64,000 bases of DNA from positions 13,561,001 through 13,625,000 of the forward strand of contig NC_092575.1 in NCBI RefSeq assembly GCF_037975245.1. The letters run 5' to 3'. Positions within the stretch are counted from its first letter, which is position 1, and every line of letters starts with the position of its first letter. The DNA is from Apostichopus japonicus (lineage: Eukaryota > Echinodermata > Holothuroidea > Aspidochirotida > Stichopodidae). Made by a program: the position numbers and the translations under genes. Shown piece by piece: positions 1-64,000 of the stretch. The notes under the pieces were generated by a model. That model saw only the letters and a program-made list of their open reading frames with translations, ran no database searches and was not told the DNA's origin.

Positions 1-764
1 AAGCTCTGCTTCTTCAGTCCTCCTCCCCCTCCTTGTAATTTAACTATTCACCATTGTATTTATATTATGTGGAAATAAATCAAACTCAAATAGAATGTGA
101 AATGTTAGGTATACAGGAATTCTGGCTGTCTCCACCTTATCAGGCTAACTTGTAAGGGTATGTATCCGATAGAGAATGCATTCCATGAAGAAAAGAACAC
201 ACTTCCTTCGCAAATATATATCCGTCACAAGGAAGAGCAATTTCCTATGGATGTATCCTAGCAGGCAAGTGGATAATTGGGGTGCTGTATCAAACAGTTC
301 GATTAATTATGCAAAACAAACTTAGCAGAGAATTCTCCACAACAGAATAATAAGTATGCTGCACTAGCACAGGAACTAGCACAGGGCTAGAGGTGACCCT
401 CTTTACATCACTTGTTCAAAAAGGGGGTTGGTAATTACCTTGATCGTATCACTTACCCTTCCCTCCCCTCAACCCACCCCCATTCTCCCCCTGCCATCCT
501 CCAAAAACATACCCAAACCATACTTTGTCAGCAACCCCTCATTTTCCATGACCAATCTGAACTCAATTGACTGGAAAATACTGTTACTTGTTACCAATAA
601 CACGTTTGCCATTTCAGATATGAAAACTACGGTGTCCTGGATGACAAATCTACCTTGACTTGGTTAAGCCATTGTTTGATTTATTGGTATTCCATAGACT
701 TCCCATACCACCTACTAATGACCAATAGACCACAGCACTCATAGAAAACAACAAACAACACATC

Positions 765-824
765 TGACAGACTGACTGTCTGTCTGTCTGTCTGACTGAC
801 TGACTGGCTGACTGACTGACTGAC
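765..824. repeat. CTGT/CTGA microsatellite
   Basis: A run of CTGT units changes into CTGA units, in sequence left of the last confirmed NAA25 exon. Confidence 0.9.
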
Positions 825-1044
825 GGCAATAATATCATTAATAATCCATATGTTAGATTTGTGTAACAAAATATGTCATGATTTTTGTTCACTCTCATAT
901 TCTTCACTAAATCCCTATTGAGATATTGCAGTAGCCAATCAACTCATAATGAAATTAAGTACAATGAAAGGAAAGACATCAGAAGGGTTAAGATTTGGAT
1001 ACACGATAATGGAAAATGGCAGTAGACAGTGTAAAGGGGCCTAC

Positions 1045-4000
1045 CTTGACTTGGGTCAATCTCCATATTGCGTACAAATTCTGTGAAGGATTTGCCTTCT
1101 CTGTATCAAGAAAAGTAAAAATGATATTAGGTACAATCAAAGTTTTTCTCATAAAAAAAAAAAACTATTTCATAAAGGAATACTAAAAGTCTGAGGATTA
1201 CATCAACATTTTTATTTAGGGACAGAAAGCCAGAAAGACAAATGAAAGATTTCCTTCTGTTTTATCCAAACAAACTTTCCCTAAATGTATCTGCACATCA
1301 TCGAACACCGGTAAACTCAAGTAATTTCACTCCATAACCTGGATCAAAGTATTTCCTTATAAAAAAATAATTTAAGAAAGTATTCCTAACAGTTTGAGGA
1401 TTACATCAACCATTTTGGCAAAAAAAAATCATTTGTTGCCATGGTTGTCATGGCAATACCCAAGCTGCAAATACAGGGACAGAAAGCCAGAAGAAAAAAT
1501 TAAGGAGTTCCTTCTGTTTTACCCAAAACGTTTTACTTAAATAAACCTGCACATCAACTAATACAGGTAAATGTTATCCATGTTAACTAAAGTAATATAT
1601 CAATTTTGAATAACTTTACGCCTTGGCCAAGAATAAAGAAGTCATCTTCTGCTTAAGTGAAAGTATCATTTCAGCCATTTTTGAAGACTACCACCCTTCT
1701 ATTCCCCAGCCTACACTGCCCCTTCCTGCTTCCCCAAACCTTCGATAAAATATTCAAACATTACTTTCGGCAGTACCACCTCACAGTGTCCTCTTGGGCA
1801 AAGCAGATGCTTTCTTCTCCCCTTTACTTACCCATTGTTGCCCACACCAGAACCTCTCAAACCCAACCAAACCCTGCTGGCTGTGATTCAGTCATTTCCA
1901 AGTTCTGCATTCTTATCTCCATGTCTGCCTACTACCTATTTACCAATTGCAGTACCACCTGACACTCTATGCCATCACAGGTGAATCCTTTCCTTACCCT
2001 CCCAACAACCACTTCCTACCTCATTTCAATGAAATAATTAATTAATTAATTAATTATTATTATTTTCTTGTTTTGCTTACTTTTCAGACTCTTTTAAGAT
2101 GTCCAATAGCTTCTTCTCTATTGCTGTGTGTGCAAAATGTAACGAGTGTTTGATCTTCGTACTGAAATTCAAGAACTCTGGAATCTTCTCGTAGGTTCCA
2201 AATCTATAGGAGGCTATCATGTATTCTGTAACCTAAACAAAGAAATAAAAAATAAAAAATTAGCAATAATGAGGAGATTGTCAGTAACGATGCCTGTTCT
2301 GTTTCAGAGGGTTTGTTCAGTAAACCATCCTGGAAAGCGTTCACTTTTATATTTGATGTCATATCAAACTAAACAGCCACATTATGCTTGTAGCTTACTT
2401 AATTTATTGTTTAATACCATCTCAGATGTAAATAGCATGGTTACCCCCGAATGAAACCTAAACATCACACACGAAATTTGCTGTTCTGTCGACCAAAAAA
2501 TTAAGGACAGGTTAATTGAAGGACGACCAGAAAAAAAAAAAAACTGATAAATTTGCCCTGTATGATAATGAATAAGAGTTTAAAAACTTAGCAGGATCTT
2601 GGTCTGCCTCTAAAGACGCAACAGCTAGAATTTGGCCAGAAAACTTTGATACATTTACACGGGATGAGACATTGTTGTCATCCATTAATGCATCATTTGC
2701 TATTGGATAATCCTTACATTTTAATATTGGATAATCCTTACAGCAACGAGATACTAATCTCAAACAATCTTAGAATCCTCTGTAGGGTTGGCCAGCTACG
2801 AAGAATCTTATCAATTGCACAATTCCTATCACAATGAGATACAAAAGCCCCCCCCAACCCCCCACCCCCCGCCCCAAAGATCTTCCTCATCTTAATTACC
2901 TCTCGTCTTCCTGATATAAAGAACCTCAACGTTGAATTGTAAAACTGACCCGCCGATGAAAGCTGACCTAAAGATTTGGCATATTTCAGTGCGTTGTAGC
3001 TATGAGGGAAGAAAACCGAGAATGAGAATGAATACTTAAACGTATCGTTGTCTACAGGGTAGAGAGAAGGGGGGGCGGGGAGGGGGTGGGAGGAAGGTTA
3101 ACTGAATTTATGAAATTATTCAAACAAACTAAGAAAGGTAGCTATAGATTATATCAGTTAAAAACATGGTGATGTTGTTATCTCCAACAAAGTTGCAACA
3201 TTTAGTACTCCAGGAAGCTATAGGATTTTTGAATAATACTCCCCTCAGTCCCATTCTAGGTTGGAGGGTGGATACAATCCTGACTCCTCACTACCCCCAC
3301 CCCCCCACTCCCCCACTCCCACAACTCCACACTAAATCATAGCTTGTCCAAGACTGAGAGAATTATCAGAGTTTACTCATTCATGATCACTTCAGATATA
3401 ATATTTAAATTTTCAAAACCAATGAGTTTTTTTTAAGTAAAGTAAACAATACTAAAACCACCATTCCAAGTATGTGGAAGCACTTGCAATGATCATGAAA
3501 ACAGTGAAGATTCATATCAAACAAAGGAAAATAATTCAGGACACGAAACGTCGCTAAAACCAAACACAATACTGTATTATCAAATGGTACAGAATATTGT
3601 TAGGACGCTATCATTCACACACACACACCCTCGGTTGAATTGGTTTTACCTGTCATCACTGTAAGTTAACAAACAAAGATTTTGTTTTTTTCTAAACCCA
3701 CTCCCTAACTGCACCCCTCCACCCCCACTTCCTGTCCCCCTGCCCTCAACATAGCTAATGAAAGATACCTTTGATTAGGATAACCCTGACCACGAATGTA
3801 AACACCTTTGTCAATTTAAAAGATATAAACTTTACGTTTCACTTGCTAGGGGCTGACAATGGGGTGGCTCGACAGGGCCTGAAGGGAGGGGGGGCGGGGG
3901 ATACACAGAATAAACTTACCCTAGGGTATCCTGCTGCATGTGCTTGATGTCAAGACCATCATAAAGACTGGGAACTGTGGTAAAGACACCTGAACAAATC

Positions 4001-7000
4001 CAAAAATATGGAGGATGTAATGTACACATAAAAACACACACACACATGTTCACTATGACATTAAACTTGATAGCAGACTTAATAAATGAATAAGAACTAA
4101 ATACAGCTACAAGCAAATGAAAACTTTGGCCACAAACTTGAAGCAGAAATCAGGGTTATTGTCTTGGCTTAATGCATCTCCCTATTGAAACATACACCCA
4201 TACATGACAGTAACATCAAACAGGTACAGGTGCCAAAGGTGGCAAGTGGAGAGAACTCACAGATACTGGAATTACTACCTAGTGTATATTAGGGTGTAAA
4301 GGAAAACACACTGGTGCATTTATAAGGAATGCAATTGCAAGAATCTTGCTAAAAAAGCATCCACTTGTGATTAAAATTATGGTTGTAGATCTTATTATTT
4401 TACTGCCAAGAGACTTCACAAGGGAGTTCTGGGACCCTCTTCACCCTTCTATGGATTGGCTCCCGTATATATCATGTAGGCTGTAGCTTTTACTGTACCT
4501 GCCATACAATAAAACCGCATCAGGAGAAGTTTGATGTGGTGACTGGACTGGCTGTGCTTGTGACCGATCTTGAGCAGAATCAAACATCGCCAGAGGACAC
4601 TTTCATCCTCTGAGGAGGGGAAGCAGGGAGAGAAATTTACTCACTCATCAATAAAGAAGAAAAAAAAAGTATTTGCATGATCTTTAAAGACACAACCCAT
4701 CCATCATGCTGAGGAATTTATCAATTTATACCTCAGACAAACGTTCACGTAACGATTTCTGTTTATTCCATTTTAATAGTTCATTAAATCACATCATTTT
4801 TGCAGACTATTTGACCATTTAGCAGGCCAAACTAATAGAGGGAAAATAACGGCGTAAATATATTTAACACTCAATAGTTAAGCTAAATTCCATTCCCTAA
4901 AACCCCACCCCCCCCACCAAAAGAAAAGAAAAAATTATATGGGAGTATTTTGTGTATTATTTTTGTGTCTCTAACATGTTTTTCTGTATTTCTCTTTCTT
5001 TAATCGGTATGTGGTTTGATCATCATTACCTTTAGGCAATTTTATGTAAAATTCAGTTCCAATTCTTACAAATTATAATTAATTGTGAAGCTACTTTATA
5101 TTACTATTGCTTTGATACTTTTAGGGCAATGGTTCCCGACCTTTCTCAGAAAAATGCTACTGAAAATGCTCTCGATAAACCCCCCTTGTCCTATCTCTGT
5201 GAAACGGACATTAAACACGGTTGGAACACAGTTCACTTAGGCCTAAATCCATTTATCTACTTATCTAGTGCCATTCCCCCCCCCACCACCCCATCCCAAA
5301 ACATTGGCTTATAACCCCTGGGGGTAATTTATCCCCAGGTTGGAAACAACTGTCTTAGAAAAACAATTCCATCGACTCTCCTATATTATTTTTGACTGTT
5401 CTGTTGAAACTTTCCCAAAGTAATAGACCCCATCTTTCAATAACTTCCTGGTAATACATTCTTCTTTGAATTTCGTAACCTCACCTGTGTCATGCCACAC
5501 ATCAACCAAGAGATGGACTGCCATCAATAAGTACTCGTCAGAATATTGCAGGTCAGTGTCTAGTAGTCCTTTGCCAAAACTTAAGCCTTCTTTGTATCTT
5601 TTGATGAGCTCTGAGGCAAGGTTTCCCTTCTCCTCCGAGCTCAGGGCGTCGTGGAAGCCGTAAAACCGGCTTATCTTCAGACTGGTGAGGTGTCTCTGAA
5701 GTTGCTTTACCTGAATAATTGGGAATGGTACAGGTCAGATTAAAAGTGCAAATTTACCTCCTCCCCCCAACCTTTGTTTTTTTTGGGGGGGTGGGGGCTC
5801 CATGCAAAGTCATAAAAAAAACTTAGTTGCCATGCATATGGTCAAGATAATTATTACACACGCATATCAACGATACAATTAGAGCTTTCAAAAGGATGGG
5901 CACACAAGATTAAAACTTGATGTGTGGCTATCAAGCTATCATACAGATTTCTTGAAATTGCAGAGAAACATGTTGTCATTATTTTATTCGTTAGAAACAC
6001 GCACAGACCTACATCTATCCTGATTGGCCAAAATCATTTCTTTCCGTGCTGACAGGTACCGTCCAATCTTTAATTACGATGAGGTACTCCTTTTCACAGA
6101 CCTAGACCCTTTTGCCACAAACGGTCAATTGTAGACTGAAGGGGTAAACATCGACAGGGTTGTATTGTAGGTTTGTTTTGTTAATACATTGAGCTGCCTT
6201 TAAATTCAAAAGAATGACACCAAATGAATAATATTCATTATATTGCTTCTGTGCAAACTGAATAATAGATCATCCAATTAACAATGAATATGCATGGTCT
6301 CTGCAACTATGGCACACAGGATTGGACTTACCAAAGGTGTGCAGACTATTTGGTCATTGATTGTTTGAAGTTCTGTCACTTCTGTACAGATGACATCATA
6401 ATAGCATAGCAACGATGAATATTCATTATTAGACTTGGCAATGATGTGCAGACTACTTAAATAAACATTGAAAATTTGAAGTTCTGTCACTTTTGTACAG
6501 ATTGAATCATGATACCATAGCATTAATGAATATTCATTGAAACTATGTGCAAACTTTCTCATTATTGATTATTGGAAATTCTTTATCACTTCTGTATGGA
6601 TGGAGTCATGAAAAACCTAGCAAGAATGAATATTCATGACTCAGACTTACCCTAGCAACAACGAATACTCATGAATTTAACTTACCGAAGTTGCATAGAC
6701 CATTGCTCCATCATTCACTTTAAGCTCTACTAATTCTTCCATCCTCTGCAAACAAGACCGCCTCTCTAGTTCTGGCACCATGTACAAGTAAGGAGTGAGG
6801 TCGGAGAAACAACACGTCTTATCAGCAAACAGTCCAAAGTAACGAACAAGAACATCTTCTATGCTACCTGCAAAAAAGTAAAATAAATATCGAAAAAACA
6901 AGTTATCTCTTGAGGAAAATTTGTAAGCAAAAACAAATGTATATTTGATTCATTTCATTTGTTATATTTTTATCTCCCTTTCACTGCACATATTTTTCAG

Positions 7001-10000
7001 ACAAACAAGAGATGTGAAATGGATCAAAGTATTGGTTCAGCTCTGAATAGTTAATTATGGGACATTTGGATCATTATTGCATTTGTGAATCTGAGAAGAT
7101 TTGGCTTCATTGTTTTTAGTTTGTTGCCTGAAAGTTGACCATCTGTGATCATTCCATCATACTGAAAACATTTAACCTTAATTCTATATCTAACCAAGGC
7201 CAGTAAAGTTCATATAAAATACAACATACCGTATGAAACGATTCACATTCCTACCACATTAGTCATTGTTACTGTATCATTGTCCAGTTGAACAATGAAA
7301 CAATTACTAGAAATCACCCAATCACACTCAATATTTTCCAACGCAAGTGACCAAACAGGACCTGATTATCTTTGGTATAGTACAACTTTGTCACACTAGA
7401 TGCCCACTGTCCTCAACCCCTCCCCCTCCCCACCACATCGTCACTTTCCTCTCAACCACCTCCCTCCTCCTCCTCCTCCTCCTCCTCCATCATACCTGCT
7501 TGAGGACCTTCTTCTAACTTTCCCTGAGTTGATAACCTCAATAGTAACTCTAGTTGAGCTAAGTAAGGTCCTCTCAATGCCTTTCCCGTTTTCTCTCTCA
7601 CTTTCTCTTCTTCATTTGCTATCCTCTCCGAGATAAAAGCGGCCATCTCGGGGAGGTCATAATCAGTGGTCTGGGATTCCTCTTTGTTAGTATTATTGCA
7701 GTCTTCATGAGATGTAGCATTCTCTTCACTACCACAAAAACACAGTAAAAATAACAACATTTCCTGTTTCCAGTTATAGAAATACTTTATGAAATTATAT
7801 GTGGCAATATCTTTGACTTCCAAGTTCGGTGAAATAACAACATTCAAACAGATCAAATTTCATGATGAGATGAGATTATTACAGGGCGTGGCGATGTTTA
7901 AAAACTTGAAAACTCTGAGACAAATGGTTCAAACCACTTTATAGCGAAAAACTGATTTGCTCTTTTCAATTTCTAATCTGTACAAATTCCCAGTCAGTTT
8001 CTTTTGTTCATTTGCTTGGGAGAGTTTAATAGAAACAGTTTAAAGAAGTGTTTACGGTTTGAATCTCAACAGCCAATGTCATGGCAATTTCTGACATTTT
8101 CTTCCCTTCACCCAAGATAAACAACAAAGATGTCATTGATTTCATCCTCAGATATGTTGTTCTTGAGAAATTTAAGGAAACTGAATGCCATTTTACCATC
8201 AAATTCAGTGTTATTAATTCCTTAGGTCATCTTTAAACATGTGCTTTCATCAAACAGTTACCGCCAAGAACAGTTGCATGTAAAGGCAATCTCTATACAG
8301 AGAATGACAATGAGATAGCCTGTAATTTTGGATAAGAGTCTGCATGCCAATTACTGGTATTGTACAAGATCGGAAAAACTTTACCCAATTTCTTTTTTTT
8401 TGGCAAACAAAGAGTTGGAAAAACTTCTTTGCATGGCTTTCCAGTTCAAGTGTTTATCAATTCAACTACAGTATAGTTATACTGTGTAATTCCCCACCCA
8501 ACACCTCTCCCCTTCTCTGTTTTCATAGCACCCAACAAATGGTGTTGGGTGGGGAATTACACCTCTACCCTTCTGTTTTCATAGCACCCAACAAATGGTC
8601 ACATGTTATCCAAAGTTTTGTTTCAGATTGAGATAAAATCTGAGCTTCATTTCTCCAAAGACACGCTGATAGTAATATATCGATGATTGCTTTTCATAGC
8701 AGAATGGAAGGCCATAAATTGGTCACTCTCTAAATGTAATAAAAGGTTCAACTGAAAGCAAATAAACAAGAAACTCTGAAACACATGCCCTGCACAGAAT
8801 CCAACCCTCCTTAAATCTTTATATGGGTGAGAGTGAAAGACAAACCTCCCGGTATCAGGTGGCTTCCATCCATTTTCCCGAAGTTTGAACCCTGAAGTTA
8901 GATAACGAGTGTAATACAACCAGTTGTCTGGGCTGTGTAAATGGACAGAATACAGTAACAGAATTATTATCAATCACCTCTTCACTAGCATAACAATACA
9001 TGATAAAATATATTTAATGATACATATATATAAAGGTTATCTACATATTCACTCTGGTCAAAATACTCTTTAAGCCAATCAAAATAACTGAAGACTGTCA
9101 TGAGTGCCCAATCAGTGGCTTTGTTGTATAACCAGGAGATGTGCATAGAACTAACCAAATAGAGTGTGGGAGGGGGAGCATCAGGGGGTTACAACAAAGT
9201 GGCTCACAGACCAGGGAAAAACATGGAAGGGATGGGGAAAATATGTGATAAAGAATAGTGTATTTTCATATGATACTTCAGGAGAAATGAAGAGTGCAAA
9301 CGGGGACAGTGATATTATTGTCCCTGTTCGATCTGGATCTGGGTGCCTCTGGGGGTGGTGATGCTCAAATGTGCAATTTAAATGATTAAATTTTCCTCAT
9401 GTTTTGGTGGCTTCATATCACAAGCCACAACAAAGAAAATTAATGTGATTTATTTTAGTGTTTTATATCATTCAATGTGCATGAAAGCAGCACCTGTCAA
9501 AAGTGAAGACAAATTCTAACATTTTGAACAATTGAAAGGAAAAAGTTCAAAAGAATGATTTTAAGAGTGAAAGATGCTTTGAAGATATCAGAAATTATAA
9601 AAAAAAAACCTCTTTGTTGAGGGGGTTTGTTCATCTAATATAAATGTTGGAGGTATTGTATTGAAATGAATGAAAAAATAAAAAAAAGTATGAAAGAAAA
9701 ACCAAAATTGAGTAATACATTTGCCAATGTGTGGAGAGGAAAAAGAAAACTATTTAACCTTATAAACACCTCTAAACACCAATAATGCAGCACTTTCAAT
9801 CGTTGGGGTGGGGTGGGATGGGGCATGGGGTGGGGGTGGGGGAGGTGTTTCATATATATCATGGGGGAGAGAGAAGCAAAGAGAACCTACAGGAAACCAA
9901 GATCAATGCAAATCAAAATATTTAATTTTTAATTTTTTGGCCCTGTCAGAATTTGTAAAATTGGAAAGAAACACACAACATGCTGACCTTTTGATAAGCA

Positions 10001-13000
10001 TTTCCCTGAAGGCTTGATAAGCTTTGTCCCATTTCTGCATCTTAAAGAAAAGTTCCGCTATCCTTTCATCACGACTTGGAATCTGGGACTTCAATAAAGC
10101 TGAAAGGATGATGACAAGAAAAAGGAAGATACTAGCTTTTGCTTTTAAATTGTTGCACAATGAAGTTCTGTGTTATCTGTCCAAAGTCATAAACTGTCCT
10201 TTGTACAATTTAGCGTTATATTGTAACGAAACAAAGTGAATCGACTTCCTCTTTTCATCCCTAGAACAAAATATAAGACTCCTTGTGTTTGGATGTACCC
10301 TTTGGAATGAATTTCCTGCCTCTATACATTGACAGGCTGGGCTTGTTCAAGTCTAAGCTTAAAACACACTTATTTTGTATTTGCTTTAAGTTAGTAGCAC
10401 TTTGTTTCATGTTATTGTTAAGTGTGTTACAAATGCTTTACAAATGTAACATTTTTTTTAAAAATGGTGATCAATTCTGAGGCTTGTCCGTCAAATGAAT
10501 ATCCAAAGAAAGGTGATGTAAGACTTCCTCTCCTTTCACCAGACACATCAAGTCACACTTGATATCGTAACACCCAAACATGCTGTCAAGTACAAAGGTG
10601 CTACCAAAATGACAAAATGTTTGCTTCAAAATTTTGAAATGGTTTAATTCTACCAAGGGACAGTCACAGAATGATCAATGTGATCATGAGTTAAACAGTC
10701 TACAGAATAGCTTACAATAAAGTGCTGTGAATGGATCTTTGCAACTTTAATACTCCAAAACAAATTTGCCCATTCTTGATTTTGTAAATATGTTGAAAGA
10801 ATAAGGACAGAATAAACCATCTCCAAATCAGACTTTTCACCATTGTATTCGAACATTATACTCATGGATTGTTTTATTATATGCAATCACCTCTCCCCCC
10901 CCTCCTCCCTCTTACCATGTAATCTTGGCAGCATATACCACAGTACCCTGAATACTTACACTGGCCTAGCATACCCCCCCTCCCTCTCTCTTACCATAAA
11001 ATCTTGGCATGTATACCATACTACCCTGAATACTTACACTGGCCTAGATTACCCCACCCCCCCTCCTCCCTCTTACCATAAAATCTTGGCATGTATACCA
11101 TACTACCCTGAATACTTACACTGGCCTAGAGTACCCCCCCCCCCCCCATCCTCCCTCTTACCATATAATCTTGGCATGTATACCATACTACCCTGAATAC
11201 TTACACTGGCCTAGAGTACCCCCCCCCCCATCCTCCCTCTTACCATATAATCTTGGCATGTATACCATACTACCCTGAATACTTACACTGGCCTAGAGTA
11301 CCCCCCCCCCATCCCGCTCACCATATAATCTTGGCATGTATACCATACTACCCTGAATACTTACACTGGCCTAGAGTACCCCCCCATCCTCCCTCTCACC
11401 ATATAATCTTGGCATGTATACCATACTACCCTGAATACTTACACTGGCCTAGAGTACCCCCCCATCCTCCCTCTCACCATATAATCTTGGCATGTATACC
11501 ATACTACCCTGAATACTTACACTGGCCTAGAGTACCCCCCCATCCTCCCTCTCACCATATAATCTTGGCATGTATACCATACTACCCTGAATACTTACAC
11601 TGGCCTAGAGTACCCCCCCATCCTCCCTCTCACCATATAATCTTGGCATGTATACCATACTACCCTGAATACTTACACTGGCCTAGAGTACCCCCCCTCT
11701 CCCTCTTACCATATAATCTTGGCATGTATACCATACTACCCTGAATACTTACACTGGCCTAGAGTACCCCCCCATCCTCCCTCTCACCATATAATCTTGG
11801 CATGTATACCATACTACCCTGAATACTTACACTGGCCTAGAGTACCCCCCTTCCCTCTCTCTTACCATATAATCTTGGCATGTATACCATACTACCCTGA
11901 ATACTTACACTGGCCTAGAGTACCCCCCCCCCCCATCCCGCTCACCATATAATCTTGGCATGTATACCATACTACCCTGAATACTTACACTGGCCTAGAG
12001 TACCCCCCCCTCTCCCTCTTACCATATAATCTTGGCATGTATACCATACTACTCTGAATACTTACACTGGCCTAGAGTACCCCCCCCCCCCTCATCCCGC
12101 TCACCATATAATCTTGGCATGTATATACTACCCTAAATACTTACACTGGCCTAGAGTATCCCCCCCCCCCTCACCCTCTCTCTCTTACCATATAATCTTG
12201 GCATGTATACCATACTACCCTGAATACTTACACTTGCCTAGAGTACCCCCAACCACCTCCAGAGCCTTCTCATGTTTCCCAAGGAGATCCAGAATCATCA
12301 GATAGAGGTTCACTTCGGATTCTCCTTCCAGTTTCTCTTCTTTAATCATCTTCTCCACCATCCTCTCGGCTAAAGGCAACAGCATCTTCTGTCCCAAACT
12401 GTTGTCAGAGTTCAAAGCCTGCAAAAGCCAGGTCCAGATCAGAGAACAAATGCAATACATACAGTATTCCAAATTAAATATTTTCCAACCAAGTCCCTAT
12501 GAAAAGAATCAACACTTACAGTAGTTGAATCCCTCAAGTCATTACTAGACGCTTCATGAAAACCAAGGGACAAACTTTGGTCGTAACAAGTAAAGAAGAT
12601 CTGACCAATTTTGAAAGATATTTAAAAATGTTCAAAACAATCTTTTTGAGTGTGATAGCACTGACAAATCAATTTAATTTGAACAAATTTATTGCAGATG
12701 AAGATATCTATGATACTATCAGCTGCAAATTGACCGGAATCATATTATTGATATATCATTCCGGTAGCTGTAATTGCTTGCTTGATAAAAGTTTTATTCA
12801 TCTATAGGTCAAAACCGTCTCCTCATTATATTTTGTACTCTTAATTTTTTGGGGGTTAAACTCGCTGCTAACGAGAGATTGAATGCAAAATGCAAAAACA
12901 AAGAATGACGTACCTGCATGACTGCACTTATCACTCCCCAGAAATAGAAAGCATTCTTGGGAACCAGCTTGTAGAGTGACATTGCCGTCTGTAAAATGAA

Positions 13001-16000
13001 TCAAAAATTTACAATCCATGTTTAATGCAATTCCATTCAAAGTAATGCCCTCCCAAAGAAAAACAGTATTGTCTGCTAAATATGCTAGAAGGATACAAAA
13101 CGGTGCGATTTTGGTCAGCCATTCCACATTGATACCATAATAATTCTACCATTCCTTCTCAGTGGGTAGGAATATTTCTAATTTGAGGACGACTCAGGAA
13201 GTTTGGAATCAACTAACGCATGATACCTATCTATACAATACTACTAAAATAAGAAGAAAAAAAATCATTCATTTCTTGCTTATAGAATGTTTGAATGATT
13301 TCCATGACAACCTACTACTGTATATAACTGTTGCATTCAGTGATTGGTTGGTTTATTTACACTTGATAATTAGATTGTCAGCAACCAAGTATCACACTCT
13401 AATCCACATATCTTTTTATATCAATTAATCACAATTTTACACCACAGAGGAGAAAGATCAAGATCATGAAAGCAGAAAGTCAACTGAAGGTCATCTACTG
13501 TAGTGCATGTATTAGTATGATTCATTTATTAACTGCGGTAGTCATTACATTATCTCAAAGAGATGTTCCAGTGGCTGAAGTTGGTTGATTGATCAACAAT
13601 GATGGTAATTTTTTTCGCATCTCAAGGTCCCAAAACCACATCTCTGTAGCATTTTGTCTCTCACCAGAATATCCCTTTTTAAGTTGGATGATCCTTACAT
13701 ATGAACAACTTGCCAAAAGTAATTTTTTTCGTCACTAACGTCATCGTTGAAAAGGTAATATCTAGCGATTTCAAAACCCAGATCCCCATGACGTTGATGC
13801 TCTGGGCTGCCTATCGTACATAAATCACAGTCGATCAAACCTTAGTTAACTAATGAAAGCCCCAAACCTTTAAGCTATAAACACAAATGAATTCTCACCT
13901 GTTGCTGACGCTTAAAGTCTTCCAGTCTCACCAGAGCCATGAACAGATGAGTGTAGTATTCCTCACTCGGCTGTGTTTTGACAGCATTTGAGAAGATTTC
14001 AACGATTAATTCCACTGCGATAGAGAAAAGTTCCAAACGTCATGCATGAAAACGTTCCTGCACATTACTAAACTAAGTCTGAATGGAGTGCCTTCGTGCG
14101 TCTTACAATTGTTTCTATGAACTGTACTGTACAACTTTGTTCAACAAAAAAATTGTACGATATTAAAACCTAACAATTTCATGCCAACATATATATATAT
14201 GATACACTGCCTCAAATCCAACATTCCTATCATTGTCCACGAATGTAACAACCCTTCCGATGGTTACTTGCTGAACAAAGAAAATAAGACAAAAGTGTTT
14301 TCTGTTATATAGTGGTGGCTATATTTAAATGAGATTTGTAAGGAACATACTGTAAGCAAAGAATGCTAGTTACAGTCATTGCATAATTCATATTTTTTGT
14401 CATTCTTTGCCATGGTGATGGATAAATTCAACAGATGGGAGAAGGTTAAAATAAATCCTTGATACTTATTGATTCTATCTAGTACAGTAGTTCTTTGGGG
14501 TAATTCATCTTAAAGTTAGAGTTCTGTAAAGTCATCTGTATACTGATATTAGGAGACTGCACTGAGGAGAGGAGGCTGTAAAGGTATGTTTCTTAAATTT
14601 GCACACCAAAAACAAAAACAAAGATTAAAATCATCCTATAGTCATCACTACGACAGAAAAGAATTGTACAAACTTCCATAAAAAACAAATTATAATATTA
14701 CCCCCAATTGCATCAGCAAATGATAAACTCAAACAAATTCAAACTTGCATCATGTGTAACATTAATTCTCATATCAAAGGCTTACACTATACACATGAAG
14801 TGTTTGGTACGAGAATTAATTAAGGACAATTCTTCATACAGGAGCAAATGTGATGTTTGTTACAGATGTACCTTTATTCATCTCCCGAAAACATATTGAT
14901 AAGGCTTGAAGGGTGGGCTCGTCTGTCGGTTTGAGAGCCACAACAGTCATAGCTAGAGTTTCGCACTCCTGTACTCTGTAAAGGCGCAGCAATGCAAGAG
15001 CTTTGAGCACCTAAAAGTCAGAATAAATAAAGCAAAATCATGTAGTTAACATTATATGAAGGCAAAAGGAAATACTGTGCATTGAATTGAATCTTTGATC
15101 TAGAGGAGTTTTGACAGGCAAATTCAAGAAACATATTTTCAAATTTGAGGACAGATGATAAGAAGCAAAAGACAGGGGGATGTGGGGGGGGGGGAGATTC
15201 AGTGGTCATTGCATCACAAAAACAACAGCTATTTGACTACATATAAAACAGTTAACAAGATTAGTCTTAAGTCAGCAACAAACTTAAATTTATATGTGTA
15301 TCACGGAAGTATATTCAATAATTTCATGACAAGATACTGTTCAACTACACCATCAAAAATCCAATCTCTGTGACGTTCACAATGAACTTCAAAGACAACT
15401 TGAAGACAGATTACACCCATTTTTTTTTTTGGTGATGTCTTTCATACACAGGTGAAACAGGTCTGTGGCAAGAAATAGAAAGCAGGAAATCCAATTTGTG
15501 TGCCTGGGTGTCAAATTCAAATTAAGTACATGCTGTCTTACCTTTTGCTCTGTTCCTGTGGGATTTGTTTATTTATTTTATTTCATTTTATCATTTACTG
15601 TTTTTTCTTTCTGATGTTCTTTTGGGTTTTATTTTTGGCCCATGTGGTCAGCACTTTGATGGACCTAAGACTTTGCTAGAAGAACATAAATTTCATATTT
15701 GAGTCACTACATAAAATAACAGCAGAGCACAGGGAGCAGGCATTTTTCATACATTGAGACAAGACAAAAATTCTCAAAATGCAAAGTGGACATGGCATTG
15801 TGAGCGACATTTAACAGTCTTGTTGCTGATTTTTCCTCTTAATCTTTAAAAGATGCACACCTCAATTTCATAAATTTCTGTGAATCAAAACCCTTTAAGC
15901 ATTGAACTCACCTTTGCACAGTGAAGATCCCGATGCTTTTTCAGCAACTTATCAGCAGACTGCATGGCCACTTTGTAGTTTCCATTGTCCAAGTTATCTG

Positions 16001-17716
16001 AAAGAGATGTTGCAAACAATTTAGGTTGTTATCCTTATTTGCAACAGTAGGGCTGGTTGAACTTGAAAATTTAAATCAAATTCAACTATACTGGTGTACC
16101 TGTACATCAAATGCAAAATGTTGTATCAAAATCCCAATTGACATAAGATATTGTATAGAAGTGTTTCTTGCTTTCTTTTATTTCTTCCAAAATAGTAAAG
16201 AAAAACTGGTAAAAAAGACAGTAGAGACAAATATATGTGCATTACTTCAAGTACAATAAATTACATAAATTTCTTAAGAACATTGGATATAGAGGAACCT
16301 TTTGAAGCTAAATTTCATGTTTTTTTTATTGTTTTTTTAAAGGCAAAACATTTAGTCAATTTAGAAACCTGGAACTTAAACTAAAATATACCAGTTGGAA
16401 CTGCTTTTGTGAAAATGAAACCAGAAAAATATCATTTATTGCCATTAAATATCCTTTGTCACCATATATATATTAATAGCTCAATCGTGTACCAATTTGT
16501 TACAACAACAACAAAGATTCTAACATTATTTCCTCAAACTGAAACTTAAAGAAGAATTGGTACAGACCAACATATTTTTGTAACGAAGTGGATATATAGC
16601 CGTCAGACGGTTCCCGATTCCAGTTTACTATTTAGCCGTAACTTCCGTCTGACATGCGCAGTTATCAATTTTCCGATTTTTTTTTTATTTTATTTATTTT
16701 ATTTTTTATTTATTTTTCTGTTTTTTTTCTTTTTCGTTTTTTTTTTCCATTTTTTTTTTTTTTTTTTGGGTATGTTTTGAAGTGACGGCTAAATAGTAAA
16801 CTGGAATCGGGAACCGTCTGACGGCTATATATCCACTGCCTTTTTGTAATGTACAGTATTGTCTATTTCTTCTAACAATAAAATCACTTAAAGTATATCC
16901 ATCAAAAAAATAACTGATATAAAATGTAATATTTTCAGCAAAAGCCAAATAATGAGGCATGGCCCTAGTTTAGCATTATTATTTACTTTCTTATCCCTAA
17001 TGTTAGAATTCAACATTTTGCTTTATCTTTAAGCAGCTTCACGTTTCCTCTTTGCCAGCCTAGTCTAGCTGCTCGATTGCAGACTGTTACTTATGTCTAA
17101 GTTGGTGTTATTTTATTGTAGCTCACATTCCAGTGATCATAACATTTGTGCCTGCATTGCAAAATATAACAGCATGGCTTAGGAACATTTATTGTGGTAC
17201 AGTACACACACACATGTGTAGGCTAGGGCTAAGTGTAAGACCTAACTGTGACATCAAGTTACACACCGAGTAGGATATGACCCAGCTACTTTGAGCGAGA
17301 AATACCAATTTCTGAAGAGTAAAGCTAAGTGCTCTGGAAAATGTCCTGTCACATAGAGATTTGCTCAAGTTTGAAGAAAAATACCAGTGAAACTTGTTTG
17401 CAGTATGTAAAACAAAACAGCACTAGGTTGGTAGTATACATGCACCGTGTAATAGTACCAGTACAACTGTAAATATGTTACAGTTTGATACTACTACTAT
17501 AAGCCAGTGTTGTTTAATTGTGTTAGGCTAGTGTTATCAGCACACGGATGAACAAAAAAGTATGCTTGACAAGAGCAAATTCCATTTTACAAAATAACTC
17601 GGGAGGGAAACTGTAATCGGTTGAAATATTCAGTAACATTATAAAGCTGGAACCTTACCATAAATCGGTTTTAATCTTCTTTCCGTCACAGCGTCTTCAT
17701 GATTGTGCGAAGCCAT
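1045..17716 (-). CDS. NAA25: NatB auxiliary subunit NAA25, N-terminal 663 codons, 16 exons; continues past left edge
   Basis: NAA25 is the non-catalytic subunit of NatB. It wraps the catalytic NAA20 and holds it at ribosomes to acetylate nascent Met-Asp/Glu/Asn/Gln N-termini. Exons in transcription order: 17716-17659, 15997-15912, 15010-14872, 14014-13899, 12988-12914, 12418-12232, 10099-9988, 8932-8846, 7728-7496, 6867-6686, 5710-5485, 4609-4499, 3989-3920, 2999-2900, 2232-2081, 1100-1045. Every junction has GT/AG and the phases join without a stop (1990 nt). Landmarks shared with human NAA25 from memory: RRLKPIYD near the start, ADKLLKKHRDLHCAKVLKA, LPLAERMVEKM, ALRGPYLAQLELL, DKTCCFSDL, LDIKHMQQDTLG, EYMIASYRFGTYEKIPEF. 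Its helical repeats are TPR-like. Human NAA25 has 972 residues, so about a third is missing. I found no convincing exon at 1-1044. Exons 6 and 10 end in tandem arrays. Confidence 0.93.
1140..1580. repeat. Imperfect ~220-bp tandem duplication in a NAA25 intron
   Basis: Shared blocks include GAGGATTACATCAAC, AGGGACAGAAAGCCAG, TTCCTTCTGTTTTA and CTGCACATCA, at about 1192-1290 and 1396-1560. Confidence 0.75.
6225..6685. repeat. Diverged ~105-115 bp tandem repeats next to the NAA25 exon 10 donor
   Basis: Three to four imperfect units each contain a GTGCAGACTA-like block, AAGTTCTGTCACTTCTGTAC, and GAATATTCAT. Their boundaries (6325, 6431, about 6540, 6643) resemble the true exon end at 6679-6703 (ACTTACCGAAGTTGCATAGA on the plus strand). 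At least two copies keep a GTAAGT donor on the NAA25 strand. Confidence 0.75.
8484..8600. repeat. 22-bp perfect hairpin overlapping a 33-bp direct repeat, NAA25 intron 8
   Basis: The arms at 8484-8505 and 8541-8562 are exact inverses (GTGTAATTCCCCACCCAACA...). The sequence CTGTTTTCATAGCACCCAAC occurs twice, within 8511-8543 and 8568-8600. The structure looks like a local template-switch duplication. Confidence 0.85.
10885..12250. repeat. About 17-copy, 76-83 bp tandem array copying the NAA25 exon 6 splice donor
   Basis: In the NAA25 sense each unit runs from a G-run through GTACTCTAGGCCAGT, then GTAAGTATTCAGGG, a middle part with ATACATGCCAAG, and ends near TATATGGTAAGAGGG. The most exon-proximal copy (12232-12250) is coding sequence and contains the functional donor AAGT|GTAAGT. 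I counted 17 GCCTAG landmarks from 10963 to 12237. Length variation comes mainly from the poly-C tract, seen as poly-G in the transcript. The open plus-strand frames here are by-products of the repeat. Confidence 0.95.
16584..16840. mobile_element. Foldback MITE with perfect 52-bp terminal inverted repeats, NAA25 intron 1
   Basis: The arms at 16588-16639 and 16785-16836 are exact inverted copies (GTGGATATATAGCCGTCAGA ... ). The loop is dominated by a T-rich tract at about 16677-16767. A 9-bp direct repeat, TTTTTGTAA (16575-16583 and 16841-16849), flanks the element. A 9-bp duplication with long inverted repeats is typical of Mutator-like elements, but the superfamily call is tentative. Confidence 0.85.
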
Positions 17717-18072
17717 GTTTCTTCATGCTTTCATTTCCTGTTTGATAAAGTCGTTTTCATAAAATAACGCAGTTAACATATAGCAGATTAATATTAGAGG
17801 AACCCTTGACTGAGCGGTATTTTTTCAACCTTGTGAGAACATTTTCACTAAACCAAAATCATAATGTAGCATTTTTGTTGTTTATTAACACACGATATCG
17901 TAAAAATAATCAATTAATAAAGATTTTCTGTTTCGCAAGTCATCTGTGACTTCGAGCTTTTATCAATAGAGCGTTCTGGTCACCCCTTGAGAGGTTTTGT
18001 GAGCGGAAAATTTGAGCCGTGGATCAACATTTCTCAATCTTACGCTTCCATGCAAGTAAAGAAGAGTTAGAA
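17717..18072. promoter_or_regulatory. Probable bidirectional promoter between NAA25 and ANAPC7
   Basis: Only 356 bp separate the NAA25 start codon (minus strand, 17716-17714) from the ANAPC7 start codon (plus strand, 18073). Both 5' UTRs and the core promoters must lie here unless there are undetected upstream non-coding exons. I see no clear TATA box placed for either gene. The head-to-head layout itself is read from the sequence; shared regulation is inferred. Confidence 0.6.
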
Positions 18073-21000
18073 ATGGATCAAATCAAACTTTTACATCAAG
18101 AGGAGTTATATTCTAACCTCGTGGTCTTGGTAATTTTTCATATTTTCATGATTTGCCACTGGCCTGCACTAGGCTATGTAAGAAATGTATTCACCGTTGA
18201 TATGTCTGTAATTCTGATACTAGGCTAAGTTATGGAAGTGTCCTATGTAGAAAAGTACATTGGGATAACTCCAATGTGTGGGAACCTAACCTTTGAAGTG
18301 TAATTTTCGCGGAAGTAGTACTTGTGCGTGGAATTGAATCATTAAACATGAGAAATCATTTCGAAAAAAATTGAATATAAAGTAACATTTTTATGTTAAC
18401 TGCTGGTAAACCATTTGTTTTTCAGCGCAATTTTTTTTCAATGAAAGAGTTGGCATAACACAGCATCTACAACTTCAGCATGGGCTCAGGTTAATTATAT
18501 TTAGCAGGGAATGTATCTGTTAAAATATTTCTATCATTTATTGAGAAACCAACACACTCTCAAATTTTTATCTTGCCTTGTTCTTCCTTATTCAGCTTTT
18601 TTCTTCATACTTTGTGGAGGTAGGCTAGACCTAGCTTAGGTTAGGCTTAAGTTAAATGTCAATGTTATTTTTGTTAAATCATTTCTATAGATAGCAATGG
18701 TAAGTACTAAGGCCAAGGCTATGCTACTACTTATTAAATTAAAAGCTGCAGATTCATTAAAAAGTCAAAGTTTGCTTCAAAGTAAATTTGTATAAATTGA
18801 TACATTTTGATAGGGAAGTCTTATGAAGAGTGTATGCAGCCACAACCCAGACTTCCTGACTCCAGCAGAAAATTACCAACTCAATGTTTACTATGCAGAT
18901 GCATTGTATGAACAAGAAGAATACAGAAAAGCAGAGGTAAGGAATAAATCTCCTTCATCCAATTCTTGTTTGTAATTTTATGTGAAATCAATTATTTGCA
19001 TTTGATCTGACAAAGAGCTGTCAAATGTTGCAAACAATGAAATTATGTGAACCACCTAGATGTTCAACTCAGATGAGCCATTACTTGGTGACTTTGATTC
19101 TCTTCTCAACATTTCATTTCCCAAACACTTTCAACACTAATATTGGTCACATGTTAAAAGATCTATGGACACCTTTATGAACAACATTGTCCTAATCGCT
19201 CTAATAAGCATTTGATATATATAATGAAAATATCTGCAACTCCCATGAAAATCCATCAAAGATCTTTTTACAAGTCTTTTCTTCAAGTGATTCTGTGCAT
19301 TCCAAAATAGGAAATACATTTCATTGTTCAAGTTCCAAAAATGGAACTTCGTTTAAGCTGCTAATCTGATGAACTTTGAAAAATAAGGTGTCACTAAGCT
19401 AATTTGCCGAAAGATTTGCTGAAGACAGATTTCATTAATGTATTCCGTTATTCAGTGCCTCTTGATTTAGACAATCCAATGAGAGAACGCAGTGTAATAC
19501 ATATAGCTAGAAGAACAGCTGTTTGTTGAGGCAACTAGCAGACTAGTGACAAACCTAACCTATGGTCATGCATAATACTACACTTCGTATCACAGACATA
19601 TTGCTCAAAGAGCAGCTGCTCGTTGAGGCAACTAGCAGACTAGTGACAACATTAATACTAGTGCAAAACCTAACCTATGGTCATGCATAATACTACACTT
19701 CGTATCACAGACATATTGCTCAAAGAGCAGCTGCTCGTTGAGGCAACTAGCAGACTAGTGACAACATTAATACTAGTGCAAAACCTAACCTATGGTCATG
19801 TATAATACTACACTTCGTATCACAGATATATTGCTCAAAGAGCAGCTGTTCATTGAGGCAACTAGCAGACTAGTGACAACAGTAATAGTGCAAAACCTAC
19901 TCTATGGTCATGTATTATACTACACTTGCCTAATAGAATCGTTATCAGAACTAGGTCTCTGACTAGGCTACTAATATTATACTATGACCTAGGCTTCTAA
20001 CTCTAGTACTAGTATCCCTCCTAACAGTAACAGTTAGCTTAAGTTATAACTGACTTTATATGAAGCTGATCAAAGGCACACTGACTTATCATCATTATTG
20101 TATATTTAATTGAGCAATATTCTCACTTCTAAAATGTCTATGATTGTGTAATGGTACGAGGAAGAAAACATGTTAAGTTGAACTAAGGCAAGTAAGTTTT
20201 TTACTGTCCATGTGCATTTTGTTACGTTTTTGTCTTTCACCAGGCTGCTTATGAAGAAGCTATTCAAACCAAGAAAGCCTTCACCAAGACAAAGGACAAA
20301 ACGCAAGACCCTCGGCAGAAACTCTTACAACAGTCTTGGAATAGCGAAAGCCTTCCCTCCGAAATTGATGTTCGCTTTAAGATTCACAAATGTCTGATGC
20401 AAATGAAAAATTACAGGGAAGCTATTTCTACTGTAAGTCCAATAACTTAGTAATGTATTTACTGTACTTGTAACCATTTATTAAGCATTGTAAGAGGTGT
20501 AGCTACCTAAATCTACAGTGAGGTTTGATTTGGTCATCCTATGTCAAAGGATATCTGTGAGAGCAAAAAAAGTTTTACACAGACGTTGCAAAAGCTGCAA
20601 ATTTGAAAATAGAGGCAGCAGTAGCTTCATCAGTTTATAATTAAAGATTGTTATTTGTAGAGAATAATTTATCTAGTGTCACATTTCAAAATGATCAAAT
20701 TTTTATACAAGTATTTAAAGACATATTGCATTTGCCATGTTGTGTACATATGAACTGTAACATTTTATGAGAGGCACAATTCATAGACTATAAACCCACT
20801 ACACGAAAATTGAACTCTAAAATTATGCCCTGATTTCCAAATAATCTTAAGATATTTTAACGATAAGGGTCACACCCCATTGTAAATATTTACATTGATG
20901 TGAAACAGAACTGAAGTTTTACAGTTGTTAATCAACCGTACCTTGGAATTGGAACACTGTAGTAACTTTGCATGAACAATGGGGGCATGTAAATAATTCC

Positions 21001-24000
21001 TAACCACTCACTGTATCACATTTTAGCTCAGCTGTTAATGTTTGTCATGATTTTGTATGATTTTTTTCTATGAAAGCTGGAGGCCATCCCTGCAAAGTTG
21101 AGGAAACCCAAAGTTAACATGGCCTTAGCCAAACTTTACCAGCAGTTTGGAAAAGAGAGACCAGCAACGACGGCATACAAGGAAGTATTGAGGTAAGACG
21201 TTTGACGAACACTCAAAAGATGTCTGAAGAGATGCTGTAATGTCAGTCATATATATATTCGTATTCTGTCAACAGTTGTCATGGAAACATCAACTTCCAA
21301 GCAACTTATGAGGTGAAAGCTTACAATTGCAATCAAATTGTACATTTTCTATTTAATTATTCTCAGCACAAAGGCAGTTGAAATTGTCTATATTTGGGTT
21401 CTTTTTATATTGATGACAATTAAATCTTTAGCTTCGAGGAGATTTCTTTATTTGTTTTATCATCTTACAAACTGAACCTGTTACATGTAAAACAGGTGGA
21501 GCATCAAATTTTACATAGGTGAAGTGATTGTACAAAGTGGCATTATCTGACATGGCTTTCACCTTTCGGGACAATCCAATACAAGTTGTAGTAAATAAGT
21601 CTGTGGTTTACGATGATTTCTAAATTTCTCTACAGGCAATGCCAGCTTGCTTTAGATGCAGCTATGGGTCTATTCTCTCTTGGCGTCAAAGGTACAGAGG
21701 TAGCATCTCTGACCATCAGCAGTTTACCAAATGCTAACCAACTGGAATGGTAAGTGTCAGAATAAATATCTTGCAATAAAAAAAAAAATTAAAAAATAGC
21801 AGAAATATCTTGTTTTACCTGTTTTCATTGTGCATGTGCTCCATTTTGGTCAAAGTTCCAAATGAAATATGTAGAATAAGATGGAATGTACCTCCTCTTC
21901 TTTCATACATTGTTCTGTTAAGTAAGTACTTGTTGAGGCTGTCAAGGTTCCAAATTGAGTAGGAATGAATGTTGGAATAGAAACCTTCTCTTCACACATG
22001 TTTCTGTTATTTAAATAACTATTCTGTTTTTTGAGACTTAAATGTGTTTAACAACATGATTTACATGAAATTCTAGATTTGTTTGCCCTCATGAGGCAAA
22101 CAAATATCTCTGCAGTGCATCTAAATCTCCCCCCCCACCCACCCCTCGCCCTCCAAGCAAAGCTAGTGAAGTAAGAAAGCATAGAATACTAATGTAAGTT
22201 ACCAAGGTAAGCACTGACCAAGGATGTACCGCACACTTGAGTGAGCAATTATGCAACAGACTGCCATAAAGAGACAGATTTCTTTGCTGAAATTGGCTGG
22301 GTCTTGACAGCTTGCATCTATTACCCAATTGCTGACAGCATGCTACAGTAGTTTTTATCAAATCAAATTTAATTAATTTCCTTTGATAATAATCACTTTC
22401 ATCTTCCTTTTCCTCGATGCAGGTTAAATTTTTGGCTTAAGGGTCATGCCTACAGTGCAACAAAGGAGTATGCAAAAGCTGTCAGTACATTTAAAAGCTT
22501 AGAGACAGGGGTAAGTTGTTTTGAGCAAACCCTCTCTTCTTAAAGTGGACAAATCCAGACTCCATCTGTGGCTTATATTACAGAGATTTCTGTTTAGAAA
22601 AACTCCCCCAAAGCAGCCAAGAAATATCATAACCCTTTGGGAGATCTTGTCTTTGCTTAAAGTTTGTGTCTGGGAGCTGTCATTTTGTGTAAATCTGTGA
22701 TGTCATTGAGCCACTAGGATCTGAAACCTTTGAATTTTTCTTTTGTTTTGCTTTTCATATTTTCAAGCCCGGAGAACATGAACATATTTTGATCCTGAAA
22801 CCAACATCATCATGATGTCATGGTTAAGAGGTTCAATATTTTAGATTCAGCATTTGCAAAAACCCATCTCCATCCCAGAAAATAAACACTGTAATAAACA
22901 ATGAAAAACATATATAATCGAAGCACATGTGGCTCGATGATGTCATATTTAGACTTGATCAAGTCAGCACTCTGCAGCCTTGTGTGTGGAGTAACACTAA
23001 ATCTGTGATCATCTCCCAAACGGAATCAGATTTGTCTTAGCTGTTTGGGAAAGTTGTTAACGACAGTTTTCTCTATCACATAAACCAATAATGTTTGCTT
23101 TTGGTGTGTATCTCCTTTAAGTTGAAAAAAGTCAAACACAACATTTTGCATTATTTTTTTGAAGATGTGAAATGTTCTGTTCTTAAATTTTTTATCTCTT
23201 TGCATGATGCAGGGTAGTATACTGTAGAAGACTGTGTCTCAATCATGTTTTATGTGTTATCTCTCACCAGAGTGTTCTACGGAACAATACCAACGTCCTC
23301 TGCTGTCTGGCAGAGAACTATTTCCTTGCCGGTGATTACACCAACGCTGGCCTCGTATACCAGCGTGTCCACAGCCTGGACCCACTCAACATCACTGGCA
23401 TGGATTTCTATGCATTTATACTGCACAAGGAGAAGAAATCAGTAGAACTCAGAAGGTACAGGATTTCAAATTATTGTTCCCTTTTCTTTTCTATAGTTTT
23501 GTATAGTTGTAGTGTAGGGTCTTTTTCTTTTTTTCCTTGTGTCTTGTATCGTAGTGAGCTATTTAAACATTTCTGTTTATTTGCATAAATGTTCTGTTCC
23601 TGTCAACATCTTGAAGCTGTGGTGATATTTTTGCACAGCAGGGCAGGTGCATGTTTTGGCATTGGAAGTTAGAAAGTGAAAGTAGTTAAGGTCACGCAAA
23701 GACTCTCATCATTCCAAGTCTACCACACAAAAGTCGCATGCCTGTTTTCACCAAGTTTTAACATCTGCTCGATCCCAACTTGGTGTTTTGCAAATGTTTA
23801 CAAATTAAGTAAACAGGAGACTCAGAAATGAATATTACTTTGTGTGTAGCTAGCAAGTAAATTTTGACATCATTTTTATTGCACTTTTAAATCTTCAAAT
23901 TCTTATCCCACGGCAGTCTCGCGAGTGAGATGATGTCTGTTACCGATCGTAAACCCGAGCCCTGGATCACTATGGGATACCATGCGTTAATATCAGGGCC

Positions 24001-27000
24001 AAGAAAAGCCTGCAGAACAGTTTACTTTGCAAACAAGGTTTGTTTTCTCTTTTCTTCCAATAAATTGATAGCCACAGTCAATAGAGAATATAGTAAAGGC
24101 AATCTGATATTTTTGAACGATTTAGTAAATGAAACAGTTTATTGGGGCAAAATCAACAAGTATTAATTATTAACTGTCATTCCCAGTAAGTTAATTGACG
24201 ACTATCTTTGCTGATAGTTCTATTGACTCCACTGCATAAAAAAAAATGATGGGTGTTAGGACAAGATTCAAGCCCACGGGTGCAAAGAATAACCCTTTTC
24301 TGACTCCCAATCGCCCCCCCCCTGCCCACACCCTAACCCCAATGTCTTCACCACTTTCCTTTTACCAGCAATGGAAATACTAGTGTATGCCGTGATGAAA
24401 TTCACTGCATTCAGTACATTCTGATATTTTTGTTTTTGTGTTTATTTCACTCAGGCACATGAATTAAGTTATGGACAGATACAGTCCCTACTCCTGAAAG
24501 GAAGAGCTTTACTTCAAATGAACAGGACACCGGAGGCCACCCTTCACTTCAGGGAAGCTGTTCGGCATGCTCCACACAGATTTGAAGCTCATCAAGGTAA
24601 CGGGCACTGTCTTAGAAATGCATTTATTAATTTTACTACATCTGTCAAAGTAGCACTCAAAATGAGATTGTAAATGATCAAACTCGGCCTCCTAAAAGTA
24701 TCAAATCAAATGATGGTTAAGTAATTTGACTTTGTTTCTCTTGTTGTGGTGCAAGCAGATTTCATACTATGTGTTAACTTCATGTTAAGAGCAACTGGAA
24801 AATTTCAAACTATTTTTGAATAATAAACTGCAATATCTGAAATAAAGTAAGATTAGTGAAGATACTGAACTTCATTGCCTACAGGATTTCGTAGTAAGAA
24901 AATATAAAGAAAGTCGATTCGAAAGCTGCTTGAAGAAGTGAAAGTTCTCTTATTTTTCTTTCAGGGTTTAATTTAAAATTTCATATTAATCAACTAATTA
25001 TGCCAAATATATCCATAATGTGATTAAAACAAAATCACCTAATATATTTGATCGAATTGATGGTCTCCATAGGTCTGGTCGACTGCTACATCAAGGCTAA
25101 TAGGCTCAGAGAGGCCATGACCACCTTCAGTAACTCGTACCACGTACTCGGATCCACGCCCAGGACGCTGACAGCGTTAGCTTCAGTTCTTGCCAAGGAC
25201 AGAATGACTTTAGACAAGGTACAACAACAGGTTGTCTTTCATCTCAAAGTTTGCACAATGTTTCAAATAGTAATTTTCACAGGGGTTTTGTGAGGCATAG
25301 GTAGATGATGGACAAGAGATAGATCATACAGAGGTAGTGTGAAAATCAGACATTATGGTGGCCGGGGGCGAATATTTTTTCCCCAAACTGAACTGACACT
25401 GAAACTATTTCCTCGATTCTGATTGGCTCTCAGCGAGCACGTGATATACTTTAGTATTCAACATGGATCCCTCCATACTCTGTCGATATCAGTATGATCA
25501 TGGAGGTAAAAACTCCATAGTATGATCAACACGAACATATTCAAGATATTCACATTAATTAGCAACTTTCCAAGACTTTTGGTAGGTATATATGAACGAA
25601 AGTATATAGTGTTCTTAACACAATGAAGTAACTATTCCCAACTACTGCGCCCAGAATAGGCAGTCCTCGATCGTTTGTTTACTTGCTTGACTCCGCTCTA
25701 CACAACACATGTAGCCTATTGTACTGTGTATAGCATACAACACAATAAAACACAGTGCATTTGTAATTGTATATAGCCGATGTACATACAGTATGTACGA
25801 GGCATTTGTGACATTCAGAGTTGCGATACTTTTAGTTTTATAATCATAAATTCAAAATGTATTCAGTCAATGAATCATGATAGGCCTAGTCTAATATGCA
25901 GTGGCCATGAAGACGGCAAGCGAGTGTGTGCCAGCCAGTGAGTGTACACAATAAAGGCATTTGTCGATATGTCTGTGTCCTTTGACTTGTTAACTAGTTG
26001 TATATAGCCTTATAACCTATACGTACGGAAACCTATTGGCTCGCTGAGAGCCAATCGGTATAGAGGAAATAATTTCAGTGTCAGTTCAGTTTGGGAAAAA
26101 AATGTTCGCGGCCAGGGGGGGGTGCCTTTTTATTTTATGTGTTCCTTCTTGCCATTGTAAACCACTCGTATGATAATCCCAGATGTTGACGTTGAAAATG
26201 GATGCAAGCTTTGAGTGTTATGTCATAAACACGTTCATCTCTTTCTCTGTTGCTTCTGTTTTTCTAATTACTCTCCTTACTACCAAAGTGTGCATTGTTT
26301 GTTCCCTTCTCCTGACAGGCTAAAACTTATTTAGAGAAAGCTCTCGCAGAAGACGATTCGTATGTAGAAGCGGTTTATCTTCTCGCTAACGTTTTGACAG
26401 AGCAAGACAATACCAGAGGTGCAATCGATTTGTAAGTATCAAGTCGTCAGATGCAAATTTGTCGGGGAAAAAATATCAATGCCTTGCCCAACTGATGCGT
26501 TGCTAGGGATTCAATTATTAAAATACCCAGCTTGAATCCTCGTCACGTCATGTCGTTTTATTATGTCAGAGCAAATTTATGAGTGTTTTATACAATGACA
26601 GCTCCCTTCACCCGTTTCTCCAGGTTACGGAAACATGTGGAGTTACAGAGTAACAGTCGGCTTCACCAAATGTTAGGGGATCTGCTGGCGAGAACCAAAG
26701 ACCTCCTTGGAGCATCACATCACTACAGCATTGCTATCAAGTAAGTACTTCCTAGACAAAAACGATTCTAGCAAATCCATTCCATAATCAAACCCGGCCA
26801 TCTTGATCAATTTCTTTCTTGCATTAACATAGGAATTAGTAATTAAAGTCAATGTATTGTCTTACATGCGAGGGGGGATCTCCATTAATTGCTGCTATGG
26901 AAAGGTCTGCCTCGTCCTACTGTACAAAGTGTTACAATAGAAAGTTGGAAAGAAAAGAAAAAAAAACTGGTTGAAGCTTAACAGTCTTGTGTCAATGCTA

Positions 27001-30000
27001 TGGCTTTCTTCTCACATTACTTTACAACAATAACCCCTGTTGATCTATATCTTGTCACACGCACACACCCAAGTGTGCATAAATGAAACGGTCGCTCCCC
27101 AACCACCACATCTATGTGTCCCATTGGACTTTCCATAGGGTGCAGCCACAAACACAGCTACATTAACAAGTTACCTCACTGATACATCTATGTAAACCTG
27201 TGTGAAGAGAGGCAGGCAATGGAGATTAAGTACCTTGCACAAAGCCATAATGTCATTACCAGGCCAGGGCAGGAATTCCATCCTTAATACCAAGTCCATT
27301 GCCTTAGCCTCCATTACCAGAAATATGGCAACGATGGTGAAGAAGTCCACTTCCAACATTGGAGCGCACTCCATGTTATCACTTTCCACCCCTCCCCCTC
27401 CCCCACTTTCCTCAACACCTCCCTTACTTTCCGTGTTCCTTCATAAGTTATTAAGATGGTTACATGGATCATATGCAATACTCCAATTCATATATGCTAC
27501 CACCTAAAACTAGGTCAAAACTACGAAATACCTACTGTTTTATTCTAACCTTTAATAACGTGAAGATGACTACACAGCTGCTACCTACCTTTCCCACACC
27601 CCTACTCATAATGTCACCGAGACGGCGCTCAATGAAGCTGAACAAGGTGGTTGTATGTTTTAGCCCATTTATTCACACGCGTGGTTTGAACAAGACCACG
27701 GTGAAAACTAGAAAGTAAAGATATCAATACATCAATATACAAACATTGGTGAAATAAACACATGAATTGAACAAATCAATAATAACATAATAATGCATTA
27801 TATTTCTTCTTATAAAACAATGCACAAAAAGGAAGAAGTATAACAAATAACATTTGGTAACATGAAACAATACATAGAGAAAGATTGGCGACAATTACAT
27901 TCTTGATAATTAACTTACAATCGTTACCGGGCAAAACCAACAGCACGACAAACTGCGGTGTACAGGGGTTTACAGGGATTAACGGCGGTTTTCTGGGGTT
28001 TACGGCGGCTTTCTGGGGTTAACGGCAGCTTTCTGGAGAACGTACAGAACACCAACAAAGTAATAACCTCTGGCGATATATTCTACTCCAGATACTCTTA
28101 CAAATAAGCAAACAACAAATACACAGTACAAAGGCAATAATAAATAACAGGCACGAGCATGCAGCAACATCACATTAAAGGCAAATATCTATAATGCGAT
28201 ATTAAAAGAGATATACAGTTACAATATCAAGCCCCTTAATACTTATATGAAACAATCAGAATACTTACATACTAAGGAACAGTGCTACATGAACACATGC
28301 GACGCCTCTCTGAGCCAGGAGAGGAATGAAGCATGTGCACTTCAAAATACGCAAGTATACATCGATTACGTAATTGTGCATCGATTACATAAGTATGCAA
28401 ATCGAGGTGAATATGAAAGGCAACTAGAAAATGGGCAGTATTGACCTCTGCCCGACCTCGAACAAGCGGAAATTTCCATCTGGTCACGCTAAGCAAATAG
28501 CACACATCGGCAACGATGACACTCCCCCAACTGGAATACGTCATATTCAAGTATAACAATACCTACAATACCTAAACCACCTAATCGATGTACAATAAAT
28601 TCCATAACAGCTTTAGCAATCAAAATTGTGACATAAAGCTTCTTTACCAAATAAACAACCATAAAGCCTGACACACCTGACAGCTCAATCAGGAAGATAA
28701 AAAATAAACAACTATATAACATGGAATTTCAACGATAATGCTTGCAAACACTTAAGTGCCGATTCAAGTAAAACAATCCTCTTGACCAACGGCCTTCCCT
28801 TAGTAACCCAAAAAACCTTCCTTACAATACTTAGCACCCACTCAATACCAACATGGGCGATACTGTGTGCGTCCTTAACAATAGTTTAAACAATAGGATG
28901 TTTATCAGATATTATACACGGGTGTTTGCTGTCAAACTCTTTCAAGCGGCCACCTACCCTGAGAAACCCTTCACCATCTAGAAACGGAGTTAATGTTTTG
29001 AGGGAACTAGATGCTCTGACAGCCTTACCCTGACTTAACCCTTCTAACTCAGAACAGAAACTAGTAGACTGACTCTTACGGAGGAGGATATCTCCTGCAC
29101 GACGAACTTCTTGGACAGATAATCTGCCCAAAGGTGTCTGCCCCTTAAAAAATCGCACAAGACGCAAGAGCCATGCTAAACCTCTCTTCATTTTAAACCA
29201 TGAAGAGTAATGATTCATTAGCCTACATAATGGCTCATCTGAATCTCCGACATCACTTAACCCAGGAGGGGACACATGACCAGTAACAGTCGTATAACCC
29301 ACAGTGACGTCCGTCCCTTTGACTTCAGGATCGTCATCCGTTAAGACGAGCGAATCAAGTTTAGCAGTTTGCCAATCGTTCTTGTACCGACCCAATTTGT
29401 CAGGACCGTTAAACCATTTACTACTATTAAACTTTGAGAAGGAACAATTTCTAGAAACTAGATCAGCTGGGTTAGCTTTAGTTTCAGTATGGAACCACTG
29501 TTGCGGGTCACTGAACTCCCTGATAAGTCTAACCCTATTGCCAACGAAAACATGGAATCTTCTGCTATCATTGTGAATGTACTTCAAGACAACTTCTGAG
29601 TCTGTCCAAAAATACGACTCGGCAAATTCAAGAGCTAACTCCCTTCTCAACAGAGAATCAACCTTTACGGCTATTACAGCAGCTTGCAGCTCTAAACGAG
29701 GTATAGTACGTAGCTTTAAAGGAGCAACTTTACTCTTACTCATGACTAACTGTACATGAATTTCCCCTTTCCTATTTACACAACGTACATAACAGCAACA
29801 GCCATAACCTTTAGAGCTAGCATCTGAAAAATGGTGAAGTTCGATGAATGCATCATCAAAGGAACAAGGCTTTATACAACAAGGTACCCTCAAACGACTA
29901 ACAGAAGACAACGACTGAGCCCAGGTGTCCCAAGCCCTTACAATATCAGGGGGTATCTCTTCATCCCACGACAACCCACGGGCTGTAGCTTCATGGAAAA

Positions 30001-33000
30001 GGAGCTTGCTTGAAAGGACTACAGGACTTATCAAGCCTAGCGGATCGAAAATTGACGAAACTATACTAAGCATTCTCCTCCTGGTTAACAAGCCACCAAA
30101 ATCTTTCTCCAGTGCGAAGAAGAACTCATCGCGAGAAACCATCCACTTTATACCTAAAGCCCTGCTTTCACTACTAGTACCAAAATCTAGAACTTCCTTA
30201 GCCCTACATTCCACGGACACTTCAGCTAGCAATCTGAAATCATTGACTACAAACTTAGTTAACTTAAACCCTCCACTTTTCAGGGCCTTGGGGATTTCCC
30301 TAATAATGATCTCAGCATCTGATTTACTCGACACAGAACTAAGACAATCATCTACATAAAACGATCTTTCAACCGCATACTTAACAAGCGGAATCACACT
30401 CGGCAGATCAGTAATTGTACGCCTGAGAGCATAGGCGGAGCTAGCCGCACACCACACCTCCTCCAAACAAATGTGACGTCATACGAAGGTATCTTAATTT
30501 ACCATTAATGTACCATAGGAATCGTAGGGCATCTCTATCCCTAGCTGGGATCCTAACTTGATTATACATAGCTTCAATGTCTGCTTGAACTGCTATACTA
30601 TGTTGCCGAAATCTCAACAAGACCGGCAGAAGCTTATTAATCATGTCGGGACCCTGCATACAACGATCATTCAAAGACTTGCCTTTGAAGTTACTAGCGC
30701 AATCGAAAACTACCCTTAGTTTGTCTGGTTTCTTCTCTGACACTACAGCATGATGGGGTAAATACCATATCCTGTCTACCATGAACAACTCTGAATCTGG
30801 TACTGCCTCTGCATAACAGTTATCTACAAGTTTCACAATCTCAGCGTTATACCTATCATAAGAGCCGTTCCTAACAAGTTTCTTGTACAACGAGTCTAAC
30901 CTAGTTTTGGCAACAACAAAATTATTTGGGAGGGTCTCCGACCTGTCCCTCCAAGGAATGGGAAGTTCATGATGACCATCCACTTTCCTGTGCTCTTTGT
31001 CCCACAAAGATATCACCAACTTGTCCTCGTATGACGATGACGGAAGATCCAAACCTGCATTCTCTATTTCCCACAAACGAGAAACATCAGTCTGAATAGT
31101 CGAAGTAGATATAAAATTTGAAATTATCTTACGACTCGGGAGGCTAATGGGAGATTGTCCATTAAGACCCCAACCAAACATGTAACGTACCGCAAAGAGC
31201 TCCCCTGGACCACCCCGCCTAACCTCCAACGGCACAAGTGCTTCAGAATTATCTTGACCTACGAGAATGTCTACTGTGATATCAGTACTTTGATAAGCAG
31301 GTAGGGGACCGATACCACTAAGATGGGAATAACATTCCAGATCGACCATAGAATTCTTAACTGGTATTTCGTCAACTACGTAAACGGCAGATAATTTTAA
31401 GATTTCACCCGATTTAGAAGACAAGGACAGGTCTACCATCTCGGATTGCTGAATACCTGACGAGTTCAACGTTCTAAGCTCAAATTGATAAGAGTTACCA
31501 GTGATTCCTAATTGGTTGACCAATGCACGGGAACAAAAGGAATTACTGGATGCACTATCTAACAATACAAATGCGTCACACAAACTGTTCACGGTGGCCC
31601 GAACTAAAGGCATATGTGTACTTTTGCTACGAGAGAAGCTAGCATTAGAAACCTCAATATCGGGTGAAGAATTTACAGTATTATCATCACAATGAATGTA
31701 CATGGTATGTTTCCTACCACAACCTCGCACACTACAAACAGAGCGCTTGCCACAATCATTAGTGTTATGAGAGGCACGAAGGCAGTTATGACACAACTTA
31801 TGCTTAATTACAACAGTCAATCTCTCTCTAGGGCGCAATTGTTTAAACTTATCACAATGCCACAGACGGTGTGATTGTTCACATAGTACACAAGGAGGTT
31901 CAGCCCTAGCGTACATTCCAGGTATTGCTGCCTGGGCACCTTCACCAGTACACGTATTGGACTTAGACAAAGAGATAGAATAGCTGCTAGAAGTACTCCT
32001 TTGTTCACGTTTACACTTATCTGAACGCTTGAGATACACGTCGCCATAAACTGGGTCATTTACCTCACTGGCGATTTCACCTGCGAATTCAATGAATTCT
32101 TTAAACCCTGGATAACAACCATCGGCCCGTTTGGCCTTCAATGCAAATTTTTTCCATCTCAACTGCACATAGTTAGGAAACCTGGCAACTATTTCGATTA
32201 AGACTGCTTGAGAATCAACCTCCTTCAAAGTTTTTAACTCTGAAAGTACAAGGAATGCATTTTGCATATCATCAGCTAACTGTTGTATGTCTTGCGGCAG
32301 TCTAACTTGTTTACCAAATCTTAACTCGCGTATTAAACGCTCAGTGACTAGGTGCGAGTTTCCAAACCGGTTTTCTAATATGGAAATGGCTTTAGCATAA
32401 CCGCTACTACCTCCAACTAACTGGCAACTCCTAATGGCCTCTTTAGCAGAGCCCGACGTATACTGCATTAACCTAGACAACTTTAAATCGTTGTCGTCAC
32501 ATACCCTATCAACATTGGCCTCGAAAGCCCTGATGAATTGATGATAATGTAATGGGTTACCATGAAATATTTGCAGCTCTACCTTAGGTAAATGCAATAA
32601 ATGTAGAAATTCTTTACGAGATAAACCTGCATTTGGATTATCCTTAAGGGATTGATCCTCACGTTTTACTTCAGCAGAATTCAATGCATCTTTAACTAGA
32701 TTTAAAGCGGAAATGTAATCTTTCTGCTTGTCACAGAAATAGTCGTCGCTCTCGTCAACATCCTCCTCATCAGTAAGCGTCTCGTGGTACTTGTCGTGAG
32801 CCAACGTAAACACTTCGAAAAGATCTTTCAATAAAATTACATGACTGTTAATGTCCACGTTACCTTCCGCGATATACTGCCTGACATGATTAATCTGTGT
32901 CGTAACAGCCCTCTTAGCAGAAGTCCTGGGAGTCTTCAGGTCTTCCATGAGTCAGCAGGCTGACGACGAGTACATTGGTGCTACGGGAATCAGGCACGTG

Positions 33001-34981
33001 GTGCACTATTTCTGTCACTGGAATACGATGGTGAGCTTTCATACGACAGGAATTGGTAGGCTTATAGACGACAGGAATAGGTGAATAAGAAGCGACGGCC
33101 AGATACCGGACGGCGGAGGATATGCAGGACTTCCGGTTGTCGATACCCAACGATTTTTTCACTGTCACCGAGACGGCGCTCGATGAAGCTGAACAAGGTG
33201 GTTGTATGTTTTAGCCCATTTATTCACACGCGTGGTTTGAACAAGACCACGGTGAAAACTAGAAAGTAAAGATATCAATACATCAATATACAAACATTGG
33301 TGAAATAAACACATGAATTGAACAAATCAATAATAACATAATAATGCATTATATTTCTTCTTATAAAACAATGCACAAAAAGGAAGAAGTATAACAAATA
33401 ACATTTGGTAACATGAAACAATACATAGAGAAAGATTGGCGACAATTACATTCTTGATAATTAACTTACAATCGTTACCGGGCAAAACCAACAGCACGAC
33501 AAACTGCGGTGTACAGGGGTTTACAGGGATTAACGGCGGCTTTCTGGGGTTTACGGCGGCTTTCTGGGGTTAACGGCGGCTTTCTGGAGAACGTACAGAA
33601 CACCAACAAAGTAATAACCTCTGGCGATATATTCTACTCCAGATACTCTTACAAATAAGCAAACAACAAATACACAGTACAAAGGCAATAATAAATAACA
33701 GGCACGAGCATGCAGCAACATCACATTAAAGGCAAATATCTATAATGCGATATTAAAAGAGATATACAATTACAATATCAAGCCCCTTAATACTTATATG
33801 AAACAATCAGAATACTTACATACTAAGGAACAGTGCTACATGAACACATGCGACGCCTCTCTGAGCCAGGAGAGGAATGAAGCATGTGCACTTCACAATA
33901 CGCAAGTATACATCGATTACGTAATTGTGCATCGATTACATAAGTATGCAAATCGAGGTGAATATGAAAGGCAACTAGAAAATGGGCAGTATTGACCTCT
34001 GCCCGACCTCGAACAAGCGGAAATTTCCATCTGGTCACGCTAAGCAAATAGCACACATCGGCAACGATGACACATAATATTTAGTGATGGGAAGCACACT
34101 ATTCTCAGCCTTGCTGAGCGGACTGAAGAACTTTGCAAAAGTGGTTTGGATAACACTGTTCTTCAGCCCTTAGAGTTGCTTATTAAATGTCTGCGTTTGT
34201 TAAGTTATACCCCTAATCGTTGAAATATAGCCAGTTTTTAGCAGCCCTACCCAACCACCCATCTTCCTATAACCCAGCCCCGTTTCTTCCTGTATTGTGT
34301 ATTTACAGCTTGGGACTTTACGTTGAGATTTTCCTTTAAAAGCTTCATTTTCCTGACAAACATAAGCAAACTTTTCTTGAAGTTTTATACATAAGTTGTG
34401 ACACAAATGGAATAAAGGAACATTTCTTTTTTTGGTGGTCAAAAGCTTTACATGCAGGGAAATTATAGTCACAAAGTGAGGTTTCTTAATTTCTTTTCTT
34501 TTGATAGTTTGGACACAACCAACACAAAAGCCGTGCAGGGCTTACAGAGGGTAGAAAACAGCTCTGATTCCTTGGATGTAGGCATGGATGAAGATGGGGA
34601 TGCCGTGGAGGAGAGCAGTGAAGAGGCGGAATTCGATACTAGTGACACAGTAGGAGCATGGACTGAAACAGAGGTAAAAATAAGATGGATTGAAACAGAG
34701 GTGAAAATAATATGGACTTAAACAGAGGTGAAAATAATATGGACTTAAACAGAGGTGAAAATATAAGGACTGAAACAGAGGTAAAAATAGTATGGACTGA
34801 AACAGGTAAAAATAGTATGGACTTAAACAGAGGTGAAAATAATACAGACTGAAACAGCTTATTTCAGAGGAACTATATCAAAATGAGACTATATATATAT
34901 ATATATGAGTTGTCTGATGATAGCTCAACGCGTGAAACTCTGAGTAACAACTACTAGTGTTCCACTAGTCTCAACTAGTCT

Positions 34982-35012
<31 letters not shown>

Positions 35013-35267
35013 GCCACAAAAACAGAACTAGTATTGTTCGATACAGGTGACAAACGCCTATAGTGGAATTACGACCTTCCTTACCGGTTTCGAACCTATG
35101 GACATACACAGCGTCCATAGCCTAGTGGTTAGGGTATCTGCATATAAAGCTGAAGGCTTGTGTTTGAATCCCGGTGGAGGCTGGAAGTTTTTTCACTGTT
35201 CTGGATTTTCAAACTCACTATGATTTCAATTATATATATATATATGTATGTATATATATTTATATAA

Positions 35268-35311
<44 letters not shown>

Positions 35312-35544
35312 ATATATATATATATATTATATATATTATTATATATTATATGGCATCATTAGTTTTCTTTAGTTTGTGACTGATTTTTTTATTTTTTTTA
35401 TTGAATTAATTTCAGGTAAAGGCAGCATGATATACTTTTTTTACACAATTAATTATATCTTTGTAACACTTTCATTACTCTGTCTTCTCATATGTGATAT
35501 ATTTAGATATGTCTGGTTTCTTTTATCAACAGTGGCTCAGCTGA
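18073..35544 (+). CDS. ANAPC7: Anaphase-promoting complex subunit 7 (APC7), 14 exons, 562 aa
   Basis: APC7 is a TPR scaffold of the anaphase-promoting complex/cyclosome, the nuclear ubiquitin ligase for cyclins and securin. Exons: 18073-18129, 18814-18936, 20244-20432, 21077-21192, 21636-21749, 22423-22510, 23271-23455, 23917-24037, 24455-24596, 25073-25218, 26319-26431, 26624-26740, 34508-34673, 35533-35544. All have GT/AG, and the joined frame gives 562 residues against 565 in human. The start is the ATG at 18073; the codon at 18019 is GTG. Blocks matching human APC7 from memory: YQLNVYYADALYEQEEYRKAE, LPSEIDVRFK, AYKEVLRQC, LDPLNITGMD, EPWITMGYHAL, GSTPRTLTALASVL, SIAINLDTTN. An acidic tail (EDGDAVEESSEEAEFDTSD) precedes a last exon coding only WLS-stop. 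Intron 12 (7.8 kb) holds the BEL/Pao element. Donor 13 lies in a tandem array. Confidence 0.94.
19505..19925. repeat. ~98-116 bp tandem repeat, four copies, ANAPC7 intron 2
   Basis: Units share GAGGCAACTAGCAGACTAGT, CCTAACCTATGGTCATG and TACTACACTTCGTATCACAG. The middle copies are nearly identical. Confidence 0.9.
25361..26113. mobile_element. Non-autonomous element with ~80-bp inverted ends, ANAPC7 intron 10
   Basis: The left end (about 25361-25440) contains AACTGAACTGACACTGAAAC and GATTGGCTCTCAGCGAGC. The right end (about 26035-26113) contains the same sequence inverted with a few mismatches. The 590-bp middle has no recognisable coding sequence. No target duplication is visible. Confidence 0.75.
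27040..27290 (+). repeat. Dispersed repeat, copy 1 (ANAPC7 intron 12)
   Basis: It shares CTTGTCACAC, AAGTGTGCA, ATAGGGTGCAGCCACA, GTGAAGAGAGGC and GTGCCTTGC-like blocks in order with 40985-41270. This is probably an old interspersed repeat. Confidence 0.65.
27612..28521 (-). repeat. 3' LTR of the BEL/Pao element (left copy)
   Basis: This 910-bp LTR is the downstream one in the element's orientation. It carries three degenerate GGCGGCTTTCTGGGG-like repeats near 27980-28037. It differs from the right copy by about five substitutions and no indels that I could see. Confidence 0.92.
28886..30466 (-). pseudogene. BEL/Pao reverse transcriptase (C-terminal), RNase H and integrase N-terminus, truncated
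   Basis: The frame opens just before the reverse transcriptase motif YVDDCLSS. The RNase H region follows with HHFSDASSKGYGC, RLELQAA, FWTDSEVVLKYI and NPADLVSR. The start of the integrase region is seen at GEGFLRVGGRLKEF and the HP motif, after which a stop codon ends the frame at 28886. Decayed integrase zinc-domain sequence continues for about 150 bp. The catalytic DDE core that should follow is absent, because only about 360 bp remain before the LTR. Confidence 0.85.
30441..32948 (-). pseudogene. BEL/Pao gag-protease-reverse transcriptase (N-terminal part), 835 codons
   Basis: The first about 300 residues resemble the BEL/Pao gag domain (LPKVELQIFHGNPLHYHQF, AKEAIRSCQLVGG, ILENRFG). Zinc-knuckle motifs follow: CVLCEQSHRLWHC, CHNCLRASHNTNDC and CSVRGCGRKH. 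The aspartic protease site reads LLDSASSNSFC. The start of the reverse transcriptase is seen at LRVVFDCASNFKGKSLNDRC and VQADIEAMYNQVRI. The frame ends early at 30441, just before the YVDD catalytic motif, which lies in the overlapping next frame. A small indel in a G-rich run near 30460-30470 therefore separates the two halves. The ATG at 32948 is the natural start, about 215 bp inside the 5' LTR. Confidence 0.85.
33163..34072 (-). repeat. 5' LTR of the BEL/Pao element (right copy)
   Basis: This 910-bp LTR is the upstream one in the element's orientation and should carry its promoter. Its ends and internal repeats match the left copy almost base for base. Confidence 0.92.
34659..34858. repeat. 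About 7-copy 27-bp tandem array spanning the ANAPC7 exon 13 donor
   Basis: The unit TGGACTGAAACAGAG|GTAAAAATA begins in exon 13, and its GAG|GT is the splice donor. Later copies read GAGGTGAAAATAATATGG or GAGGTAAAAATAGTATGG. Twenty-seven is a multiple of three, so reading through the donor stays open for about two units, to a stop at 34721. Confidence 0.92.
34889..35352. repeat. AT microsatellites in ANAPC7 intron 13
   Basis: Three (TA)n tracts lie at about 34889-34906, 34986-35014 and 35230-35352. The tRNA-like SINE fragment lies between the second and third. Confidence 0.9.
35095..35215 (+). mobile_element. tRNA-like SINE fragment in ANAPC7 intron 13
   Basis: A box TAGCCTAGTGG and B box GTTTGAATCCC are spaced as in a tRNA. 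A 7-bp acceptor stem with one mismatch can be drawn. The B box has TTTGA where functional tRNAs have TTCGA, and no CCA context or clean anticodon arm is evident, so this is a SINE head or tRNA pseudogene. Confidence 0.65.
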
Positions 35545-35884
35545 GGATACATCAACGCTCTCAACCATCATTGGATGGATGTGAAACAAACTAACTTGAC
35601 ATGGAGACGCTACGTCACAAAAAGACAATCGATACCATGGAACAATTTATTATTTGAATTATTTTGAATTTTAATTTAACAAATTGTTATTTAAGTTATT
35701 TTCTTAGGAAATGAATTTTGAAAAGGTATATATTTATACAGAATGTAAAAAATGAAGGTAATTTAGTCATTGCCACTCCTGTCTTTGTGGTTTGCACAAC
35801 AAGTGATAATATAGATTACATTATTCATTTAAATTTGAATGGACAGAATGTGCAATGATATGTACTGCTACCTGGTGCTGACTT

Positions 35885-36922
35885 CAATTCCAGATGTTTG
35901 ATAGTACCTGGACTTTGTGGTACCAACCAGATATGTGCGAATGTTTGATAGTACCTGGACTCTGTAGTACCAACCAGATATGTGCAAATGTTTGATACTA
36001 CCTGGACTCTGTAGTACCAACCATATATGTATAAATGTTTGATAGTACCTGGACTCTGTAGTACCAACCAGATATGTGCGAATGTTTGATAGTACCTGGA
36101 CTCTGTAGTACCAACCAGATATGTGCAAATGTTTGATAGTACCTGGACTCTGTAGTACCAACCAGATATGTGCAAATGTTTGATAATACCTGTACTCTGT
36201 AGTACCAACCAGATATGTGCAAATGTTTGATAGTACCTGGACTCCCAAGTACCAACCAGATATGTAAAAATGCTTGATAGTAACTGGACTCCCAAGTACC
36301 AAGCAAATATGTGCAAATGTTTGATAGTACCTGGACTCCCTAGTACCAACCAGATATGTGTAAATGTTTGATAGTACCTGGACTCCCTAGTACCAACCAG
36401 ATATGTGTAAATGTTTGATAGTACCCAGACTTTGTAAGTTTGTAGTCCAGATATGTGCAAATGTTTGATAGTACCTGTACTCTGTAGTACCAACCAGATA
36501 TTTGCAAATGTTTGATAGTACCTGGACTCTGTAGTACCAACCAGATATGCACACATGTTTGATAGTACCTGGACTCTGTAGTACCAACCAGATATGTGCA
36601 AATGTTTGATAGTACCTGGACTCTGTAGTACCAACCAGATATGCACGCATGTTTGATAGTACCTGGACTTTGTAGTACCAACCAGATATGTGCAAATGTT
36701 TGATAGTACCCAGACTCTGTAGTACCAACCAGATATGCACACATGTTTGATAGTACCTGGACTCTGTAGTACCAACCAGATATGCACAAATGTTTGATAG
36801 TACCTGGACTCCGTAGTATCAACCAGATATGTGTAAATGCTTGATAGTACCCAGACTCTGTAGTACCAACCAGATATGTGCAAATGTTTGATAGTACCTG
36901 GACTCTGTAGTACCAACCAGAT
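35885..36922. repeat. 47-bp minisatellite, about 22 copies
   Basis: The plus-strand unit is TGTGCAAATGTTTGATAGTA followed by CCTGGACTCTGTAGTACCAA and CCAGATA. Units vary at a few positions (CCCAGACT, CTCCCTAG, GCACACATG). The minus strand stays open for long distances in all frames, but the resulting peptides only reflect the repeat. The array lies in the spacer between the convergent genes. Confidence 0.95.
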
Positions 36923-37021
36923 GTAATGGCCAGAATTAGTTCATCGTAAATTGTTGTCATCGTTGCAAAGGAACTGTCTAGTCTTAAATTCAATACGTGC
37001 AGAAAGAATAGAATGTCAAAC

Positions 37022-37676
37022 CTCAACCCATTGTTCCAACTCCGGCAACTTTTCATTAGCCATGTTCATTTCTGAAATAAAAGCTATCTAGAGTTTATTC
37101 ATTTCATTTTTCGAAGAGTTAATCACTAGACTGTCATTGCAATGTGACGTGTTCAGCTCATGCAACTTTCAAAAGTTTCCTTATCTCTGTTTAGTAAGTG
37201 TTGGAAATTGGAACTACCGAATACTTTTTACTAAGCAAATAAAAGATGAATTGGGGGGGGGGGGGGGGTAGACGGTGGGTTTTGGGTAGTATGGAGACAG
37301 AGAGAGGTGGGAGAATGTGAGTATTCCTGTCATGATTGAATGTAAACTTAGACCAACTTTCAAACCTAACAGTCACTGAATTCAAGCTGCTGTATACTGT
37401 ACATTGTGGTTGTGTACAAAGTGCAAAATAGTAGGTGCTTTACTACAAGTTTGTAGTAGCAATACTTAAGGGGAAACATCACTAAGGTCTTGTGAATAAT
37501 ACCATACACTAGACATAGGAAAGGAATATATATAGCACTCCTAGAGGTTATAAGTAAACAGAATTCTACACATCAGATATATAAGTTATGAGGGTTGAAT
37601 ACCAAACATTTTTTTTTCTATTTGTACCCCAGATAACCTGGTCTTACCTTTTGGATTTCCAAACAGCAAGTTTGTC
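37022..37676 (-). CDS. Two possible exons of an unidentified minus-strand gene
   Basis: A 29-bp stretch (37676-37648) and a 50-bp stretch (37071-37022) each have a polypyrimidine-AG acceptor and a GT donor. The donors are GTAAGA and GTTTGA. Joined in phase they read TNLLFGNPK then EMNMANEKLPELEQWVE without a stop. I do not recognise the peptide, and I could not find convincing exons on either side. They lie between the ends of ANAPC7 and the TPMT-like gene, next to a 47-bp minisatellite. They could be real exons, remnants, or chance. Confidence 0.25.
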
Positions 37677-38156
37677 CTAATAAAATGTAGGATTATGACA
37701 AAGAATGACCTATATGTAAACTGTAGGAGGGATGTGTAGGTTTAGGGATTTTTACAGCAGCAATAGGTCAGTAAAACTCCCTGTTAGGTATTTTGTGTTT
37801 TTATTAAAGTATCTCCAAAGTGATGGAGGGCGATACCCATCAAGGGTATTTAGTTACAATGCTGTACACAATCTGAATGTGGTTTTAAACACTAGTCTAA
37901 CAGGTGTCCTCCAAAGCTGATTGTGGTAGTCTTGGACGAATATTAAAAATTTACCCAGATATATAATGGGTAGATTAGGCCAGGTTTGGTTATGAATAGT
38001 ACACCAGATACAAGTTTGTAATAAACTAACACAGGTAAACTTAGTATTTGTACTAAAGGTAATAACGTTAGAATGGTAATTGGCAACTATGTAATGATTA
38101 AGATGGGTGATGTATGATAAAAATAATCATCAGGCAGTTATTTTTACGATGCTTAA

Positions 38157-38415
38157 GCGACCACAAATGTGGGAGAAACCCACAAGGGCTTATGGATTAC
38201 GACTTTCAGTTCGGGTCACTTCCAATTTAACATTTTAACTCAAATTTGGAATCTTATCAATTTAGAAAGTCATTTCAGATGGGAAAACCATAGATTGCTC
38301 TTGGATGAACAACCTACCTTGCTATGACCCGGCTGAGAATCGAACCAGGAACCTCCCGATTGCTAAGCCTCATTGCTTCAAATGCTGCCTCCTTTATCCA
38401 CTCGGCCACAGCAAC
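38157..38415 (-). mobile_element. tRNA-derived SINE
   Basis: On the minus strand the head (about 38415-38310) has a tRNA-like A box TGGCCGAGTGG and B box GGTTCGATTCT with Ser/Leu-type spacing. The body continues to about 38157 (minus sense ...TCGGTCGCTTAAGC-like end). It lies in the spacer 3' of ANAPC7. Confidence 0.8.
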
Positions 38416-38638
38416 GGTTGATCATATTCCAGTATTATGTTTAAGAAGCTTATGGCATGCAATTAATTGGCAAAACTCCAGCCAAACTACTATGATAATT
38501 ATCAAAATGAATATACATATATATCATGATGTTTTGCTGTAAAATAAACAATTTGACAAGAATATTTACAGAATAATAACTGTGTGACTTTATTCTTTAT
38601 TAAAGTGGGCATTTTGCTGTTTTGGATACAATTAAGGC

Positions 38639-39015
38639 CAAGGACGTAGGAACCGGGGGGGCAGGGGGCGCCAGCCCCCCCCAGTGAAAAATATGGTGGG
38701 GCGGAAGTATCATTCCGCCCCCTGCTTCGCAAGTCAGAAAACCCCTTTTTCATTTCCAAATGAAAAAAAAATCTCAGTTGGAGCACCAAATTGCATCTAA
38801 GACCAGGTGAAAATGCAAAATTATTTACAAAATGGAGTGGGTGTTGTAGTGTGCTATATTGCACCAAATTCCATCTGAAGCCACCTGGAAACGCAAAAAC
38901 ATTCCAAAGGGGGAGGGGGTGCAAGGGGAGGGGTGCACCCCCTCCCCTTAAACTCCTTCCCAGGCCGGCCATCAGTCTTAAGCCCCCCACTCAAACGCAC
39001 CTTCCTACGCCACTG
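38639..39015. mobile_element. hAT-type MITE, 377 bp, TSD ATTAAGGC
   Basis: The ends are CAAGGACGTAGGAA and its approximate inverse TTCCTACGCCACTG. Perfect 8-bp direct repeats ATTAAGGC (38631-38638, 39016-39023) flank it. C- and G-runs lie just inside both ends. Eight-base duplications and short inverted ends are typical of hAT elements. Confidence 0.88.
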
Positions 39016-40177
39016 ATTAAGGCTTGATAAGTTATTTCTGAAGGCTTCAACCCACCCCTAATAATCTTTGAAAAGAGATCCTTCCATCATGGTTACTCCT
39101 ATTTTAATGTCAACAATTCACATTTTCTGCCACATTCTGAATGAACTTCTATTATTGAAAGATATTACGATGATGCCATGAAACATGCAACAATTTCTAG
39201 AAATATATAAGCAGGTCAAAATACTCAGTCCAAGGAAACTTCTTCACATAGAGTTACTTTGGAAAAAGAGAGAACATTACAATGCAATATTGATTTCCCA
39301 ACTGTTTATTAACAAAACTGGTAAAACCTATAAAATATAGAAAAATTGAGATGAATATATATATAATATATAAAACATTAAAATAGGATAATAGTATCAC
39401 AGTATAAAAATACATTCTTTCACAAGAAGACCTGTTATCTGTTGAACTTCCAGCATGTCTGGTAGTGGTGTATAATTTACTTAAATTAAAAATAAATCAG
39501 AAATCAACCTGAAGCCTCATCCATGAAAGCTTTAGGAATGGGATGAATACATTTGGCAGCTTAATACCCAGCTGGAAAGACCTGAAAAAAACCAAACCTC
39601 AGTCCTACTCATGTGCTTGTACTTTGATGCTCACTGTATCAGTTCAGAAAGGTACCTTATTGCAGGGTTTTGTCAGTGGAAGTTATTTAAGGCATGTTTG
39701 TTAACAGAAATTTTCTTGCACAGAGCATACGTTACAATAGATATCACAAATATTACAGAATCACTTGAGGGTAAACTTGGCAAGGTAAATCCTTAAAGGT
39801 ATGCTGTATTGACCCAACTATGCTAGATATACAAATATGGTCACCTTTGGTCAAATTGTTTTAACTGTTTTTATTACAACCTTCAAGGAAATTTGCCTCA
39901 CTGGGACATTCAGCCATTTGTGTGTACCTTAAAAATGTCTGAGAACAATTTGGAGAGTAAAAACCTCCAGGAAAGTACTTTTTGAAGACTTCTATCAATT
40001 ACAGCGTGCTATAATTTGGGGCCTATACTGAATACCTTTAATATAAATTACCTTTAATTCAAACCCAATGCACAGAACTTGGTGTAAAGAGGACTTCCTT
40101 TCCACCTACCTCTGATATTTGCTATGAATTCACATTTTTTTTAGCTGTTGTAGCTCCATTGTCAAATCAAGGCTTAA

Positions 40178-40526
40178 AGGGAGTGAAGACTCGCGCACAA
40201 AGAAACGTCTGATACTAGTAATCTGACCTAGTTTCGAATGAGGTGTAACAGAAGTGTTAGACACCACCATCGATCCCAGAAAATACAAACACAGCTTGCT
40301 ACCGTCGGTAATTAGACACTAGTGTACAGTCAATACATACAGCTACGGTCAATACCCACAACACACAGCAATGGACTTCTCAGGTCTAGATAAAAGATAA
40401 CAAGGTATAACGTTTCATTACTGTCTGCATTTTGTAGCGACAAAAAGAAAAATTTCACTAGCAAGCAACGGAAAGATAACTTTTTTCAGAGGGCGGCACG
40501 CGGTTTGGGGCGAGTCTTCAATGCCT
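40178..40526 (+). mobile_element. piggyBac-type MITE, copy 1 (349 bp), flanked by TTAA
   Basis: The ends AGGGAGTGAAGACTCG and CGAGTCTTCAATGCCT are inverted repeats (14 of 16). TTAA lies directly outside each (40174-40177, 40527-40530). TTAA duplication is diagnostic of piggyBac elements. The body is clearly homologous to the copy at 48304-48666. This copy lies downstream of the TPMT-like gene. Confidence 0.88.
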
Positions 40527-40984
40527 TTAAAGGAACCAATCTGTCAGATACTTGCAGTATAGTGGTATCACTGTCACATTAGCACAGCCTGTTACATACC
40601 TGTTCAGTCAAGTGTGTAACAGTAGCTTTCTGTATACTGCACAACATCCTTTGAAGTTTATTTTATCACTAGCTTATGCTTTGAGAGCATCATTTTAGAA
40701 GGTCTGGAACCATGTAAGGTGGTTACTGCAAATCTGTGATTAACTTTTAAATCTAACCTTAGATGAGATAAGGTGTAACCTCAGACTTTCCAAGGACCAA
40801 AATATAGGGCAAAAATGTTTCATAATTGTCTCTGATGATTCTAGGCTACAAAAATAAGTAATTAATATTAAAAAAATAAGTCATTTGAATACAATTTCAG
40901 GTATTATCCAGAAACAAAATTACAAAAGAATTGCCCAAGAGATCTGGCAGCAGAAGCACAAAACATCATGTTGCTGTCATTACC

Positions 40985-41270
40985 CATTATTTATATAGCA
41001 CATACTCCGAAAGTTCTATGCGCTTGTACTTTAACCCTGGTCATTGGTAACTTGTCACACCTACACACCAAAGTGTGCACAATTCAAACAGTCTCTCCTG
41101 GGGTACCACAGTGCACCACAGCCATGTGTCCCCTGGGGGACTTCCTATAGGGTGCAGCCACATACCGGCGCACGCAACTATATTTACAAGTCACCTCTCA
41201 AGTCCCCATTTATACACCTGGGTGAAGAGAGGCAATGGAGATAAAGTGCCTTGCCCAATACAATACAATA
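40985..41270 (+). repeat. Dispersed repeat, copy 2 (3' of the TPMT-like gene)
   Basis: It has the same block order as 27040-27290, including ATAGGGTGCAGCCACA and GGTGAAGAGAGGCAATGGAG. Small plus-strand frames here are not conserved between the copies. Confidence 0.65.
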
Positions 41271-41300
41271 AGCAGTAGAGTATAAAACAAATATCCATTT

Positions 41301-41580
41301 AAATTTCAACATAAAAACTTAACTTTCTTTATTAAGTGTTTTAGTTGTCATATGTATTTCAGTCTCATTTTGATAAACTTCCAAAATAATCTATACAGTA
41401 TAATATTATTTAAACATAACCCTTGGACCAGAATGTTTTACCTTAATTTATTAATTTGCACACGATACCATAGCAACCATGTCTGAACGCTGCAAGTTCT
41501 TTTTGAGGTAGTTGCATCTTCAATGAGGTAGTTCTTCATACGTCATAATTATAGGTCTAAGCCAGTTCAATCATGATGTG
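41301..41580 (-). pseudogene. Tandem duplicate of the TPMT-like terminal exon and 3' UTR
   Basis: This block matches 41582-41890 at an offset of 281 bp, including the coding end (minus sense GACATGGTTGCTATGGTATC) and the stop. The exon part (about 41455-41570) has an early stop (GAACTGGCTTAG) and small indels, so it no longer codes. It lies downstream of the intact terminal exon and may be transcribed as 3' UTR. Confidence 0.85.
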
Positions 41581-41754
41581 CAAATTTCAATATAAAAACT
41601 TAAGTTTCTGTATAAAGTGTTCTAGTTACCATATGTATTTCAGTCTCCAGCATTTTGATAAACTTCCAAAATAATCTATACAGTATAATATTATTTTAAT
41701 ACTAACCCTTGGACCAGACTGAAATATGAGACCATGCATAGAAATGATTTTACC

Positions 41755-44700
41755 TTAATTTATTAATTTGTACACGATACCATAGCAACCATGTCTGAAC
41801 GCTGCAAGTTCTTCTGAGTTAATTGCATCTTCCATGAGGTAGTTCTTCACATTTTCATAATCATAGGTCTTAGCCAGTTCAATGCTGGAGCACCATGCTG
41901 AAAGAACATTGATTGTGTTAACTTATCAAGGTAAAACATTAGCAATTGTATCACTCCATATTTTAAGTTCAAAATTGAATAAAGTATCATTTATGTACAC
42001 AAAGGAGACATAATGTATATTAATGCAATTTTAATGAACAACATAAATTCAAATCTACAAAAAAAAAGGAGATGGAGTTGTTTGATTTTGATATTAAAAG
42101 TTTACAATCAATTATATTAATTTATATTACAGCTCAACACAATTTACTTGAAGTATTTTCAACAGAGGCTATAAATTCACAAATATTACAGGGTTATAAT
42201 TTAAAGACAACTACAAAAGTTTCTTTTCTTACCAAACATTTTCTCAACATCTAGTTCATACAATGATTTGACCCCTGTGAAAATAAACATGGAAAAGTTG
42301 AGATATAAGAGCGCATTTGTAGGGGAATAATTTAGGTTTCAACTTTTGTGAAGCATATTTGAAGGTAAATTGTCTCATTAATACTACTATAAGACAAGTC
42401 ACAGGGGTCAATATGGATAACACAGACACTGTGGGTATGCTTGCATATTTATGTCCTGTGGATCTACAGCTTCCAGTGGCTTCCATCCACCAGACTACTG
42501 TCTTTCTCTCTCCAGTGGCACCGCCAAGGGGGAGGCCTGGGGGGCATGTGCCCTCCCCCACAACAATCGTGCCCACCCCAGGTGCCCCCTCCCCCCCAAA
42601 TGGGAGTTGTAGTGTTACAAAAATACTCAAACAAAAACTTTTTCTTACAAAGGACAAAACGAATTATGCTCATCAGCTAAAATTCTTCCACCAACCATCA
42701 CAATAACCAGTTGTGTTTTCTTTAACCAGGCCACAGAGGCCCCGGCGTGAACCACCAGTGCTCAAACTTCAATACTACTCTGCATGAATTTCAATTTTCA
42801 ACACTCTTCTTCACGTTGTAAACTTAACTATTCAAGCGGAAAACATCTTTTTGTTCTCTCATAATGGATAATCACCAGATAGCACCAAGTTGCATCTTAT
42901 GACCCTCATCTATTTATAAACACTATCATAGCAAAAGGGTCAATTTTCATTGTTTTGTATAACATTTTGATCCGCCTCAATTAAAAACATAAATATCGGA
43001 CAGAATAAGCCCGAAAATTCAGGGAATTGGCTTGGTAATAGGGAACAGAGGGTGGTAATTAATGGATGTGCTTCTTCTTGGCAGAACGTTACTAGTGGGG
43101 TTCCACAAGGGTCTGTATTAGGTCCCCTGTTGTTTGTTGCCTATATAATGACATCGACGGAGATATTTTGTGTACAGCTAAGAAGTTTGCTGATGACACC
43201 AAATTGTATTCTGAGGTCTCTTCCAAAAGCGATTCTGAGAAATTTCAAGCGGATTTAGATAAGATTTTTTCCTGGTCTCAGGGGTGGCAAATGCTTTTTA
43301 ATATTGATAAATGTAAGGTAATGCACATTGGTAGTAGTAACCAAAAGTTTACATACAATCTAAATGGTGTGGAGTTACAGGAGGTCTCTGTTGAAAGAGA
43401 CCTAGGTATCTACATTGACTCATCTCTGCAACCTTCTAAACATTGTCTTGAAGCTGCTAAAAGAGGTAATAGGGTTTTAGGTATGATCAAGAGGAACTTC
43501 AGTTTTCTGAAAGAGGACAGCGTAGTTAGGCTTTATAAGCAGTTGGTTAGGCCTCATCTGGAGTATGCTGTGCAGGCTTGGAACCCTTATTTTGCTAAGG
43601 ATAAGGAAGCACTTGAAAAGGTCCAGGAGGAGGGCTACTAGGATGATTAGTTCCTTAAAGAGGGTTCCTTATTATAGGCGGTTACAACTGTTGAATCTCA
43701 CCACACTGGAGCTTAGGAGGTTACGTGGGGACTTGATCCAGGTTTTCAAGATTGTGTATGGTTTCGACAATTTATCCTTTACCGACTCTTACATGTTTGC
43801 AAACAGTAGTTGTACTAGAGGTCATTGTCTTAAACTTCAAAAGTCCCATAGTAGGATTAATATTCGGCATAACTTTTTTTTTTAATAGGGTTGTGAATGA
43901 GTGGAATGGTTTGCCTGAGAAAGTTGTACTTGCAAGTAGTGTCAATGGGTTTAAGAATGCTTTGGACAAGCACTTTAAGCATTGTAATCGGGTCTGAGTG
44001 TTTGTGTCTTCAGTTTTTTTCCCTCTCTTTATAGGGTCCTTGATGGGGACTTAAGTGTCCCTCCTGATCCTTTTTTCTACTAAACTAAACTAAATTCTTG
44101 AACGTAAAGTTACGTCAAGTTCCAAAATATAGGGCCAGATTGCATCCAGGGACCCTATAGTAATCAAACAAATTTCAAAGGGGACAGAGACACCCCTCCC
44201 CTCAAACCCCTCCCCCACAATGGCATTCACAAATACACATTGAGCCCCCCTAAATAAGTGCTGTGCCACCCTCCTGTGTCCCCCAAGATTGAAATGTCTG
44301 CAATGCCACTGTCCCTCTCTCCTCATTCAATACTTCAACATAATTGGCTAACACATGAACTAATTAACATCAACATTGAGGACTGTACACTAAGCTAAAT
44401 ACAAATGGACAACCTGCAGAAAAGAATGAAAATGTTTTAACAAATATTGCAGTACAAAAGCAAGGAATGCTTGGACAGAGCTCATGGAAACAACACAAAA
44501 AGAACCTTTAAACGACTAACTGTCACCTATTGTTCAAGCGAACAAAAACTGCTCTTCATCTCTTCACTTGTATAGCAATTTGCTTATTTTCCACATCGTT
44601 TTCCTATGCTATACTCGATAAATTGTTCCCAGGCTGTTTGAATATTTGTCATTATAGCACCAGCAACCCAGCAATGTGCTAAACCCACAAAGAAACTAGA

Positions 44701-47700
44701 TACATGACATCTGACTGGGCCGGACACGGCGTTTGTGGAATCTGACCAGTAAAAATTGTTGCCATATATACTACACACAATTTTTAAAGTATGCACAACA
44801 GATGACTGAAGTTCACAACTCAACTCAAATTGAGATATTCTGACATGAAGAAAGAGCCATTCATCCTATAACCTGTTTCAGGAGCACTAAGTTACCTATA
44901 AACACTTTTCTGGAAGTTTGCATCTAAATTATGCCTGTTTGGTGTCTGCAAACTTCTGTGTTTACTAAATATTTGAATTAAAAACACTGCACTCAAACTA
45001 CCAATTCTAATTCCACTACTGCTACTTCTACAGGTCTTTGACTTGAATAAAATCAAATCAAAAATATTCAACTTATAACTTAAATTTGAACAGCTAACAC
45101 TTTAATATAAAAGTTAAATGATTTCAAGCGTACTTACTGAGACAAAAAAATCTTTCAGTTAAATTTCTAAAACAAGAGTTAATAAAGAACAACATCTTAG
45201 CAAAGTTGATACCACAACATTGATAAAAAATACTGTAACAACGAATAATTGAAGATGGATTTGCACAGAAACATAAACCCTCATAAATTAAATTAAATTA
45301 ATCACTACTTACAGTCTGGTGTTGTCTCCCCTATTTTCAGTTTTGGTTCAGCTAGGTCCAGTAACATTCTGCCACCACTCTTAATCAAAGGTTTCAACTG
45401 ATCAACATATCTAAGGAAAGCAAAACAATCTGTATACAGCAACAAAACTTCGATTCAACAAGATTCTTTGCGTATATTCTTACATAATGTTAGAAAATTG
45501 ACATATAGATCAATTGTCATATATCCATATAAACCATTATCCATTCTTTAAGTTTGCTTCAATTATTGGCATGTGACTCGATCTGGAGAGGGGTAGCAAT
45601 AACTACAATTGCTCGGATTTTCATCCATAAATTCAAAACTTACATTTCCACTTTACTAAACACAGCTAACTAATACGTTGACCTTACCTTCAAAATCATG
45701 TTGTGCATTACTTTTAATTCTCTTGGTAAGAGACTTTTGTAACATTCAACTGTTCTCAAAAATTCATTCCATAAACCTCCACATTTTCTGCATGCATGCA
45801 CCAGTATTGTGCTAGGTTAAATATTAATCTGAATAGTTACTATTAACTTTCTTTACTCATTAACCCACTATCACTCAGAATCTGATGCACGCTTTGGTCC
45901 CAACAATCATCTTAAAACATAACTCTGGAAACGTTGCATAAATTCATTTCATATTACATAAGGTCAATTATATTGGACATTGTTGACTCACTTAATTTTC
46001 TCTTCATATCCTGGTATGGCAAAGAGACCTCTCATATCCCAAACAGCATCAAACTGACCTATGATATCACTGTCGAGAGAAATGCAAAACGAGACAATCA
46101 TTACAGTGTTTCAATCATAAAACAAAACTATGGTTGCACCAGCTCTCGCAACAACCTCGAAACTGTCAGAGCACTACTAAAACCAAATAGATAAGATGAT
46201 AATAAGGCATATCGTATGCAATGACAAATTATTCGCAAGACAATTTCGAACATACCAAAGTCCCGAGATGACCACAGAATATATGTAAATGTCGACCCTA
46301 CAGTGGTTTGTCAAAATTAAAATGATTGGATGAATTAAAAAAGAGCACACAATTTATACCAAGCAGACAACCCAAACCGTACTATATTGTGCTGTTATAA
46401 TTGCAATATCAAAAAATCTGACAGTACGCATCTTGCACAAAACACAGTTACTCTCACCCAGGTTGATCAAGTAGGTGAAAGTACTGTGTGGTTATTCACA
46501 TACGGTTCAATGATTCGGTTTATATTATTCACATACGGTTCAATGATTTGGTTTATATTGTTGTGAGGTCCTGGTATACAAGGGGGTTAGGTGATATGCA
46601 TTTTTTTTAATTACATAAATTTTGATATTTTTAACTCTCCAATGTACAATTTGGTTTAATATTGTTTTTTCCTGTTTGTTATTCCCGAAAAAGGCAAAAA
46701 AATTCCAATACTGCAGAAATATGCCTTGAACAAACAGTAAGAATATATTGGTTACTAGATCTGAAGGAATACAGGAATAGAATTGATCTTACCTAGTAAT
46801 TTTGAAAAAGTCACAAACATAAAAGTTAATCTTTCCATCAGAACTCTGTAATGCAAAAAGGAGATGAATGGTGTAAGCTAGTGGTAAGTATAATAAATTT
46901 TATTTCAGCCAGTGGGGACAATTTAAGTCTGCTAATTCCACTCGAATACTCTCCTCACATATCATGCTTCAAGGCACCTGTAATGACAGTATGAACAGTT
47001 TCTAATCTTTATCTGATATCTGAGTGCTGAATGCTTCATCTGAGTTCTGAAAGGTACCACTCTAAACTGTCCCCCTATATCATATGCTTCAATGCCCTGG
47101 TACTGACAGGTACTAAATGGCAAACAATACTACACCAAAGAAACTAGAATAACAATTTGAATGAAATTAGTCTGGAATGCAATGCCCTGACCCAGAAAAT
47201 TTTGAAAAGTATGGTTGTGACTATCACGTAAATTACTATTTTCAATTCCCGGACTTAGAACCACATTATTGCAATGGCATCGACTTCCAATATTCAACAC
47301 ATATACTGTAGAGGATAACAGTAACACTTGTAACAGAGCATTACGGACATTGATCACAGTAGAGTCCAGTGAAATATAGAAGAGAATCATCTTAATCTAC
47401 TGGCAATGCCTGAACACTTTCAGCAAGTAAAACATTGATTACTGAAATATTGCATAACACCCAATTCGATATTTTTAAAATTCTTGTAAAAAAAAAAGTA
47501 TACAAATAGCTGATTTTAAAGCAAAAGACCAAAATGTACCTCTACTGTATATGATTGGTGCCATCATGATGTTTCAAATTTGCAAAAAAGTATATTGAGA
47601 TGAATGAAAAATAGAAGAGTTAATTTGTTTCCCTAAGAACTAAGGAAATTATTGGCAAACCTTGTACAGCTTTCCACCATCTATTCCTGGGATTTCTGAA

Positions 47701-48792
47701 ACAGTAAACTGAATTCGGTTTTCTTCGAAAAAGTCCTTGGCAGCTTTCTCTACGCAATCCAAGCCGACAACCTGATGACCCTGTTCAGCTAACCTGGAAA
47801 TGAATTGATTCACCGCAGCAAAGAAATGTGAACCAGGGGGAGGTACTAGCTGGTATTGCGTGATAAACTCTGAATTTTAAGTACAAAACACGGTTTGTAC
47901 AGGCCAAGTACACACACTACATAGTACGCACCACTATACTGTACATGACCATTTTGGAAGCATGATATTCGACTTTTGCCTAGAAAAATTCTGGTAAATA
48001 TGAAGACATAACACTGTAATAAACGGGTGGGGGTATTAAGCTGTCCATAAAGCCTATGCCAACACTTCATACATAGTCCTCTTTAAAATCCAAACTTTTC
48101 TTCAAAGCGGAAAGGGGACACTCCATCACCTTACCCCTCCCACACTGGATGCAGTGTTACACTTTTCAATCAAAGAAATATGGTAACCCTAGTTCTGTGT
48201 AACATATTGGATCTTTAGAATCAAACAGAAACACTGACATGTTATTCAACAGTAGGCACTAATTAGCTGTGATGGGCATGACTATGTGTTCCGCTATAAT
48301 TAAAGGGTGTGAAGACTTGTGCAAAAAGAAACGTCTAATGCCGGTAATTTGATCTAGTTTCGAATGAGGTGTAACAGAAGTGTTAAACACCACCATCGAT
48401 CCCAGAAAATACACACACAGCTTGCTACCATCAGTAATTAGACACTAGTGTACAGTCAGTACATACAGCTGCGGTCAATACCCACAGCACAGTATACAAA
48501 CGATACAGCGATGGACATCTCAGGTCCAGCTAAAGATAACAATTAAGGTATCACGTTTCATTACTGTCTGCATTTTGTAGCGACACGAACAAAACGTCAC
48601 TTGCAAGCAACAGAAAGTTAACTTTTTCAGATGTCCGCACGCGGTTTGGGCGAGTCTTCAATGCCTTTAACTTGTTGATTTTTCCTTGAAAATCAAGTCC
48701 CATACTGCATATATGTTCCCAATCTAGCTGTCTGTTTATCTAACTGTCTGTCTGTTGAGTTGTCTGTTTAACTGTCTATCTGCCTACCTCCT

Positions 48793-48825
<33 letters not shown>

Positions 48826-50171
48826 ATGTCTGTCTGTCTGTCTATATAATGTGTATTTGTAACACCAGATTTATTATCATCCAGTAATATTGCAAATGTC
48901 ATGAATACTGGTCATTGGTTACTGCAATTCATGCTACCAGTGCTTAGAGATTAGTCTAGTTTTAACAAGTTAATATCTTACCACGGCATATCACGAGATT
49001 TCCCACATAACGGTAAGAAGATCCTCTGGTTAGTTTTACCATCTAAAAGCCAAGAATGGAACTCCTTGATCACTCTGAAACATAGAGAAAAACAGGAGAA
49101 AATGAGATACAAACATAGCAAAAGAACAAGAAAGTAAAACAGCTGAGTAACTCTTTGCCAGGATTCACAGTTTAATGAAAACGTTTAATGTAAACTGTGC
49201 ACAGACACTCTTTACACTGACTAAGGTAAAGTCACAAACCAAGTGTGATGTTCATCTATTAAAGTTCAATACTTTGTGATATTTTCCTGTGTACATGATT
49301 TTCAGACTTTTATCTTCTGTTGATCTCAAATGACCTTTGACTTCTTCATATAACAATATGGATCTTGTGTTCAATAAGGTGAATCCACATATCAGGTATG
49401 AAGTTTATTAAAGCTTTACTTTTTGAATTTACAATGTTTACAAAGATTTTAGACTGTGACTAGCTCTGCTGACCTCCAATGACCTTTAACTTCCACAGAA
49501 AAGTACAAGCAATTTTTATCCAATAAGGTGGATCCACATGTCATGATAAACTTCTGAGTAAATCAGGAAACAGCAGGCCTCAAAATATTGACCATTTACT
49601 GGCTAAATGACAGTGGATTTTGCTGTTTGCCAATAGAACAAAGAAAGGCACTGGCATTTTTTCTGCTAGTAGACATGTTTTGACAAATCAGTCCACAATC
49701 GTCAGTCATGGAATTGTTTTGATTTCCATACCTGACATAAGACCTGTATCACAGCATGCTTATTAATTGTCAGCAAATATTATTGGTTTTTGCCCTATTA
49801 AGCCACATAGGAAATGAAGTGTTTTGTTATTCAGAAAAATGCCAACTGAAACTTGATATTTAGCCAACCTAGACTTTTTATGTATGCACTTGCATACATA
49901 CAGGTATATTAGCAATTAGATGTTAAAATTTGTGAAATTCTAGGCCTGAAAGGTCAGAACATGACCAATGATCATAAACATGTTTATGATCATTTATGCA
50001 TGTATGCAAATATGGGCTCATGCAGTTCTCGCTGATATATTACACACTAATTTAGAAATGGAGGGTAATTACTCACGGATGGACTATTTTGAAATGAAAT
50101 CCAATTAAGCCCTTTGCCCATAGGTTAACCCAGCCATCTGGGGTGAAGGAATCTTCTTCAGATTCAAACAT
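41755..50171 (-). CDS. Thiopurine S-methyltransferase-like SAM methyltransferase, 8 coding exons, 244 aa
   Basis: TPMT-family enzymes are cytosolic S-adenosylmethionine-dependent methyltransferases. Coding exons: 50171-50077, 49074-48982, 47793-47661, 46845-46793, 46069-45992, 45410-45313, 42274-42233, 41897-41755. They total 735 nt including TAA; human TPMT has 245 residues. The first coding exon probably begins at 50255 after a CAG acceptor, so a further 5' non-coding exon is likely. SAM motif I reads [18 protein letters not shown], followed by VVGLD, whose acidic residue should bind the ribose. [24 protein letters not shown] and [11 protein letters not shown] follow family order. The human substrate-site Lys145 and Arg152 (recalled) align with Gln and Met, the Arg being shifted by one, so the substrate may differ. 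A LINE fragment lies in the intron after the sixth coding exon, a piggyBac-like MITE in the second intron, and a degenerate copy of the last exon lies downstream. Confidence 0.88.
42500..42665. mobile_element. Truncated hAT-MITE-like fragment
   Basis: The left end CAGTGGCACCGCCAAGGGGG followed by mirrored C- and G-runs resembles the other MITEs here. No right end or target duplication is visible. It lies between exons of the TPMT-like gene. Confidence 0.4.
43020..44093 (+). pseudogene. 5'-truncated LINE reverse transcriptase fragment
   Basis: The frame contains [64 protein letters not shown], and a C-terminal [20 protein letters not shown]. These are the palm, thumb and tail of a CR1/Jockey-like non-LTR reverse transcriptase. 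At least three frameshifts break it (near 43150, 43625 and 43878 in a T-run). The copy starts in the middle of the reverse transcriptase and ends in ACTAA repeats (44080-44093). It lies on the strand opposite to the TPMT-like gene, inside its intron. Confidence 0.88.
44160..44320. mobile_element. Truncated hAT-MITE-like fragment, right end only
   Basis: The C-rich sequence ending in GTCTGCAATGCCACTG resembles the right end of the local MITE family. It directly follows the LINE fragment. Confidence 0.35.
48304..48666 (+). mobile_element. piggyBac-type MITE, copy 2 (363 bp), in the second intron of the TPMT-like gene
   Basis: The ends are AGGGTGTGAAGACTTG and CGAGTCTTCAATGCCT, with TTAA at 48300-48303 and 48667-48670. 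The body matches copy 1 in the same orientation with scattered substitutions and an insertion near 48500. Confidence 0.88.
48727..48844. repeat. CTGT microsatellite in the second intron of the TPMT-like gene
   Basis: An imperfect run of CTGT units becomes regular from about 48793. It begins 61 bp past the piggyBac-like MITE. Confidence 0.9.
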
Positions 50172-50255
50172 CTTGTGGCTGAGAGTAAAGTGTTTTGTAG
50201 GATGCTTATGCCACAAACCACATTCTTTTACTACAGGGTACTGCAGCCTAAGAAG

Positions 50256-51648
50256 CTGTGGGAAAGATAATATCATAATTGAATATTTCAATAACAAAAA
50301 AGGTAATGGCTTCTTCGGCTGGTCAATTAATCAGAAACTGTAAAAGTAATTATTTTTATAATATTTCTAGTCCGTAGACAAAAATGGACCAGGGTGACAA
50401 TATAAAGTTGTGAGTCTGAAAACAAGTTCTACTATAACTAACATACTTCTACATCATAATATCAACAGATTTGTTAATTATGTGATTTAACAGTATGGAA
50501 TAAATTTAACTAAAGTCTATAATACTCATTGAATTAGTCCCTTAATTATAATTACCATGGAGATCTCTTGGAAGGTATATAATTGTCCATAACACTCCAA
50601 TATGAGGAACAAGTTAAGAAATTGTTTTTATCACTTAACCACTTTTATCATTTACTGTAACCACTCCAAGAAAAATGAGATTTCAGACAACTAACATGGA
50701 CAAAAGGGTTCAAAAGACATTCTGTGCAACGATCACTTCTCAGCATTTTGAGTTTAGGGAATCTCTAAATTTACTTTAAATTCATAGTTTTGTGATAGTT
50801 AACAATTGTGCCATACTGTACCTTCAATGTAAACATAAACTGCACAAGGCAATCTTCACTGTACTAATTGGTACCATGAAACAATGCTGCATTTTGATTC
50901 ACTCTATTTATAGGCTATATACTGCCTCTTTAACTGATTACAAAACCTTTCAATTTTTTCAGAGCCTCCCAAAAAGAATTAACAAAATGATGAAGGCCAA
51001 ATTAAAATGAATGGAGCTATCATAATTTTGTAATAATCAAATGCAAACAGTACACCATGCAGCCTATACTTGCAGACAGCTACAGCTTGATGTTGCTTTT
51101 AAACAAACTGTAACAATTTGTGGTCAAACTGTAACATGGTCAGCAATTAGCATCTTTCATGTATTATAGACAGGTTGCATGTACCTGTTGAGCAATATGA
51201 AGGAACTGTACATGGGGAAAGGTGCTGACTGTCACAGTGTTGAATTCCTGAGGTTAAATTCATTGTTGTATAACGGTATCGGATGGCGTCAAGTTGGTAC
51301 AATAGTAACAATACATATAAAGGCTTTGCATTGTAATATATAGTGCTCTGTTTATGTAGCAGGATGACGGTGATTAATAGAGACTACGACAGTTATTAGT
51401 ATGATGAACGAACAGCGTTTATTAGATGACTTGTTTACAGGGACCCAGCTGAGATAGGAGAGAGTGTATCATGGTGTAATCACAATATACTGTATATGAT
51501 ATGCATAATAAAGGTGGTTCTACGCAGTAGTTACTGTAAGTAGTACGTTAATATTAACAACATATGACATACATGATGCAACCTTAAATATTTTTCAATT
51601 GATTACAGTAGTTTAGATACATACTGTACCTACAACATGCTCTACATG
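50256..51648. other. Sequence upstream of the TPMT-like gene
   Basis: No coding exon is recognised. The promoter and any 5' non-coding exon of the TPMT-like gene should lie here or further right. I could not place them from the sequence. Confidence 0.4.
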
Positions 51649-52978
51649 CAGGGGCGTATCCAGGATTTTCCAATAGGGGGGGCGTCAGGCATGAATGATC
51701 GCCGTCCTGGGGGATGGGTCTAAGGGGAGGGGTGGACAATTTTTGCTTTCGAAGAAGGGCTGAAATACAAAATGGTGCCATATGCATGGGCAGCGATCCG
51801 TACTTCCGAGTGGGGGGGGGGGATATGACCTTGTTGACTATCTAAGCGTAGCGCCACCATGAGTTGGCCCAAAGCGTACAAGAAAATTTTGGGATTAACA
51901 AACCCTCTAGATGGCCGGAAACGGCACTTCCCTAGGTTTCCAAGCAGCATATACCCAACTTTAAAATAGGGATGTCATGTCCGAAATATCTCATAATCAG
52001 GATCCAAAATACCTTTTTTTTAATTACGGGTGTTATTTTGGGAAAATTGCCCCTGTCAATCTTGTTTCAGGCGCAACGTTAGAATGTTCGAGAGCTCTTT
52101 TATATTATTCGATGAAGAAAATGGCCTCATGCAGGCTATTATAGGCCTATACACATGCAATACACAATTACACATAGTTACATTCCTAGGTACCGATTGC
52201 TAGGGCATCCAGGTGAAACGTGTATTAAGCATTACCCTGGTAACATGAGATTCTCAGCTGTTCGAGGGAACATGTACGTGTGTAGGCCTGCTATAGGGCC
52301 TATATGAATACTATGAGGGTGCATATATGTACTATATCAATACCGTGGGCGCAATAATACATTTTGTTGTTATAGGGCCAATGAAGCCTACAGTCAACTA
52401 TTCTTGCTTTATAAAGACGCTTTATTTGAAAAGATCGCACTGCGTTTATGGTAGGCGAGAAATGAAGCTAAAAAAGAGCGGTACATTAACGATGATGCAT
52501 AAATGTAGGCATGAAAATATTCTTATCCCTGGCATTTGGTGGGGGGAGGGATATGGTGTATTACATCCCCTCCACCCATTTTCATGGGGGGATATATCCC
52601 CCTTCCCCCCCAGGATCGCCGCCCATGGCCATATGTGATCCATTTTTCGACCTTAATAATAAGCAACATTTCCAGTAAATATGGACACAAAATGCACAAT
52701 TTAGTATGGCTGGCATGTCACTTAGTGTTTATAGTGATAACACAAACACAATTACCATCTATGTTTCTAAAACTATTATGCCGCCGAACTTCGCCAGAAC
52801 CTTTTTTTGGCAAACAAAAAATAAAGCATACGGGAGGGGGGGGGGTTGAGCGATCACCGACATCTCACTTAAAGGTCGTCATCAATTTTTTTATTTTGTT
52901 TTGCTAAACTTTTTTTTTTTTTGGTGACGGCCAATAGGGGGGGCGCACGCCTGTTGCGCCCCCCTGGATACGCCCCTG
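51649..52978. mobile_element. hAT-like element with ends CAGGGGCGTATCCAGG, outer of a nested pair
   Basis: The left end CAGGGGCGTATCCAGG is exactly inverted at 52963-52978. A 6-bp direct repeat TACATG flanks both ends. A perfect 8-bp duplication is not visible, so one flank may have mutated. A second element is inserted at 51785-52627. No transposase is present. Confidence 0.8.
51785..52627. mobile_element. hAT-type MITE nested inside another, TSD GCCATATG
   Basis: The ends CATGGGCAGCGATCC and GGATCGCCGCCCATG are inverted repeats with one mismatch. Perfect 8-bp duplications GCCATATG lie at 51777-51784 and 52628-52635. Its left interior (about 51830-51930) is also found inverted at about 57870-57980. 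Confidence 0.87.
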
Positions 52979-53202
52979 TACATGTATGTGAGAGTAGATG
53001 TACATGTACACATGTGTATCCACGGGAGAGGAAGGCACAGAGGGAGGGGAGGGGAGGGGGGATGCTTTAAATTAAAGTCTATAGCTACAGTACCATCATT
53101 TACCTGGGAATAAGAGAAGAATCACCATTTCAGTTCAGTCATTTGAAGTTTGAGCAGGGTACATTTCCCAAAACGACTTTGATTCAAGTTGGGTACTAAT
53201 TT

Positions 53203-53333
53203 AGAATCCGTACCATTCCTAACCCCAAACCCTATTCCCTACTTCCTAACCCTACTTCCTAACCCCTAACCCTACTTTCTAACCCTAATTCCTAGCCCCT
53301 AGTAAGCTTTCCCATTCATATGGTACGGATTCT
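53203..53333. repeat. Telomere-like CCCTAA tract between inverted repeats
   Basis: AGAATCCGTACCAT (53203-53216) and its exact inverse (53320-53333) enclose a degenerate tract of CCTAACCC/CCTACTTC units (53219-53303). The telomere-like units resemble TTAGGG on the opposite strand. Confidence 0.75.
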
Positions 53334-54599
53334 AAAGTTAGGTCTCAAGTTGTTGACACAGCCTACTTTCAATTGTTTGCTCAAATCAGATTAAGGATCA
53401 TAATGCTGCTGTGTCTATCATATGTGTCGTACACAAACTGAACCATTGCAATAATTGCAAAGGTGGAATTAGCTACTCTGTAAAATAATTCTGGAAATTA
53501 CAAAGCATAAGCCGGCCTAATTAGGACTAGCCAAGAGACCTTTGACATTTTGTGCTATTTCAAGTTAAATATAAAATTATTCCTAGTCGATTGCTTTCGA
53601 TTGTACAACCATTAATTAAATTTGCTTAACTCAACAAAAAACTAAATGAAGTAACACTCCTTGACTGATACTGCTGGGTACAGATTACAGTCTAGTGTGG
53701 CCTAATGTTACTAGTTAGTATTACTATTAATTACCAACGATCAATGCATTTCAGATTGTTATACTTAACCTACACCAATGTGCTTTTGCAAGCAGTTTGA
53801 ACTTTCAAGAAGCTGGACAAGTTTCACGTTCAGGAACTGACGATACATTTTTGGGAGATGAATCTTGGCTAGTTTTATTCACTCAAAATTATTAGACAAT
53901 GGACAAAATAAGGGCAGTTCATGGTCCATTTCCCTTAATTTGCTAGTGATTCGCTTGACTAGGCTGACACAGGCGCAACGCAGCTTGTAACTAGTTGTGG
54001 TCAAAGTGAAGTTTTTGGAACAGACGACAAAATAAAAACCGGTTTGAAGCTAGGGATCAACAAACAACAAAAGTCAAATAACACCTTTCAGAAGAACAAA
54101 GGGATCGGCGGACGGCCAGAGACCGTACTGTTCGGCATTGTCAGCTTTTGTCTGTTCTTTTTTTATATCAATTTATTTTTTTTTTCCATAATAAACGAAT
54201 AACGACAAAATGAATACGAATAAGTACAAAATGAATACGAATAAGTACGAATAAGTACAAAGTACAAACTGTTTTGGAAAGGGTTGCGTTCGTACACATG
54301 TACAGCTTCTCATACATATATTGACGTATCGGCTGGTTTAACTCACTTAATTATTCAAACGAAACACGCAAAACAAAACACATGAGAACGGACTTATATT
54401 TATACGTCTTTATTCTAGACGAGAAAATGCCGAACTGATCGAAGTTGATATATATTGGTGTATATACAACATGATAAATGATATGTAGGTCATATTGATA
54501 AGGTCAGCGGACTGACCAACGGGTGCATCATGGTTTCGAAGAACCCTGGGAAGACTACATCAGAATACACAAACTTTATCAATATACTACACTCTTCTC
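53334..54599. other. Intergenic sequence, no gene seen
   Basis: It contains a short tandem run of GAATACGAATAAGTACAAAA at about 54200-54265 and nothing else that I can identify. Confidence 0.5.
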
Positions 54600-57500
54600 C
54601 TCTTAATACGGAGCTCTAACCACAAATCCTGAAACTGCCTGGGGCACTTTAAATGATTTTTTACTCATTTTGCAGATAAACATGCCCCACACGCTGAAAT
54701 TCGTATCAGGGGTAAATTACAGCCTTGGTTTAATGATGAAATCCTATCTATAACTATAGGGATCGTGACCATTACAAACGTGTTGCTCAAAAATCTGGAA
54801 AGTCTAGTGACTGGGACTTTTTTCGTTATCTCAAAAATAAAACTAATAATCGAATTAAACAAGCCAAAAAGTCATACTATACTGATACTATTGAACAAAA
54901 TAAAACAAAATGGTAATAGCAAGCAGATGAGGAAGATCATTAAATCTATTCTTCCAACAAAAGATAAAGCTACTGTAAATAGGCTTTTGCTCAATGGCAA
55001 AGAAGTTGAAACACTAAGTGGGATGGCTAATGCTTTCAATGCTTTTTTTTTATTTACAGAGGCATGGTAATACACTTGCCCGGAAGTTTGTACATGATGG
55101 TGGCGGGGAGTTGTTGGGAAGTTAAAGTATGTTGACGAGTCTTTAAAGTTTATTGAAATTAGTGAGGATTTTGTCAACAGACAACACGCAAATCTTCAAA
55201 TTGGTTAATCTACTGGTAATGATGACATATAGTGCTAGACTTTTATAAACAGGAAACCAATTACCTTTATTCTTAATCTTACTATTCGTAGAGCATCCAT
55301 TCCTGTTGAGTGGAAACATGCAGTTGTTTCCCCTATTTTTAAGGATGGGCTGAGAACAGATTGTGGTAACTATATAGGCCCATCTCAGTTTTGCCTGTTA
55401 TTACTAAAATTCTTGAGAAAGCTATTCATGCCCAAGTGTATGGTCATCTTCCAAACAATATGCTTCTAAGTTCGGCACAATCTGGATTCAGACAACAACA
55501 TTCTCCCCTTGCTGCTATTATTGACTACATTCTTGATAATATGGACAAGGGTCAGATCACTGTGCTGTGTTTTTGGACCTAAAAACGCCTTTGATACAGT
55601 CAACCATGAGATTCTTCTGCATAAATTATCTTATTATGGGATACGGGATAATGAGCTGGCGTGGTTCTCTATATATTTGTCAAATAGAGAACAAACTACT
55701 ATTATAAGATGGGGTCAAGTGAAATCTGATGCAAGACCTGTTACAATTGGTATACCCTAGGGATCCATACTATATCCACTTTTATTTATCATTTTTACTA
55801 ATGACCTTCCTACTGTAGTTTCGAATTGTAAGGTTTTTCCTTATGCCGATAATGCTGTCATCATGTATAGTTCAATAAAACGAATTAGATATTGAAAGGC
55901 CGTCATAAGTATGGACCTGGAAGCTGTTTCTGATTGGATGAACACTAATAAGCTGACAATTAATGCTTCTAAAACCAAGGTTATGACATTTGGCTCTTCT
56001 CAAATTATAAAAAAAAATGTTAATCCCCTCAATGTAAAGCTTGATAATGATATTTTTGAAAATGTGTACGGTCTGTATTCAAATACCTTGGAATGTGGTT
56101 CGAACCGTTTCTTAAATGGGAAACACATATTGACAAAATTACTGCAACAATATCACAGAAACTGGTTATTCTTAAAAGAATTAGCTGGTGTGTTGACCAG
56201 CTTATACACGTAATACTCTGTACAACGCTCTAATTGTACACCATATTCATTATTGTTCTGCCGTTTGGACTACGGCGACAAACAAATTGGTTGACCGGGT
56301 TCAGATTCTTCAAAATCGTGCAACTAGATATAGTCCTGGGGTGTGGGCTTCGGGATTTGCATGTTACAGATATTTTTGCTTAATTGAAGTGGCTAAAGTC
56401 CGTCAACGTGCATTAATTTCAGGAATATTCTAATGTATTGATGTGTCCACGGCCTGGCTCTAGATTACCTTACTGATCATACTATTCTACTGAGAGATAG
56501 CCATTCGTACAGAACTAGATCTAGCTGCTCTAATCAGGGACGTAGCCAGGGGGGAGCAGGGGGAGCGACCGCTCCCCCCCCTTTCAGTGTCGATTTTTTT
56601 TTTAAACTGTTGTTTTTGTCAGTGCTCTTTTGATCTTGAATACACGTCAGCTCCGTTAACTCGATTATAATCGTAGTAGCATTCAGGCCTACTGATTCAA
56701 CTACTTACTTAGTTTGGCAGATGTAATTAGCTAAATTTAGCCTATAGCTTATTACAAGCCTACAGTTGGCCACTGCGTAATAAAATACATATTGCCTACC
56801 TAACCGCACTCTATGGAATGTCACGAACCGTATGCACAACAACGTCGACAACGTTCGTTTTCATCCTTTCTATGATTCGTCCTAAGTTGTGCACGAACAG
56901 CATGTTATGAAGCTAAGCTATAGCAATCGTACGTGATACGCACTTCCTTTAAATAATTATTACACTGTTAACGATAACGATATTTGTTTTTAGGCCACTG
57001 CATATCTGGCTATATTACAAAATATGAAAGTTTATATTGTCCATCAGTTAAGTTCGTCAAATGTATTGAAGTCCAGACATTGGACAATAAACAAGAATCA
57101 TCCTACTGGAAAAATTGTAAAAGAGCACTATGTTTGTCTTTCTGATATATTATGTAAAGAACATGTAAAAGAATTCAAACAGGAAACAAAATCTGCTGAT
57201 AATATGATATCCGTGATCAGGGGCGTAGCCAGTATGTAGCACTGTAGGCCCGGGCCTACACACTTTTTTTGGCAAAGTTATCTTTTTTAAAAACACCCAT
57301 ATTTCAAATCCATAAGCTTGCTGGACGAGTTTAAGAGTCCAGACAGGAATAACTATTGAAATGAACGTAGCAAGAATATGGCTAAATTAGGTGACCTAGT
57401 CTTCTAATTTAGGCTGTCATTTCTATCGCGTGCCGTTTCATTCAACACTCTACCCGCCGAAAAAGTCTAGAATCCGATCTTCTCAGTTTTTTTAACATCT

Positions 57501-58404
57501 AGTTAAGAACCCGTTTACGCAGATAATATTTCAGTTGAGAAAACAGTTGAGAAATTTGCATCAGATGGCAATCGTCGGATAGCTCTCGCCTTCTCTAATA
57601 TTAGGCTAACTTCAACATTTACAGTTGTATCAAAGACAATTACTGGTTATAGTTGTATCAAAGACATTTCTGGCCTATCTATATAAGTATCTACAAGTAT
57701 CAGCAGTTGAAAAGTAAGACTACTCTGTACATGTACTTTGCTAATTTTAAATACCGAACATTATGTAGCATTGAATTACGTACTATTTTAACTCGTTTGT
57801 TTTTTTGGTTTAAAAGTGATATTGAATGAGGTGTCTCAAGTTAGCAAGAGGCCATGGAACCAGAATGAACACTCGGGAAGGGCCGTCTCCGGCCATCTGG
57901 GGGGGGGGGTTGTAAAACCAAAAATGTTCTTGTACGCTCCGCGCCAACCGATGGTGGCGCTCCGCTCAGATAGTCGTGCCTACAATTTTGAAAATCCATA
58001 TCAGTCGCAAAAAGTGCTCCCCCCCCCCCCCCTTTCAAATTCCTGGCTACGTCGCTGGCTCTAATAATGTTTTACTTGCTCCTGTTAGATCTGGGAATGG
58101 TAAAAGGTCCTTTCAATTTTCTGGAGGCAGGTCGTGGAAAAGTCTTCCCCCAAATTTGAAATGCTTTCCAACTGTTAATATTTTTAAACGCAATATGAAA
58201 ACTTATATATTTTGTTTAGATGTCTGATATTTTGTTTGTCTATCTTTTTGCCGTCCTTTTTGTGCTTTTGGATGTTTACCGTTTTTCTACTGCATAATAT
58301 TGTATATGTATTTTGTATTGATGGCTCCTCTGGAAAGCAGTGCTTCTGCACTGAGCAGGACTACCCCGCTCATTAAAGATGACAATAATAAAAAATAATA
58401 AAAA
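54600..58404 (+). pseudogene. Degenerate LINE reverse transcriptase, interrupted by a hAT element
   Basis: Fragments in order: AEIRIRGKLQPWFNDE-like endonuclease/RT linker (about 54690), ITKILEKAIHAQVYGHLP, SSAQSGFRQQHSPLAAI, FDTVNHEILLHKLSYYGI, the catalytic box as YADN instead of YADD (about 55842), and LTINASKTKVMTFG. Several stops and frameshifts are present. The frame is cut at 56534 and resumes after 58065 with NNVLLAPVRSG and SFQFSGGRSWKSLPPNLK. It ends in an AATAA-rich tail near 58380-58404. The call is a non-LTR element of the CR1/Jockey type, with the clade uncertain. Confidence 0.85.
56535..58057. mobile_element. hAT-type element inserted into a LINE, TSD GCTCTAAT
   Basis: The ends are CAGGGACGTAGCCAGG and CCTGGCTACGTCGCTG, with perfect duplications GCTCTAAT at 56527-56534 and 58058-58065. 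Taking out the element and one duplication joins the LINE frame. A second terminus (CAGGGGCGTAGCCAGT, 57218) lies inside, so further nesting is likely. A short plus-strand frame (57024-57239) is unrecognised. The interior block at 57870-57980 is shared with the MITE at 51785-52627. Confidence 0.88.
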
Positions 58405-58799
58405 ACCAGTTAAAAAGCAGTGTACAGCCCTTGACAACTATGAAACATCAGAAGAAGCAACCATGAACAATTTCGGTTACTATAACTATTACGGTAGGTT
58501 AAATAATATGCCCCCCAAATGGAATTATTGACTGAGAAAAAAAACTTGAATGCACACTAAATATGTTGCTGGGCCTATGTGCATATTACCATGGTTTTCA
58601 TGCAAATTTTTATTCTTTACCTTTTACCTCATTCTCTATCTGCGAAATTGGGTGGCCAAAATAAAAATCACTTCCATGGGAACATTGCCTTGAAAAAGAA
58701 TTTGACCCAAGCAGCAGCGCAAAAAACGCCACTGTCTCTGTATTGTCAAATGTGGAAAGGGGTTGGCAATTTAATTAAACGGTCTCCGCGGCACTGACA

Positions 58800-59740
58800 A
58801 GCGGAGGCTACGTTCAGTTTATATTCACATGGTTATCCCTGATTTCGTCTTCGCTGTGTTGCTGACTATTTTTTGCACTATCCTGCAAGAATCCAAAGGG
58901 CCGTCTCCGATATACTCCAGAACCCGAGTCTAGACCTAGCAAAGGCAACATACATCGTGGGTAACTTCAAAAGTGGCCTAAGGGAGATGAGGTCCGAAGA
59001 AGACGTATTTGATGCGTATTGGGAAGCAGCTTCAGGCCTTGCGACTTCATGCGAAATTCCTATCGACACCGAGCACCGACCAAGACGGCAAAGGCGATTG
59101 CCAGCACGGCTACGTGACATCGTGGTAACAGAGCGGTTAATGGCAGAGGAGGATACGTCAACTACAAAGGAGAGCATCAGGATACACGTATTCTATCCGA
59201 TCGCCGATACCATCACCGCGGAAATGAACAAGCGCTTCTCCACAGAAAACTGCCAGATCATGAGAGGGATCCAATTACTGAATCCAGAAAGTAAGGATTT
59301 CCTCTGAATCCTCTCAATGGAAAGCGTCGAACAGTTTGGCCAAGTTTTCGATGCGAGCATGGAAGACCTCCAACACGAGGTTCCGCAAGCACAGAGACTC
59401 CTCCAGCGCAAGTTCGCTAACACGGGAGAGACGCCACCACCCAACCTTCTGTCGCTGACATCGTTTCTGGAGCCATATAAAGATGTCTTTGCAGAGCTGT
59501 TCCGCCTTTGTAAAATTGCCATTGCGATTCCGGTATCGAGTGCTGGATGCGAGCGCAGCTTCTCAACATTGAAGCTCATCAAAACCTATCTGCGGAACAC
59601 AATGTCAGACAGTCGCCTTAGTGATCTCGGAGTTTTACATATCGAGAGGGAACTGTCCGGGGGGGGGGGTCAATTTGGACGAATTCGTCGATAAGTTCGC
59701 AGACAGTCATCAGAATAGGCGAATTAACCTTCGCTAGACT
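58800..59740 (+). pseudogene. hAT-family transposase C-terminal half, one stop and one frameshift
   Basis: The frame from about 58830 reads ILQNPSLDLAKATYIVGNFK and FDAYWEAASGLATSCEIP, typical of hAT transposases of the ZMYM-related group. It then gives IADTITAEMNKRFSTENCQI. A TGA at 59305-59307 interrupts the frame; the same frame continues with MESVEQFGQVFDASMED. The dimerisation domain is well kept: LCKIAIAIPVSSAGCERSFS followed by TLKLIKTYLRNTMSD. A G-run at about 59657-59668 shifts the last about 25 codons into another frame, ending near 59738. The N-terminal zinc finger and part of the catalytic region are absent. Confidence 0.85.
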
Positions 59741-60153
59741 GTTTGAGTGAGCCCTAGACAGTGCAAAAGAAGGGCCCGAAGGGGGAATGATAACATCATT
59801 TGTTGATTGGGGGGGGGGGGGGTGGTTACACTCCCAGGCAAGTCAGATAATGACAGATATCATGCTGATCATCTTTGAATACTGACAGAAAGAGCATAGT
59901 CTATTCAGATTTTTAAAGAGAATTATCGATGACTTTTTCAGTGATCTGTTTTATCGTTAATAATACCTATGTGGAAATAACATAAAACGTCAGCTAACTA
60001 GAGTGACCATCTGTACCCTACATTGCTGACACAATACCCGATTTGCCACAGTTTTTCATGCAAACTGTTTGGTATGTCTTTTGAACTAGCTTAGTCTGCC
60101 CCACCAATCAGACCCTTCGCCCCCCCTTTGCCCCCCCCTCCCAGATGGAAAGT

Positions 60154-60168
60154 CTGGCTACGCCACTG
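60154..60168. repeat. hAT right terminus CTGGCTACGCCACTG
   Basis: This end follows a C-rich run, as in the other MITEs here. It lies about 430 bp past the hAT transposase remnant and may be its right terminus. No matching left end or target duplication was found. Confidence 0.6.
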
Positions 60169-60317
60169 TTGTGCCCACTTGATCCTTTGGAAATTTGGAT
60201 TGTCATGTTTGACCCTTAAATGATCCACGTGACGTTTCCAAATTAAATTTGAATTTGACTAAGCTACTTCAAATCAGAAGGGGCCATTTTGCCTCACAAT
60301 AGTACCAGGGCACCATC

Positions 60318-61096
60318 CAAGGGCGGCGGAACCGGGGGGCACAGGGGGCACGTGCCCCCCCCACTTTTCCTCAGGTTAAAAATGTGCCCTTTTTCTACCA
60401 AAAAATTTCTAAATAAAAAAGAGTTAACAAAGCGAAACCCACGTCGAATGAAATATTTCGGGAATTTTTAAATGTTTACTACCACAGGCGTAGGAGCCCA
60501 ATTTGAATTGGGGAGGCTGTAACGACTTGCCCGAAAAATATTACCAAAATTTTTCGCGCGTGCGCGCGCGTTCAACATGCTAATGTGCATATCATATAGG
60601 CATGCGTTGGTTATTACATCGCATGCCAATAACATACAATCGTTTGCCGTGTTATAACCCTTCCAAATTGGTTAGAATTATTGGCAAAGTCGTTTCAATA
60701 ATAATGATCATAATAATATCACTTTAACCATTGAAAAACACATAGAAAATTATTTTTCTTTCAGTATTTTGACATATTTCATTTGCTTTCATGCATGTAT
60801 CGATCGCGTGTGCAGGGACTTGGACTTTATAATGATTTCACCTCATTTTGTCTTTTTCCTTGTTTCCCAATTTGCACATTAGATATTGCAGTGCTAATAT
60901 GCATTGTTTCCTTGAGGGGGGGGGGGGGGGTGGTGACGTTGATGGAGTGATGTGTATACGCAAATAAGATAATACAATAAGAGTTATAAAGGGTACTAAA
61001 TATCAGGCTGCATCAGTCCAATCGAATTTCTGCTAAGTGCCCTTCGACGTTGGTGCCCCCCCCCCCCCCAGATTGAAAGTGCTTCCGCCGCCCTTG
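60318..61096. mobile_element. hAT-type MITE, 779 bp, TSD GCACCATC
   Basis: The ends CAAGGGCGGCGGAA and TTCCGCCGCCCTTG are exact inverses. Perfect duplications GCACCATC occupy 60310-60317 and 61097-61104. G- or C-runs lie just inside both ends and a (CG)-rich run at about 60556-60570. No coding sequence is recognised. Confidence 0.9.
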
Positions 61097-61264
61097 GCAC
61101 CATCTAGACCCTAGACAGGTGGAGTTATTTAAAATATTAAAAATAAATGAAATAAAGGACGTATAACCTTACAAGTTAATCATTTTTGTAACCCCTTTGC
61201 AGGCCTCCGGGCAAGGGACTCTTATACGGTAAACAGTTTTAGCCTTAAAAGTGACCTAGTTTTG

Positions 61265-61595
61265 TATGGAACGCGAAAAGGGCAAGCATATTTCGTTGTC
61301 TAAACTAAGTTTGTTGTTCTCCGAACTAAAGTTGTTGCTGCTGTTTTACCACGCAAAAAAGGCAAACTTATTTCGCTGTGTAAAACTAAGTTTGTTGTTG
61401 TCTAAAATAAAGTTGTTGCTGCTATTTTACCATGTTGCTGTTGTTCGTTGATGTCTAAATTTACGTTGATGTCTAAAGTCACGTTGATGACTAAACGCGC
61501 GTTAATATCTTAACTCACGTTGATTTCTAAACTTACGGTTGATGTCTAAACTCACGTTGATGTCTAAACTATAACGTTGATGTCTGCACAGTTTC
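61265..61595. repeat. Short tandem repeats: two ~82-bp copies and an ACGTTGATGTCTAAACT minisatellite
   Basis: Two copies of a block with CTAAGTTTGTTGTTGTCTAA and AAAGTTGTTGCTGCT lie at 61265-61430. About eight imperfect 16-18 bp units of ACGTTGATGTCTAAACT follow (61441-61590). No coding function is seen. Confidence 0.8.
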
Positions 61596-61849
61596 ATTGC
61601 TATCCAAAGTTCTGTTGTTGTAACACATTGTGAACGAACATCATTCTTTCTTTTCAAAAAATAATAATAAACCGAAAATTGCTTCCGCACAGAGCTAACA
61701 ACATTTCTATTACAGAGAATTTCATGCTAAATACATCCAATGATGTTTTCTCAAATTTCCCGAGACTTGTTTGGCTAATAGTCCCTTACCCATTGTCTGC
61801 AAACATGCTTGCATGTTCAGTGCTCAATGAACGCAAAGTATGATGGTTA

Positions 61850-62640
61850 ACTATGTAACGCGAAAAGGGAACAAATTCGTTAACGTCCTGATTTGAGGAC
61901 AAACTAAAACGAATGACAGCGAATGACCGAATGACAATTTACTTTGTACAGGGTTAATTATCATTGGCGAATGACAGCTAATGACAACGGATGACAACGA
62001 AGGACGGTGGTGAGATAGAATGATTAACAGAGTGGAGTAAATGCGGTTATTGGTTTTCTGCGCAAAATGTCAACTCGGATTTTTGCGATTTTAACCCCGA
62101 TTTTTGGGGGGAAATTTCCGCCAGGGGGCGCCCCCTTGCCCCCTTCCCGACGCCACTGTTACAGAGTAGCTCCATAACACGCGCAAATTTTATCCTTTTG
62201 CACCCCCCCCCCCCCCAGAAAAAATCTTTTTCATAGAAATGTCCAATATAAGGACTCTTCCTGAAATTTTTAGCCGTTTCAAGGTTACAGTATTGTTAGT
62301 TTCTAACAATTAATATCGGAAAAATGACGTTAAATTTACTTTTTTAAATCATACTTACAATTTCGCTTACTATAAGGTGTGTTTGTATCTTGTCCGTACT
62401 TTACTAGATCTGTAGGCCACGCACTTCGCGTCCACTTGGTTTCCCCACATAGTCTGAACTGTGATATCAGGTTGAAGCATGTGTCTGTGCTGTCATTCGT
62501 TTTAGTCAACGCAATTTTTCAGTGTGTACAACATATTGTCATTCGTTATGTGTAACGCAATTGTCATTCGTTTTAGTAACACCCCTGATTTGTAGCAACA
62601 GCCATGTAAATACCGTTAACAACCTGATTTGTCGAACAAG
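61850..62640. repeat. Region with GAATGACA repeats and inverted ACTAAAACGAATGAC ends
   Basis: Direct CGAATGACA repeats lie at 61906-62010. The inverse, GTCATTCGTTTTAGT, occurs at about 62492-62508 and 62562-62577. A CCTGATTTG block occurs at about 61890 and again, in the same orientation, at about 62585 and 62625. Between them a hAT-like right end (CGACGCCACTG, to 62157) interrupts the region. This may be the remnant of an inverted-repeat element. Confidence 0.5.
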
Positions 62641-62649
62641 ATCATACGG

Positions 62650-63240
62650 AAGCGTAGAAGGGACATTGCATTGACGAGTTACCAACTTGACAAAACGACA
62701 ATTATCTGCAAATTGACGAGTTGACGAGATGGTAACGTGACAAAATTCAGAAAATTGACGTTTTGACGAGATAACGGATCTCGTCAATGCATCAATTTTC
62801 TGCAAATTGACGAGTTGCACACTTACTACCATCTCGACAAGTTGACAAAATTCAGAAAATTGACGTATTGACGAGTTAACGGATCTCGTCAATGCATCAA
62901 TTTTCTGCATATTGATGAGTTGCACACTTACTACCATCTCGACAAGTTGACAAAATTCAGAAAATTGACGTTTTGACGAGTTAACGGATCTCGTCAATGC
63001 ATCAATTTTCTGCAAATTGACGAGTTGCACACTTACTACCATCTCGACAAAATGACAAAATGACAAAATTCAGAAAATTGACGTTTTGACGAGATAACGG
63101 ATCTCGTCAATGCATCAATTTTCTGCAAATTGACGAGTTGCACACTTACTACCATCTCGACAAGATGACAAAATTCAGAAAATTGATGTATTGACGAGAT
63201 CCGTTATCTCGTCAAAACGTCAATTTTCTGAAAATTGACG
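62650..63240. repeat. 105-bp satellite of hairpin units, 4-5 copies
   Basis: Each unit contains CAGAAAATTGA and its exact inverse TCAATTTTCTG. Inside those arms lie GACGAGA and TCTCGTC. The unit then has TTGACGAGTTGCACACTTAC and ACCATCTCGACAAG. Spacing of the ATCAATTTTC landmark is 105, 105 and 113 bp. The right end (63176-63232) is a near-perfect 55-bp palindrome that includes an inverted copy. A minus-strand frame (62539-63066) exists only because 105 is a multiple of three. Confidence 0.9.
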
Positions 63241-63279
63241 CTATTACGAAAATAGCTCCATGATCCAGCTAACAGGTGA

Positions 63280-64000
63280 TAAGGCTAGAAGTTGTATCGA
63301 ATGCTATGTGCTTCTCGGTGATAAGGGCTATATATGCATGAAAGGCAAAAGAAATCCTTAAGATCAACTTTGGCCAACCTCGTATCATCTTGCATGCATT
63401 GATGGATGAGACGTTAAGCTGCCGAGTGAGTAACAACAACTCGGATGCTCTATGGAAGCTAATATCAATGAAAGTGCCAAATTACATTAGAGCAGATGGG
63501 GTATGAATTAAAGTCATTTGAATAACCCAGAAAATATACTTAAGATTCAAAAGTTATTGCCATATATAACATGCAGAGAAAATGAACAGTAAAAGCACAA
63601 GATGTAATGTACAACAATGTTGAACCCAAATTTCAAGACATGGTGGCATTTTTTAGAACACGAAGCAGCAGCACGCGAATGATGTATTTGGGTGCTCCCT
63701 GAGAGAACAAACGAGCAGAACAAAACGTACCATTTGTGACAGAAATTAAAGAGAGTGAAGAAACATGTCAATGTTGTGGGGGATTCCACAAATTGTGGAA
63801 CTGTGAGCAATTGCGAAAAATGGATATCAATGAGCGGTGTGGAGTTGCGGAGTGAGAAGAAATTATGCTTCAAATTTTTTGGTAAACACTAAGCCAAAAG
63901 TTCCAGACGAAATATGCATTGTGGTATTGATGGCTGCTCTATAGCGACCATAATCGATTGCTTCACAAACCACATTCAAAGAGAGACGACAAAATTAACA
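63280..64000 (+). pseudogene. Decayed BEL/Pao gag remnant running off the right edge
   Basis: In broken frames the plus strand gives ARSCIECYVLLGDKGY near 63281 and a zinc-knuckle-like CQCCGGFHKLWNCEQLRKMD near 63760. These align in order with the gag of the intact element at 27612-34072 (AIRSCQLVGGSSGY; CEQSHRLWHCDKFKQL). Many stops are present. Confidence 0.6.

Follow-up and report, generated by a model that had tools for sequence, protein, structure and literature searches.

The window analysed here is a stretch of 64,000 nucleotides from the sea cucumber Apostichopus japonicus (C15:13561001-13625000 of the genome searched, which comprises 671,581,487 bases in 35 contigs). It contains the gene NAA25, which lies on the minus strand and codes for the auxiliary subunit of the NatB N-terminal acetyltransferase. 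A genome-wide search with the Pfam family NatB_MDM20 gives four matches from five scored candidates, and all four fall within the window. NAA25 (start-codon exon at 17716) and an ANAPC7-like gene on the plus strand (about 18814 onward) appear to be arranged head to head, with about 1 kb between them. The plus-strand exon near 18.8 kb is presumably part of the ANAPC7-like gene, and a 48-residue piece near 24.5 kb matches ANAPC7 in the PDB (E 1.6e-8).

The window also holds several repeats that are separate from NAA25. Two direct repeats of 300 nt (27612-27911 and 33163-33462) show 100% identity at a distance of 5551 bases, and a 530-aa frame free of stops lies between them (28886-30478). The element at 27612-33462 looks like a recently inserted LTR retroelement, which we take to be of the BEL/Pao type. 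TRF further reports a 47-bp tandem array at 35894-36922 (21.8 copies, 89% matches) and a 105-bp array at 62738-63240 (4.7 copies), whose unit carries inverted-looking CTCGTCAA/TTGACGAG stretches. Elsewhere in the assembly, contig C29 (31,219 bp) matches COX1 at two places, 14.7-16.1 kb and 30.8-31.2 kb, and seems to be a concatenated mitochondrial contig, in addition to the mitochondrial contig C35 (16,099 bp). The COX1 encoded on C35 retains its expected asparagines only if AAA is translated as Asn, which is how the echinoderm code reads it.

Exon 6 of NAA25 is the sixth coding exon, with four exons read by eye between it and the start-codon exon. It is 187 nt long (12232-12418, minus strand), and both its frame and its match to the human protein continue into exon 7. 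Intron 6 spans 2132 nt (10100-12231, minus strand). Exon 7 follows at 9988-10099 (minus strand) after the acceptor TTTCAG/CTTTATTG, where the slash marks the splice junction; its own donor at 9987 was chosen by eye. On the other side of exon 6, intron 5 measures 495 nt if the exon 5 donor, also picked by eye, is right. The junction between exons 6 and 7 is in phase 1, with GGC AAG T/GTAAGT joined to TTTCAG/CT TTA. The product of the two exons matches human NAA25 (PDB 6vp9, 8g0l, 7stx) with E 1.9e-22, and the alignment crosses the junction with a gap of one residue. The 5' splice site taken as real is therefore AGT/GTAAGTAT at 12224-12234 (minus strand); from the frame and the human match, we infer that the intron starts at 12231.

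A minisatellite, or VNTR, consists of head-to-tail units of roughly 10-100 bp. Such an array lies across the end of exon 6. TRF places it at 10895-12250 with a period of 78, 17.1 copies, 92% matches and a score of 2090, and inspection of the units on the minus strand gives 17 of them, each 76-87 bp long, over 1.36 kb. The motif GTAAGTATT occurs 17 times in the array at spacings of 76-87 nt. An earlier note on this DNA had described a tandem array with copied donors, starting 19 bases before the end of exon 6. This observation is confirmed and proves somewhat larger than first described. The unit range of 76-83 bp given then was too narrow. The proposed starting point is correct: repeat unit 1 opens with the final 19 bases of the exon (12250-12232).

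The unit pattern, with up to three mismatches allowed, has 15 matches in the whole genome. All 15 lie inside this array, and the backwards control has none. The array thus appears to be a single locus in the genome. It is apparently also young, judging by the near-identity of its units described below. The donor motif itself is no rarity in tandem repeats, and the idea that it might be was rejected. Three occurrences of GTAAGTAT at gaps of 55-85 have at least 371 and at least 413 placements on the two strands, compared with at least 240 and at least 238 for the backwards control (totals of at least 784 versus at least 478), although many of the placements among the matches listed overlap inside a few arrays. 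Since series of this kind are common, the unusual part of the NAA25 array is its inclusion of a real exon end. A separate array of roughly 2.6 kb on contig C1 (9743702-9746304), with 18-bp units of the type GTAAGTATATGGACAATG, is full of donor-like motifs.

Each unit of the NAA25 array carries a copy of the real donor, here called type A. The core from -3 to +8 (AGT/GTAAGTAT) is identical at all 17 type-A donors, and so is their computed pairing with U1 (-8.3 kcal/mol). In the computed duplex the T at -1 is unpaired, while the A and G before it are paired. The 16 further type-A donors have their first intron bases at 12144, 12065, 11988, 11908, 11830, 11752, 11676, 11598, 11520, 11442, 11364, 11286, 11204, 11119, 11037 and 10959 (minus strand). 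Sequence and computed U1 pairing also reveal a second donor-like site in every unit (type B, 17/17), which reads ATG/GTAAG or ATG/GTGAG, pairs at -8.0 to -8.1 kcal/mol and recurs from 12188 down to 10915 (minus strand). For comparison, the values for six other NAA25 donors, chosen by eye, lie between -5.4 and -11.1 kcal/mol. With an extra GTGAG at 12174 in unit 1, the array holds 35 GTRAG motifs. This count is used here rather than one of 67 strong GT sites, in which adjacent GTs that share a duplex are counted separately.

The spliceosome had previously been thought to face about 17 equal donors in a row. The cores are indeed identical, but that figure covers only half of the approximately 34 donor-like sites. 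The earlier note had also suggested that a small difference, CAAGT in the exon versus CCAGT in the copies, might steer the choice. As far as the donor core is concerned this candidate is rejected, since the difference sits at -4, outside the core, and leaves the U1 pairing the same in 17 of 17 cases. An effect of the -4 base through bound proteins is still conceivable.

What would happen if a later donor were used can be read from the sequence. Beyond the real donor the frame runs TGT AAG TAT TCA GGG TAG, and the in-frame TAG at 12215-12217 (minus strand) is entered by any transcript spliced downstream of it. When all 34 donors are translated, exon 6 joined to exon 7 from the first donor reads through without a stop. 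The 33 downstream choices (16 GTAAGTATT and 17 ATG/GTRAG) all end at this TAG, codon 68 from the start of exon 6. Because the stop lies ahead of all copies, the copies are unable to add protein sequence, and the earlier expectation, that use of a later donor would introduce in-frame or frame-shifting copies, is not supported. The copies can only add stop-containing transcripts. Nonsense-mediated decay is an established pathway for such transcripts, and should remove them here.

A published rule bears on the choice among equal donors. For near-equal donors with flanking introns longer than 250 nt, Carranza and colleagues report in human that the donor nearest across the exon is preferred (PMC9225289). 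In that study, minigenes with two identical donors and flanking introns of 365 nt used the upstream donor exclusively, and the upstream donor was likewise preferred in 725 equal-strength human events with long flanking introns; all events before strength matching showed about 60% preference for the downstream donor (PMC9225289). The minigenes resemble exon 6 in having identical donors in a row behind one exon and flanking introns above 250 nt, but they carry two engineered donors, whereas NAA25 has approximately 34 natural donor-like sites. With introns of 495 and 2132 nt, both above the limit, the rule suggests that the exon-nearest donor would win, to the extent that human data on two competing donors extend to so many. 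The earlier view that correct use must rely on the exon itself comes close to this cross-exon proximity rule, even though its alternative, the CAAGT versus CCAGT difference, fails for the core. The array is thus most likely quiet, as exon definition predicts use of the first donor.

Every unit contains a G-run on the sense strand, as the earlier note had proposed. One long run per unit is found over 10895-12176 (minus strand), and the longest run after each of the 17 type-A donors has 6-14 G. Six G-quadruplex-type motifs lie between 12176 and 11052. The GC skew of the array is 0.58, and the mean G4Hunter score is 0.59-1.12 in 100-nt bins from 12200 to 10901. G-runs on the exon side of a donor repress it. 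Upstream of the first donor there is only a run of 5 G, and a run of 11 G starts at +62; each of the other 16 type-A donors is preceded by 6-14 G as well. This pattern may be a further aid to the first donor. An example for support from the downstream side is AKR1A1, where an HNRNPH site with a G-quadruplex downstream of the exon is described in a preprint as supporting inclusion of exon 7 (PMC13001508).

RNA structure that hides the decoys is not supported as an explanation. With G-quadruplex folding excluded, opening the first donor costs 2.95 kcal/mol in 150-nt windows, a middling value beside the 1.26-5.38 kcal/mol of the 16 other type-A donors, and 4.5 in 300-nt windows, the highest of the 17. 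The neighbouring type-B site at 12188 opens more easily than the first donor (1.31 in 150-nt and 0.54 in 300-nt windows). Another G-rich repeat, a minus-strand GGA repeat at 7463-7488, lies a few bases past a putative NAA25 donor, CAAGCAG/GTATGATGG, near 7495; it would be the second such repeat at a donor of this gene.

Variation among the units was compared in a 64-nt core that begins a little before the donor and extends across the second donor. In this core 11 of the 17 units differ at one site at most. Units 4, 6 and 8-12 share one sequence and units 5, 7, 13 and 14 another, and a single site separates the group of seven from the group of four. Unit 2 has a 3-nt deletion, and unit 17, the last, is the most diverged, with 8-12 differences. 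Such a pattern is consistent with recent expansion of the array and divergence at its far edge. The exonic unit is one site away from the group of units 5, 7, 13 and 14. Since unit 17 is the most diverged and the exonic unit stands near the bulk, a simple order of age from the exon outward fails unless there was later exchange or recent expansion. Thus, either the array expanded recently from the exonic unit, or the exonic unit has exchanged sequence with the array.

The copied piece is coding, with G-T-L-G here and G-K-L-G at the same place in human NAA25, which argues that copying went from exon to intron. The 5-G run is found in the exonic copy alone; before the other 16 donors the run has 6-14 G. 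This is what would be expected if the reading frame constrains the exon copy. The joins between units lie in G-runs, which suggests slippage or exchange at these places. A second founding breakpoint is possible, as the array is immediately preceded in exon 6 by GAGGTGGTTG and immediately followed at its far end by GAGGTGATTG. Because the units are nearly identical in one assembly, copy-number variation between individuals is likely.

These observations lead to the reading favoured here, which is held with reasonable but not full confidence: the array is a young minisatellite that grew from the end of exon 6, its first donor is mostly used, and misuse leads to an early stop and decay. In this model, the 3' end of exon 6 together with the beginning of intron 6 underwent tandem duplication, probably through slippage or unequal exchange at G-runs, and later expansion brought the array to 17 units. 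Exon 6 would be recognised across the exon, so that among equals the donor nearest the acceptor wins. The long G-runs downstream, with only 5 G upstream, may further favour this donor. Misuse of any later donor would give the same early stop and be followed by nonsense-mediated decay. Contraction between units should keep the junction of exon and donor, provided that the frame of the exon's G-run is preserved, and changes in length would therefore be largely tolerated. The layout of the sequence, the frame, the stop and the equality of the donor cores can be read directly from the DNA, whereas donor use, decay, an origin at G-runs, tolerance of length change and polymorphism are what the model infers.

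Another model is that the array acts on the amount of NAA25. A measurable share of transcripts would use the 33 decoys, meet the same stop and decay, such that array length tunes the amount of NAA25. The equal U1 pairing computed at the 17 type-A sites, the nearly equal pairing at the 17 type-B sites and the uniform premature stop are all compatible with this, and there is a precedent in TERT, where a G-rich intronic VNTR is reported to shift splicing, with nonsense-mediated decay (PMC11830802). The equal-donor minigenes used only the upstream donor, however (PMC9225289), and from the coordinates decoy-extended exons would measure 230 to about 1500 nt. Such tuning is doubtful.

A related proposal, no more probable, is that the exon end and its donor take part in the concerted evolution of the minisatellite. 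Unequal exchange and conversion would keep rewriting the junction from 16 backups, making the donor self-renewing, and array length would set a low, tunable level of stop-containing NAA25 transcripts. Conversion by 13 of the 16 copies (units 3-15) would change one codon (Lys to Gln) and the length of the G-run only.

A purely intronic array, with the true donor upstream in the exon, is very unlikely. A donor such as GGG/GTACTC at 12246 is compatible with the frame. Its computed U1 pairing is weaker (-5.3 versus -8.3), yet two of the six other NAA25 donors are similar (-5.4 and -5.6). Its use would also lose the stretch that aligns with human G-K-L-G-E-K.

An assembly artefact, or an array of the wrong size, is slightly less probable still. 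Homopolymer runs are error-prone in sequencing. The C-runs here reach 14, and the exact lengths of the G-runs may be off. Nevertheless, if the assembly is the published one of A. japonicus, it was built from HiFi reads with a mean length of 14.7 kb, ten times that of the array (PMC10344927). The scattered differences among the units also speak against an artefact, which is unlikely.

U1 telescripting, the U1-dependent shielding of transcripts from premature polyadenylation, is an equally improbable role for the many U1 sites in intron 6: the intron does contain polyadenylation signals (AATAAA once, ATTAAA twice), all of them beyond the array at 10648-10878, but so few signals would not require 34 sites, and an origin by duplication accounts for the sites without selection.

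Besides the equal-donor minigenes, the array can be compared with two known systems. The first is intron gain by tandem duplication, in which, as described, duplication across an intron-exon boundary copies splice signals into the transcript. The NAA25 array likewise includes a duplicated segment that spans an exon-intron boundary, with an overlap of 19 nt with exon 6. The known duplication spans the boundary between an intron and the exon that follows it, and makes a new intron; in NAA25 the boundary is that from exon to intron, there are 16 extra copies with donors, and no new intron is expected. Inspection by eye of the sense strand of the units saw no acceptor in the form of a pyrimidine tract followed by AG, and recursive splicing or nested introns were set aside for the same reason.

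The second is VNTR6-1 of TERT, an intronic minisatellite described as having a G-rich sense strand and G-quadruplex motifs (PMC11830802), features that the NAA25 array shares. VNTR6-1 is reported to lie about 3.5 kb upstream of exon 7, and deletion was used to test what it does (PMC11830802), whereas the NAA25 array includes an exon end with its real donor. Among the titles and abstract openings listed from a limited open-access literature, none describes a minisatellite that takes in a working donor together with the end of its exon, which is weak evidence of absence.

The NAA25 array is a natural counterpart of a classic splicing experiment, in which one exon of a NatB acetyltransferase gene is followed by approximately 34 near-equal donor-like sites. 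The rule for choice among identical donors thereby becomes testable, and natural length alleles, if they exist, would provide a dose series. If it is true that the array rewrites the end of the exon, this would be a case in which a splice junction is subject to repeat turnover. The array also suggests that a minisatellite can grow from a coding exon and leave it intact, since all additional copies are placed after the donor.
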